DNA of 64,000 bases from NCBI GenBank assembly GCA_030295235.1, contig AP026128.1, positions 620,001-684,000 on the forward strand, read 5' to 3'. Positions 1-64,000 of the stretch are shown piece by piece. Source of the stretch: Fistulifera solaris. Its lineage: Eukaryota > Bacillariophyta > Bacillariophyceae > Naviculales > Stauroneidaceae. Made by a program: the position numbers and the translations under genes. Under the pieces are notes generated by a model, which saw nothing but the letters and a program-made list of their open reading frames with translations, was not told the DNA's origin and searched no databases. Within the stretch, counting starts at the first letter, position 1, and each line of letters opens with the position of its first letter.

Positions 1-2498
1 GAGTTTAGGGTATGGGTTCGGTGTTGATCACGGTGTCCGACACGATCTTGTTCCTGTTGCAGCAAATCCAAACGTTTCTGAAACAGCAGCGCAGGTTTCT
101 CTGTCAAGCTCTGTATTCCGTGATACAATTGCTGCATCAGGTGGTCTCCTGATCGTTGATCCACGTGACATGACTGCCGCAGAATGGCTCCGTTTACTTG
201 TCTTACTAGCCATGAAATGTGCTTCAAGTGATGTTCTTCAGGCTTTGATTGGAAAAATGGAGACCGAAGCCGCGGAAAAGATGACTCGGCCACTCGAATC
301 AGTTCAGCAGATAACCTCTTTATCACAAATATTGCCACCGGTTAAGACCGATGAAATCACAGATATTCAGCTTGAATCTAAACCAGGTGATAATGGACAA
401 ACGCTTCGTGCTAAGGAGACTAAAGAGGCGAAAGTTTCTCATGCTGGCTCTGTCGTTGTTGAGGCTAGTTCAGTCGAAGTTGTTGAAGAAATTGATGTTG
501 ATACTCAAGCTGTCGCAGTTCCTTATAATACTAGTTCTGAGGCGAATTCCGGAACGGATGATCATGGCAATACAGGAGCATTCCATGATTTTGTGAATCC
601 GCTAGAGACTGCCATTCTTGAAAAGAAAAGACGCCAGAAAATCACCGAGGACAGCTTCACCGCCTATTGCATCAAGAATCAGATCCGATCGATTGTGGCC
701 TCATTTGAAGAGGATATGTTCTCACCCCTTGTCGACGCCGTGATGTCATCGAAGAACTCTCCGTTGAGTTTCTCTAGCCTCCGGTGCCATAGAGTTACAT
801 GTTATTTCTGTGGGTTGACGGATGTGGCTCTAGGAGCACCACTGGTGCGTGTCCCCTCAGATAGTGAGTGGGATCAACTCATACCACACTGTGCCAGGTC
901 CCGACAGACTCACCTGGTAGCCGAGATACCAGTGCAAGAGAGAGCTAGCACTACGAAGTTGCTATCTGTTAAGGTTACAATGGGCGACGAGCTATTTTCT
1001 ATTCCATTTTCTTCGTCTAGCGACGAGAGCTTTCCAGACAGCGGCATGATAGAGTTCTTGCCGAGATCACCATCAGGATTCCAGGATGAGCTTCGATTTC
1101 GGACTGACACGGGACTTCCATTCGTCACCGGTTGTTTGTCTGCTCACGAATGCTGTGCAGTTGCTGCCCACAATGCCCGAAAAGAGAAAATGGTACAATC
1201 ATACAAAGAGAGGGAAGCCGATTGGGTTGAAAAGAAATTTGGTATGGAATGCGGCAGGACGCTTGAAATCGGTCGAGATTGTGCAGGGAGATCATACTGG
1301 AAATTCTTTTCTGACCCAAGTGCTCTTTTGTTTCCGGAGTAACGGATATCGACACTCAAGAAGGCTCATGGCAAAGGTACAACGATAACGCCACGATAGC
1401 AAGTGTCATTGTCAGCTTGGGAAAACAAAATATTGTCAAAGACTTGAAGCGCTCGTATCCGGGTGCTAACGAATTAATCGTCAGTGGCCTCTGGTCAGAC
1501 CTGCTCTTAAAGCGTGCTTTCCCGGGAGTCGCTAAATACTTAGCTGGACGGGCTGGTCCGGATTCAAATGCTGATGTTGAAAGCGAGGGCGTAATAGAAG
1601 TTGAAGGAGGTTTTGAGGTAAGATTGTATGCGGTTATCATGGGCACCTTACTGTTAAGACTAACAAATAATGACAACCAGCCCTACAATATTGGGGAAAA
1701 GGTTTTGGTGGAAGCTCGCTCAGGAAATTTGCTTTGGGATGCGACCATTCTTGGGCAGTCATCGCGGAAGAAGGATGGCGGCGAGGCACTAATCATTGAT
1801 GCCTATCAGGTCAGCTATTCGGATTGGAGCTCTCGCTATATAGAATGGGTGGCGCCGAACAGAGTTGTCGAACCAAATGAAAACAATCGACTTTTGCAGG
1901 TAGGTACTCAATTTTCCGTTTAAAAAAGCTAATTTCTTCTTAACACAAATCGGCTGCAATACAGGATGAACTTGAGGCGGAGAATGCATTCTCTCGTTAT
2001 GGCCTTCCGCGCGAATTAAATAACCTTACAGCTGCGGACTTCCTTGAGGCTAGAGAACGTGCACGTGGCAAAGATCCTCTTCCCGACTTCACTCACATCG
2101 CACGATGCGACCCTAAAGCGTCGTCTGATGCCAAAACACTTCGCATAATGAAAGCTGCTTTGTTTGCGATTGAAGCTGCTTTGCCCGTAGGGTGCATTGA
2201 TAACCGTGAAAGTGGACCATGGAGGAAGAATTTTGCCGAAAAATGGAAACGCGCTGTTGAGGGCGCAGAGGGCCCTGACGTTCTTACTCGCTGCACTATT
2301 ATTCTAGAAGATACTATTTCACAGGAGTGGATCAGAGAAGATATAGGACATCTACGATCTTGTTTACCTGCTAGGTGGAAAGCCGTTGGGGAAGGTTCCG
2401 CGTCTGCTCTTGCTCTTCGTGTCCTTCTGTTAGATCGATCGATTATGTATGGGCAGATTGACCGCAAGCGTTTCTCGTCGCGTAAAAGAAAACGATAA
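1..2498 (+). CDS. ISWI-accessory (DDT/WSD-type) chromatin remodelling protein, 3' part
   Basis: The reading frame is open from base 2, so the 5' end lies outside the window. The segment around 1237-1330 (GRTLEIGRDCAGRSYWKF) resembles the WHIM2/WSD motif of BAZ/ACF1-type proteins that anchor ISWI remodellers. A chromo-barrel or Tudor-knot-like stretch follows at about 1681-1880 (YNIGEKVLVEARSGNLLWDA). The last exon has a WSD-like C-terminus and ends in a basic tail (RKRKR). A 65-nt GT-AG intron at 1900-1964 joins in phase. At about 1325-1330 the frame changes by one base inside a T run; adding one T gives SALFVSGVTDID and restores continuity, so I treat it as one gene. The role in nucleosome spacing is inferred from family resemblance only; a plant-type DDT/homeobox partner is an alternative. 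Confidence 0.6.
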
Positions 2499-2526
2499 TA
2501 AGAATACAGAAACAAAACTTCTAAGT

Positions 2527-5500
2527 TTATAACTGCAATCCAATTCCAAGTGATTCTGCTGTTTGTTGGATTGCTTCTAAAGTCTCCATCAGTAAAGCAT
2601 TCTGTCGGGCGGCCACTGACCCAGGCAAACTAGATTGCGTCTCTACCTTGCATAACGTTGCAAGTTTTTGCAGAGAAGACGCGCATTCAATCTTCAAGTC
2701 ACTTTGGAAAGATTTCAGTCTGCCCAAGAGTTCTAGGATTCGAGACGAGGCTTCTCGTGCAGCCCTCGTTGCATCGGCCACATTACCATCACCAACTAAG
2801 GCGACGGGGACACCAACAGGCCCTAGCACTAACGGGAAGCATGCTAGAAGATGAGCTAAGACAGCACGTACAAGCATTTGTGACTCAAGCTCCAAGCGAA
2901 GACCTTGAAAGAGAACTATACGTAGTACTCGACCAGATACGACTAGCAGATCCACAGGTGTGATACTACTTCGTTCGGCAAGAATGTATAAGTACGCTTT
3001 CCAATCATCGATAGCTTCTGGTATATTGTCACAAAAATATTCAAACGCCAGGTTATCTGATATCTGCTTGATAATCATGGCCCCCAGGCCTTCTTGTGAA
3101 GCCACAAGTCGACGGATTAAACCTATCGATACCATGCATCGTTCTGCAGCGGATAGAGTAAAGAAGGACTGACAGAGACATTGCAGAACGATACAATTGC
3201 GTGCCGAGATGTACTCGGCGTCGGCACAATTGTCTTTCATCATCCCTTTAGCCAACCCGTCATTCATTTCAAGAAGGCGGCAAAGAACAAAAAGTGCAAT
3301 CCTTCGAAATCCGCTCTTTTCAGGACGACAAATGGGATTTTAAAAACTAGCAATGGATCCCTGCACAATACCGCATAAGAATAGTGCGGATGCGGTTTGA
3401 CTCTATTTCCCAACAAACCATTGACCGTTGTAGTAATAAGATCTGCTTCACTGAGAGATCCTGTTGCCATCAAGAAGAGCTTTTCGACAGATGCGCATGA
3501 AACATCACATTTCTCCTTTATACCCAAATGAATTGCGTTGCGCAGTTCAACTTTCCCTACGAGCCCCCAGCCTTTCCGGCGCTTCAGAGTAATTACCTGA
3601 TTCCAAAAAGAGACTTCTGGGGCCAATTTTTCAATCAAATGTAGAAAACTATCCGATGCAGCCTGACTCATAACATATTGTTTCGAGTTCATGATACACA
3701 GTCCATAAATTTCCCGCATCGGGATCGTTCCTAAATCGATACCGAATGGTGAGGTGGGAACGGCGTCTAAATATTCTAGGCAGTACAAAACCATCAACAA
3801 GAAGCGAGCACCTGAAGGGCTTAAAGTCTGGTATCCACGAGCAGGTAGGAGATCCGCCTTTAGACTCTGAACATGCAATGGCAGCACTAGGGGGAGCATC
3901 AAATTTTTGTCTGAACGGAGAAACTTTATGGATAAACGCACGAACTTGGGGACCGCTGAACACAGAAGCAAACTACTGCTCAAAGATTCATCTGTAAAGA
4001 TGCAATTCAATAAGCTTGTGCTTCGCAGTTGGTCCTCAGAAACACCACCACTTTGTTGCAATAATCTCAGTGCGTTAGAAATCTGATTTTCAACTTGCAG
4101 TTCATTCGTTGCCTTCTCGAAGAAATTGCGATCTGGATCCGTACAAAACCATTGGCAAAACTTAGTACATGTTCCAATAACTGACTCAACGAACCAAGGG
4201 TCCATACTTCCCGCCGCGGTAAGTAAACGAAAGACACCAGAACAAAGGTCATGCGGGTTGTTGAAAAGTAAGGAATCTGTCAACGCTGCGGCGTGTGCCT
4301 CACTCTGTCGCGAAGGACTAGGTTCACGGAGCGCATTCCGAAGGCTGTCTACAGCTTCCTGTTGAGTCGAATTATCGGTCATAGTGCTGCTGCACTGAAC
4401 CATGGCGAAGCTCAGGATGCAACAGAGTACCATGGAATAACATCGATCGAAGGGGCTCGACTCATAATTTCCTGCAACTCCTAATGTAAGCTGTTCTCGT
4501 ATTTTGATCAATGATCCCAACAACGACTTCTGTTTTGTTGCATCCATGACTGTAAGTAAGTTATCTGCTGGAACACGAAGAAGTACCCATGATAACGCTG
4601 ACATAGTAAAGCGACGACGAGTCAACACTCTTCGACGAGATTCGGCGGTCGTCAGCTTTACGAGGTCATCCAACACAAATGCAATCACTGAGCTCAGCAA
4701 TGTCGAATTTTCCGTCAAATGATTAGCCAATGTCCTCATTTTCACTCGAGCAGGACCTTGTTCTTTTCAAAAGCATTTCCTCTCCTGAGGACAGTGAGTC
4801 CGTCAACAACCACAATGCCAACAAGGGATCATGTTTCATAGCTAGTTCCAATTGAACATCAATCATCACCCCGTCTCGTTCCAACAAACTCCGAATCCGA
4901 CTCGCTTCTCGCGCTGATAATGACGCTAATGATCGAATGGCTTGTCGCGCGGAGGATGCAATGGCGTGATTTTTGGCTCTGGACTGCGACGCCTTTTCGT
5001 AGGCCCGAATGCAACCGCGTACTAAAGTCGGTATAGCGGCAGGGGCATTGGCTCCCATACGAGCAATCAAGCTAGGAGTTTGAGGGACAGCGGCTCGACA
5101 AAGCGCGCACTGTAAGCAAGAACTCGAGTTAGAGATGCACGAAACGGGCATCCGCCTGGATAAATACTTGCGACTGTTGTATCACACTTACCGCAACATG
5201 ATCATGCCGCAAAACTGCCGCGTGATGCATAAGCGACACCACAGTAGCTCCTAAATCACTGCTCACCATGGCTCCACCAACGTTTTTGTCCACTTTGGAG
5301 CCCGGTTCGGCCAAGAGCGATTCTTCCACGGAGATGGACCAGTCGACAAGCTCATCATCATCCTTTTTGGGTGGTTTCAGCGACTGTACCACTAGCGAAG
5401 AAAGTTCCGCCAGTGTTCGTACTACATTTGCCTCTTGCGAGTCTTCGCCTTGTGTATTGATGGTCAAGCGCGGATCCACGCTGGAGCGACGTGGACCCTG

Positions 5501-5992
5501 ACGATGAGTCTCTTTCGCGGATACGACATCGTCATCACCCGATAAAGAGTCATTGTCATCGATTTCCATTTCTCCCGCATCCTTGGGTCGCGCCAACAAC
5601 AAGTCTTCCGTCTGTTTTGTCAAGGTACGCAGAGGTTTAAGGTTGGATATTTTCCGACACACGGCCGGTGCTAAATGAACGGCCGTCACTTCGACTCCTT
5701 CCGCGATGGAATAAATGGCCGCTCGTTGCTCCAAACGTCGAACGGCTTCGTTCAATACTTCGTCGTCATCATTCTCCGTCGTATCAAATGAAGGTACACT
5801 GGACAACGGACGAGCCGCCGCGAGAATGCGCAAGAGCGTGGGGAGACGACGCATTTCGGGTGCCGACGGAGTCGGTTGCGTCGGTAAACCCATTTCAAAA
5901 TCTCCCAAGGCGATCCCGTCATGTAAGGAGAGTTTCGGTGTCATTTTAATATTATTGTGTGATTTGGAAAATGCTGAGTTGTTGGATGACAT
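2527..5992 (-). CDS. INTS2: Integrator complex subunit 2-like protein
   Basis: Helical-repeat protein of about 1,100 residues, close to animal INTS2 (about 1,200). INTS2 is a scaffold of the nuclear Integrator complex, which cleaves snRNAs and terminates nascent transcripts. Resemblance is clearest near the C-terminus (HPHYSYAVLCRDPLLVFK, then a long helical block containing VLQCLCQSFF and EYFCDNIPEAIDDW). An 82-nt intron (5110-5191 on the minus strand, GTAAGT to CTTACAG) joins in phase. Two one-base frame changes lie in homopolymers: near 4769-4774 (T run, one base too many) and near 3339-3346 (T/A run, one base too few; the corrected frame reads CRPEKSGFRRIALFVLCRLLE). The start is uncertain: ATG at 5992 or 5944. 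It is divergent from the Lys-rich gene, with the minisatellite between them. Confidence 0.6.
5110..5191 (-). other. Intron of the INTS2-like gene
   Basis: An 82-nt GT-AG intron: donor GTAAGT at 5191 on the minus strand, acceptor CTTACAG ending at 5110. Removing it joins HDHVA to CALCRAAV in phase 0. Confidence 0.75.
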
Positions 5993-6075
5993 GTCAAAGC
6001 ATTTTAACACGAATGTAATTGACGGCATTATTTGGTAGCATCCTTTCATAGAAAGTCTGGGAGTGTGATACTTTT

Positions 6076-6500
6076 ACGTGTTCAGAAAATATGTGGGAGA
6101 GTGTTCTCGCATGGTTCTCGCACGTACCCAGAAAATGTGGGAGTGTGTTGTGTGCACGTACCCAGAAAAAGTGGGAGTGTGGTATTTGCACTTACCCAGA
6201 AAATGTGGGCGAGTGTTATTTGCACGTACCCAGAAAATGTGGGTGTGTGTTGTTTATACGTACCCAGAAAATGTGGGGGTGTGTTGTTTATACGTACCCA
6301 GAAAATGTGGGCGTGTTTTGTTTGCACATACCCAGAAAATGTGGGGATCTGTTGTTTGCACTTACCCAGAGAATGTGGGAGTGTGTTGTTTCACTTACTA
6401 AGAAAATGTGGGAGTGTGTTGTTTATACGTACCCAGAAACGAAAATGTGGGGGTGTGTTGTTTGCAAGTAGCCAGAAAATGTGGGTGTGTGTTAGTTGCT
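6076..6500. repeat. 34-bp minisatellite, about 11-12 copies (array 1)
   Basis: Direct repeats with unit spacing of 34 bp. Each unit carries the core CCCAGAAAATGTGGG followed by a GT-rich part and GCACGTA. CCCA and TGGG are complementary around a 7-nt loop, so each unit can form a small hairpin. Copies near the right end diverge (CTAAG, GCCAG, and a 5-nt insertion near 6437). Because 34 is not a multiple of three, long open frames appear in all frames on both strands; I do not regard them as genes. The array fills the divergent promoter region between the INTS2-like gene and the Lys-rich gene. The same repeat recurs at 25.87 kb. Confidence 0.95.
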
Positions 6501-6692
6501 TGCACTTACGTAGATTACCAGGTAGTAGTACCAGGTACAGTACCCAGAAAATTCGCGGTCATCCGCGACCGCAAGACCAAGATCCATTATTTGTTCGGTG
6601 AAAAGACTTTTGCCATTATTATTGTTCTCATTGAAGAGTATCACATCATTACTTGTCAATCTTTAAAGAATGCACCACTCGTCATTTTCATA

Positions 6693-8096
6693 ATGGCTCC
6701 CAAAAATAAGAACTTTGAAGAACTCAAGGAGCGATTGAATGCGCTGAAAACAGAACAGCGAGAACTGCAAGCGCTCTATCAAGAACGAGCCAACCAGCGC
6801 GTCGAGTATCAAAACAAAATGGCCAGTCTCAACGTCATGTTGCAAAAACGCAGTTTGGATACGATGTTAATCGAAGATGTCGTCGTTGTGACGCTCGTGG
6901 CCGAAAACAATGCGCGCGAACGGTACGCTCTCCTGCCTCCGGCACCCACGAAAACGGCCATTACGGTGGAACCCGGGCAGAAAACGAAAAGTCTCGAGGA
7001 GGCCTGTAACGTCTACCGAAGCCAAATTGAAGTATTGGAGGAAATGATTGAATACCGAAGAACATTGACAGCGACCGAACGAGATTTGGATCTTTTGTAT
7101 CGACAAGCCGTCGATGACATACTGGATATCATGGACGAGTATTGTGATGACGAGAAACTCAAAGCCGACATGATCTCGTTTGCCGCAGCTGGAACGGCTC
7201 CATGTTCTCCGCGCAAAGAGACGAAGAAGCGGACAATTAGCAGAATACTTTCGTCACCAGGAACATTCTTCTCGCCCAAGAAAGAAGCGGTAAAAGACAC
7301 CATGCAGAATGATTTGCTGCCTGCTCCCCTCTCGGTCGCGCCACCGGAAACGCCGAAACAAGCGTTTTCCCATTTCAAAGAAAACGCCGAGTTGAATGAA
7401 CTGAAATTAGCACCCCTCATGGATGTGAGCGAAAACGACGGTAGCAACAATGATGGAGACGTGTTTGTGAACACGGATCGGGACAATAAGACCGTGGGAT
7501 CGCCGGATCGGCGGAAAAAGAAAAAAGGCCAGTAAAAAAAATTGTTGAAGTAGAAGAACAGGATAATGAAAACGTTGATGAAAAGAAGACGAAGAAAAAG
7601 AAGAAAAAGAGTGAAACTGTCACGGAAGAATCAACCACACCGGGAATTCACGAGTCGTCGGAAGTAGACCAAGAAGCTGAAAGTGACGTTATAGAAAAGA
7701 AGAAAAAGAAAAAGAAGAAACCACAAGAAGTTATCGAGAATGAAATCACACTGGAGGATCCAGTTGACAGCACCAAAGTAAAAAAGAAGAAGAAGAAAGG
7801 CGGCAACGATCAATCGGAAAGTCATAGTGAAAAGCTCGAGGGCAACCGAGACATTGAAGCTTTGCCGGAAGATGTCAGCGAACCAACCGAAGCAGCTCCT
7901 GTCGAGAAAACAAAGAAAAAGACGAAGAGCAAAATCAAGGGCACGGAAGACAACAATCCACCTTCATTGGTGAACGAGGTACCTGTAGCTGACAATCGAG
8001 AGAGCCCCAAGAAGAAGAAAAAGAAAAAAGCCAAAGGACGAAGAAGAAACGGAAAGCGAACTTTCAAACGAGAAAATCAAAAAGAAAAAAGAATAA
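6693..8096 (+). CDS. Lys-rich coiled-coil protein, unknown function
   Basis: Starts at ATG 6693. Residues 1-60 form a strong coiled coil (FEELKERLNALKTEQRELQ), with a second helical part around residues 100-160. The middle has Ser-Pro sites (CSPRKE, SSPGTFFSPKKE), suggesting phosphorylation. The C-terminal third alternates acidic stretches with blocks of 5-9 lysines, typical of nuclear or nucleolar proteins. The first frame stops at 7535 just after a Lys run, but frame 2 continues open from 7541 with the same composition (IVEVEEQDNENVDEKK). Near 8010-8030 the natural frame switches back (KPKDEEETESELSNEKIKKK) and ends at TAA 8094-8096. Both switches lie in A runs. I do not recognise the family; nuclear location is an inference. 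Confidence 0.55.
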
Positions 8097-8616
8097 AGAG
8101 GAGTCCAATAGTGGGAGAAAAGCTGATCTGTAATCGGGCGAATCGTGTTCACATAATATCATGGATTATGTTGACTCCCTTCAACGTACCAGTAAGCGTA
8201 GATACCGAGCTTGCTATAAAATCGTTTTGATGCGACCGCTTAAAGCAGAAGATGAAAGCATTTCATCTTTTTCATCATCAAAGATATTTCTGGCAGTATC
8301 GATCTCTTACTTTGTCACTATAAATAGCGAAGGCCGATAACTCTAGACCCTAGAGTCCTCGAACCTTCCGGGACTGAAACAGTTTGAGTCGTTTGCTTTT
8401 GGTACAGTGTACAGTTCATTTTAGAGTGGAAATTTTTCGTCTAAGTAATGTCTCTAGTGGCGAGTGTTAGAGCGCCGGCCGACCTCCATTTTTATTTGGC
8501 GGTCAATTTTTTGAAAAAGCTTGACACGTTCCTCCTCGCACCTCCTCGATCCTCGAACAAACATTTCGAGAAACTGCTATCAACGAGATCAAATCTTTTC
8601 GTGCACACTATCTGAG
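8097..8616. other. Intergenic region, 520 bp, no gene seen
   Basis: No supported gene. A TATA-like CTATAAATAG lies near 8318, about 300 bp before the armadillo-protein start; whether it is the promoter cannot be judged from sequence alone. Confidence 0.4.
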
Positions 8617-11007
8617 ATGGCAGAGGCTTCGAATACAAACTCTAAAGACGAGATGCCACCTGCCGCTTCGCCCAGGCGGGCTAAGCGCGTTTCTGATCGC
8701 TTACGGTTTATTGAGATAATTCGCTCGTCGTCTTTACCCGAAGACGACACTTCGAGCCTCCATGCAGGACATGATACGTATGAGTATTCATCAGAACACA
8801 GATCTCTTTTAAAAGGCTCTCTTGGACGCGACAATTCCGCGATAGCCGCAGCCGGAAGAGGGAGCATGACAGACAACGAGAGGTTAGACGACACCGTGAG
8901 AATAACAAACAGAGACGGTAAAAAAACAAAGCTGTCGATATCAGCCAGTATTTTCGAGGAAACGATGCCAAACGAGCAAACTCCGTTAAGCTGGCAAGCC
9001 CGAAATCGCATCCCAGGTGGAGCAGCCGCCAAGCTCATGATTGTCGGACCTAAAAAGACAGACGACTCAGACGACACTGGATTTAAAACCACCGATTCGC
9101 ATCCGGACACACTTTCCGTCGGAAGTGCAGGACCGATTGAGGATAAGCTGAAGGAAATCGAGTTACAAATGCGGCAGGCCAAAGAAGAATTTGAAAAAGG
9201 CAGCACCGAGAATCGCCGCTACAACCAACGCGACGACGAAGATATTTTTAGATCGCGACGAAAATATGCCAGCTCGTATTGACTGCTCTTCTACTCCGAA
9301 ATTTCTCATTCGCGGAGAAAATTTCCACGAGACTGCGGCGGCCGCAGTTCTGGCTTTGCTATCCACCAGAACACACCAATCTGTTTTCGGTAGCTACGAT
9401 GAATTGGTGTATACGTATTCGACCAACAAAAAGCCCTTGAGCCCCCGAAACAACGTTGTCATCGACAGTGCGTCCTACGAATCTCCTGAAAAACGGGATA
9501 TCGCCCAATTTGTCTTATCCGAACATACTGAGAAGAAACTGCAAAGTCTACGTACTCAAATGCGAGATCCCAACAAGACGATGACTGATTTACTGACAAA
9601 GATTGCCAGTTCCGACGATGGAGAGATGGATCTGGGATACATGGTACGAAGGAAGAATGCATGCGGTGCTTTACACACGTTGACAGCAACAAAAAAGAAC
9701 CAGCAGCCTATTTGCTGGACCTTGGGAGTTTTGACCGCGCTAACAAGTGTACTCGTAGACGGACGCGGCGCCTCGGAGACTCAGCTGAAACGTACGTTTC
9801 CGGATGATCGAATTCGGGAAGAATACAAACAAGCCCGTAACCGTGCAATTGCGGCACTGATGAACCTGTGCATGCCGAAGGAGAATCGGATTGCCATCAC
9901 GCATACTCCTGATCTGGTTCAAACCGCAATATCAATTATTCTGGAAGACGATGACGACGGTATCGCCAGGAGGGCTGTTGCGCCATTCTGGCTTATCTAG
10001 GCAAATCTTCCGAAAATCGGTTGCTGTTGGCCCAAGTACCTGGCTTACTCGACGCATTGATGAAAGTTCTCGCACCCAAAGGAGAAAATCAGTCGACGGT
10101 TGTCATCCCAGAGTGCAACTCCAGTACAAGCAACCTCAAAATGACTTCTCTATCAGCCCAGTCCATGCTGAGCTCTTCTTCGGCTGATAGCGGCGACTCG
10201 ACAATCAGCGCAGAATCGAGCTACCGAAGTTCCTTCAGCAGGGGAACAGACGAACTCGATTCCCCACCCGCATCACCACGAGCCGAAGAATACCTCTATG
10301 ATGACGGGGTAGATGATCTTCTGAAAGCAGCACGTCAGAATGCATTCGCTTTGATACTTCATTTGATTAAAGAGAAAGACAATGCTTATCATTTTGCCCG
10401 CAACGACGAATTCGTAAGGACAATGGTTGAAATTTCAAAGTTTCAAGAAAGTCCCTCGCATGTATTGGCAGTCAAAGTCCTTGCAAATCTTACCCGTCAT
10501 CGCTTGAACACCAATGCCCTTGTTTTTGAGAGACGTGTGGTCGTTTCTGCTTTGGTCCGCGCCCTTGGTTCACCCCATTCACACACCCGTGAATACGCCT
10601 GCTATGCTCTCCAGAATATCGCTCAAGACAAATCCTGCCGCCAAGAGTTAGCAACGACACCCAATTTGATCGAATCACTCTGTCAATGCACACGCCAATC
10701 GTCCGGAGAGGCCGAACGATTGGCAGCTACATCGGCATTGAAGAACATGTGCGACGAACCAGCCAATTTGATCCCGATGTCCAACACACCCGATGGTATT
10801 TCGTCGTTGATGCTTTTGACACACGACGAAGGTGTTTCGGATGTTATCCAGTATCGAGCATGCGATGCCATCTCGACATTGAGTTACTGGCTGCGAAAGA
10901 TCGCCACCAGCGGCAAGGCTTTGGATTGCAGTTTGCAAGGGACGACACCACCAGACGATCTTTTCGTACCAACTCTCCGGGTGGTGACATGGAATCAGTG
11001 GCAGTGA
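8617..11007 (+). CDS. Armadillo-repeat protein
   Basis: About 795 residues. The N-terminal 200 residues are Ser/charged and probably disordered. The rest consists of armadillo-type helical repeats (NACGALHTLT, NRAIAALMNLCM, REYACYALQNIAQD, AATSALKNMCDE), so a protein-binding scaffold is likely. The partner is unknown. Two one-base frame changes interrupt it: a T run at 9244-9248, where removing one T gives EDILDRDENMPARID, and GGAGGG at about 9972-9977, where adding one G gives GCCAILAYLGKSSENR. Both sides of each break carry continuous repeat sequence, so this is one gene. ATG 8617 is the first ATG in frame. Confidence 0.65.
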
Positions 11008-11133
11008 AAAACAAAAAGTGCCAGATTTTTTATTTCAATTGATTGATTTGTGTGTAAGGATACATTTATGCATGTCTATTACAACAAAGATGGATCATCG
11101 TTAATCGTTTCAAATGGCTGCTTCAATACTTTT

Positions 11134-11781
11134 TCAGTACGTCATATGCCGCTGTACAACTATTTCTCGTTCAATGTGCTGTTCATCCCTTTGCGCTCGT
11201 AAAATAGCGTACGCCGTGATGGCTGTGATCAAATACACGAATCCTGTCACCATGCACTGTATCATGGCGAACACATGCCCACGTAGTTCAATTGTGGAAC
11301 ACGTTCGAGCATCCTCGAACCGCCATCGTTTCGTCGTACAAGGTTGAAAGGATGCCAAGGCAGCAAAGAGAGGTGTCCACATGAATAGGTCGATGATGGC
11401 TGTAGAAAATGTCACGAAAGCGAAGGATATGCAAAATACCGGAGAATGATGCATCGCACACCCGTGAGCGAGGAGAGCAATCGCCATTTCCCAAAGCAAT
11501 CGTGGCAATCGCAAGGGCCACGGTATCGAAGAATCCGTTCGTAGACTATTGATTAGGACATTGATAACGGCGACAGTGGATGTTAGACGAAATTGAGGAA
11601 CCGCTTGCTGAATGATATTTTGGGTGCTGGACAAATAGGTTTTGTGGCGTCGATGTTCTTGAGCGTTTCTGGGAATCAAAAGACCCCGCTTGCTGTGTGG
11701 AGCTTCGGGAACAGACAAAGATGCATGTGTGTTCCAGAATAGAAGACACAATAAAACGGAGACAAGACGGGTAAATTTCAT
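11134..11781 (-). CDS. Membrane protein with signal peptide, unknown
   Basis: 215 residues from ATG 11781. The first 20 residues are a signal peptide (MKFTRLVSVLLCLLFWNTHA). Three or four hydrophobic segments follow, around residues 75-130 and 140-195. No Phe follows the cleavage site, so a plastid signal is less likely than the secretory pathway. Family not recognised. It ends 126 bp after the armadillo gene (convergent). Its 5' side faces the palindrome-rich satellite. Confidence 0.5.
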   Translation of the reverse strand: MKFTRLVSVLLCLLFWNTHASLSVPEAPHSKRGLLIPRNAQEHRRHKTYLSSTQNIIQQAVPQFRLTSTVAVINVLINSLRTDSSIPWPLRLPRLLWEMAIALLAHGCAMHHSPVFCISFAFVTFSTAIIDLFMWTPLFAALASFQPCTTKRWRFEDARTCSTIELRGHVFAMIQCMVTGFVYLITAITAYAILRAQRDEQHIEREIVVQRHMTY

Positions 11782-11980
11782 GCTGTTCAAATTTGTTGCT
11801 TGTCGTCCTACGGAGTATTTGTTGTGTCTTCGCTTTCGTGTCCGTTTCTCCGGGTGAATCACAATCAAGACAACAACATCTACAATTCGATGATTTCATC
11901 TAGTAGTCCTATTAATTGATCATTTTATTGATAGGTTCTTCTATTGATCCATCATGGTTTACCATTCACTCATGATTATA

Positions 11981-12930
11981 AGTGCGCGTTCCAGAAATTC
12001 TGGAAAATTTGATCATGAGAAGAAAGAAGCGAAAGTGCCAGTTCCAGAAATTCTGGATTTATTGGATACGTTATTATTTCTAATCATACAGAAATTCTGT
12101 GTCGGTCCAGAAATTCTGGACCACCAATTTTTGGTTCTACCGAAATGATGTGCACGCTCCAGAAACTCTGGACACGGTATTTTGGATCATAGCGAACGCA
12201 AGTGCGCGTTCTAGAACTTCTGGAAAGTGGGGTTTGATCATGAAGAAAGAAAGTGCCTGTTCCAGAAATTCTGGAATTTGGATGCGGTATTTTTAATCAT
12301 ACAGAAATTCTGTGATTGTCCAGAATTTCTGGACCACCAGTTTTCTTGATGCTACCGAAACTTTGTGCACTTTCTAGAAACTCTGGACACGGAGTTTTGG
12401 ATCTTAGCGAAAGCAAGTGCGCGTTTCAGAAATTTTGGAAAGTGTGGTTTGATCATGAAGAAAGAAAGTGCCCGTTCCAGAAATTCTGGATTTTGGATAC
12501 GGTATTATTTCTAATCATACAGAAATTCTGTGATGGTCCAGAATTTCTGGAACACCAGTTTTGTCGATCCTACAAAATATTGTGCACGTTCCTGACACTC
12601 TGGACACAGTGTTTTGGATCATAGCGAACGCAAGTGCGCGTTCCAAAACTTATGGAAAGTGTGTTTTGACTATGAAGAAAGCAAGTGCCCGTTCCAGAAA
12701 TTCCGGAATTTGGATACGGTGTTTCTAATCATACAGAAATTCTGTACTATTTTAGAAATTCTGGACCACCAATTTTTGGTCCTACCGAAATGTTGTGCAC
12801 GTTCCAGATACTCTGGATACGTTGTTTTGGATCATAGCGAACGCAAGTGAGCGTTTCAGAAATTCTGGAAATTGTGTCTTGATCACACTGTCAAAGGAAG
12901 AAAGTGCGTGTTCCAGAAATTCTGGACAAT
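11981..12930. repeat. 214-220-bp satellite built from quasi-palindromes
   Basis: Unit starts (AGTGCGCGTT or a variant) lie at 11981, 12201, 12415, 12633 and 12846, giving periods of 220, 214, 218 and 213 bp. Each unit holds about five short palindromes in a fixed order, mostly of the form CCAGAA-A-TTCTGG plus one ACAGAAATTCTGT copy. Conserved spacers include TTTGGATCATAGCGAACGC and TGATCATGAAGAAAG. Some copies are degenerate. The array separates the divergent starts at 11781 and 13064. Long open frames inside it are by-products of the repeat. Confidence 0.9.
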
Positions 12931-13063
12931 AGGATTGCGCGGGACTGCATGCCGTGTGCGGTGTGACGTGGCATTTTTGCGGACGCGACAGAAAATCGCG
13001 TTGAACAAAATACAAGCCATTGCGTTGAAACGGTCCCTCAACATTTCATTCCTGCGCACAACC

Positions 13064-13683
13064 ATGAGACCGATTCAATTTTGCATTCAGTATACACCAC
13101 AGCAGTTGTTGCATCGAGGCAGCCGCCGCGCGTTCTTCACGAACACGGATCAAATGAATCGAGAAGATCCGTATCAACAGCTCGGCTTGCAATGGGGCGA
13201 CGGCGCCACGACGGCCGAAATTCGACAAGCCTATCGTCGCAAAGCCGCACAACTACACCCAGATGTCAACAAAAGGATTCACCGCAAGTGGCGTTACGTA
13301 AATTTCAAGAACTACAACGCGCGTATCAGTCACTAATGAAAATACACAGCCACGCCGTCAGCACCGAGAAGGAGGAGGAATGGAGATTTTCTGTCTGGAG
13401 GAACGGGGATCGGATCGCCACCAATCGAACGGATGTAGCGGGAGTGTTACGGAAACGACCGAAACCACCGGCGGAATTATCGTCGCGACAGCGGGGCGCA
13501 TTGTTGGGTCATCCATCGGGGACGGGGACTGTAATAAGGAACGAATATTTAGGAGACGGACAAGCAGCACCTTCGTCGTCGGTAGGGAGAGGTCAAAGCA
13601 AGTGGGTGAAACCGAAAGAATTTGTTCCCTGGGACGGAAAAGTGGTGGTATCTGCTAGCGAACGAGTCAAGAGCAAAAAGTAG
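13064..13683 (+). CDS. Mitochondrial-type DnaJ (J-domain) protein
   Basis: About 206 residues from ATG 13064. The first 30 residues are Arg-rich without acidic residues, like a mitochondrial presequence. A J-domain follows (EDPYQQLGLQWGDGATTAE, with the HPD motif in AAQLHPDVNK), so it should stimulate an Hsp70. The C-terminal part has no zinc-finger or CTD fold that I recognise. A one-base frame change in the A run at 13270-13273 (adding one A gives VNKKDSPQVALRKFQ) splits it between the HPD motif and the last J-domain helix. The Hsp70 partner is not shown here. Confidence 0.7.
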
Positions 13684-14340
13684 ACTAGCGGAAAGTTTTG
13701 AACAGGCACGGGATGTCCGTGGCTACGAACTTTTGAACTTTTTTGAACGAAAAAACGATTTTTCATAAATCGTTGCAATGAGTCGTCAAGGCTCATCATG
13801 CTCGGCACCAGTAGAGAAGGAACTGGTGCTCTGACTTTCCGCGCAATTTGATTCGGTAGCTTGGCGTTTTGAATGTCTATTGCTGACAGGCATGTTTCAG
13901 GAAACAAAGTGTAGTTTTATTTTTGCTTTCTTTCCACCAACGATTGGCTTATTAGGATCGAAACATAGAAACAAATTTGTTGACAAAGACCAAGCCGCCT
14001 TAGTCGTCGGCCTACAATAAAGTAGCTGCATCGCCTTACCGGTACTTGTACTATCCACTTAAATCTACTTAATGAATAGACTGTGTTAAACATAAAACTT
14101 CCTAAGGTACTGTTTGCTACTATAAACACTGCGCCAGCGTTTGGCATGCAATATTTTTCACGCAACAACATAACTAAACTCGGCGTATTATTTACCGAAA
14201 CGCTTGTTGTGTTGGATCACAATCTGCAGTATTAAACAAACCCATCCACTCATCAACCTTGAAGGTATTGTCTCTCCTAGCCAAGCAAGAAAGCCAATAC
14301 TGCTGGCGGCGTATCGCTTTTACTAGAATGATAGCCGACG
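13684..14340. other. Intergenic region with two small hairpins
   Basis: No gene supported. Downstream of the J-protein, AACGATTT and AAATCGTT (13754-13774, 5-nt loop) can form a hairpin. GCACCAGT and ACTGGTGC (about 13804-13828, 9-nt loop) can form another. They may be 3'-end structures; the rest is featureless. Confidence 0.4.
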
Positions 14341-15303
14341 ATGATTTTTTCTTCCTTGTGGGCCGTCGGTCTGCTCGGTTTGTTGTTGATGGGTGTATTG
14401 TGTTATTTGTTTTACCCCGCCTATGTCGCGCGAGAAGGCCGTGGACGTGTATTGCCCCAAGCCACCATAATAGGAAATAGCAGTACCGAAGAAGATGTTC
14501 TATTATCGATCATCATTCCTGCCTTCAATGAAGAACTCCGACTACCCATCATGCTCGAAGATGCCTTTCATTATTTGAGCTCCCCGTCGTCTCCCGCATT
14601 AAAGCAACTCGGAAACGGCACCGTGGAATGGATTGTGGTGGATGATGGATCTTCGGATCAAACCGGACAAGCCTTTCGTCGTTACGTCGAACAAAAGCCA
14701 CCCACCCCCAACATGTGCTACAAACTCATTGCCCTGCCGTGCAATCTGGGCAAGGGCGCGGCCGTCCAGTCGGGGATGTTGGCCGCGACCGGACAATACT
14801 GTTTGTACGTTGATGCCGATGGCGCCACGTCGTTTGGTCCGGGATTGGAGGCGTTGACCCGCCACATCGTATCGGGAAAGGAATTTGTATTCATGGGCAG
14901 TCGCGCACATTTGCAACAAGAACGCAGCTTCCTTCGTCGATTCTTGGCATTGGCGTTTCGAATACTATTGACGATTACATTGGGACCGGCGGCGCAACAC
15001 ATTCGTGACACACAGTGTGGGTTTAAATTACTTTCCCGGAATGCGGCACAAAGGATTTTTCGAACGTTGCACTTGCAACGGTGGGCGTTTGACATTGAAG
15101 TTTTGTATTTAGCGGTTCATCTGCAAGTGATGGTGAAGGAAGAAATTGTACCGTGGCATGAAGTAGAGGGGTCTAAATTGAATACGAGCATTTGGAATTT
15201 GGCGCTAGTTTCTTCATCCATGTTGCGGGACATGATTTGTGTGCGGCTCTGTTACCAGTTGGGTATTTGGAGCTTCGACAATGACGTGAAAAAGCAAAGA
15301 TAG
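14341..15303 (+). CDS. ALG5: Dolichyl-phosphate beta-glucosyltransferase
   Basis: 320 residues, normal length for ALG5. It transfers glucose from UDP-glucose to dolichyl phosphate at the ER, supplying the glucose donor for N-glycan precursor assembly. An N-terminal membrane anchor (residues 3-24) is followed by a GT-A glycosyltransferase family 2 domain: LSIIIPAFNEELRLP, WIVVDDGSSDQT, NLGKGAAVQSGM, the DXD-type LYVDADGATSF, then IRDTQCGFKLLSR and RWAFDIEVLYLA. All hallmark motifs are intact and there is no intron or frameshift. Confidence 0.92.
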   Translation: MIFSSLWAVGLLGLLLMGVLCYLFYPAYVAREGRGRVLPQATIIGNSSTEEDVLLSIIIPAFNEELRLPIMLEDAFHYLSSPSSPALKQLGNGTVEWIVVDDGSSDQTGQAFRRYVEQKPPTPNMCYKLIALPCNLGKGAAVQSGMLAATGQYCLYVDADGATSFGPGLEALTRHIVSGKEFVFMGSRAHLQQERSFLRRFLALAFRILLTITLGPAAQHIRDTQCGFKLLSRNAAQRIFRTLHLQRWAFDIEVLYLAVHLQVMVKEEIVPWHEVEGSKLNTSIWNLALVSSSMLRDMICVRLCYQLGIWSFDNDVKKQR

Positions 15304-15620
15304 CCGGAAGAGGACGTAGTCAGTGAGCAACTTGTCTTTTCAGAAATCTACGATTGATCGAAATGGCCAGCGATCGCACGTCTAATTCGTTGAAGCGGCC
15401 TAGTATCGTCGATGTGATTGGTTTTTGATGCCATACGAGTCGTCGGTACTTTGACAAGCGAATTGATCGCTTCACCTCGAATTGTTGTTCTTTACGCAGC
15501 ATCGACGAATACGTATCATTTGATTTATCAGACGTTAACTTTTGTTCACAAGTAACACTTTCAACTCGTTAATTACTAATCTATTCATACACTTCGATGA
15601 CAGGACTCGCAACTGCGGCA
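15304..15620. other. Convergent 3' intergenic region
   Basis: 317 bp between the ends of ALG5 and the rolling-stone-like gene. I see no gene or repeat. Confidence 0.5.
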
Positions 15621-16631
15621 TTACCTCCTCCACTGCGCAAAGCCTTCTTCCGCATCCGAAGGACGCTCATCGGGTTGGAACGAGTCCAAGTAATGACGCT
15701 TGTCTCTCCAGTTGCAGAATCCGGCGCCAACGAAACAGGAACAGCACGGAAGCTGATAAATCGATACCCACCAGAGAATACCAAAGAGGACAAATCCGGC
15801 TCCCACCAAGACGGCGACACAATAGATGGTACTTTCGACCGGTTCTTGTTCCCAGTCGACGTGATTGAATAATTGATGTGGGTTTTCATTGTAGGGATTT
15901 TTCAGATGTAACACGAGCTGATAAATCACCGACCAAACCACCCACAGCGATTCGATGGGCAGTATATAGAAAAACCAATGAAGCCAACGAAACGGAATTC
16001 GATGAATAACAAACAGATCCCCGATCAGGAAGAATGAAAGAATCACGGTCGCTATCATAGTATCGGAAATGTCACGATCATCATGATCGCCCGGATGCGG
16101 CACAAAGGCATCCGCACAATTCACGACCGCCATTAACGTCACGGAATGTAAGGCTAATTCACCGAATACCCACGTCAAAGCGATGCGGGACGAAACTCGT
16201 TCGCCGGACGTCCGAATCAGAGTGTTGCCCAGACTCAGAACGGCATATACGGCCGCAAACAGAAACGTCCAATGCGTCGGCAATGCCAAATACAATACCG
16301 TTTGCGGGCCTTCCACCAACCAATCGTAGACAATATAACCAACTATAGCCGTAAGGAAGAGTAATTTCCAAAAGACCACGACGAACGAAGCTTCCGGAGC
16401 AAAGGAAGCGGAAATGTTGATAACACGACCATTCGCTGGATCTTTCGTTTGAAAGTGCGGTCGTTTCGTGAATTCGGTCACGAGACGACCGCAACACGAG
16501 ATGGCTGAACTTCGTTCTTGGGACGTAATATCGGACTCGGTCGCATCGACGACGACCGTTTCCGCCACGGAACGTCGCGATTTGGTGGCGGGGATGGACA
16601 AAAAGTCATCATCAAAAGCCGCCCAAGTCAT
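15621..16631 (-). CDS. Rolling-stone/AIG1-like multi-pass membrane protein
   Basis: 336 residues with about six or seven hydrophobic segments from residue 85 onward. The segment YLALPTHWTFLFAAVYAVLSL matches the 'L(T/P)xWTF' signature of the rolling stone / FAR-17a/AIG1-like group, and RWLHWFFYILPIESLWVVW is also typical. Some AIG1 family members hydrolyse hydroxy-fatty-acid esters; whether this one does is unknown. The cytosolic N-terminus (80 residues) is polar. The C-terminus carries a Cys-rich stretch (LPCCSCFVGAGFC), possibly palmitoylated. No intron seen. Confidence 0.5.
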   Translation of the reverse strand: MTWAAFDDDFLSIPATKSRRSVAETVVVDATESDITSQERSSAISCCGRLVTEFTKRPHFQTKDPANGRVINISASFAPEASFVVVFWKLLFLTAIVGYIVYDWLVEGPQTVLYLALPTHWTFLFAAVYAVLSLGNTLIRTSGERVSSRIALTWVFGELALHSVTLMAVVNCADAFVPHPGDHDDRDISDTMIATVILSFFLIGDLFVIHRIPFRWLHWFFYILPIESLWVVWSVIYQLVLHLKNPYNENPHQLFNHVDWEQEPVESTIYCVAVLVGAGFVLFGILWWVSIYQLPCCSCFVGAGFCNWRDKRHYLDSFQPDERPSDAEEGFAQWRR

Positions 16632-17035
16632 TGTTGAATCTATTATTTACAGTGTGAAGAAATAGGTAAAGAAGAAAAAGCAATCAAAGGGAAACATTGA
16701 TATAATTTTCATGGAAAATGCTGCGAAGCATGTACACCACATTCGTTTGGAGGTGCCAGAAACAATTGCACGATCCGGCGCTCCGAGACGTCCGTACATG
16801 TTATTTTACAGTATGCCACTTTAATTACAAAAAACGATTCAAATTCTGTGCATGGTCGGAATACCGCTTCAATGAGTACATAGAAAATAACATTTCCGTT
16901 GATGTCTGTTGAAGAAAAGTAAACTACAATTTAGGCCATAGAGGAACATTCGGAGGGAGGAGAATTCACGACCTCAGAATATTCCTCTTGTCGCAGTGGA
17001 GCCAGGAAATACAGATGACAACGATCCTCGAAGCT

Positions 17036-17435
17036 TTTCGACGCAACTAATAATCATTATTTACATTAGCAATTACGGAGTACCTGGTAGCAACGATTCT
17101 GAACGCTTTACTGACACAGGAAAAGCAATTGTAGCTTATATAAATCAAGCAGAACGATCGTAGTTTGCTGGCTCAAAAATCTTGACTCATGATTGGATTG
17201 CATTCGTGGTTTGCTGGAACCTACACTGTACTCGATAGTAAAGTTAGAAAACAATTATTCTCGAAACGTTCTAACGCAACTGATCATCATTTGCATTACC
17301 AACGATGCTAAAGGCATGACTAACACAGGAAAAGCAAATTGAAGCTTACATAAATCAAGCAGAACGATCGTAGTTTGCTGGCTTTGAAAAATCTTGACTC
17401 AATTTTTTTTAGTTGTGGCTTTCTTAAACCTACAC
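17036..17435. repeat. About 209-bp tandem duplication in a divergent intergenic region
   Basis: Two diverged copies. ACACAGGAAAAGCAA occurs at 17114 and 17323 (209 bp apart), each followed by AGCTTA(T/C)ATAAATCAAGC, AGAACGATCGTAGTTTGCTGG and TCTTGACTCA. Upstream parts (GACGCAACTAATAATCATT and a variant) repeat with the same spacing. It lies between the rolling-stone-like gene and the FMO, which diverge. The rest of 16632-17716 shows no gene. Confidence 0.85.
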
Positions 17436-17716
17436 TTTTGGTCTATAGTACATTTTTCGACGCACATGAATAAATAATACGAGTACTCCGTACAAGTAAT
17501 GAATGACGAATGAATGAATGAACATGAAAATGAAGGCCAAGAGAAATGAAGATGGACGTCATGGATTATATTTCTCCAAGTCTTCATCGAAGGTATTTCT
17601 AAAGCCGTTTGCTTTCCCTTTCCGTAGCTCGCGCCGGCAGAAAGGTTACAAAAAATTCACGACGAGGCCGACAACAACGCATTCGACAAAAACCCTCCGA
17701 CTGGACGGGATTTTCA

Positions 17717-19399
17717 ATGAAACAATTCTTTTTCTTTGCCTTTCTCTCTCTGCTTTTATTCATTCAAACACGTGCATTTCTAGTTCACCACACACACCAT
17801 CCTACCACCACTTCCTTGTCCATGACCCCGCAGATTGCGATCATTGGCGGTGGAGCGGCCGGGTTGGCGGCGGCGCGTGTGTTGACCCGCGATTTGCCGT
17901 CGTGTCGGATTATTGTGTTGGAACAACGGGAAGCCTTGGGTGGCGTATGGAAGTATGACACAAACAAACAACAACATCCCATGTACCGGGATTTGCGGAC
18001 CAATTTGCCCAAGGAAATTATGCAATTTCGGGAATTTCCCTGGACGCACGTCGAGTATGAACCCAATCAACCGCACAGTAGTTTTTTGACGCATCGACAA
18101 GTGTTGCAATATTTGCAAAATTACGCACAACAGTTTGGTCTGGAATCGTTGATTCGATTCCGTGCCGAGGTGCAGCAATTGACCGTTCTGGAGGGCACGA
18201 CGTCGTACTTTCAGCCGTCCAACGAAGCATGGCCCAAAATTCAATTGCAATGGAAAGAGGGAAATGATTCAACCATACAGTCTGCGATATTCGATGCTGT
18301 TTGTATTTGCAACGGTCACTACCACAAACCAGCCCAGCCGACGATACCCGGTCTCCAAGAATTCTTTCCAGGGGAAGTTCTGCATTCGGTTTCGTACGAT
18401 GAAGCCTCTCGGTTCGCCGGAAAGACCATTTTGTGCATTGGTGGTCGCGCCAGTGGTTCTGACATTGCTCGGGAATTGGTGATGCAAGGAAACGCCGCGC
18501 ACGTCTATTTGTCCGACTCGGCGTGTTCGGAGGCCCAAACCACGCCTCATCGCGTCACATTGGTTCCGGCGACCACGCAGTTTCGACCCGGAGGAACCGT
18601 GCAGTTTGGTGCAAACTGTCCTTTGGAGCCGATCGTAGATACGGTCCTGTTTTGTACGGGATATGATTATGATTTCCCTTTTCTTCCAAGTTCGTTGATT
18701 CAGGCGGGCCAGCGACGCATTCGACCACTCTATCATCAATTGTGGCATGCCCAATATCCAAACGTAAGTCGGATAATGATTCATGAAATTCATTCTTTTG
18801 TGGCCACAAACTCTCATGCAACGTCACTTTGCTACGATACACAGTTGGCATTCATTGGCTTGCCACATTCGGTTGTACCATTTCCTTTGTTTGAATTACA
18901 AATGGAAGCATTTTGTAGTCAACTCGTGAATTGGAGACTGGATGGACTTTCCGATCGACTGGCGTCGGCGGACAAAGACGCTTTGTCCGGAGGTGTTTGT
19001 CGTTTGCGCGTCCCGGAAGACACGCATTTTCTGGGTGATGCGCAATGGGAATATTGCCGTCAGTTGGCGCGATTTGCGAATCTATTGGAGGCTTCGGAAG
19101 ACGATAACGGCAACGACATATCAAACTACATTGCGACGAACAAGGTATGTGATTAGGTGAAATGGTGACTTAATTTTAAAGTGAATTTTCTCACATCTTG
19201 TTGTTTGCTTTGATGGGATTGTTCACTTAAGGCAATATACGATCATGCCGGCAAAGCGCGTAAGGGCGCTTTACCGGGAAGTGTCGACGCGTACAGGTCA
19301 CTTTGTTATGAAAGAAACGATTCGTTACAGACGTTTACGTCATGGTCCTGCGAAGACAGCAACACTTTGAAAGATTTGTCGGCTTGCACGAGGGTCTGA
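17717..19399 (+). CDS. Flavin-containing monooxygenase, plastid/ER-type presequence
   Basis: Class B FAD/NADPH monooxygenase that would oxygenate a soft nucleophile (N or S); substrate unknown. The signal peptide MKQFFFFAFLSLLLFIQTRA is followed by FLVHH, a diatom-like plastid import context. FAD site: IIGGGAAGLAAARVL. The FMO signature FxGxxxHSxxY is present as FPGEVLHSVSY. NADPH site: ILCIGGRASGSDIAREL. Exon 1 is 17717-19144. An 87-nt GT-AG intron (19145-19231) joins exon 2 (19232-19399), whose AIYDHAGKARKG...PGSVDAYRS matches the usual FMO C-terminus, supporting the splice. About 530 residues. Single, undisrupted reading frame. Confidence 0.85.
19145..19231 (+). other. Intron of the FMO gene
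   Basis: GTATGT donor after codon AAG and CTTAAG acceptor; phase 0. It is supported by recovery of the conserved FMO C-terminus. Confidence 0.8.
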
Positions 19400-20281
19400 C
19401 GAAAGGCTGGTTGTCTGTAAGAGAAACGTTAACATCCTGGTAAATAATTCCAAGCACTCATCAAAGTGCCATGGTTTGTTGGATCAAGACTTTTCCTCGC
19501 GTCATCTTGACATGTTGTCACTCGAAAAGGTTGTTTATCCGTTAGGAGATAGGGGATCGCTGAAACGACTACAAGGCCGGACTTTCAGTCGCCAATGCTT
19601 TCTTGTGAGCGATAGGTTGCTGGACGATTCGTTGGCCGTTCCCTTATCAACGCGTCTCAAATCGGTCAACGAGCTTTCTCGATAAAAATGCAACGGACCT
19701 CTTTCGGCAAAATTTGAACGGGCCACACGGGATTGAGTCACAAAATTGTTGAGCGCGGCGGAGATTCCAGTCACGCAATCGAGCCCACTGTATGTTTCAC
19801 AGTCAGGTCCAGCTATGGATACGGTTTTCAAATCATATAGTTTATCCAGTAGTGACAATTTTTCACTATGTCTTTGGTACTTAACAAATACACACTGGAG
19901 CTTCCGGCTTTCTGAAGCTCAGAATTATCTTACTATTTAGACGCATACACCAAGCGTTGAGAAAAATTTGAGCCGGACAGAAGCGCGTAAAACAGACTCG
20001 ATCACAAAATATTTGCATTCTTGTAACACCTTGCCAATTTTGCCAGTCGGCATCACGCAAGTCAACCATCTCCCCTCGCAAGACCATTTTCCCGACCGGC
20101 AAGAGTGGCCGATTGATCGACAAGAAATCGCTTCTTTCCCCTTCATCACAAATTGTCGAAAGCTTTCCGGAAACTTACCGGATACTTGGGACGAAAGGCG
20201 AAAGAGTTGTGAAGAGGCAGCAGGCTCCTTGTCCAAGCAAACATCAAACAACATTCGAATAGAAAACAATTGTAAGGAAAA
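19400..20281. other. Intergenic region, 882 bp, nothing seen
   Basis: Only short open frames without family features. I see no repeats or structured elements. Confidence 0.4.
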
Positions 20282-22113
20282 ATGATGTTCACTCAGGAGA
20301 GCCATGGTGCTAATGGTAAGTCGTTTGCAGCTTTGATCGGACGTAGCGAGAGTATGTTGGTTGACTCACTTGTCGAAAATCTGCTAGTTGGAAGAAGCAT
20401 GAAAGGAGATATCTTGCAAGGACGTGGACCTGAAGATGGTTTTTCGAGAGATGGATCAAGAGAAGATTCGACTGGAATGAAAAGAAAGTACACCGATCGC
20501 GATCCAGAGTCTCCGGGGCACCTCGATGTGGATGTAGACACTCCGCTTGCGAAGAAGGAACGAAACTATTTTACCGATATGGATACCGATTCCCCTTCTT
20601 CCTACCCTAAGCATGTTCTTGTTCCATCCGAGCGATCGCTTGAGCCTAAACATTACATGCCGCACACAACACACTTGGGAGATGACCAACGTCTAGATCA
20701 GATTACCTTTCCGACCAATGATGCCCCTCAGGGTGTGCAAGTGTTGACTCCAGACAGTGTTGGACGTGGACGACCTTACGAACCCCAGCCATACCCCCCC
20801 TCGTCACTATCAGCAGTTTCATGATGTGTATCGAACCCCTTCTTATACTCCCTGACATGGATTATGGACGTTCCTATCCGGGACATCACGCTCAAGGACC
20901 CAGTGGTCATCCAGCTGCTGACGGATTTCCTCGTTCTCGTCGATGGGCGTGTGATTACTGCAATGTTGCGACTTTCTTGAGCTATGAAGAGGCTTGCGCT
21001 CACGAAGACGTATGCAGTCGTCGTCACCACGACTCTTCCTATTACGCTGAGCCTTTCCGTCACCGACCAGCTCATCCTGCTTATGGCGGCCAGCCGGCAC
21101 CGCAGGGCAGCGGACTTGGCGCGCTCTACCATGCAAGTCAAGAAGTTGTCACCCCTCCTACTCCCTACCATCAGCAACCCCCGAACCGTTGGGGTGCTCA
21201 TCACGCTCCTCCTCTCCCCGTGTTGCCCCATGAGCAAAACTACTATCGCCATGGCTACTATGACATGAGAGAAGAGCATCCTCACTACCCGCCGAGCGAC
21301 CCATACTACCACGCTCACATGCAACCATCGTACCCGCATCCCCAGCCACCGCCTCAAGATTACTATCAGAAGCGGTTGTTGTTAGCATTGCCTTCCGACA
21401 GGGACTCGCTTTCGGACCGACAATGCTTTGTTCGCTCAGAAATGGTTGAAATCTTCGCCGCCACTCAGAAAGATGTTTCCGCACGTCACTCCAAGGGTGC
21501 ACAGAAGCTTGTTTTGGGTCAAGTTGGCATTCGATGTGTTCACTGCAGTCACTTGCGTCCACGCGATCGTGCCGAACGCTCGGTATGCTACCCCAAGTCC
21601 ATTTGTCGCATCTACCAGACGGTAGCCGATATGCAGCGATTCCACTTCGAAAACTGCCGAGAGATCCCCGATCATGTCCGTCAACTCTACAAGAAGCTCA
21701 AGACGACACGTCCTCGTGGAGTTGGATCGCCCCAGAGCTATTGGGTGTCCAGTGCCAAATCGTTGGGCTTGGTTGACACGGGCGACGGTATCTGCTTCGA
21801 AGCCGACGCCGAGAACCAGGTCAAGGATGAGGAGCAGCAGCAACAGCAGGAACAGCCGCAGCAGCCACAAGAGCTAGCCGAGCAGCAACCGCAGGCCTCC
21901 CGAGAAGACGAGAAGCCAGACGAGCCGCAATCCAGCGATCTGTCACTTGAGGAAGTCAACGAGCCACCACGTGATGAAGTAGTAGTCAAGGAACCAACGG
22001 AGGAACCAGTGGAGGAGCTAGTACAAGACGAAGCTGCTTCTTGTCAACCCACCCCGCAAGAAGAGCAAGTACTCGAACTCCAGTCTTCCGAGATGTCGCT
22101 TGGAGAGAACTGA
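20282..22113 (+). CDS. Diatom-type zinc-finger/Gln-rich protein, unknown function
   Basis: About 610 residues. The N-terminus is polar (KRKYTDRD). A C2H2-like finger, WACDYCNVATFLSYEEACAHEDVC, precedes a Pro/Tyr/His-rich linker. A conserved block follows: SDRQCFVRSEMVEIFAATQ, VLGQVGIRCVHCSHL, VCYPKSICRIYQTVADMQRFHF, YWVSSAKSLGLVDTGDGICF. I recall this block in expanded protein families of diatoms; no function is known to me. The tail is Gln/Glu-rich. Two one-base frame changes occur: at the C7 run near 20795-20801 and at CTCCC near 20850. The natural frame between them reads PRHYQQFHDVYRTPSYTP. Nuclear or regulatory role is a guess. Confidence 0.6.
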
Positions 22114-22399
22114 AGGGGCTTTGACGACAACTTTTAACGGGGAAGGAAAAGAACATTAAACATTTAGTTACAGAAAATATGTGTTGTTTGACGTGTTTGA
22201 ACTTTAAACTATAAAGCCGGTATTATTACAAAGTACGGAGATAATCATCGTTTCTAGACCTCGAAATTCTTCTCGCGTACATCGTTTTAAAAAGTTATTT
22301 AAAACCCATTTGCTAAGACGTATAGGGAGTAGTAGAAACAATAAAAATTGGTTTTTGTTCTTTAGTATTTAATGCACTTCTTACAACCCGCGCCAATTT

Positions 22400-22460
22400 C
22401 TGCGTCGCTCTTGGGACCACTGGTGGATCAGTCCTGAAAGAGTTCATTCCGAAGTGAATC
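22400..22460 (-). promoter_or_regulatory. Candidate SECIS element in the SelH 3' UTR
   Basis: About 50 nt downstream of the SelH-like stop. On the minus strand: ATGA (22447-22444) A, then CTCTT, a bulge TCA, and GGAC. An apical loop containing CCACC follows, then GTCC, C, AAGAG and CGAC (22407-22404). CTCTT/AAGAG and GGAC/GTCC pair perfectly, and the ATGA/GA pair could form the tandem G.A quartet of a SECIS. The loop has CC rather than the common AA, as in a minority of known SECIS elements. I judged folding by eye; the lower stem is imperfect. Confidence 0.55.
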
Positions 22461-22494
22461 TCGCGGGTTATAGGATGCATTATGACGATTTCGC

Positions 22495-22973
22495 TTAAAG
22501 ATTGCAAGCTGTCGAGATATCTTGACAGACTTGATCCATGTCGAGGGCCTTGAGGGCCGGAAAGGGGCGTTTCAATGCCAACAACTCAACGACCGGTTCG
22601 TCCTTCCCACTGACGCGCACCACAAAATTGCCTTTACCGGGCTTTTCTTCGTTGATTTTGACGGACGCCTTTCCTTTGACTGAAAAAATGGTACACGATG
22701 ATGAGATCGACAACAGCGCGAAAGAAAGAGAATATTAGACACTTACAATACGTTTCAATTTTCAACGCCCTCGTCTTAAATGCATTTCATTGCTTGCAAG
22801 CTTCGATAGAGATGACGATTTCATTGTCTGCTGCCGTGGATTTTGTTTTGCTTTCCTTGGGGGACATGACCGCCTTCTTGACTGGCTTGGCCTTGGTCTT
22901 CCCCGCCGAGACCGGTTCTTTTTTTCGAGGCTTTCGCCTCAGCAGCTGGTACCGCACTTCTCAATGTACGCAT
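22495..22973 (-). CDS. SELENOH: Selenoprotein H-like protein (UGA = Sec)
   Basis: Two exons, 22973-22747 and 22679-22495, joined by a 67-nt GT-AG intron (22680-22746). The Rdx-type motif is IEACKQ-UGA, with the UGA codon at 22789-22787, giving C-x-x-Sec. Sequence before it is Lys/Ala-rich, like the nuclear tail of SelH. After it come NAFKTRALKIETY and KPGKGNFVVRVSG, as in SelH (a Pro-x-x-Gly-x-Phe-x-Val context), and a normal TAA/TGA-ended C-terminus. SelH is a small nucleolar thioredoxin-fold redox protein. The long start (22973) needs removal of one A from an A7 run (22919-22925); a start at 22867 needs no correction. About 135 residues long form. Confidence 0.75.
22680..22746 (-). other. 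Intron of the SelH-like gene
   Basis: Donor GTAAGT, acceptor TTTTTTCAG. It splits a TTC codon (T|TC) and joins KIETY to FKGKASV in frame. Confidence 0.75.
22787..22789 (-). other. Recoded UGA (selenocysteine) codon
   Basis: TGA in frame between CAA and AAT, at the position of the second catalytic residue of the CxxU motif (CKQU). The frame is open on both sides with SelH-like sequence. Confidence 0.72.
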
Positions 22974-23315
22974 CGTTGTTGATTACGAATGCAACTAATA
23001 GAACGAAAAAGTCTAGAAACAAGATGCGGAAGAGCTCGCCCTATTTTTCATGAAAACGATCCGTCGGCGCAGAAAAAGTCGTTGCGTCAGTCAGCCCAGA
23101 TTACTCTCTCTAGAGAGAGTACTAGAGTGTAGACAACGGTGCAGTCATGAGGAGTCAGTCATGAGGCGAAAAAATGACGCGCGCCCGCCAAAATCTCGTC
23201 CGCCGCATTGGTATATGTTTATTCGACAATCACGCGTTTCATCACAACACAACAAGAACCTAATGCTTTAACTTCATTATTCAAACACTTCACTTGCCTT
23301 CTATCTTCTACTACT
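22974..23315. promoter_or_regulatory. Divergent promoter region with an 18-bp palindrome
   Basis: 342 bp between the divergent starts of the SelH-like gene and DNAJC9. It contains the perfect palindrome ACTCTCTCTAGAGAGAGT at about 23103-23120. A direct repeat CAGTCATGAGG occurs twice, at about 23143-23165. Function as a shared promoter is inferred from position only. Confidence 0.45.
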
Positions 23316-24203
23316 ATGCACCCCATCGAAGAAGCCTTCGGCAAAGGCTGTTCACTCTACAAAGACGTGCTCCAATGCCCCAAAGATGCCTCCGCGGCGC
23401 AATTGCGGAAAGCGTATTACCGGGCCGCCTTGCTCTATCATCCCGACAAGAATCCCGATGGCCATAAACAATTTCAAGCCATTTCCATGGCGTATCAAAT
23501 TCTGAAAGATAAAGATATGAGAGATGCGTACGATGAATCGGGAGAAATTCCAGATACACCCGACGATGATGATGACATGGGAACTTCCGATAAAGGCAAT
23601 CCGTGGAAAGAGTACTTTGATCGCATCTTTGGTAAGGTGACTACGTCCGATATTGACGCTTTTTCGGCGAAATACAAATGCAGTGATGAAGAGAAAAAGG
23701 ATGTTTTGCAGCAATTCGTACAGCGCCAAGGAGATTTGCTGCAAATGCTCGAATTTGTCATGTTGAGTTCCGAAAAAGATGCCGTGCGGTGGGTGGAAGA
23801 TTATCTCCGACCGGCTCTGGAAGCCAACGAGATTCCGACCGAATATCAATTGACTATGGAGAAGACACTGGAAAAAGTACAAAAGAAACTTAGTAAGCAG
23901 AAGGATTCTGAGGAACAAGAAGACGATGATGATGATGACGCCACCGAGTCGGAAGACGATTTGCCTCCCGTTTTGCGCAAACCCAAACGCACTGTCAAAA
24001 AGGGGAAACCGACGCAAACCAAAAAGAAAAAGAACGACGACATGACCGATTTGATTGCACAAATTCAAAACAAGCGGCGCGGTGGAAACAGCCTTCTCCA
24101 GAGTATAGCGTCACGCTACGGTGTCGACGATCAGGATCCCTTGAACGACGAGGAATTTACCAAAGTTCAGGCGCGTGTCGAGTCAAAGCGAAAAAAGAAG
24201 TAA
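23316..24203 (+). CDS. DNAJC9: DNAJC9-type histone co-chaperone
   Basis: 295 residues from ATG 23316. The J-domain (residues 12-75) has an HPDK motif (LLYHPDKNPDGH). The central helical part (DIDAFSAKYKCSDEEKKDVLQQF, QGDLLQMLEFVMLS, RWVEDYLRPALEANEIP) matches the region that binds histone H3-H4 in DNAJC9. A poly-Asp/Glu stretch and a Lys-rich part follow, and the C-terminal LIAQIQNKRRGGNSLLQSIASRYG is also family-typical. It should recruit Hsp70 to histones in the nucleus. Undisrupted frame; divergent from the SelH-like gene. Confidence 0.85.
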   Translation: MHPIEEAFGKGCSLYKDVLQCPKDASAAQLRKAYYRAALLYHPDKNPDGHKQFQAISMAYQILKDKDMRDAYDESGEIPDTPDDDDDMGTSDKGNPWKEYFDRIFGKVTTSDIDAFSAKYKCSDEEKKDVLQQFVQRQGDLLQMLEFVMLSSEKDAVRWVEDYLRPALEANEIPTEYQLTMEKTLEKVQKKLSKQKDSEEQEDDDDDDATESEDDLPPVLRKPKRTVKKGKPTQTKKKKNDDMTDLIAQIQNKRRGGNSLLQSIASRYGVDDQDPLNDEEFTKVQARVESKRKKK

Positions 24204-24316
24204 TCTTCGGCACTGCAGAATAGAATTCGAATGGGGAATGCACTTACTAGAAGTTGCTCTTCAGTAGCCTAGTTAGAAAAATATTTAAATTATTCAATAT
24301 TGAATAACTTCAATCA

Positions 24317-25747
24317 TTAGACTCCCAAAACATGGGGGAAATACGAATGCAGTACGGCAGTTATGGCTCCCAGGATCGAGCACGCAAAGCCAAATCCCAC
24401 CAGGAACTTGCAAAAGTAGCGTTCCAATTTATTCTTCATCCTTCTTGTCACATCCTTGGACGTATGCTTCAAGTAAAGCAAAGCCGGATACGTGTAAATG
24501 ATGGCCGTCCCCGTCAAAGCCCCATTGAAACTAATGACAAATCCCGCATCTTTGACAAACAGCGCAATGCCCGTCAGTATGGATAACAAAAGTGCCGTCA
24601 CTTGTTTCTTTTCTCCTTCTCGACCCTTGCCCCACAATTGCAAAGCGGCGGAACGACATGCATCAAAGACAAAGGGAAAACCACCCACGACGGAAGTCAC
24701 AATGAGTGACTTGGAGACTTTGGCGCCCCAATCTTGAGCGGGATAATTGTTCAAAATGATTCCTTGTGCATTCGCACCAAACGTCAAGAAACCAAAAGCC
24801 ATGGCCGCCATGCTAATGAGTGTGACGGCCGAATACGAGAATGCTGTCATGATATTGAACTTTTTCAAGACCGACTCGTCCCTAATCGCGGCGTCGTTAC
24901 TTGTGCGTCCCCCCGTCAAGGCATGATAAAATTCTGGTGCCGAGAAATGTGCCATGAGAGCGACACAACTCATGGCAATCAAGAGAAGCGGTGCCGGTGA
25001 AGCCACTCGATTGTACGTATGAAACAAACCGGCCGTCGCATACGGACTGCTGGGTTGCAAGACGGGACACCGCCAGGCCAAAAAGGCAGTCGTCACGACC
25101 GTTCCGGTGACTCCTATGAGTGACAAGGGCGCCAACGAAGCGAGCGATGGTAGATTACAAAGTGGCCACAGAATCCCACCCGCCACCGCCAAAATAAAGG
25201 CCGAACGATTCGACCACCATGCCCCCATTAAACTGGTGACAGAATCTCCAATGACCAAGATATACGCCAAGGCACAACCGAAGCAATAGATAAAGTTGGA
25301 AAACGGAATCAGCGTTGATTTCTTTTCCGCATAAACGGCTTGCCACAAATCGCCCAAATTGTTGGCTTTCGGAAAATACGCATGCGTCAATCGTCCGTAC
25401 AATGCAAACGTATACGCCGAAAGAGCGGCAATGAGCGAAAAGAAGGTACAGCCCGCCCATAAACTGCTGGGATCATTTGAAATGGCCGCCAAACCCGACG
25501 GCAATGACAACAATCCTGTTCCTAACATGGCTTTCATGACACTGAAACTCGTCGAATAAAGACGCTTGTTGTTAGTAGATGAGATAGCCGCATCTTGTGC
25601 TTCATTGGGTACATTCTCGTCGGACGACAACGACGGTGTAGAGGTGAGAGCCAACGGAACCGAAAGACAGCGATGCAACTGCAGTTGTTGCGGCGGCAGA
25701 AAGGCTTCCGTGACCCAAAGTAAGCACAATATTCGAATAATACGCAT
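24317..25747 (-). CDS. AAAP/SLC38-type amino-acid transporter with plastid presequence
   Basis: 476 residues from ATG 25747. The signal peptide MRIIRILCLLWVTEA is followed by FLPPQ, a typical diatom plastid cleavage context with Phe at +1. A Ser/Thr-rich transit part precedes about 10-11 membrane segments of the amino-acid/auxin permease family. The first of these is FSVMKAMLGTGLLSLPSGLA, the family's substrate-binding helix. The signal suggests a plastid or periplastid membrane; substrate and direction are unknown. The first Met used has the best signal peptide; upstream in-frame codons add nothing recognisable. Confidence 0.7.
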   Translation of the reverse strand: MRIIRILCLLWVTEAFLPPQQLQLHRCLSVPLALTSTPSLSSDENVPNEAQDAAISSTNNKRLYSTSFSVMKAMLGTGLLSLPSGLAAISNDPSSLWAGCTFFSLIAALSAYTFALYGRLTHAYFPKANNLGDLWQAVYAEKKSTLIPFSNFIYCFGCALAYILVIGDSVTSLMGAWWSNRSAFILAVAGGILWPLCNLPSLASLAPLSLIGVTGTVVTTAFLAWRCPVLQPSSPYATAGLFHTYNRVASPAPLLLIAMSCVALMAHFSAPEFYHALTGGRTSNDAAIRDESVLKKFNIMTAFSYSAVTLISMAAMAFGFLTFGANAQGIILNNYPAQDWGAKVSKSLIVTSVVGGFPFVFDACRSAALQLWGKGREGEKKQVTALLLSILTGIALFVKDAGFVISFNGALTGTAIIYTYPALLYLKHTSKDVTRRMKNKLERYFCKFLVGFGFACSILGAITAVLHSYFPHVLGV

Positions 25748-25868
25748 ACTTGAATTGCTGTAGTGGTAATCAGGAACGGCTACAATGAAAGAATGCCCTT
25801 GATGCGATTGATGCAGTCTCGAGAGAGTGCCGGGTGTCATTGCGATCTAGTTTTCATGTTTGCACTTA

Positions 25869-26075
25869 CCCAGAAAATGTGGGGGTGTGTTGTTTGCATG
25901 TACCCAGAAAATGTGGGGGTGTGTTGTTTGCACGTACCCAGAAAATGTGGGCGTGTGTTGTTTGCATGTACCCAGAAAATGTGGGGGTGTGTTGTTTGCA
26001 CGTACCCAGAAAATGTGGGCGTGTGTTGTTTGCACGTATACCCAGAAAATGTGGGAGTGTGGTATTTTCGCACAT
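25869..26075. repeat. 34-bp minisatellite, 6 copies (array 2)
   Basis: The same CCCAGAAAATGTGGG unit as at 6.1-6.5 kb, in the same plus-strand orientation, with 34-bp spacing (CCC at 25869 and 25903; the last copy has a 2-bp insertion). It lies in the divergent intergenic region between the amino-acid transporter and the RRP6-like gene. Copies here are more uniform than in array 1. Confidence 0.95.
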
Positions 26076-26202
26076 AAAAATTTGGGATACCAGTAGGTCG
26101 ATCACAAGAGCCCGACAAATAATAAAATAATACTGGTAGTAGCCGACAACTAAAATAAAAAAACAGCAGACAGCCAGTTATTGAAAAAACAGGACGTTTA
26201 GA

Positions 26203-28239
26203 ATGGGACGTATGAGAAGGAAAGCACGGTCCAACGCGACGTCTTCGCAATGGACGGCCAACGACCGTTCCGATTTGGTGGCCTTTTTAGTAGCCTACCG
26301 AGATGCGGCCGTCGGTCGTTATCAGTTAAACAACCCGGAGCAGTTTGTAATTGGAGGAATCGATTTTCCTATTTTGTCGGTTCGCTCGATACGGCAACGT
26401 TTCTTGGCATTGCCGATCCAATTGACGGCGAAGCAACGAAAAGTCGTGCACGAGTGTTGTGTGGAAAGTAAGTCGTTTCGTTTCGTTTGTAGAAAAGCAC
26501 CAAGATTCAACATACTTACAAACAATCGACTAGCTTTTTTTGTTTCATGGGACCATCGATCGAGAAGACGGACAGCGACAAGTTTTGATTTCACTTTACG
26601 CCGATGGCTTGCCGAGGACCGAGGGTCGACGATCCGGTGCTCTGTACGTGTATCGACCTTGGTTCTGTCGCGAACGAGAAAGTACAGACGCGCAAGAAGC
26701 AGCCATCGAAGCCGTACAAGCTTTGATTGATCAACCGTCGCGTTGTATTCGAGACACGGATCGTCTCGATCTCGAACAACTTCAAACGATGGTTGTGCCG
26801 GGGCCACTGCTCGACAATCTACTTCTCGTTAATTCGTTAGCGAGTATTCGACAAATGCAACGCGAATGGAAGGAACATCCTCCCACCATCGTTGCCTTTG
26901 ACTTGGAAGCGTACAACGAATCCAAATATTGTCAGTTGACCTGTTTGCTACAAATCGCGGTACCGTCTCATCCACATCAACGACATTACATTATCGATCC
27001 ACTCGCTCCCGATGTATGGGATGAAATTGGCCCTATCTTGGCTCCCTACTTTGCCGATCCGTCCATTGTTAAAATTGGACACGCCATTGGCGGTCTGGAT
27101 GTTCCGTGCTTGTACCGCGACTTTGGAATTGTCGTCGTCAATGCGTTTGATACGTACGAAGCCGCGACGCAATTGAAATTGCCTCTCAAAGGACTCGCGG
27201 CAGTGTGTCATCAGTATCAGCTACTTCAGGATGGAGACTTTTATACAAAACTCAAAGAGCAGTATCAATCTTGCGATTGGAGAGTGCGCCCTTGACGGAA
27301 CCGATGCTCCAATACGGACGATTTGATATTCATTATTTGATGCCGTTACGAGAACTCATGATTCGTGATCTTACCCGAGATGCTTGGGCATCCGATCGTC
27401 AGCAATCGCAACTGGTAGCAGAAGCCCTGCAAGAAACGTTGCAACAGTTTGCACGAGAAGACGACGAGGATGATTTTATGACGTCGGCCCGGACCAGTCC
27501 GACCAGTTATGCAACTGGACGAAATAATGACGGTGAAGACACCGTCGGATATCAGAGTGCTGTTTCGCGGCAGTCTTCGTTAAGTGAGTACGATACTCCA
27601 GCCGAAGATGGAAGTGTAATGAGTAATTATACAAGGAAAAGTGAGTGCATAGCGAATGTGTTATCCCGCAAGGAGTTGAATGCTTCTGAATTACGGATGC
27701 AGATTGATTTGGGAAGGACCTTGGCCATGAGCCAAGAGCACTGTCGGAAACTATGGAGAGGACGCAACGAACCACGGATGGGAGTCTTGGATGTGCTCGT
27801 GCAGCGCCTTCGTCGCCATCAAATTCCGTGGACATCATCGCAGAACGAACTTTACATCCAACTGGCGGATTGGCGAGATGCGATAGCATCTGCTCTGGAA
27901 ACTTTGCCGCAATTCATCGCACCATTGGAGTTTTTGGCCGCTGTAGCTTATCAGCGTCCTTGTACTGAAATCGGTCTGCGAAGGATATCAACCAGTTTAC
28001 CGCACGCAATTGAAGAAAATAAGGAAATTCGAGAACAACTACTTGATATTGTTCGCGAATCTGCTTACACAAAGGAGAGCGAAGACATTTTTTGTGAAGA
28101 GTATTATTTCTATAAAGTGAATAGATTTCGTCGTTTGATGGATGATGGCATAATCATGCAATGGAAGTGGTCTATTGCAGTCGCGGTAGTCCTTGCAGGA
28201 GCAGCGTTGGTCGTGTCAGGACGCAAGCGTTCGAGATGA
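26203..28239 (+). CDS. RRP6-like 3'-5' exoribonuclease with HRDC and C-terminal membrane anchor
   Basis: Exon 1 (26203-26467) and exon 2 (26565-28239). The 97-nt intron, GTAAGT to GATCGAG, keeps the phase. The DEDD-y nuclease core is complete: FDLEAY (D, E), GGLDVPCLYRDF (D) and QYGRFDIHYL (Y...D). DWRVRPLTEPMLQYGRFD is typical of RRP6/EXOSC10. An HRDC domain (YIQLADWRDAIASAL) follows, and the protein ends with a hydrophobic segment SIAVAVVLAGAALVV plus GRKRSR, like a tail anchor. Plant RRP6L3 is the closest type that I know. The CCC at 27289-27291 lacks one C, causing a frame change within the conserved DWRVRP-LTEP stretch. Target RNA unknown. Confidence 0.72.
26468..26564 (+). other. Intron of the RRP6-like gene
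   Basis: 97 nt; donor GTAAGT at 26468. The acceptor ending at 26564 (GATCGAG) keeps phase. An earlier acceptor at 26533 would need a one-base correction in the T7 run. Confidence 0.6.
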
Positions 28240-28325
28240 ACAGCAGCCAAAACGCGAACTAAGGTATGACGTTAAACAAGCTAATGCCAGTAATGTACTA
28301 AATATTGTTCGATTTTCGTAGTGGC

Positions 28326-30254
28326 TTACAAAGTCGGGGACATGCTGCTCAGATTGTGGAAAGCCCCCGACACTTGGGCGGAAGAAGGCACAGAGTCCCG
28401 CTTTTGCTGCAAATACTGGTGGCACGCATCCGCAACACCTCGGCCCTCATTGATGGCCCATACAACAAGGGATTGCCCGCGCCGGCAATCACCTCCAGCG
28501 AAAACACCTTCGACGTTGGTACGATAATCCCCATAGACTGCATGAATGTTCTTGCGTTGATCAGTATCTAACCCAAGCTCCTCAACAATATATTGCTCCG
28601 GCGCAACAAAGCCCATACTCAATACAACAAGATCTGCCGGCCATTCACGTTCCGAACCCTCAATCGCTTTCGGTCCCTCTTTGCTAATTTCAACATCCTG
28701 GGTAACTAGTGCCTTCACGTGACCATTTTCGTCTCCAATGAATTCCTTAGTCATGACTGAGTACACACGTGGATCCTTGCCGAATACAGCTTTGGCCTCT
28801 GCGTGGCCGTAGTCAACACCAAACACTCGTGGCCACTGGGGCCATGGGTTATCGGGAGCACGCGACATGGGAGGTTGGGGCATCAATTCAAAGTTGGTCA
28901 CCGACTTGCAACGATGGCGCATGCTAGTACCGATACAATCGGTTCCTGTGTCACCACCACCAATGACGATGACATCTTTGCCAGCAGCTGTAATCCAGTT
29001 TTCTTTCTCCCACTGAGATTCTAGGGTTCCCTCCTTGGTCATTAGCAGCTTCTTTTGGTTGGCGGTCAAGAATTCCTGTAAATACAAAGAGAAACAAGTC
29101 AGACAATGCTTTCAGGTGACATGAACCGTGCCCAAGTCCTGCTTACCATTGCAAAGTGAATTCCTTTTAATTCACGTCCAGGAACGGGCAAGTCACGAGG
29201 CTTCGTTGAGCCGACACAAAGGATCAAAGCATCCACATTGGCGCGCAATTCATTAATGTCAACATTTTGTCCAATGTTTGCGTTTGTCACAAACTCGATA
29301 CCCTCTTCTCTCAACAAATTCACTCTTCGATCAACGGTATCCTTTTCCAATTTCATGTTGGGAATGCCGTACATCAAAAGCCCTCCGATTCGGTCCGCAC
29401 GTTCATAGACTGTGACTTTGTGTCCCATCTGGTTCAACTGATCCGCCGCCGCCAGCCCCGACGGACCCGATCCTACGACTGCTACAGTCATTCCAGTCCG
29501 ATTTTCTGGAATCCGCGGCGTAATGAGGCCCTCCTTCCACGCACGGTCCACAATACTGTACTCAATGTTCTTAATAGTCACCGGTGCATCGACCAATCCT
29601 GCCACACACGAACCTTCACACGGCGCCGGACACACTCTTCCCGTAAATTCCGGAAAGTTGTTGGTTTTGTGCAGCCGATCGATGGCATCTTCCCACTGTC
29701 CGTTGTAGACTAAATTGTTCCATTCCGGAATTAAATTGTTCACCGGACAGCCCGCATGCGTCTGACAGAACGGCGTACCACAATCCATGCATCGGGCCGC
29801 CTGTACTTTGCGTTCCACGCTGGTGTGATACTCGCTATCTTCCTCGGTGGGGTTCAATTCGCCCCAATCGCGGACGCGTTCGGTGGGCTTGCGATAGGGT
29901 TCCGGATTGCGTTGGTAGTTCAAGAAGCCGCGCAATTTTTCAATCGAGGCGTACGATCCGTCGCGGCGTTTGACACTGTAATAGAAGAATGAATAGAAGA
30001 AGATTAAGTTGAAAATTGGTTCTAAAAAATCATGGGCAGGCATCACCTTCCGATCGCTCGACGGAATTCTCGTACAGTTGGTACCGATCTCTACGTACGT
30101 ACCGAGGTTCATTGTCGTGATCGCTCGATTGGCCCTCTCTCCAAATTTCGTGACGACCATCGGCACCCAAAGGACCCGCTTTTTCAATTTGAGTCGATAA
30201 CGTTCTCCATGTTCGGCTTGAAGCCACAAGTCGTTGCGTGCGTGCGGCCAACAT
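28326..30254 (-). CDS. gltD: NADPH-glutamate synthase small subunit, mitochondrial
   Basis: 576 residues in three exons: 30254-30103, 29975-29147 and 29075-28326. Both introns (127 and 71 nt) are GT-AG and in phase. The protein feeds electrons from NADPH via FAD and Fe-S clusters to the large subunit, which makes glutamate from glutamine and 2-oxoglutarate. N-terminal Cys motif: CMDCGTPFC, then [12 protein letters not shown] site: [21 protein letters not shown] site: [13 protein letters not shown]. The N-terminus [20 protein letters not shown] is an Arg/Ser presequence without acidic residues, fitting a mitochondrial stand-alone GltD. The large subunit is not in this window. Convergent with the RRP6-like gene (86 bp gap). 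Confidence 0.88.
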
Positions 30255-30529
30255 CTTGAAGAATGATGCGAGAAAAAAAAAAAGCGAAGAAGCCAGCCCT
30301 TGACCACAAAAAAAAAGAATGGGTGCAAATTTTCACGAAGATTGGCCAGGTCAATCTTCCGCCCAAAATTCCGACATGAGTGGTGCTCGGACAATGCGGA
30401 AAAGGTAAGGTATAGTACAAAGTAGAACCGAGTACGTCACGGCGTCCGACTTGCGGACAGAAACAGAAGCAGATGTCACATTCGTGAACCGTTCTTCGCT
30501 TCGTTCCCCCATGCAAGTACAACCCATAA

Positions 30530-30562
30530 AAAATACTCCGTATACGGAGTACTCCGTATAAG
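30530..30562. repeat. Nested perfect palindromes of the TACTCCGTA family
   Basis: TATACGGAGTACTCCGTATA is a perfect 20-bp palindrome at 30541-30560. It overlaps TACTCCGTATACGGAGTA to the left. The half-motif TACGGAGTA recurs at several other intergenic places (see findings). Confidence 0.85.
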
Positions 30563-30729
30563 GTTATCAGTCTTGTACAGTATCTGCACGTCCGTCGTCG
30601 GCTCCTTCTTCCACGCAATAAATAATAACGTTGTGTATTGATGTCCAATCGACGTCCATTTTTAAAAATGTATTGGCACAAAAGAAGATCATGTCGGAGA
30701 AAGCGACGATGGCATTGGTGCACAATACC

Positions 30730-31475
30730 TGGTAGACGCCAAAAATGGTGTAAACGAGAAACTCCGGGTTCCCCTGCAGAGATAAATTTCCTACGGCGGC
30801 TACGTGAAATACGCGTAGACATTCGAAGTGTTGTATTATTTTACTGTTTCATGTATCACAATCCAATCAAGGTAGATAATTGCTTAATTGTACGCATGAG
30901 CGATGTTGGGCAAAGTATTGTTGACATTGGTGTCCAAAAGACGTGAAAAAGGTGTGATTGAAATTGCACAATTTCCGGGTGCCCCCTCTGTCGATAAATT
31001 TCCCTACGGGAGCTACGTGAAACTACGTAGACATTCGAAGCGTTGTTACATTCGTTCCATCAACGTTTTGTTTTCAACTCGATGACACCTATTGCTTCCC
31101 GATACGAAGCAAGTACAGTGCGCAAGATAACGTTGACATCTGTGCACTTTAAATCCAAGCTTTGGATGATGGTGAAAAAACAATATCCGGGTACCCCTGC
31201 AGAGATAAATTTCCTACGGCGGCCACGTGAAATACGTGTAGACATTTGAAGCGTTGTATTCTTCAACTGTAACATGTTTCACAGTCCAATCAAGGTAGAT
31301 CATTGTTTCATGGCACGCATAAGTGATGTTGGGCAAAGTATTTTTGGCACTGATGTCCAAAACAAGCGAAAAATGGTGTGATCGAAATTAGACAATATCC
31401 GCGTTCTCCTCTGTCGATAAATTTCCCATCGGGAGCTACGTGAAACTACGTAGACATTCGAAGCATTTTATTTCT
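30730..31475. repeat. About 212-bp satellite arranged as 423-bp dimers
   Basis: Four monomers with GATAAATTTCC at 30781, 30993, 31204 and 31416 (212, 211 and 212 bp apart). Monomers 1 and 3 share GCAGAGATAAATTTCCTACG, and monomers 2 and 4 share TCTGTCGATAAATTTCCC. The larger unit is therefore a 423-bp dimer repeated twice (GATGTTGGGCAAAGTATT also repeats at that spacing). Each monomer contains CTACGTGAAA...CGTAGACATT. The array lies between the divergent gltD and glutathione reductase genes. I see no gene in the rest of 30255-32056; a short ATG-repeat (GATGAT...) lies near 31735. Confidence 0.9.
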
Positions 31476-32008
31476 TGTTCTTTGTTTGTTTTGTTGTCTG
31501 AATACGCTCAAGTTTAATGAAATATATTCACTGTTAGTGATTGGAATGTTTTTCTTGGTCAAGCTGGCTGCAGGGCGGATTTACTTCATGTCGGTTCAGT
31601 AAACAAGGCGCTATCATTCCACTGATGCAAAGAGTACCATATCAGTTTCTGTCTGTCCGTCGTCCGCTCATTCGTTCGCCCAAGGAATGACGTGTGTGAT
31701 CCGTCGCAATGATCTTTTCGACAGCCTCCACCTTGATGATGATGATGATGATGATGTGTTTCGTTTTTATCCCTCCGATCGAAATCCTTTGACGCGGATA
31801 CCCGATAGCAATCGTGTAATTGTTGCTGTTGTTAAAAAAGGATTACTTTTCTTATATAAAGAACCGATTGGGCTTGCCGTTGGATCAATCGCTGATCTTT
31901 TTCGAACGTCCCTCCTTTGCCTTCATTGAAAGGAAATCGCACCTCCTTTCCTGCGATCCATCGGGCTTCCTGTTTCCTATAAAATCTCGTCTGTCCTCCA
32001 TTCCTTGA

Positions 32009-33825
<1,817 letters not shown>

Positions 33826-34054
33826 AGCAATAATTAGATAATGATTCGCTTTCAATTTTCCTGCTACCTGCGATTGTAAGCGTGACTCATGTTCCCAAAA
33901 AGTGAAGCTTGAGGTGTGATGCCTTCAATCTATTTTCTGCCTTGGAAGGATGAGGGCATGTACAGTTATTTGTTTGATCCAAGAATGCGCATAAGACAGA
34001 GTAGCGGTTTTAGCTAGTATCGGCTTATTACAATATTTATATTTCACATAGCGC

Positions 34055-34852
34055 TCACGCCGCTGGAGCTGTTGGTGCTGACTTGAAGAACAATAATAGC
34101 ACGTTTCCAATGAAACCGTCTAGGTTACCAATGGAATCGTGTTCTTCGTAGGCATTGAAAGAAATTATAGTTGATAGCAGCTGCTCAAAGCAACTTCGAG
34201 ATTTCACTTCATCTCCAAGAGACAAATGAATCTGTCCCAAGTTGTTGGAGATGGCCATTGATTGCAATGGCGAGATAGCGAGCTCCTCGTTTATTTGAAT
34301 CGAGCAGACGAGCTCATATAGAGATTTAGCCTTGAGGAACTTTCCTTTACAGTTGGCATCCTGGATGGCGATGAGATGGTGTGCAAGCGCAATATTGTAT
34401 AGTATTACAAAGGAGAGCTTGACGTTATCTCGGAAGGATTGCATGTCTTGCTGATGGGCTGAAATGTACATTGGTGAAGTGAACGTGTACCCTTCTACTC
34501 CCAAGCTTGAAAGTAAAGTGCATCCGCACTCCGGAGGGCTTTGGAGGAAAACGCCAGGAGGTGACTCGTTATCGTCATCCTCGATGGTATCCTTGCTAGT
34601 TTCCTCCAGCCGTATCATTTCTAACTTGATGAGACTCAAGGCTTTTGATAGAGCTCTGAGTGCCTGGTCGTACCGTCCCTTTGAGATCATGTGTATACCA
34701 ACATTGTTTAAGAGAACAGGGTCGTTGCTTTCAGCGACCAAACTCATGGTGTATAGTCTGGTGGTGTCGATCGATTGTGGGATTATGGAGCAACAGTTGG
34801 TATCCTTTGTTTCGTTTGTGGTGTTATTTTTGTCGACCTCAAATAATACCAA
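34055..34852 (-). CDS. TPR-like protein, unknown function
   Basis: 265 residues. Pieces match TPR helices: NNVGIHMISKGRYDQALRALSKAL, VILYNIALAHHLIAI and ISNNLGQIHLSLGD. I recall similar repeat-type proteins as abundant in diatom genomes. No catalytic motif or targeting signal. First ATG at 34852; MSLVAESNDP (about residue 36) is an alternative start. Function unknown. Confidence 0.55.
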   Translation of the reverse strand: MVLFEVDKNNTTNETKDTNCCSIIPQSIDTTRLYTMSLVAESNDPVLLNNVGIHMISKGRYDQALRALSKALSLIKLEMIRLEETSKDTIEDDDNESPPGVFLQSPPECGCTLLSSLGVEGYTFTSPMYISAHQQDMQSFRDNVKLSFVILYNIALAHHLIAIQDANCKGKFLKAKSLYELVCSIQINEELAISPLQSMAISNNLGQIHLSLGDEVKSRSCFEQLLSTIISFNAYEEHDSIGNLDGFIGNVLLLFFKSAPTAPAA

Positions 34853-35972
34853 AGGTGAAGCTTGAATTCGGTTTTCGGTTGTCGGGGTTCCTCGCAGCAG
34901 AAAAGCCTAAAACCTGAATACAAATACAGAACACGAAACACGAATACCTCATTCCTTACTCCTTACTCAATTCTATAATGTTTTCGCAATAGCGAACACG
35001 AGCTTGAAACCCGAAGGACTAAAGGGCTATGTAATTGTTAATTGTTACTGTAGTGTTTTGAGTTTTATTGCTTTCCGATTTGCACCAAATTGATACGCGA
35101 CACAATGGAACTTGAAGTTAAATGATATGGCTCATTTGATAGATAGTAGAATAATGTAGGTTATTTGTGAGTTTACTTACTACAGGACCAGTTAACCAAT
35201 CATCCTAACGGCTAACGGCAGAATGCGAATACAGCCTTATCAGGAAGCATTTTCAGTTTTCAGTGTTCTCGGATTCTGCGCGTTCTCAACCCGTTCGCCA
35301 CTCTTCAGCTGCCTTAAACCCTCGAATTTCAATGTTCTTTGTTCTTCGCTTTCAGTTTTCTATCAAATGTTTCGGTGACGTTTGTGGAAACATCTCCCTA
35401 CGTCCCAATCAGATAATAGATTAGGAAGCTAGTCACTTGGAGTCACCTTGAGGACGATGACATCCGTATCTGACATCCAAATAGCCCTTAGAGCTATTAA
35501 AGTCTAGATTCAAGACCTCAACGCTAAACGCTGAACTTGGATCTTGGATGAGCTACGCGGAATAATGGAGTAATTGTGCGATAATAGGGAGATAAATATG
35601 CTAGAGAGCCTAAGACTCCAGGCGGAGAATCACGAGGCTCCTTGTTCCCGATTGCTAGGAAGAGCGAAGAGGTAAGATGTGCAAGATATAAAGCTTCCGG
35701 AACTTTGCGGCTGGATAAGACACGGCAACACAATGGGCTCAGCAAGTGAAAACTTGGGTGTCCTCGAAGAGTGCACTGAACATAAAGTCTCTTTACAAGA
35801 TTCTCTAAAACTAAAAAACACGCCGTCTATTGAGCTTAGTTTTTACCAACACTGGATCACACGATGCATACAGCCTACAAGTGGGACAATAATTGTAAAT
35901 GATGTTGCCTTTGCGGCGATCATACCCGGCGAGTGCAGTTGTACATTGAGAGTAGCGCGAAAATTAGCAACG
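34853..35972. other. Intergenic region, 1.1 kb, nothing seen
   Basis: AT-rich; short open frames only, no repeats or RNA gene that I can support. Confidence 0.4.
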
Positions 35973-36323
35973 TCAATCGAAATAGGCATCTTCATCAACC
36001 TCACCATCCCATTCGAATTTCTCTGTCTTGTTGTCTACTTGCTCCTTTGAGTCTAATTTCTCTTCTTTCTGTTTTAGCCACGGGGTATCATCGCCGCTAC
36101 TGTCGAGAAAAGACGGGTCACCACCCATGGCTTCAATTTCTTCTTCTTCGCTGGCGAAGAAGTCACTTCCCTCCACAAAGGTGAAAGAACCCTTGAAGTT
36201 TCCTTTATCAGAAGCAGAGTATAACTTTGTGGCGACTAGAAAAGAAGGCTTTCGTGATGAAGGCACGAACGCATCGAGACCAGAAAGTAAAACAAAAAAG
36301 GAAAGCAAGTTGATCATCGTCAA
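35973..36323 (-). CDS. Small acidic plastid-targeted protein
   Basis: 116 residues. Signal peptide MTMINLLSFFVLLSGLDA, then FVPSSRKPSF, the Phe-starting transit motif of diatom plastid proteins. The mature part is about 85 residues and very acidic (ASEEEEIEAMGG, FEWDGEVDEDAYFD), without membrane segments. I do not recognise the family. It is divergent from the small membrane protein at 36730 (406 bp apart). Confidence 0.6.
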   Translation of the reverse strand: MTMINLLSFFVLLSGLDAFVPSSRKPSFLVATKLYSASDKGNFKGSFTFVEGSDFFASEEEEIEAMGGDPSFLDSSGDDTPWLKQKEEKLDSKEQVDNKTEKFEWDGEVDEDAYFD

Positions 36324-36729
36324 TCAATCTGGATTGATTAGTGACCTAATTGGAATCTAGCTACGGACCGGAGTTGAAGCTCCTTGACTGTGAAGTGTAT
36401 TTATCCCTTCTGGCGATTGGCGGATGGTTCCCCATGGTGATGATCACGTGCGTGTTTTGTTTTTGTTTTTTTTTGTTTTGGCGGCCGAAAGGAAGCTCGC
36501 CGGTGCGATATGAAATGTTACAGAGACTGAGTTAGTGTAGGAAGTCAAGTACTCCGGGAAAAAGTTGAGGCGGCGCGGACGCGGACGAGGTGCAAAAATC
36601 CTCCGCGACCGCCGCGCACGAAGATTTTTGTTTTTGTTGCACATAATTGAACGCGAACCTCTTACCACTCTTCGTGATTTCAGAGTCAGCTTGTCATCGA
36701 CGATACTCTCAATTGGAAACAGAGCAGTA

Positions 36730-37086
36730 ATGGAGACTGAGCAGGACGGAAGTGCGGCTCGAAACAATGAAAATCGGATGGTTTATTCGGTTATTTGGAT
36801 CATTCTACTTTTCCTCGTGGTTTGGCCTCTGGGATGGTTCCTTTCGCCAATCTGGATCGTCTTGTTGGCCGGAGAAGCCTTCCTTCCTCCAGGTACGTGA
36901 GAGCAACGCTTTTACTTTGAGTAGCAAATACTTTCTTCGGTCGTAAATAATCTAATATTATCTTCTGATATTCATGACGCAGTGCGCGAGCTGAACAGGT
37001 TCATCGAAAAGCTCTTGACATGGCCGCGAACAATGGGATACGCTATTCAAGAAGGAAGGACTGAATTCCCGACACCTCTAGATTAA
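36730..37086 (+). CDS. Small two-segment membrane protein, spliced
   Basis: 88 residues from exons 36730-36892 and 36983-37086. The 90-nt GT-AG intron joins G|TG in phase. The N-terminus is polar, followed by two hydrophobic stretches (VYSVIWIILLFLVVWPLGWFL, SPIWIVLLAGEAFL). The C-terminus is a short basic helix (VRELNRFIEKLLTWPR). Function unknown. Splicing is supported by continuous sensible sequence and by consensus sites (GTACGT, GACGCAG). Confidence 0.55.
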
Positions 37087-37439
37087 ACAAATATAATTAG
37101 AGAGGAAGAAAGGGAGGTATCCAATGGACGATACTTACTCGACTTGTCGAGTATAGATTTTTCAAAGAGAACATCTTGTAATCGCTCCTAATAGAAAGTC
37201 TACTTTGAAGGTATTTTTGTATGCACCTCTCCGTTGGCAATAGTTTGATTTCTGACCGGGGAGCGCGATTTGCCTCCTCAGATGACGCGCCTGTTTCCCG
37301 AGTACCTGGTAGGCCGATAACGAACAACGGCACTTTACCTACATGAAGGAATGACTATCAGAATTAGGATTTCTATTCCGTGGCGACATAAAGGTTGCTT
37401 GTTCCAATAGACTACTCGAGCCGAGGGGATTGCGATGTA

Positions 37440-38130
37440 TGAATTACACAATATTCGGGTTCCCCATCTGTCGATAAATTTCCCTACCGGGCCTACGTGA
37501 AATGTGCATACACATTCGCATCAGTTCATCTATTGCCTTTTCTATGTTTCGACGTTCCAATAAAAATGTCAAATCCTGCTAAGGGAATCTATGAAGGTAC
37601 GCGGAGGACTGTTCTGATAATATTTGTCGTTATTGGACCCAAGAGCGGATGAGGCCAAATTCGAAAAGTTCCTAATGCTACCTACATCGCTAAAACTCTA
37701 CGGGGCCTACGTGAAATTCACGTAGACATTCGATGCGTTGTATCTTCGCTACTTTTACCGTTTAGTGCCATTAGTGATGTTGGTTGATGGTTAAAATTAG
37801 GATGGCAGTCGAAAAGGCCCAAAAAAAGGATCATGTCGAATTACACAATATCCGGGTGCCCCCTCTGTCGATAAATTTCCCTACCTGGCCTACGTGAAAT
37901 GTACGTAGACATTCGCATCAGTTCATCTATTGCCTTTTCTATGTTTTGACGTTCCAATAATCTATGACGGTATGCGGAGGATGGTTCTGATGATAATATT
38001 TGTCGCTATCGGATCCGAGAATTGATGAGGTCAATTTCGCGCTAGTTCCGAATGCTACCTACATCGATAAAATTCCTACTGGGTCTACGTGAATTCTACG
38101 TAGACATTTGTAGCGTCAACACTCTGATAA
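37440..38130. repeat. Second locus of the 212-bp satellite family, diverged
   Basis: Four diverged monomers with the GATAAATTTCCCTAC...CTACGTGAAA...GTAGACATT core, at about 37473, 37688, 37870 and 38066 (spacing 182-215 bp). Copies 1 and 3 share CTGTCGATAAATTTCCCTAC and GTTCATCTATTGCCTTTTC, so a dimer pattern is again visible. It lies upstream of the membrane protein at 38199; the rest of 37087-38198 holds no gene. Confidence 0.85.
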
Positions 38131-38198
38131 ACATCCGGGTTTCTTTGTGCAAACAACGAATTATTTTTTGTTGCTGGGATGTTTCGGAACATTGACTA

Positions 38199-39239
38199 AT
38201 GGGCATTAAAACAGAAGATATGAAACAAATCCAGCAGAAGTTGTTCACTAAAGAAGATCCATATCATGTTCATAAAACACTTGGACTGGTTGCGCTCTCT
38301 TCCTACATCTATCGCATTTCAAATTTTGGAGCGAGCGACATGGGCTTTTCTCCTACGAAAGAAAGCAGCGATGACTTCTACGTAATCACGCTACTCACAC
38401 TTCTTGTGCACGTTTGCTTGAACATTAGTAGTTTTGAATTTCATATACCCGCAAAACGGATTCAAAGTGACGGTGGCCGTATTTGGCCGCAATACCGATT
38501 TCATTCGCTGGTCTTCTCTTGTCGGGGGTTACTCTGCATCGCGCTGAATGCTTTCTACTACAATGCACTCAAGTCATCGCAGTCACCTCTTGGGTCTTCT
38601 TTTACTCTTCCCCATGGAAACTACTTGATTGTAATCGCCACTATGATCATAGGCGACATTGCCTCCAACTACTGGGTCCAGTACCCCTCCAACTCGATTC
38701 GCGATCTGAAAGCTTCTCCCGTGATCAAGTATTACTTCTCGGTCATGCAATTTCTGGCGACGGGTGTTTCTCTGGTAGGACTTCGCCGGTGTTCTTTGCA
38801 TTATTACATGGTCATGGTCGTCCAGGTTACAGCCTTTCTCATGACACTACGGAGAAAAAACTTGGTGTCTCATGAAACGAATGTGATTCTATATGCTTTG
38901 CTGCTGGCTGGAGGATTCGTAGTGGGAATTTATGAAACGTATGTTTGGGATCCTGCGCAAGAGCTATTGTGGATCTCCGCTTTTCTTGGAATGACTGCTG
39001 CTGTGCTACGAATCCTTTGTGGCATGAACAAATACGTGATTTGGACTATGCTACATATCGTAAATTGCTATTGCTTCCTTCCGAGTATTCAAAGTCAAGA
39101 AGCGAATCTACATTCCATGATCCTGCTAAGTCTTGTTCGGATCCGATGGCTCGGCGTCAGTGCAACAATGATTATGGTCCTAGGCGGATTATGGAGGAGT
39201 TATTTTTCTTCGACACAGATTAAAAGCATCTCTGATTAG
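38199..39239 (+). CDS. Multi-pass membrane protein, conserved unknown
   Basis: 346 residues with about 8 hydrophobic segments. The N-terminus KEDPYHVHKTLGLVALSSYIYRISN looks conserved, as does IWPQYRFHSLVFSCRGLLC. I have seen this type in microalgae but know no function. His residues near the membrane (HVHK, FEFH, FHSLV) could bind metal or substrate; this is speculative. Single exon, undisrupted. Confidence 0.55.
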   Translation: MGIKTEDMKQIQQKLFTKEDPYHVHKTLGLVALSSYIYRISNFGASDMGFSPTKESSDDFYVITLLTLLVHVCLNISSFEFHIPAKRIQSDGGRIWPQYRFHSLVFSCRGLLCIALNAFYYNALKSSQSPLGSSFTLPHGNYLIVIATMIIGDIASNYWVQYPSNSIRDLKASPVIKYYFSVMQFLATGVSLVGLRRCSLHYYMVMVVQVTAFLMTLRRKNLVSHETNVILYALLLAGGFVVGIYETYVWDPAQELLWISAFLGMTAAVLRILCGMNKYVIWTMLHIVNCYCFLPSIQSQEANLHSMILLSLVRIRWLGVSATMIMVLGGLWRSYFSSTQIKSISD

Positions 39240-40068
39240 CTTCAAAGTTGCCGAATATCAAACTTGGTTTCGTTTGATAAACGATTCTATCGAGGCCTAC
39301 AAACAGTTGGTCTCCTTGTTGCCAACGTCTGCTGCAGTCTCGGTCAGAGTGATACATGGCTCTAGTGTTTACTTCACACATTCTAGCGTGGCTTAAACCC
39401 ACTGCAACCTTCGGATATAACCTGCTATTGGGCGATAAGTCCTTTTACGGTCCATTCGCGTAGAAAAGAGTTTTTTCTCGTAGTTTCTCTGCAGTGATAG
39501 CCTGCCCAGCAATGATTTAATTCGTGACTGAAATGTCTTCACTTTGGCTGTATACTCCGAGTAGTAAATACAAAAAATTACGATCTCCACGGCCTTTATA
39601 GATAGGATAGTATCAATTCTTGCAAACATACCTCTTCTAAAGTAATGGAATTATATTGAAACCCAATAATAGGTTTACATACTACATACTACGAGAACGA
39701 ACGATGATAATAAGTTATCATTGTGACTCGCGGTCGCGGAAGAAAATGACTCATGACTGAAATGCAGTCGTGGCAAAGTTGAGATACACTTCGGCGATAC
39801 AGCAAAACTCGTCATCTCTAACTCTAACCCTCGTCTGCCGAAACACAACGGGATAAATTTATAAAAAAAAACGCAGGGACACGCCATTATTATTTCATCG
39901 TTTCGGACAATGCCAAAGGCCAAGGAGTAGAGAGAGTATTAGTTCTTCTTTGCTATTCCAACTGTGCTTGTTATCTCTTCTCTTCTCTCGCCAAGAGCAG
40001 TGGGGACGATTCATGCGGGGCGTATCATTCGTTTCAATTAGCCCTGTATTTTTTCTCTTCATGCGTTC
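39240..40068. other. Intergenic region, 829 bp
   Basis: No gene supported. Motifs like CGTGACTGAAAT and CATGACTGAAATGCAGTCGTGG near 39523 and 39752 belong to the GACTG/CAGTC motif noted at 58.9-59.2 kb. Confidence 0.4.
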
Positions 40069-41145
40069 ATGAGAGACCGCCGTGTCATGTCGATGGCTTT
40101 GGTAAAAGCCCGTGAAAGATTTTTGCAGCTCGTCACAGTTCTCTTACTGCTACTGCACTTTGTTCGATGCTCATGGGCCTGGCAACCAGAATCGATTCCG
40201 TCTCGCCACCACCACAACGTCCTACTCTCGCTCATTCGATCCGTCGGTTGGGAGCCGGAAACGGTGGAAGTACGACACCTCGACCAAGAGAAATCAGCAT
40301 TTTGTAACACTGTTTATCGTTTGACCACTTCCTGTGAGAACAGTGACACGACAATCACCATTGCCAAAATATTCTCGCCATTGGCCCTCGAGCGGATGAC
40401 ACATTCCGTCGGGGCGATGGATTCGTATGTGGCAGCACAGGGACTCGCCCCTCGTATTCTGGCCACTAGCAACGACGGCTTACTCATGGAATTCTGTGAA
40501 AGTTACTCAACCGACAGGAGCTTTCGGTGCATGGACGAACGGAACGACACTCTTTGTGCGATTGCCTTGGCGAAATTGCACTCGTTGCCTCCGCTCGTGC
40601 CAGTCAACTCACAGATAGATGAGAACATGCTCTGGAGATCGTGTCGGATACTGATGATGCATGTAAACGAAAGCTGGCTATGTCGTACCAGTGCTCGAAG
40701 TGACGGTTGGACCAAAGAGATGCTTGATACCGAAATGAGACTCCAACAATTTCTGCTTTCTCGGAAGGCCTTAGTGGAAGTGCCTATAGCACATGGTGAT
40801 TGTAAACCATCCAATTTAATTTGTCAACAAGAACGAGCCTTCTTTATTGATCTTGAACTGTGCGGACGCAATTATCGATCATACGACCTCGCGAAATTGC
40901 TACGGAATGATGGAGACCCTACCTTGATGAATAGTTTGTCCCGTCGGATACGCTTTCTCTCTGCCTATGCAGAGCAAATCGATACCGATATTGATCAGCT
41001 TCAGTTCGAGCTGAATGAGATTTTGCCTTTGACATGGTTAGAGGCGGCCATCTTTTTCGCTGCGATGGAATCCGTTGATCCAATGAACAAAGACAAATGG
41101 AACTCTTTGGCAGCATCTCGGTTACGAAGCTATGAAACGTGTTGA
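40069..41145 (+). CDS. Choline/ethanolamine-kinase-like protein with signal peptide
   Basis: 358 residues (from ATG 40069; ATG 40087 or 40093 also possible). The APH/choline kinase fold is shown by AHGDCKPSNLI (catalytic HxD...N) and IDLELCGRNYRSYDLAKLL, which is close to the choline/ethanolamine kinase metal-binding motif IDFEYAxxNYRxxDIA. Phosphorylation of choline, ethanolamine or a related small alcohol is likely; the exact substrate is not clear. Unusually, the N-terminus is a signal peptide (FLQLVTVLLLLLHFVRCSWA, then WQPES), so it would enter the ER or a complex plastid. Single exon. Confidence 0.6.
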   Translation: MRDRRVMSMALVKARERFLQLVTVLLLLLHFVRCSWAWQPESIPSRHHHNVLLSLIRSVGWEPETVEVRHLDQEKSAFCNTVYRLTTSCENSDTTITIAKIFSPLALERMTHSVGAMDSYVAAQGLAPRILATSNDGLLMEFCESYSTDRSFRCMDERNDTLCAIALAKLHSLPPLVPVNSQIDENMLWRSCRILMMHVNESWLCRTSARSDGWTKEMLDTEMRLQQFLLSRKALVEVPIAHGDCKPSNLICQQERAFFIDLELCGRNYRSYDLAKLLRNDGDPTLMNSLSRRIRFLSAYAEQIDTDIDQLQFELNEILPLTWLEAAIFFAAMESVDPMNKDKWNSLAASRLRSYETC

Positions 41146-41319
41146 CGCTCAATACGGTAAGAGCTGCTATGAGACTGTTTAATAAAACAAAGGTCACTGC
41201 ATCGCCCCGCGCTTGCTATTATTCCACTTAGAAAAAGGTAGCTCCTCGCACATTTAAAATCTACCATTAAAATTTGACTCAGCCCCTATAGTCCGCTTCT
41301 AAATCACTTTTTATGATTA

Positions 41320-41983
41320 TCATACGCAACAACATGAATGCTCCTCGTTAATCGGGTAATTCTCTGGAGTCATGATTCCGTGTTGAACTTCTATCACGAA
41401 AAAGTAGTGGGGGTAAGCGAAAAACGCAGAATATACCAAACCAGCAATGTTAAGAGTCAAAATCGAAAATAAACATTCCACAACGTAAACCGCGAAGCAG
41501 GCCCCGACCATGAATATCTAGGAAGAGAGGTAAATGGAGGATAACATTTGAGAACAATGGGTTGGGGAAGACAGACTCCCAACTTTGAAGCAAACTTACG
41601 TCGAATCGAAAAGCTCCGTACATTCCCATAAAACTGAATAAAATTTTCGCTGCAGTCACTGCTAGAACAACAATGATACCGGCGTCGTCGAAGCCAACAA
41701 TTGCGTCTTCTAAATCATCGTCGGTCGCCCCTACTGAACTCGCTCCAGCAATCGTAAGGATCGACAAAAATCCAAGGGCAAGTAACGAGGCATTGACAAT
41801 ATTGACGATTATCACAGCTCGTCGCATATCGCAACAGCCACCGCAGAACTTGTGACCCTGCTTCATGCCGATGCGGTGTGGATAAACGCGCATTCCTTCG
41901 TCATATTGATATTCCTCTTTCGCTGTGGACGCCAGCGAAAAATCAGTGTCTGCGGCAGCTAATTGATCCTGGTCATAAGCCAT
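41320..41983 (-). CDS. Four-segment membrane protein with Cys tail, spliced
   Basis: 193 residues from exons 41983-41600 and 41517-41320; the 82-nt GT-AG intron is in phase. The cytosolic N-terminus ends in a Cys cluster (KFCGGCCDMRRAVIIVNIVNA) next to the first membrane segment. Four hydrophobic segments follow. The tail EEHSCCCV is a likely lipidation site. Tetraspan architecture of unknown function; I recall the GCCDMRRAVII start in other diatom proteins. Confidence 0.6.
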
Positions 41984-42860
41984 TCTTTATTATAATCGAT
42001 TGTGTTTATGAATGCATTCAGTTTTAGAAACAAAAGGATCACAACTTATCAATTTTGTTCGTTGTTATCGGCGTTTTATTTAGCGACCCGTGCAATATCC
42101 TCTATAGAGGAAGAAGTAGAGAGCGAGTCGAGACGACGTTCGCAACTATATGGAAACGTATCAGTGCGACTCCTTAGCGATACGCGCTTCCTTTGTTGTT
42201 TCTCGTGACTGACTCGTGACTCGTGAAATGACGTTTGGCATGTTGCCTGCTGGCTGTCGGTTAAGAAGTACTATTTGCATCTATTCTAAATTTAACTTTC
42301 TGGATTGCGTAATTGTTGGCATTACTTTTTTGTGTCAAGTTGTTCGTTCTAATGATTGTTCTTTATTGTCCAGACATAGGACATAGGACATCGGAAATAT
42401 TAGAATAAAGATTGTTGACTGGGAAAATGGAAAATACCAGGTACAGTACTCGGAACTCGGAACTCAGAACAATAACTTGCCCTACACTATATTAGAAAGT
42501 ACACCATTTTGCTACCTTAGTACTATATACTATATAACATATAATCAGTAGTAGGGACCACAGAATACCGCCGAACACATAGAATAAGAGCCAAGGCTAT
42601 TGGAAAGGTCATTTACAGTCATAGTCATTGACAACATTTCAACGAAAACAAAAGTATCTTTCGATCTTTCGTTTTCCGGGGAAGGACGTTAAAATTCTGC
42701 CTCTCAGTACAAGTTTCTACGTAGAGCCTACGGCGAGGCAGAATTTTAACGTCGTTTGCGCAATGCAACATGTACGCGACAAGCGACACCTTCAAGCCGC
42801 AATGATTTCTCATAAACTGAACGCGAGGTCAAAGTATCAAAGCAACGAGTAATCATCACC
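41984..42860. other. Intergenic region with long inverted repeat
   Basis: No gene. It contains repeated ACCAGGTACAGTACTCGG-like motifs near 42440 and the inverted repeat described separately (42685-42753). Confidence 0.5.
42685..42753. repeat. Perfect 19-bp inverted repeat (hairpin)
   Basis: GACGTTAAAATTCTGCCTC (42685-42703) and its exact reverse complement (42735-42753) flank a 31-nt loop. It lies about 110 bp before the start at 42861. It could be a hairpin in the 5' leader, a small mobile-element footprint, or a short-RNA precursor; the sequence does not decide. Confidence 0.9.
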
Positions 42861-43454
42861 ATGGGCATTAACAAGAACACCCTCTTTGTCTGGGATGGAA
42901 TCCTTGAAGTCCACGATGCGTCTCAGCGGGGCGTCTACGACGTGGTTTGGCACGGAACCTTGGTGGCGAACGAATTCTCTCCCGATGCTACGAGAGTAGA
43001 AGCGCCGAAGCGCAACGCTTTCAAAGAGTTTTGCGATTCGGATCTTCTCTTTCGAGTAACCGGTCAGGCGAGACCTGTTGATCTCGTGATGAATGAAGAC
43101 AAGTTCAAGTCTTATCGCATTCGTCTCACCGAAGGACCCGGTTGGGACCTTGACGGTCAGAAGCACCATGACATTGACCACGAGGTCATCAGCAGCTTGC
43201 AATGGCAAGGTAGCTCTGATTCTCGCAAGAGCCTCGTCTTTGCGACCGGTGGTGACTCTTACGGCAAATTCATCTCCGTGGGATGGATGCGACCTGGCAA
43301 CCGCATCACCTTGGCCCGCCGTTATGTCAGCGACAATCGCGCCGATTGGTCCGCAGAAACCTTGCGCAAGGAAACGCTGAAGTTAATCTATGACGATGAA
43401 GAAGAGGAATGCGTCATGCCTCCGTGGCAGTGCAGCGTCTTCAGTGCTCATTAA
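42861..43454 (+). CDS. Conserved-looking protein of unknown function
   Basis: 197 residues, soluble, without signal or membrane segment. It has a beta-rich, Trp-containing composition (LFVWDGILEVHD, VVWHGTLVANEF, YRIRLTEGPGWDLDGQ, KFISVGWMRPGNRITLARRYV) that suggests a compact beta fold. Single exon with a good Kozak context (ACCATGG at 42861). Function unknown. Confidence 0.55.
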   Translation: MGINKNTLFVWDGILEVHDASQRGVYDVVWHGTLVANEFSPDATRVEAPKRNAFKEFCDSDLLFRVTGQARPVDLVMNEDKFKSYRIRLTEGPGWDLDGQKHHDIDHEVISSLQWQGSSDSRKSLVFATGGDSYGKFISVGWMRPGNRITLARRYVSDNRADWSAETLRKETLKLIYDDEEEECVMPPWQCSVFSAH

Positions 43455-43657
43455 GCAGCGCTGTTCGTCGGCCTCGGTCCTTCGCCAGTCAATAGTTTGT
43501 AATTGAAATAGAACGTTTTTCAAAAAAATGAAAGTCTGAGATATCAATGCATGACCACATTAGAGGAGTCGTTAGGGTTTCGTGAAGCAGGATAAGATAC
43601 CAGGTACGGAGTTACTTATGAGCATCCGACATTCTTCGTTTACCTTAGTTCGACCTA

Positions 43658-43687
43658 CCATTCGGGTCAAATGAGTTTCTGAGTACT
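43658..43687 (+). repeat. Left 30-bp terminal inverted repeat of the mariner-like element
   Basis: Pairs with 51527-51556, one mismatch. Preceded by TA. Confidence 0.85.
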
Positions 43688-43816
43688 ATAAAATATATAG
43701 GACACGATTACTATATACATAAGTGTGTTTCTACGACAGAAATCGTATACCGTTTGAAGCGACACCTTGCCTTTCCCACTGAACACATTTTTTCTTCACG
43801 ACATTATCGCGCAAAA

Positions 43817-44443
43817 ATGCATCCGAACATGGCGACTCGACGACGCAGCAGTGAAATCAATTCTGGGCGAGCTTGTGTTGTTTTGCACCATTCAAACAAG
43901 CGACGAAGGAGTGATAGATCGGTGCAAAACAACACAAGCAGAGCCCCGGAGTGCGAAGATATTTGGTCGGTTGTCGTGGCATTGTTTCGTCATGCCACTC
44001 CCGGTATCTGGTGGCGATTATTGCCAGAAAACAATAAAAACGATGATATTTCCTACGCAACTTCAGTCGATTGGGAGAACATATGTCCTTTATTGATTTA
44101 TGTCAAAATTTTGGAGAAGAAATTGGTTTTGGGAGTCGAAAACCTTTTTGTGATGAAAGAAGCGCTTGATACACTCGTGGACAAGATGGGGCGAAAGAAA
44201 ATTCATATTTCCACCTATCGCCCACCACACAGCAAGCAGGCTTTCTACTTTTGTGTTGGGCAACCTTTGTATTCTAAGGTCAAGGAATGTGCCCGTATGG
44301 ATGCTTCTGAGTTAGCTCCGGGACCTCCCGGGATGACCGATGACAAGCTCCGCAAAAATGCCGCCTTGCTTCAGACGTACTCCGCGAACACCAAATCGAG
44401 CATGTACGCCCAGCAAATGAACAAGAAAATCTGCACTTACTAG
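43817..44443 (+). pseudogene. Mariner-element ORF, 5' part, no recognised domain
   Basis: Basic N-terminus (RRRSSEINSGRA, NKRRRSDRS) that could bind DNA, then a mixed helical part. The frame stops at 44443, but the next frame continues in a compatible way (NEQENLHLLANAVLEQEQEQE) to about 44651, where the transposase fragment begins. One interrupted ORF across the element is therefore likely. I do not see a clear helix-turn-helix or the first catalytic Asp. Confidence 0.4.
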
Positions 44444-44648
44444 CTAACGCTGTTCTTGAACAAGAACAAGAACAAGAAATCTTTGCTGTGCCATTATCGA
44501 GAGAAGATGAGATCGAAAACGCCATCACATATGCACTGGCGCTTGCATTCGAAAGGGTTCCGCGCTACGTTCGTCAATCGGACGACAAAATCACCTTGGC
44601 GTTGTTGCAAGGCCCAAGAAGTCGAAAGATTTTGACGGAAGAGTCTTT

Positions 44649-45554
44649 ATGAAAAGGGTTAGTAAAGAGAAAGAGTACAGCCGAGCAACACCAAGTTACA
44701 AGTTTCACGACAGCATTTCGATCAACAACGAGATCAAGAACGGCTCTTGGAGAGCCCTTTACAATGATTTGAAAGACATCTGCGGTGATATGACAGTGGG
44801 CGAGTTTTTCGATGCACTTTCCGATTTCTATGAGCTTCGCGACGAAGTGGCTGCAGTCCTGCAATTTCGCAACACAGTCACAAAGAGACCTTTAGACGAG
44901 GATGATCAGCTGTGTGACTTCGACATCAAAGAGCTTGAAGTTCGTTGCTATTACCCGGCAGGGCATAAAGTCGAGGTGGACATTTCCTGTGATTCTTCCT
45001 TCATGCTGAGCATTATGCACCAAGTCGGTCAAGCACTTCGAGAAAAATTTCACTGGGTGGACAAGAACGAGAAAATTTATCTGGTGATGGATAACGCAGG
45101 AGGACACGGAACACAGCTAGCCAAAGAAGAATACAGACGAAAATTGGAGAGCGAATACAACGTTGAGATTGTCTGGCAAGTTCCTCGGTCGCCCGAAACA
45201 AACATGCTTGATCTCGGAGTCTGGATGAGCATTCAAAACAAGGTCGAAAAGGTTCATCACGGAAAACGACCCGATTGCGATGCGCTTGCACGATCAATTG
45301 AAGAGGCATGGGAGCACCATCTTTCACCTCAAGCATTTCTAAACGTGTGGAAGCGATTGCGGCGTGTTTTGAAATTGATTGTGGACGACAAAGGCGGCAA
45401 CAATCTGGTCGAGTCGGAACGAGGCAAACTCTTCAGAGACCCAACGATTGACGATTTGCTGAACGCCCACAACGACACAAACGACGAAGATCAAGAGAAC
45501 AACAACGAAAATGAGAATGACGAAGCAAGCGACGAAGAGAATGACAACGAGTAA
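44649..45554 (+). pseudogene. Tc1/mariner-type DDE transposase, C-terminal part
   Basis: 302 codons. The second and third catalytic acids are visible: YLVMDNAGGHGT, and VPRSPETNMLDLGVWMSIQ, which corresponds to the SPDLNPIE region of Tc1/mariner. The N-terminal DNA-binding part and the first Asp are not found in frame, so the copy is probably inactive. The C-terminus is very acidic (NNNENENDEASDEE). It ends 59 bp before the MULE. Confidence 0.65.
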
Positions 45555-45604
45555 CAATCAAATGAATGGTTTGAAGAGCTTTATTTAATCTTGCTGCGAT
45601 CGGC

Positions 45605-45613
45605 ATTTCATGG
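45605..45613 (+). repeat. 9-bp target-site duplication, left copy
   Basis: ATTTCATGG, identical to 51473-51481 directly outside the right end of the MULE. Confidence 0.93.
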
Positions 45614-45743
45614 GGGAGACTTCCGTTAGGTCTCCAACCAGGGTGAACCTCTTCCGATAGCTCTCCCGTTAGGAGAGACGTTAACTGACTACATTCAACT
45701 TTACAGTAGAGTACGCGCCATTGGATGTGGTACTAATTACTTA
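45614..45743 (+). repeat. MULE left terminal inverted repeat (130 bp)
   Basis: Exact reverse complement of 51343-51472; identity ends at 45744. Confidence 0.95.
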
Positions 45744-46107
45744 GAATCTACTTAGGTTGCTCGATAAAGTAACAAAGCCTTATGAATGACAGTCCCGGAT
45801 GATTCATGAATCACCCCTCTAAGATAACCAAATCCTCAATAAACAATAGTCAGCGAGCGCGACCGCTCTTGATAAAGAAAAAGTCAGCGAGCGCGACCGC
45901 TCTCAATTGTCAATAAAGAAAAACCAGCCTACGTGACCCTGATGCAGCGAGCGACCTTCCAATAAAGAAAAACCCAGCCTACGTGACCTTCCACCGATCA
46001 AGGCTTTCGTCGAAAACTACTTCGTGTAAATAATCAAAACCCAATCTACACAATTTCAGTTTCAAACTAGACTTGGTTGATTAATATCACACATTACTCT
46101 ATACGTG

Positions 46108-46810
46108 TCATTCAGCCAATTGAAACATAACATCAAATACAAAAGGTCGGAGATCATCTCCGACTCCAATCTCCGAAATAGAGTCAAGGAACCATGTCCT
46201 CTCATTGAGGGCACGTCGACCATGTTTCAGAATTGTCGCCGCATAAAAACATACATATGGTCCGCAACTATGGCCATCATGTTGCAATAGTTTATTGGGA
46301 AGACGCATTTCTTGGTATTCCCACGGAGCTAAATCGGGTAATGTTGATTCCTGCTGCTCGCTTGTTGACGCGCATTCTAATTGCTGCCTCACCGCGCGAA
46401 TTTAAATAAACCTGAAAGCCAGACAGCATTAGAGTAGTGATCGTCCGGATCTTCGAGGGAGTCGAGCGAATAAATAACTCGATTATCGGCATCAACCACC
46501 ATCAACCACCAGTGCCTCTCCTTGCACATAGGGAATAAATGAATGCCCAAATTGTTCGATTTTGTCATAGAATTCAATGCCACAAACGCTGAACTAAGCT
46601 GCAGTCTACCCTCTCTCTTAATATTTTGGTTGGCGGAATCCCACAGATTACTCATGACATACGACGGGTGTGCAATAACTCCCTCATCCGTTCACGGTCT
46701 TGCTTGTTATGCTTTCAAGGAAACTGTTCACAATCGCGTCATTGAAATAACATTGCGAGTTCATAATTTCAAGGCATTCACTGGTTATGGATGCCGTGGC
46801 ACCACTTAGC
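46108..46810 (-). CDS. ULP1-type (C48) cysteine protease domain of the MULE
   Basis: The N-terminal part reads ECLEIMNSQCYFNDAIVNSFL, like the start of the ULP/SENP fold (WLND-type). The catalytic set is present: His in CKERHWWLMVVD, Asp in YSLDSLEDPDD, Gln in PNKLLQHDG and Cys in HSCGPYVC. Three overlapping open pieces must be joined across short frame changes. ULP1 domains captured by Mutator-like elements are known from plants; their substrate is unclear. It is the C-terminal end of the MULE coding region. Confidence 0.7.
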
Positions 46811-47048
46811 ACCTTGATATGATGCTTCTTTCCCTCTTCAGGTCGTGACGACTCAGCGACCTTTATCAACGCCCTTTGCACTGGATTGCAAAAAGGAGTG
46901 ACCGAAGAGATCCCCTGGCATCTTCTTTGTTGTAAATCAGATCGTTTCCATTCTTTCTTGTCCCTACAGTGATAAATGATTCTATTCCACTTCTTTCCTT
47001 TTGCTGTCTCTGCAAGAGTATTCCGCTGCGTGGATTGCAATATTGTTC

Positions 47049-48926
47049 TCACTCACAAGTCCTCGCTGGTTTGCTTCTGCGTTTTCGGGTTGAAGCCCTT
47101 CTTTTCATCGTTAAATCATTTGTTTCCGTTTCCGTAAATGATTCTGGAATATCAAACTCGTGTTCTTGAACCAAACAATTTAATTGCTCAATGGTTCCCA
47201 CAAATGGATAAGCTGTGTCGTAAAAATAGGATACGATCTTTGATGGTTCATCAGTAATGACTGGGGGTTGCAAAGGGGCTACTCCAATTTGCCTTACTTG
47301 TTGTCGACGTAATGAAAATTGATTTTCATTTCTGGGATCTACAATCTTACGTCTCAGGTCGAAGGGTGTTCTCAAGAATTGTGATGAGGTCCCACTAGTG
47401 GCAGTAGCGGGACTTGTTATAGCTCTCACGAAGTTCTTCTGGTTTTCGGAATACCCACTGAAAATGAACTTGAGAGCGCTTCATTTTGTGCCAAGTTCTT
47501 TCTTCGCAGATCTAGCGGCATTTTCAGGAAATGCGACGAATCGTCACTGAGATTACCGGATTTGGCGGGACTTGCATTCTTCTTTTGGATGTCTAATCGC
47601 CTTTTAAATACATGTGATGAATCGTCACTAGCAGACGTGGGCGGGACTTGCATTAGTGGGTTCTGTCTTCGGTATCTTTATAATCATATCTTCAGGAATC
47701 GTGATACTTCGGTTGTTGGACTGTTTGAATGAGATCTTGGCAGTGCTCTCAGATTACCCCTCTTCATAGTTGGCATCTCAACTATGGAAGAAACTGCTGT
47801 GGCGGGACTTCCTGCTTTTGCTTCTGCAATCGGTGGCGGTTTCAACTTCTTTTTTACGGGCATGAGTCGGGCCTTTGGCTCTGGAATTTGCTGTCAGTTT
47901 CGATCTTTTCCTTTTTTGTGTTGTATTCTCATTCATTGAAGACTTCGATAGTCAAGGCATGAGCTCTGATATCAGGTGGTGGCTTCAGATTTTGACTCTT
48001 CATGGTCGGCCTCTCAAAGATTGACGAATCAGTTGTGGCGGGACTTGTTCCTTCAGCTTTTTGATTTGGTGGCTGTTTCGGCCGTTTTCCTCTTTCTCGT
48101 TGCCATTTTGACTAATGAAAAATCTGTTGTTGCTGGACTGGAAGCACAAGCTGTTGTGGTCGGCGGTGGTTTCAAATTCGGTCTGGATGCGGTCGCTGTC
48201 TTCAATATCGATGACTTTGCGGTAGATGGACTTGCCTTCTGCGCTTTTTAAATTCGTTACTTGTTTGGATCTCCTCTTTGTTCTAGTTGTTGGCATTTCA
48301 TTTACTGAATATTCTGTTGTTGCGGGACTTGAGGCAAAAGCATTATGTGCGGTGCTTGGTTCCACATCTTCATCCTCTAGAATTGTCGACAGATGACCCG
48401 AGTGTGCACTGTTCAGACGGGAATCGTCATGGATGCCTACCTCGACATCATCAACCATGGTCAATTCTTGTTCGTGACTTCTTCTTTCCGTGTAATCCTT
48501 GTCACGAATAATTACTACAATATCTCGGTTACTACCTGACGGAGCAAGGTCCATATCCAGAAGATAGTTATTTTCGTTGTCGCCTTCAGCGTGAATTTCT
48601 GCAGCGTCTTCTCCAGTAAGCTTTAAAATCCGTGACTGGACAATGGCATTGGCTGCATCAGAGTCTTCTACTAAGCCAATCTTGTCAATATTGTGAAGGC
48701 CATGTCCTCCGGAGGTATCATCGTTGTCCAAATCTTCAGAAGTAATTCCTGCATCCATGTCAATGACGCATGTTGGGAAATGGTTGACCAGAATTGCGCC
48801 AGTTTCAAGTAATGCAGGATCCATGTACCTTCGATCATCTTTGAGGTAGTCCAGACACTGTCGAATTGTGTGATTCGGTGATCTGCAGTGAAAGCAGTGC
48901 CGAGGTAAGGGCTTGCCGTCTCTCAC
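47049..48926 (-). CDS. MULE middle region: zinc knuckle and repeated peptide motif
   Basis: At the start (minus strand, 48926) a CCHC-type knuckle is present: CFHCRSPNHTIRQC. A long acidic, low-complexity part follows. Towards the protease, a short peptide motif of the type DDSSHxxKxxLDLRRKN recurs at least three times (about 47340-47650). The frames are interrupted by single-base shifts. It probably links transposase and protease in one polypeptide; the function of the repeats is unknown. Confidence 0.5.
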
Positions 48927-49245
48927 GTTCGTCCAAGAGTTGATTCTAGCTGTTGCATGTGTTCCGCCTTTGGTTTGGTCCCAAAATCAAACAGACCATC
49001 GGCGGCAATCGCTTCTGCTATTGCATCGTTATTTCGACTGAGCTTGTTCTTTGAACTTGGCTCATACTCCTTTGTCATTCGTGCTGATTCCAGCGCCCGA
49101 TTGCTTCTTTTTCTTTGACTTACGTGGTCCCGGTTCACCATTACTGATTATTCTGTTCCCCGAGTTAAGCTTGTCAGTGTAAGTTGGTGATGGATAAATG
49201 TTTTCTGATTGATAAGCAAGCTTGATATCCCCAAATCCCGGGACG

Positions 49246-51277
49246 TCAAGTCGCCGGATAGTTGTTAAGAAACTCTGTAAGGAAGCTGACGATCACCACT
49301 TGTCGGAACTTTTCCAAACTCTTCGTAGAATTGCGAAAACACAGAGGGTGGGATTGAGGGCCAAGTTGAGGATCTTGTACGTGAAACAAGGTTGATGTGG
49401 CCGCAGTAGATTTCCGCATCGCTGTTCTACTGCAGGAGCAGTACAGGGACGGAGTGCTCGTGGGTTCATAAGTAACATACTCCGTCTTCTTGTGCTTTTC
49501 AGCGTACAATTTGAATTTCAAACTGCCATCGGGCATCCTTCAGCATCCTCTATTACAAAATCTAGATCTTCATTGCCTGTATCTTGCAAGCTTCGAAAGT
49601 ATATGGTGAGGAACCTAGCAGATTTGGTTGTTATTTCATCTCCGAAATTGTCGAAGAGATTCGGCAGCCGCCATCAAAAAGTTAGAAATGGCTAGTGGAG
49701 GGGTATTAGTCCTCACTTCATGATGTAGAAGCCACTGCTGGGCCGATTCGACATGATTTGTTGAACAGAAACCATATAAAGGGAACTTGTTTCCAACTGG
49801 CACGTGATCGTTGAGCAACCACCTCCATTCGTCGACGTCTCCACTTATCTCTGTGAAGCCATTCACTTCAGCTAGATAGGTAAAATATAGGGGCTCCCAC
49901 ATAGATTCATGTTGACTCGGTGTATTTCCAAACACAGTCCAATGAGTAGGATGAATTGTCCCAAGAACATAGATAACAATTCGCGCACCGGTACTAAGAG
50001 TTTCGTTTTCTTCAATTTGTGGAAGCGCTTTGACAAGCTTCTTCGCAGCATCCAAGAAGGCGTTAACATCTGGAGCTTTGCATCTCGCGCGCATAAACCA
50101 AGCGACCGCTCTGCCCTCTCAGCGATCGTTGATTGATATTGAATAGATGGTAAATGTTTGAAGAATATGAATCAAGCAATACTTCACGGAAACAACCAGT
50201 CCATAATGTTCTGCCAACGCTCGGACAGCGGCGAGAATGTGTCCTCGGTCAGTGAATACTGGAAACTCTTCCGAAATTGAACCCAGCTTGATACATCATG
50301 AGAAGGATATATATCATCCCTTGCTTGTTTTCCGAGGGAATCAACCCAAAACCAAGTGGAATGTTACTTCCATTTCCATCGACCCCTATGATCGGGACTC
50401 CAATTCCATCGTGTTCGGGTATACGGATGTGTGTTCCGTCTAAAAGATTGCAGGAATGCAGGCATTTCTAAAGAAGTGCGCCGGCATTCTCAATGAACAC
50501 AGTTGACCGAAAAAAGCATGAGTTCTGGTCAGTTTCTAAATTGACGGAGGCATTTGGATTTAGCTCGACATATTTCCGAAGATACTGGGCCAACAGCTCA
50601 TTGTACATCAACAAATCCTTTCGGGTAGACCTCACGGAAGTGTTTCTTGAGATTTGAATGCATTGTCGGGCCAACTTCGATGTCGAAACCCTCTTTCCTG
50701 AGGACGGCGTTGAGATTCTTGCGAGTAGCATGACTGTCGAAGTTTGGTGCCTGGAAGCATGTTTTGAAGAAGTCTTGAACAGCAGGAATGTTCTGCACTA
50801 TCATTGATTTTCTGCGGCAGTCCTTTGGGAGGTCGTTTGTTGGAGTGCAAAACAAACTGTGCCTGAAGTTAGTACTAGGATGGTCGTGTAGCAATCGAAG
50901 TTCGCCGTTTTCTTCCTTGAACTTAAGTGAGAACGTTTTGCAGCAAGTGCACACGTAGCAAGGGCTTTCTCCGTGCTTGCTGACATCTCGTAAGAGCTTT
51001 CGATCGCATTACACAAAAGCGATGCTGCGGAGAAGCTCCTCGTGATCATCCTCAGGGATCGGTTTGTCATAGAGAAACTTTTCAAAATCATACGGACCGG
51101 TTGGAGGAAGTGCCCCATATTTTTGCATAATCGTGACGAATGATCGCCGCCCTTCGTTTCAATGATCGACATGTTAATGTTGTAAAAGAGCAACAGTAGG
51201 AACGGAAGGGCAACTATGACAATAAGGAATGCAGCGTTCTGATCATCTTGTCGGCAGTCGGAGCGGAACAAACGCAC
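49246..51277 (-). CDS. MULE transposase (interrupted)
   Basis: Reading the minus strand: an N-terminal part (YGALPPTGPYDFEKFLYDKP), then a zinc-binding start domain (CTCCKTFSLKFKEENGELRLLHDH). The catalytic core begins with YNELLAQYLRKYVELNPNA and the DGT motif LDGTHIRIPEHDG (Asp codon 50438-50440), followed by GVDGNGSNIPLGFGLIPSEN. Further on are TNHVESAQQWLLHHEVRTN and a SWIM finger (CSC...CGH, about 49395-49450). This order is that of MULE/MuDR transposases. At least five frame changes or stops interrupt it, so activity is doubtful unless these are sequence errors. Confidence 0.7.
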
Positions 51278-51342
51278 AACGCGAACGATTGTGCGGTTAT
51301 TGTGCGTGACCTAAGTAGAACTAATGATGGATGGAAGGCCTT

Positions 51343-51472
51343 TAAGTAATTAGTACCACATCCAATGGCGCGTACTCTACTGTAAAGTTGAATGTAGTCA
51401 GTTAACGTCTCTCCTAACGGGAGAGCTATCGGAAGAGGTTCACCCTGGTTGGAGACCTAACGGAAGTCTCCC
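51343..51472 (-). repeat. MULE right terminal inverted repeat (130 bp)
   Basis: Exact reverse complement of 45614-45743. Confidence 0.95.
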
Positions 51473-51481
51473 ATTTCATGG
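51473..51481 (+). repeat. 9-bp target-site duplication, right copy
   Basis: ATTTCATGG, matching the left copy at 45605-45613. Confidence 0.93.
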
Positions 51482-51718
51482 TTTTCTACGTGCTTTTACG
51501 TGACGGCAAAGAGTATAGATCTAAAGAGTACTTAGAAACTCATTTGACCCGAATGGTACGTCAAACTTCTACGAAGCCGCCTGGCTTCCGTACGTGCAAG
51601 CTTCCTCCGCACACGGAAAAAGAAAAACAAAACTCTTATTTTTCCGAACCAATGATGACTTTACAACGCTCAGTGTTAAACACAAGTCCACCAGAGCGAA
51701 CACTGCAAATGAGCAATA

Positions 51719-54700
51719 ATGTATCCAACAGGCTGCTGCGCAAGGTACCCTTCACGCGGTTTCTTGGTGCGACGAACACGAGCTGCGTTGCGCTTATCTA
51801 CGTCGTCGTCTCCGGAATCGTTCGTTCGAATTGGAAATGTGCAAGTCCAGCGCGGGCCGAAAACATCGCACGTCAACTATCTCAAACATGTGCAGAAATT
51901 CCCTTCGTCTCTGTCTCATTTTTCGGTGGATGCTGCAGAAGGATCTTTTGCAGCAAGATTTTTGTCTCGTCGGCGGAGATGCGTGGTGGCGTCGTCAACT
52001 CGTCATGGCGTACGCTGAATTGATACAACGACCCATACAGGTGGTCTCCATTACGTCGGATTTGACAGAATCCGATTTAAAGCAACGACGTGAGCTTGCG
52101 AAAGCACCGAACGGTCGTGTGGAATTGAATTTTAGGAATGCACCTCCTGTTCAGGCCGCGATCGAAGGTCATCTGCTGTTGCTGGATGGTTTAGAACGAG
52201 CTTCTCGGAATGTTTTGCCGACTCTGAACAACTTACCGGAACACCGGAGTATGAATTTAGAAGATGGACGATTGTTAGTGTCGCCAGACCGGTACAAGGA
52301 GCTATCACATGCTAATGATATGCTCATTCCGGTGCATCCCGAATTTCGCGTCATTGCGACCACCGAAGTTGCTTCTTCCGCTTCCTTAGACCCTCCCCTT
52401 CGCTCCCGGTTTCAAATGAGACGTGTGGATACCACCACGGACGATATTTTGGCAAATTATGGTGACAGTAAGTGGCTTTCTACCCTCGTGTTAGCATTGC
52501 AAGGGTCCGCGCCCTTTCCGCTAAATCAGTTCCCAGTGACCGAAGCATTACTGCACGACTATCCATCCGAAGATCCTTATTCTATTTTCGTTCGCTCGTA
52601 TCCTATCGTAAAGAAGCTGGATGATAAGAAAACAGCTGCTTTTGAAGTTGCATGGCAACAAGTCTCTGGAACACATATGACGGATCAGTTGTCATCATAT
52701 TCGGTCACCTCTGTCCAACGGACTAGTGACGAAATGGCATCTGTGATACTCGCAGACAATGACTCTTTGGTGCAGATCGAAAGAGCGGTGCCTTGCGGTT
52801 CAAAGGAGCTTCAATCGATACCGACTTCATCGTTTTACCAGACAGCAGGCTTACGATCATTGTTTGCGCAAATGGTACAATCGCATGGAAGCAGCCGTGA
52901 TTTACTTTTGGTCAGTCCCCCAGGACAGGGTAAAACAGCGCTCGCGCTCTTCTTTAGTCAAAAACTTGGCTACGATGTGTACTGGATGCATTTACATGCC
53001 GAGCAAACCGATTTGTTTCTTCGTCGTGCCACTGTGCGAGGCGAGACTACATGGGAATCGACACCGTTGTTGCAGGCTGTCAAGACGGGTGGATTAGTTC
53101 TTTTAGATGGATTGGAAAAGTTGCGACCCGATGTGCTGGCTTCGTTGCAGAGCTTATGTACAGAGAGAGACTTTTTTCTCGCCGATGGAAGGCGGATCTT
53201 ACCGAGTGACAAAGATCCGGGTGGTATAGACAAAACGCAAATCATACGCGTTCACCCCAGCTTTCGGATTATCGCACTCGCGACGCACAAGGATTATAAC
53301 TCATTTACATGGCTTTCGGAGAACCTGGCGAGCATGTTTCACACCTTTTTTCTGCCAAATCCTACGGATGATTGTCTTCGAGCAATTTTAAACTCGGCTG
53401 TTCCTCGACGATCCCCAGAACTACTGGAATACTTGGTTAAACTTCGAAATGTTGTATCTGCATCAGTTGCTCGAGAATGCGGTGTGGAACCGCTTTCGGT
53501 GCGGAAACTGATCCAAATACTTCGTCGCGCAAAGGACCTTTCAGATCTTTTGTCCGTTGTCAACCAAGTCCTCGTCGCTGATTTACTGCCACCAACACAG
53601 CGCGCCACATTGGATACAGTTTTGAGTCATCGGGTAAAGCTGCCGACTACTGGAGAAAAGATTTCATCACGGAGTGAACAGATTTTTACGAATACTGATA
53701 GTGTTACTATTGGGACATTCACCATGGAACGAAATCGCGCGGTTTCGCAGCCAGAAATGGTGCCACAACCGCGTTTCTTTGACATTCCAAGCCACGTTTC
53801 AACGATCAAGGATCTCTTGGTTGATTGGTCCGATGGAGAAAGGGCCTTTTTGCTACTTGGGTCGCAAGGAGTAGGGAAGAATATGCTTGTAGACCGCCTT
53901 TGTGAAATCGCAAACTGGGAGCGCGAATACATCCAGTTGCATAGAGATAGCACTATTGGTCAGATTACTTTACAGCCGTCAGTGGAGTCGGGACAAATTG
54001 TTTGGCATGATTCACCGCTGGTCAGGGCAGTTATTTATGGGAGGTCACTCGTTGTTGACGAAGCTGACAAAGCACCAATCGAAGTGCTCGCGGTTTTGAA
54101 GAGCCTTGTCGAGGATGGAGAATTGTTACTTGGTGATGGACGGCGAATAAGCCGCTCTATAAAGGCCGGTGATGCTGACACAATACCTATTCATCCCAAC
54201 TTCACTATATGGGTGCTTGCAAATCGACCGGGCTTTCCTTTCATGGGCAACGCCTTTTTCAAACTTATTGGGGATTGCTTCTCGACGCGAGTCGTCGCAA
54301 ACCCTGATTTGACCTCTGAAATGAAGCTTCTTGAATATTACGGACCACGAATCAATCGAGAAGCAATCACGTCTCTCGCTTCTTGCTTTTGCTGAGTTGC
54401 GCTCGATGTCAGACCAGCAAATCCTTTCGTATCCTTACTCGGCTCGCGAAGCTGTTGCAATTGTGAAGCATCTTAATCAGTTCCCGGAAGATAGCGTAGC
54501 TACAGCCGTGCACAATGTTCTTGATTTCGACTCGTTTGACGATGCCACTTATAAAAATCTGATGGGTGTTTTCGCGCAACATGGCATCACTATGGACAAT
54601 TATGGCGGCACGTGGAAAGAGAGTTCTTCGGGCTACAAGGACCTAGCGATTGAATTTACGAATCGTGACGAGGAAGGGATCAGCTCTCAGCCTCCTGAAC

Positions 54701-55767
54701 TAAGTTCGCCTAAAGTCGGCAAATGGGATGACGACAACGAGGCTCACGTAGGTGGAAACCAATGGGCAGGTGGTACAGGGGGTAGTGATACAGCTGGTTT
54801 GGGCGGTAGAGGCGGTCCGTATAGATTAGATCGAGGGCACAAGGTTCACCAAGTCAGTGACGAGGCAAAAGCGCAGGTGAGCAAAGAAGCTGCCCAAGCG
54901 GCCCGCTTGATGGCCCAGCGAGAGTTGGAACAGAAATTACGAGAGATCAACATGAATGGTGATGAGTGGGGTATGTACCAGCAGTTTGTGACTCCCATCA
55001 AAAACGATATAGTAATTTTGAGAGCTATTTTGAACAAGGCAGAACTGACACAACCCGAAAAAGGTTGGATACGGAAACAAAGCCATGGCGAGATCGACGA
55101 GACGAGACTGGTGGATGGCGTGACTGGAGACAAGTACATTTACAAAAGGCGTGGTTACCTACAGGAATCTGGCCCGACTCCTAAGCCCAAACGTTTGCGG
55201 TTTGTTGTTGATGTTTCAGGTTCCATGTATCGTTTCAATGGGTACGATTCTCGTTTAGTGCGATGCCTTGAGGCAACAAATTTGATTATGGAAGCTTTTG
55301 ATGGGATGGAATCTCGATTCGATTACAGTATCGTCGGTCATTCCGGTGACTCTGCATGCATTCCGCTTGTAAATAGCGGTGATCCTCCGTCAAATGAAAA
55401 ACAACGAATGAGAATACTTCAAACGATGATTGCGCATTCACAGTACTGTCAAGCCGGAGACAACACGTTGCAAGCAATGGAGCAGGCCATTGCATTTGTT
55501 TCTTCTCAAAACAGCGACGACGATTCAGAGTCACTAGTGATCGGTATTTCCGATGCCAACTTGGAGCGCTATGGTATTCACCCACGTCAACTCGGAAAAG
55601 TCATGGAGACTAACGACAAGACGCGAGCGCATTGCATATTTATTGCCAGCTTTGGGAGAGAGGCGGAAGACATAAAAAATGAACTTCCAATCGGCCGGGG
55701 ACATGTGTGCATGCAAACGAGCGATCTTCCACGCATAGTAAAGAGTGTCCTTTTGGATGAACTATAA
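51719..55767 (+). CDS. VWA8: VWA8, mitochondrial AAA+ ATPase with VWA domain
   Basis: About 1,350 residues (animal VWA8 about 1,900). Arg/Ser-rich mitochondrial presequence MYPTGCCARYPSRGFLVRRT. Three AAA+ modules: the first has a degenerate P-loop (LVGGDAWWRRQL), the second a good Walker A (SPPGQGKTAL), the third GSQGVGKNML. The Gly-rich linker (HVGGNQWAGGTGGSDTAGLGG) and VWA domain with MIDAS (VDVSGSMYRF) match VWA8 closely, as do IVGHSGD and SDANLERYGIHP. Exact function is unknown; it is an ATPase of the mitochondrial matrix. One-base frame changes occur at the T5 run near 51930-51934 and near 54340. The right end of a transposon lies 160 bp upstream. Confidence 0.85.
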
Positions 55768-55832
55768 ACTTTCATATTTCATTTGAATGTAAAAAGACTA
55801 GTTGATTTGATTAGTGGTAACCATCATAAAAT

Positions 55833-58424
55833 TTAGTGTTTTCCCGTGCAGAGCTTGTAAACACCTTCGACGAGGTCGCTGCCGCGCTTGACGACGGCTT
55901 TTTCCATGCTACTGGCGTAAGGGACTGGCGCATCGTCCATGCATAGTCGAAGAACCGGGGCATCGAGCAAGTCAAAGAGCTCTTCCGAGATGCGGGCCGA
56001 AATAGTGGCACCAACACCTCCACTCTTGGTCGATTCGTCCAAAATGGCGAGTTTGTTCGTGCGCTTTAGTGAGGAAGCAATGGTCTCCATATCTAGAGGC
56101 TTAAGCGATCGGAGTTCAATTAGATCAATGTCAAAGCCTTCTGCTTTAATCTCGTCAATGACTAGTTGGCATTCCTTAACACCGTGCAAATAGGTCAAAA
56201 CAGTGACTGCTTTTTTGCTCTTGACACTGGCTTCGGAAGCACTGTGAAGAATAGCAGCCTTGTTGAGAGGCATGCACTTATCAAGATCGACAGTTCCCTT
56301 GACTTCCTTCATCATTTTGACAGGAGCGAACAAGAAGCATGGACCATTGTCGCGAATCATGGACTTGGTGAGGCCGTAGGCAGCTTCGGGACTGGCCGCC
56401 GTTCCGATCTTCAATCCAGGAATACCCATTACGTAAGCATGGAAGGGCTGACTGTGCTCGGCACCCAAGGCTTGGTTCGGGGCGGTACCTCCAGCACCGA
56501 TGATGGTCATGGGCATGTCGAACTGTCCTCCCGTTGTGGCGTAAGTGTTACCAGCCGAAGAAATCTCCGCCATACCGTAGATGCCAAAGTTCGTGTTCAT
56601 CAACTCCACAATGGGGCGATATCCGTTCAGAGCTTCGCCGAGGGCCTTTCCAATAAAGTGTCCTTCATCAATAATTTCGTCGGCCGCGCGGATTTGTCCG
56701 TACGTTTGCTGGGTCAATTTGGGAATATCATACGACGATCCGGCTTGAAGATCCTCAGCATGAATGGTGCAAGTAGGATCACGCAGCATTTCTTCGTGAA
56801 TGGCCAAGTTAATCGCATCACCAATACTGATTTCACCAGCACGAGCCTTCGTGCGGAGGCTTTCAATGTGCGCCGTGATGGTGTCCATTTGCTCTTTCGA
56901 AATCGTGCGGGCATTGACTTCATCGGCCCAGGCCGGTGCAGCACGAGAGTTGTAATCAAACTCGGGAGCATCCGGATATTCCAATTCCTTCGCAAGCTCG
57001 ACAGGAGGCATGGGAGAGTTATCGGCGAATTCTACAGCTTTCTTGACGTCCGCCAATACTTGCTTCTTGGCTTCTTTCAACTCTTCTTCGGTAAACACGG
57101 ACCCGGTGTACGTATCTTCAAAGATCTTGATGGGATCCTGCTCAAGTCGGGCCCACGCCTTTTCTTCCTTACGACCACGTTCGTGCTCCGGATCTGCCGG
57201 CGAGTGTCCATTGAAGCGATAGGTGTGTACTTGAAGAATGGCGGGTCCTTTGCCCGCACGAATGTGATCAATGACGGCCTTGCCACTCTTGGCGACATCG
57301 ACGGCGTTGCGTCCATCCACGAGCAATCCGGGGACGCCGTAGTGTTTTCCCTGCTTGTAGACATCCGAGTTCATGGCGACGTCGGGAGTGAATGTGTTAA
57401 TGGCACGACCATTGTCAATGACAATAATCAGCAGAGGCAAGTTGTCCTTGGCCGCGGCGTTGAGAATTTCGGCCATGCGCCCATTCTGCGAGCCACCTTC
57501 ACCAATAAAGACGACGGCAATGCGGTCATCATCGGCTGGAGGAGGCACATTTTGCTTGCGGATAATGACTTCGGGATCGTCACTCAATCCCATGGCCCGA
57601 TCGAGCAAGATGGCTTTGGCGGCGCCGGCCGCGTAGGGCAATTGCTCCGACACCAACGCCCAACCTCCTTGCATGTAGAACTCTTTATCGAAGATGTGCA
57701 TGGATCCACCCGCACCGCGGCACGAACCCGTGTCTTTCATCATGAGTTCGGCCATGACTTTACCGGGATCGCACCCACTGGCGAGCGCGTGGGTGTGCTC
57801 ACGGTAGTAACTGAATTTGCGATCTTCCTTCTTGATGGCGAAATCGACCAATCCCGGAATCGATTCTTGACCATTGTCCAAATGCATGAAACCACGAATC
57901 TTTCCTTGCATGTACTGTTGATTGCAGGCATTTTCAAAGCCACGAGCCAACATCATGGCCTTGTAGAGCTGGAGGAGTGACGCCTTGTCCATGCTGTTTT
58001 CGTAGGCGGCGACTTGTTCGGCGGAATATCCGAACGCATCTTGCAATTGTGTTGCAATATCGGTCCACGGCATATCAATGGGAGGACGCATGACAGATGA
58101 TTCGGTCGAAGCTCCGTTCTATCAAGAGAGTGTGAGAAAAGAATATTTTTGTCAGACCCGAACGAGAAAGACTGACTTACCGCGACGACATTTTCGACCG
58201 TTGTGGACATGGAGAGAGACGCGACCGGAGATCGGTAGCTCACATGCTTGTTTCCGATGCTGGGTCTGTGAAAAAGAAGAGGACTGGTTGAGAACAGGAG
58301 AAGAATAACGGTACTTGTACGGTAGGTCGTCATTCCTCATTTGTTCGTTCCGAGCAACTTACGTGAAAGCATGAGAAACGGAAGCTAGGCACAAAGCCCC
58401 AATTGCGGCACAAGAGAATTTCAT
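55833..58424 (-). CDS. Pyruvate-dehydrogenase-type E1, alpha and beta subunits fused, plastid presequence
   Basis: 810 residues from exons 58424-58363, 58265-58181 and 58118-55833; two introns (97 and 62 nt) in phase. The presequence MKFSCAAIGALCLASVSHA-FTPS is a textbook diatom plastid signal. Residues about 85-430 are E1 alpha: YREHTHALASGCDP, GSCRGAGGSMH and the ThDP motif GEGGSQNGRMAEILNAA...NLPL. Residues about 470-810 are E1 beta: HAEDLQ, GHFIGKALGEALNGYRPIVE and AEHSQPFHAYVMGIPGLKI. The protein should decarboxylate a 2-oxo acid, most likely pyruvate to feed plastid acetyl-CoA; branched-chain or acetoin substrates cannot be excluded. Convergent with VWA8 (65 bp gap). Confidence 0.82.
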
Positions 58425-58808
58425 TGTTTTTTTAATAGAAGGATAACAAGAGATCTGCAAACACCTGAAGAAGAAAATGTCTCTTTACAGATCGACGACG
58501 ACGTGTTGGTTGTGATGGACGTCGAGAAAAACAAACAAAGCGAGGAGGATGATTTCGACAAAAGAGCTACGCCACCCCAAAACCTGTAGATACTACTCTT
58601 CAAATAATAGTCAGTCCCCTTGTATGATCCAAAAAGTTAACTTACGCAGTAATAGTATACCGGTACGACTACATAGCCCCATACTACAAGAGACCGTTAG
58701 TGCGCATACGTCGACAAAATCTCCGCCCGTTCGAGGTGCGTACGACGTAATCAGTGACGTTGTCACGACAGAACCCATCGACGACGCAGTGGGACTGGAC
58801 TACTACGA

Positions 58809-59240
58809 TCCAAAAGCTTTTCAAAGGAAGTCAAGATGTTGCGTTTCAAATGAAAACCGTAATATACCTTGACACCCATAGACTCTCAAAATTGAGTAAA
58901 CATTTTTGAACTATCTTCATGGCCCTCCTTGTCGCCGTTCTATTCGTTGTCCGTCATTGGAGCGTGACTGAAATTCAGTCGCGGTCTCCTCGAACCAACA
59001 CATTGATCCTATAGTGATAATAACAGTCAACGATCCGGAAGCTTTTCAAAGACGTAAATTGAGACGTTGCGTTTTGAATGAAAACCGTAATATACCTTGA
59101 CACCCATAGACTCTCAAAATTGAGTAAACATTTTTGAACTATCTTTATGGCCCAGCTTGTCGCCGTTCTATTCGTTTTCCGCATTTGGAGCGTGACTGAA
59201 ACTCAGTCGTGGTCTCCGTAATGAGTAATGAGTAATGAAC
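58809..59240. repeat. About 228-bp tandem duplication
   Basis: Two copies; AATATACCTTGACACCC begins at 58861 and 59089 (228 bp apart). Shared blocks include TGACACCCATAGACTCTC, AAAATTGAGTAAACATTTTT and TGTCGCCGTTCTATTCGTT. Each copy ends with GTGACTGAAAxTCAGTCG, an imperfect palindrome. The second copy is followed by ATGAGTA repeats. The rest of 58425-59626 holds no supported gene. Confidence 0.88.
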
Positions 59241-59626
59241 CAACACGTAATTTTTCTATAGGGACGATTGCGCGAAGTGTATTATAGAGTGATGAAAGCA
59301 GAATGAAATTCAGGAATTCAATAAAACGAAACAAAAGCATAAGGGGATACAAGTCGAGAGACGCGCAGATCAAAAGGTGTCGTCCAGTTGTTTAGTAACT
59401 GCAAAGATAGCCGCGCACAGAGATGTAACCTTGTCCGTGTCCCTGGCTGCTTGATTCCTTTATTTGCGCCGCACTTACAGCTGATAAGCTAGTCTAATAG
59501 TGTCAGCTTCTCGCCTTCAGCGTCATCTCTCGCCGATATGCCGACGGATGATCTTTCACTTTTGTCCGTGATAAGCAAGTTAATGAGAGGCTTACACACG
59601 ATTGTAAACATAGCAACATCCCAACT

Positions 59627-60286
59627 CTATGCGTCATCCTTGACCGATTTCTTTTGGCGTTTCGAGGAGGGGGAACCAAGTTCCAGATCTTCGACGGCCT
59701 GTTCGTTTTCTTGTTCTTCGCATTCGTTGCACATGGCATCTTCCAACAGTCGTAATCGAGCACGATGTCCCAATTTGTTTGTTTCGGGCCAAAATGGCAA
59801 AGCGAGTAATACTTCAAACACATCCAAAGCGGAATCCGCCAATGGCAATATAGCTCTCCGGATTCCTTCCGCAACATCATCCTTGCAGTCGACCCGTTCC
59901 TCTAGTTGATCTTCGGAATGCAAAATGTTGGCTTCCAACAAAACTGGCTTACTGGACAAGAGCTTGCAAATATAGTCATCTTTGTGCAATCGGTCTTTGA
60001 GTTTGGATTCTTTGGATACTTGTGCCGCAGCATGGCAGATCCATTCTAACGTCGTTTCAGTCCACTCGCAATGACTTTCCAGATGAATTGTCACAGAATT
60101 GCGGGTCAATGAAAGACATCCGGAGCGATTTGATCCTTCCGTTGATTCCGCTGGTTCCCAGTGAAGTGACCATTCCTTCAATTGTTGTTCGATTGAACGA
60201 CCGGGTTTGCTTTCTTCGATATAACGACGCAACGCCGTTTCGAACGCGGCGGTTTCTACTGAATCAATGCAAGGTGAATCCGCCAT
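59627..60286 (-). CDS. Protein of unknown function with C-terminal basic motif
   Basis: 219 residues from ATG 60286 (MADSPCIDSVETAAFETALRR). Mostly helical, acidic, ending in SSKRQKKSVKDDA, a likely nuclear localisation signal. No membrane segment. Not recognised. An in-frame extension upstream to 60403 is hydrophobic but unsupported. Confidence 0.45.
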   Translation of the reverse strand: MADSPCIDSVETAAFETALRRYIEESKPGRSIEQQLKEWSLHWEPAESTEGSNRSGCLSLTRNSVTIHLESHCEWTETTLEWICHAAAQVSKESKLKDRLHKDDYICKLLSSKPVLLEANILHSEDQLEERVDCKDDVAEGIRRAILPLADSALDVFEVLLALPFWPETNKLGHRARLRLLEDAMCNECEEQENEQAVEDLELGSPSSKRQKKSVKDDA

Positions 60287-60713
60287 TCGTGCCGAAAAGT
60301 CAAGTTGTGGAAGAGAATTGAAGTTACCTGATATTGTTTGCCTTGCAGGATGCTGATCGATGCGAAGAAACGAAAACAAAAGTGAACCACACAAAAAAAT
60401 CAATCCATGTTCGTGACTAAAAGTCAGTCGGGCAAAAAGTCATTTACACTTAGAGTCTATAGTAACCTTGAAGTCAAACGACTAATGATAGAAGCCAATC
60501 TGCGGTCTGAAGTGCTAACCAAAACAAGAAGCACATTGCCATTGCTGATCAAAATTGATAGAATTGGTTGAATAGTGAACGTAATTTTGCGAGTAAAACG
60601 AAAAAAACAAAGAAATCCCCAAAATGCAGTTGGAGAAACACTATCTGAAAGGTACAATAAGCAACTATCGTGCCCCATGTCCATTGTAGAGGACCAATGT
60701 TGACTCATCATTA
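60287..60713. other. Intergenic region, 427 bp
   Basis: No gene supported. GTGACTAAAAGTCAGTCGG near 60412 is another copy of the GACT/AGTC palindrome motif. Confidence 0.4.
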
Positions 60714-61369
60714 TTATTTCTTAGCTCGATGTTTAACCATGACTCGCTTGCCAAGGGTCATGCTTTCGTTATTTATTTCCTCCTCGCATGATACATAATC
60801 CAGTTGCCCAACTTCATGAAAACCCCCATTCGGAACAAATGATCTAGCGTTGACATTCAGTTTCCCACTCTCATCGGCTTTATTCACCTCATAGCACTGA
60901 GTTGGGGTAGCAAACGATACCGATGGAACAAACATTGGTGCCGAAGGATTCGGAGCAAACGCGACCGGAGGCGCCGGCTTCCAAGAGGACACAGATGGCG
61001 CGACATAGTAATCTTGCTCTACTACATCCTGTGGATGCTTGAAAAGACATCCTTTTGTTTTGCACTCTGACCCAAAACGACACGGAATTCTCTGGTAGTG
61101 AGAAATGAGGTCATCACATTCGGCTTGCGATCGCGGGTGACGCTTGCGACAAGTAGCTGCTTCGAACGAGCAAATGCCTGCTAGATACGCCATGCATGGC
61201 TCCGTGCTTTTGGTTGTTGTGACGCTTTGTCGGATTTGTCATGCTGGTAAATACAATCGGGCCGCGTACAGCCGGCTCCGTAGAAACATTTCTCCGATAC
61301 TTTGACTCCCTTCTTCGCTTGTAAAAACACGCCGCGGTTGTTATTTACGTAGTTCTTCCCACGTGGCAT
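60714..61369 (-). CDS. CCCH zinc-finger protein with PAM2 motif(s)
   Basis: About 218 residues from ATG 61369. Three CCCH fingers: CFYGAGCTRPDCIYQH, CMAYLAGICSFEAATCRKRH and CRFGSECKTKGCLFKH. CCCH fingers bind RNA. Downstream, KLNVNARSFVP (about 60863-60831) fits the PAM2 consensus LNxxAxxFxP, which binds the MLLE domain of poly(A)-binding protein. NPSAPMFVP (about 60950-60924) is a second, weaker copy. A role in poly(A)-mRNA metabolism is inferred. A one-base frame change in the A4 run near 61213 (five As expected) splits it inside the second finger. Confidence 0.68.
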
Positions 61370-61870
61370 TCGTAAAATATTGATCTAAAGATATGTAATG
61401 TAATATCTTTGCAACAACTACAAGTACTTTCTTTGTTCTTTTCACATTTTCCTTGCTTTTTCGTCGCCCACCATTCGCTTGCATCGTCGAGCTATTTCCC
61501 TCCAACCGGACGACGGAAGCACCGGGTCATAAAAAACAAAGAAACCTCCCCCCGAGACAACATAATAGCGGACAGTCGAAAACGTTTTCTTTTCCAGACT
61601 GGCAGCAACAGTGGACGGGAAACCGGATGCTTTCGATAATACAAAAGAGTACTGGAAAGACAAAAGCGAGCGAAAAGCATTGCAAGGTGAACGAGAGGAA
61701 ATTGAAAGCGACACAAGCCCATATAAAAAAGCAGTCCCCTTCTATATAGTTGCCAAAGGAAGCTAGAGTCCGCCGGACTGATCCACAATAGAAATACAAC
61801 CGAGCGTGTGATCTATCACACCTTCTCGCAGTCATCTTCGAAAGCCACAGCACAAAGTCGAGCCATTGCG
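61370..61870. promoter_or_regulatory. Divergent intergenic region, 501 bp
   Basis: Lies between the divergent starts of the CCCH gene and the PLU-1-type gene. No repeat or clear motif seen. Confidence 0.35.
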
Positions 61871-64000
61871 ATGGGGCGACCATCTCTCACTGCAACGAGC
61901 GCAAGGCGCCCAACGACTCGTAGTGAAAACGAGGAGGAAGAGACTTTTCCGCGTCGATTCCCTCGAACAGGGAACCTCTTTCAAGTCAAGGCTTTGCCTG
62001 ACATCAATCCGTCTTACCGTTCTGAGAGGGAAAGGCCTCTTTTGATGTCTTCGGATGTCCCATACTGTACGGTGGACGAACAATACTCCGGTAAGTTTGA
62101 TCGCTATCAATTGCCAGAATTCCACGCAGATGTCGCGTATTCCTTAGCGAGAGACACCATCTACGTGATCCTTTTGTTTCGATCTATCCTTGCGTGGTCT
62201 GTTAGGCCACAGTTGACGAATCATGGCATATGGCGGACCCTTTCTTCGATCGAAGGGCTCGTCGTTGACCGCTTTGTTTTGCGGCGTCGTTCGTGAAAAA
62301 AGATGTCCTTTACGGCCGCTGGAGCAGGCTCTGGCCTCACTTTGGTTCGCCGCACCATGAATAGCTTCGACTGACATTGTTTCGTCTACTTTCTCTTCGT
62401 AAGGGTCCTCAGGAGAACAGAAGACCACGGATCGGACACTTGGTTCACCATGGTCGTCGTCCTTTTCCGCGTGCGGCCCATCAGAATTGAATGTCGTAGA
62501 TTCCAAATTCCCTGGACTGACTTTTCCATTCACGTTTACCGATAAGGAAATTTTGGATAGAGGGACAGACGTTGACGCAGCTATGACGACGACGCCTACC
62601 ACGACCATAGTTACTCGTCGCGAATCATCAAAGAAATGTACATCGGAGGAAACCGATCTAACCTTTGATTCGTGGGTCAAAGCAGTCTGCCAATGGCAAG
62701 CTGAACAGCAATTGTCTATGAAGCAGACGCAGCAGCAACCGCGACGCAAAGCTCATGCCACGAAGAAGCGCGCTCGGCCAGACGATGACGAACTGCCTCT
62801 CCCTAAGCGTGCTGCCATTATGGACAATGATGGACAGTCGTGTCAACGCGTTTGGTCGCAGTTTGTGGCACTAGGTGGGGGTCGAATGTGTTTTGCTCGA
62901 CGACACAAAGCGAAGCCGCGTTCTTGGCAAGACCTTTCGGAGCCCGTTGGAATTTTGGGCGATTATCGTTCCGACTCAACACCACCGCTTTTACATCATG
63001 AAAAAGTGCGCATTGATAATGCTGAGGATGTTTGGCAAGCTGTATTGGCATTGTGTGAAGCGCTTGTAACGCAATTGAAACAGCCGTCGGAACAAAGCCC
63101 AATTTATTTGTCACAGGTCATGCGTCTCTTGGATTACTGCAATCAATTACCTGATCCAGAGGATGTGTTTGTTGCCCAACCCCATGATACGACCATTAAA
63201 GATATTCATGAAAATCTTGATTTGCTGCTTGCGCATGTCGAAACCGCCCGCTCGCATCAAGCTCGTCTAATTGATTTTTGGTACCAAAAGGGAGCGGACG
63301 TCGACGAACTTCGTAAGCGCCTTGATATATTGATGAAAGAAAGCCCTCTTCAGCTGGACGAAGTCCACGAACTCAAATCCCAGACAGATGCCGTGGTGAA
63401 ATGGCAGGTGCGAGTAGAAAAAGGTTTTGACAGTATAGAAGATGCCGAAGCACTTGTTCGCGAAGGTGAGACTTTGGGCTTTGAATCAAAGGGGCTATCA
63501 CAGCTTAGATTGAGATTAAGCAAAATTTATGAAATCAGAGAGAGTGTCAGAGAGTGGCGGTTTTCTGGTAGAAAGGAATCCACAAAATTCTTGGCTAACT
63601 TGGTCCGAGAAATCCAGCGCGTTCGATGCCCTTTTGAAGAAGCTCAGGAGGTTTTGTCTCTACAACAGGAGTCGGACTCGTGGATTGACAGAGCCAGTAT
63701 TGCTATTCGAACAAAACTAAGCCTGCAAGAGATGGATGATCTTGTGAAACGTGGAGAAGCACTGCCGTTGGATTTGTCTGAGTTTATCGACAAATTGTCG
63801 ACACGTATTGCTCTAGGAAAAAGTTGGCTCGAGCGCTTCGTGGACGCAGTGCAGCAACCTGAAAGTGATCCATCCCAGTCTTCTTCTTTACATATGTATA
63901 AATGGATGCAAAATATACGACTTGCGTTGAATCCTTCAGCTGAGGATGGTGATACTGTCGTTCCTACCTTGCACGAATTGGCGTCTGAGGGTGGAAGACT
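61871..64000 (+). CDS. PLU-1-domain (KDM5-like region) chromatin protein, 5' part
   Basis: Exon 1 is 61871-62090. A 313-nt GT-AG intron (62091-62403; donor GTAAGT, pyrimidine-rich acceptor) joins exon 2 in phase, which stays open to the window end. The N-terminus is basic and polar with an NLS-like stretch (RRKAHATKKRARP, LPLPKRA). From about 63100 the protein is a helical array of the PLU-1 type, e.g. LQEMDDLVKRGEALPLDLSEF, then GKSWLERF, as found in KDM5/JARID1 and PHD-finger proteins. No JmjN, ARID or JmjC domain precedes it, so demethylase activity cannot be claimed. Incomplete at the 3' end. Confidence 0.55.

Follow-up and report, generated by a model that had tools for sequence, protein, structure and literature searches.

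A selenoprotein H gene of the oil-rich diatom Fistulifera solaris with an in-frame UGA that is very probably read as selenocysteine

The minus strand of the window, which is the whole stretch of 64,000 nucleotides analyzed here (C13:620001-684000), carries a real selenoprotein H (SelH) gene of the oil-rich diatom Fistulifera solaris, and the in-frame UGA of this gene at 22789-22787 is very probably read as selenocysteine (Sec). The homeolog, the substitution pattern, the relatives carrying Cys, the Rdx/SelW-type fold predicted for a diatom-like relative, and the Sec machinery of the genome all fit this reading and support the identity as selenoprotein H proposed in a preliminary description; we therefore hold with high confidence that this is a spliced SelH gene whose UGA is decoded as Sec via a SECIS element in the 3' untranslated region (3' UTR). 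The reading frame, the consensus ends of the intron, which are kept in the homeolog, the selection past the UGA, and the genes for tRNA-Sec and SepSecS are directly supported. In the proposed course of expression, the two exons of this nuclear gene of the allodiploid F. solaris would be spliced together, the 3' UTR hairpin (SECIS) would recruit the Sec decoding machinery with Sec-tRNA(UCA), and the UGA of the CKQU motif would be read as Sec, with translation continuing to the TAA at 22497. The true start would be the ATG at 22973, with six A instead of seven in the run at 22925-22919, and the product would be selenoprotein H, a small protein of the Rdx type (thioredoxin-like) with a presumable redox activity and an N-terminal tail rich in lysine. 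The features of the locus are as follows.

22747..22973, minus strand: SelH exon 1, with the start ATG at 22973 as in relatives
22865..22867, minus strand: first ATG sharing the frame of the UGA, for a protein of 101 residues with Sec at 27; absent from the homeolog
22770..22865, minus strand: 96-nt GT-AG intron of the public model FisN_22Hh210, containing CxxU and the UGA, judged to be an artefact
22787..22789, minus strand: in-frame UGA, the presumed Sec codon of CKQU
22680..22746, minus strand: intron of 67 nt, GT-AG (GTAAGT...CAG), phase 1
22495..22679, minus strand: SelH exon 2, including the stop TAA at 22497-22495
22385..22469, minus strand: SECIS-like element in the 3' UTR, with outer stem, core, helix II, upper stem, and apical loop

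As first described, the TGA at 22789-22787 occupies the Sec position of CKQU on the minus strand (...EACKQ-TGA-NAFKTR...), and a SelH-like frame runs through it. This frame, ...NEIVISIEACKQ-TGA-NAFKTRALKIETY, is joined across the 67-nt intron to FKGKASVKINEEKPGKGNFVVRVSGKDEPVVELLALKRPFPALKALDMDQVCQDISTACNL, followed by the TAA at 22497-22495. TGA also serves as a stop in F. solaris, since the neighbouring gene at 20821-22113 terminates at TGA.

F. solaris is an allopolyploid according to PMC5935921. In the genome searched (51.7 Mb, 61 contigs), a second SelH copy was found on C14, with the TGA at 619028, a 64-nt intron at the same place, and a hairpin after the stop. The identity between the window and C14 in aligned columns, gaps excluded, was 71/122 in the upstream flank, 120/137 in the N-terminal part, 39/47 in the 47 bases before the UGA, 36/40 in exon 1 past the UGA, 47/63 in the intron, 167/185 in exon 2, 22/28 in the UTR before the SECIS, 70/83 in the SECIS region, and 53/87 beyond it. 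Past the UGA, 18 codons differed synonymously and 3 non-synonymously, and dN and dS were estimated as 0.018 and 0.533 by NG86 and as 0.019 and 0.419 by YN00, so that, judged from the two copies, these codons are under strong purifying selection. Since an untranslated frame would look otherwise, the bias toward synonymous divergence indicates that the frame past the UGA is translated. The homeologous pair also allows a Sec codon and its SECIS to be compared within one cell.

Six tRNA-Sec loci were detected above the Rfam cut-off, five of which were called tRNA-Sec with the anticodon TCA by ARAGORN, and SepSecS was found on C9 and C10. The tRNA-Sec genes form tandem pairs (L008-L010 and L012) at 330126 and 330331 of C27 and at 316339 and 316549 of C29, 205 and 210 nt apart, respectively; the second copy on C29 had a lower score (66.5 bits) and was the one that ARAGORN did not call.

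The stem-loop, previously placed about 50 nt after the stop, has its ATGA (22447-22444) 47 nt past it, and this ATGA and the CGAC at 22407-22404 lie at the foot of helix II. The ATGA/GA core, the arms CTCTT/AAGAG (helix II) and GGAC/GTCC, and a CC in the apical loop were all present as claimed; the upper stem is GGACT/GGTCC, and the apical loop, GATCCACCAGT, has 11 nt. The outer stem, AACCCGCG/CGCGGGTT (22469-22462 with 22392-22385), passes the limit at 22400 of the range originally given for the gene and reaches about 22385.

SECIS elements were sought with a simple home-made scanner, not SECISearch3, the thresholds being set so that the window candidate just passes. On both strands of the 64-kb window, only one of the 10 unfiltered matches, the SelH hairpin, passed the filter. 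The rates on shuffled sequences are a rough guide and not P values: 200 dinucleotide-shuffled versions of the window yielded 345 filtered matches, which corresponds to about 1.7 for each window and 0.002 for every 150 nt, and the filter was passed by 3 out of 5000 shuffled versions of the SelH 3' UTR. Because a shuffled window itself yields about 1.7 matches, it is the position just past the stop and the conservation that make the hairpin specific; in 64 kb as such, it would not be rare.

The same scanner and filter detected a SECIS 46 and 50 nt past the stop in both copies (2/2) of a gene pair with CTS-TGA-GMQRNF on C13 (961801; L033, 1525-2060) and C14 (913461; L034, 1525-2065), which we name SelT from its sequence. 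The SECIS motifs were ATGAC-GACCGC-AAAAC and ATGAC-GGCCGC-AAAAC, and an additional match about 840 nt past the stop of L033 was taken as chance. The UGA exons of SelT fell just under the Rdx cut-off, whereas the second exons were above it. SelT resembles SelH in having CxxU, a UGA, and, about 50 nt past the stop, a SECIS with an upper stem and a helix II of about 6 bp, but differs in its sequence (CTSU) and in that both copies carry AAAAC in the SECIS. Rfam gave no SECIS in 22200-22700 at E up to 10, where only a chance match to JPX_1 appeared, no match of any kind in the whole 64-kb window at gathering scores, and no match to SECIS_1 across the whole genome; the SelT elements were therefore missed by SECIS_1 as well. 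A GPx homeolog pair with an in-frame TGA, NVASK-TGA-GLTKVNY, was also observed (L022 and L023; C19 169940 and C20 156424). Even with looser limits, the scanner gave no complete SECIS behind the GPx UGA genes in either copy (2/2), and L022 has a downstream hairpin from ATGATGGTATTTAC, without clear AA or CC.

The two SelH hairpins were then compared. The C14 hairpin has the same plan as that of the window; its helix II of 6 bp leads into AA, in a manner close to SelT, and its helix I is better closed. At the place of this AA beside helix II, the window copy shows CA (UCA/C). The 88-nt C14 hairpin folded at -28.9 kcal/mol (z -3.01; 1/200 shuffles as low), against -23.4 kcal/mol (z -0.56; 54/200 shuffles folding as well) for the 85-nt hairpin of the window; a 121-nt form of the latter reached -35.7 kcal/mol (z -2.29; 4/200 shuffles as low). 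One outer pair changed from G-C to A-U and one from G-U to U-G between the copies. However, the observed covariation values were reached by 112/500 shuffles, and sliding the partners by +2 scored slightly higher (0.192 vs 0.179), although only 49% of cells were paired instead of 92.6%; covariation therefore gives no real support.

These differences in folding energy and in helices I and II would be expected if the window hairpin had lost much of its function, leaving the C14 homeolog as the only copy that is an efficient selenoprotein gene. We consider this unlikely, because the codons past the UGA diverge almost only synonymously, in a pairwise test that singles out neither copy, and because SECIS elements with CC in the apical loop are known. 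Slightly easier to credit, but still doubtful, is the idea that the decoding signals of the two copies diverged after allodiploidisation, C14 having a canonical SECIS and the window copy having drifted to a weaker CA/CC form, with a different UGA-decoding efficiency or selenium dependence. If so, the two subgenomes would supply selenoprotein H with unequal UGA decoding or selenium dependence.

The residue aligned with the UGA, which we read as Sec in the window gene, was compared among relatives. A protein search at E up to 0.01 gave 36 relatives, 25 of which were aligned with the window protein. Cys at this site was found in 8 of the 36 (P0019, P0022, P0025-P0029, and P0031), and the UGA is kept in the C14 homeolog. 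Trp was present in 11 (P0002-P0004, P0006-P0012, and P0015), the site was not contained in 14, two gene models skip it (P0001 and, from Triparma, P0034), and P0036 ends at EACKQ. Trp in the metagenome open reading frames (ORFs) probably represents TGA read by code 4, and TGG is possible for any of them. When the DNA of other SelH genes was sought in the genome-contig and viral-contig collections, no confirmed relative was obtained. In P0005, the residues directly ahead of VKGKASV are unrelated, a pattern expected if the reading had run back into an intron situated at the same place. P0036 consists of 91 residues on a 1033-base metagenome contig and shows the end of a SelH domain, an acidic linker, and PVVSIEACKQ, after which the frame stops; this has the appearance of two SelH domains in tandem, the second being cut at the Sec codon. 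P0019, P0022, and P0027 have CKTC instead of Sec and a shortened helix and are close to relatives of the UGA type, which may reflect either a Sec-to-Cys change or a separate paralogue.

The best relative, P0001, is the hypothetical protein FisN_22Hh210 of Fistulifera solaris, evidently from the same locus, since it is identical from ALKIETY to the end and has the same N-terminal tail. It differs from the window protein in reading as though there were six A at the run of seven in the window and in lacking the 32 residues SPKES...ACKQ-U-NAFKTR. This loss corresponds to the 96-nt intron at 22865-22770, and splicing of this kind would remove the CxxU and the UGA to leave a short, Sec-free protein. 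The segment does have GT and AG ends, and P0001 has exactly the junction M|ALKIETY. Nevertheless, the donor position reads GC rather than GT in the homeolog, the removed segment carries the first strand of the fold and the active site, and relatives, among them those bearing Cys, conserve EACKQ-x-NAFKTR, which makes such splicing highly improbable. The 96-nt intron is very probably false and a gene finder's way round the UGA. The prediction that a gene finder would halt at the UGA was accordingly wrong, because the public model removed the UGA instead. Reading the locus as SelH thus mends a public gene model in which the active site of a selenoprotein is hidden. It also illustrates how such genes are apparently handled by annotation pipelines, namely with false introns, Trp in the place of Sec, and ORFs that are cut short.

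The ATG at 22973 lies at the end of the range originally given, but 184 nt, one too many, separate it from the UGA, so that it is out of frame in the assembly and the first in-frame ATG is at 22867. The shift of one base is due to the run of seven A at 22925-22919. Reading from ATG 22973 gives MRTLRSAVPAAEAKASKK, which resembles relatives (MVRTTRSSARLAAAPAKEAPV in P0004), and the basic stretch EPVSAGKTKAKPVKK sits in the UGA frame; P0001 joins the two as though the run had six A. The basic N-terminus expected before CxxU, KKEPVSAGKTKAKPVKK, is found in frame upstream of the UGA and in P0001, but reaches ATG 22973 only with six A. The frame of the homeolog is likewise broken, at two A-rich places. 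Comparison of C14 615500-623500 (L005) with the intact DnaJ (23311-24203) and permease (24317-25840) genes of the window showed that homopolymer indels break the C14 copies: in the DnaJ copy, each of two A runs is one A short; in the permease copy, a G run is one base longer, and a gap of 2 nt lies close to the start. Since P0001 reads as A6 and single-base homopolymer indels break these neighbouring copies, an assembly error is the simplest and likely reading of the frame break before the UGA. A sister assembly is named Fpelliculosa_ONT_v02 in the reference list of PMC12159174, and F. solaris was presumably assembled from nanopore reads. Should the assembly-error reading be wrong, translation of the window copy could start at ATG 22867, which is absent in the homeolog.

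Because neither copy is in frame, we also considered a programmed frameshift between ATG 22973 and the UGA but judged it less likely: the window needs one base fewer, the homeolog would have to change at two A-rich places, and the A6 reading of P0001 and the homopolymer indels in the C14 DnaJ and permease copies also speak against it. The break in the ATG-to-UGA frame of both copies would also agree with a UGA that is a true stop, leaving a truncated peptide or a decaying gene with exon 2 untranslated, but this is scarcely tenable in view of the strong purifying selection past the UGA, the retention of the UGA in both subgenomes, and the higher identity of the SECIS region than of the sequence just beyond it (70/83 against 53/87).

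A Sec-containing SelH was expected in an alga, and the gene presented here is a new, or newly corrected, SelH. Sec-containing SelH is reported as widespread in algae in PMC7539508, in agreement with the earlier statement that SelH occurs in some algae. In the portions of PMC7539508 that were available, F. solaris is named once, for another family, and the Sec form of its SelH may already be listed in the supplement. A table from 2007, in the available part of PMC2375036, gives SelH for two Ostreococcus species and a fly and not for the diatom Thalassiosira pseudonana, and the available part of PMC6627142 holds nothing further on algal SelH.

The search with the joined protein against the SelH/Rdx family bore out the assignment in part: relatives named Selenoprotein H in UniRef were found (P0001, P0028, P0031, and P0034; animal SelH was left out of the comparison), but Pfam Rdx gave no match to the window protein. 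SelH (SELENOH; BthD in flies) has CxxU in an Rdx-type domain, a basic N-terminal tail, and a UGA decoded with a 3' UTR SECIS, and animal SelH has a nuclear or nucleolar location and redox activity. The F. solaris gene resembles known SelH such as that of Ostreococcus in its CxxU, probably in an Rdx-type domain, and in its UGA with a 3' UTR hairpin of the SECIS type, but its motif is the variant CKQU; the Cys forms are CKQC in sedges and CKTC in other relatives. NCBIfam models for SelT/W/H matched with E values of 5.7e-05 and 0.01, under the curated cut-offs, and Pfam Rdx at E up to 0.1 matched 7/23 relatives (set A2) and 6/26 members (set A1).

For the fold, a model of the relative P0003, not of the window protein, was used. 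It has a strand at 49-54, CKQW at 55-58, and a helix at 59-72, and its best fold matches were 3dex and 2fa8, with modest scores. The model fits an Rdx/SelW-like (thioredoxin-like) fold in which CxxU follows the first strand. Foldseek gave no match in the PDB reaching E 0.001, and searching the PDB with the protein sequence produced no more than a chance match (2dku, E 0.37); a PDB profile search gave 3dex at E 0.15, the same protein that topped the fold search. The genome-wide Rdx search gave 8 matches, with neither SelH copy among them. Two adjacent Rdx matches without stops lie on each of C13 (1141829-1142467) and C14 (1079106-1079745) (L027-L030), those on C13 in one open frame of 306 residues, and they possibly represent a double-domain Rdx (SelW-like) gene without Sec.
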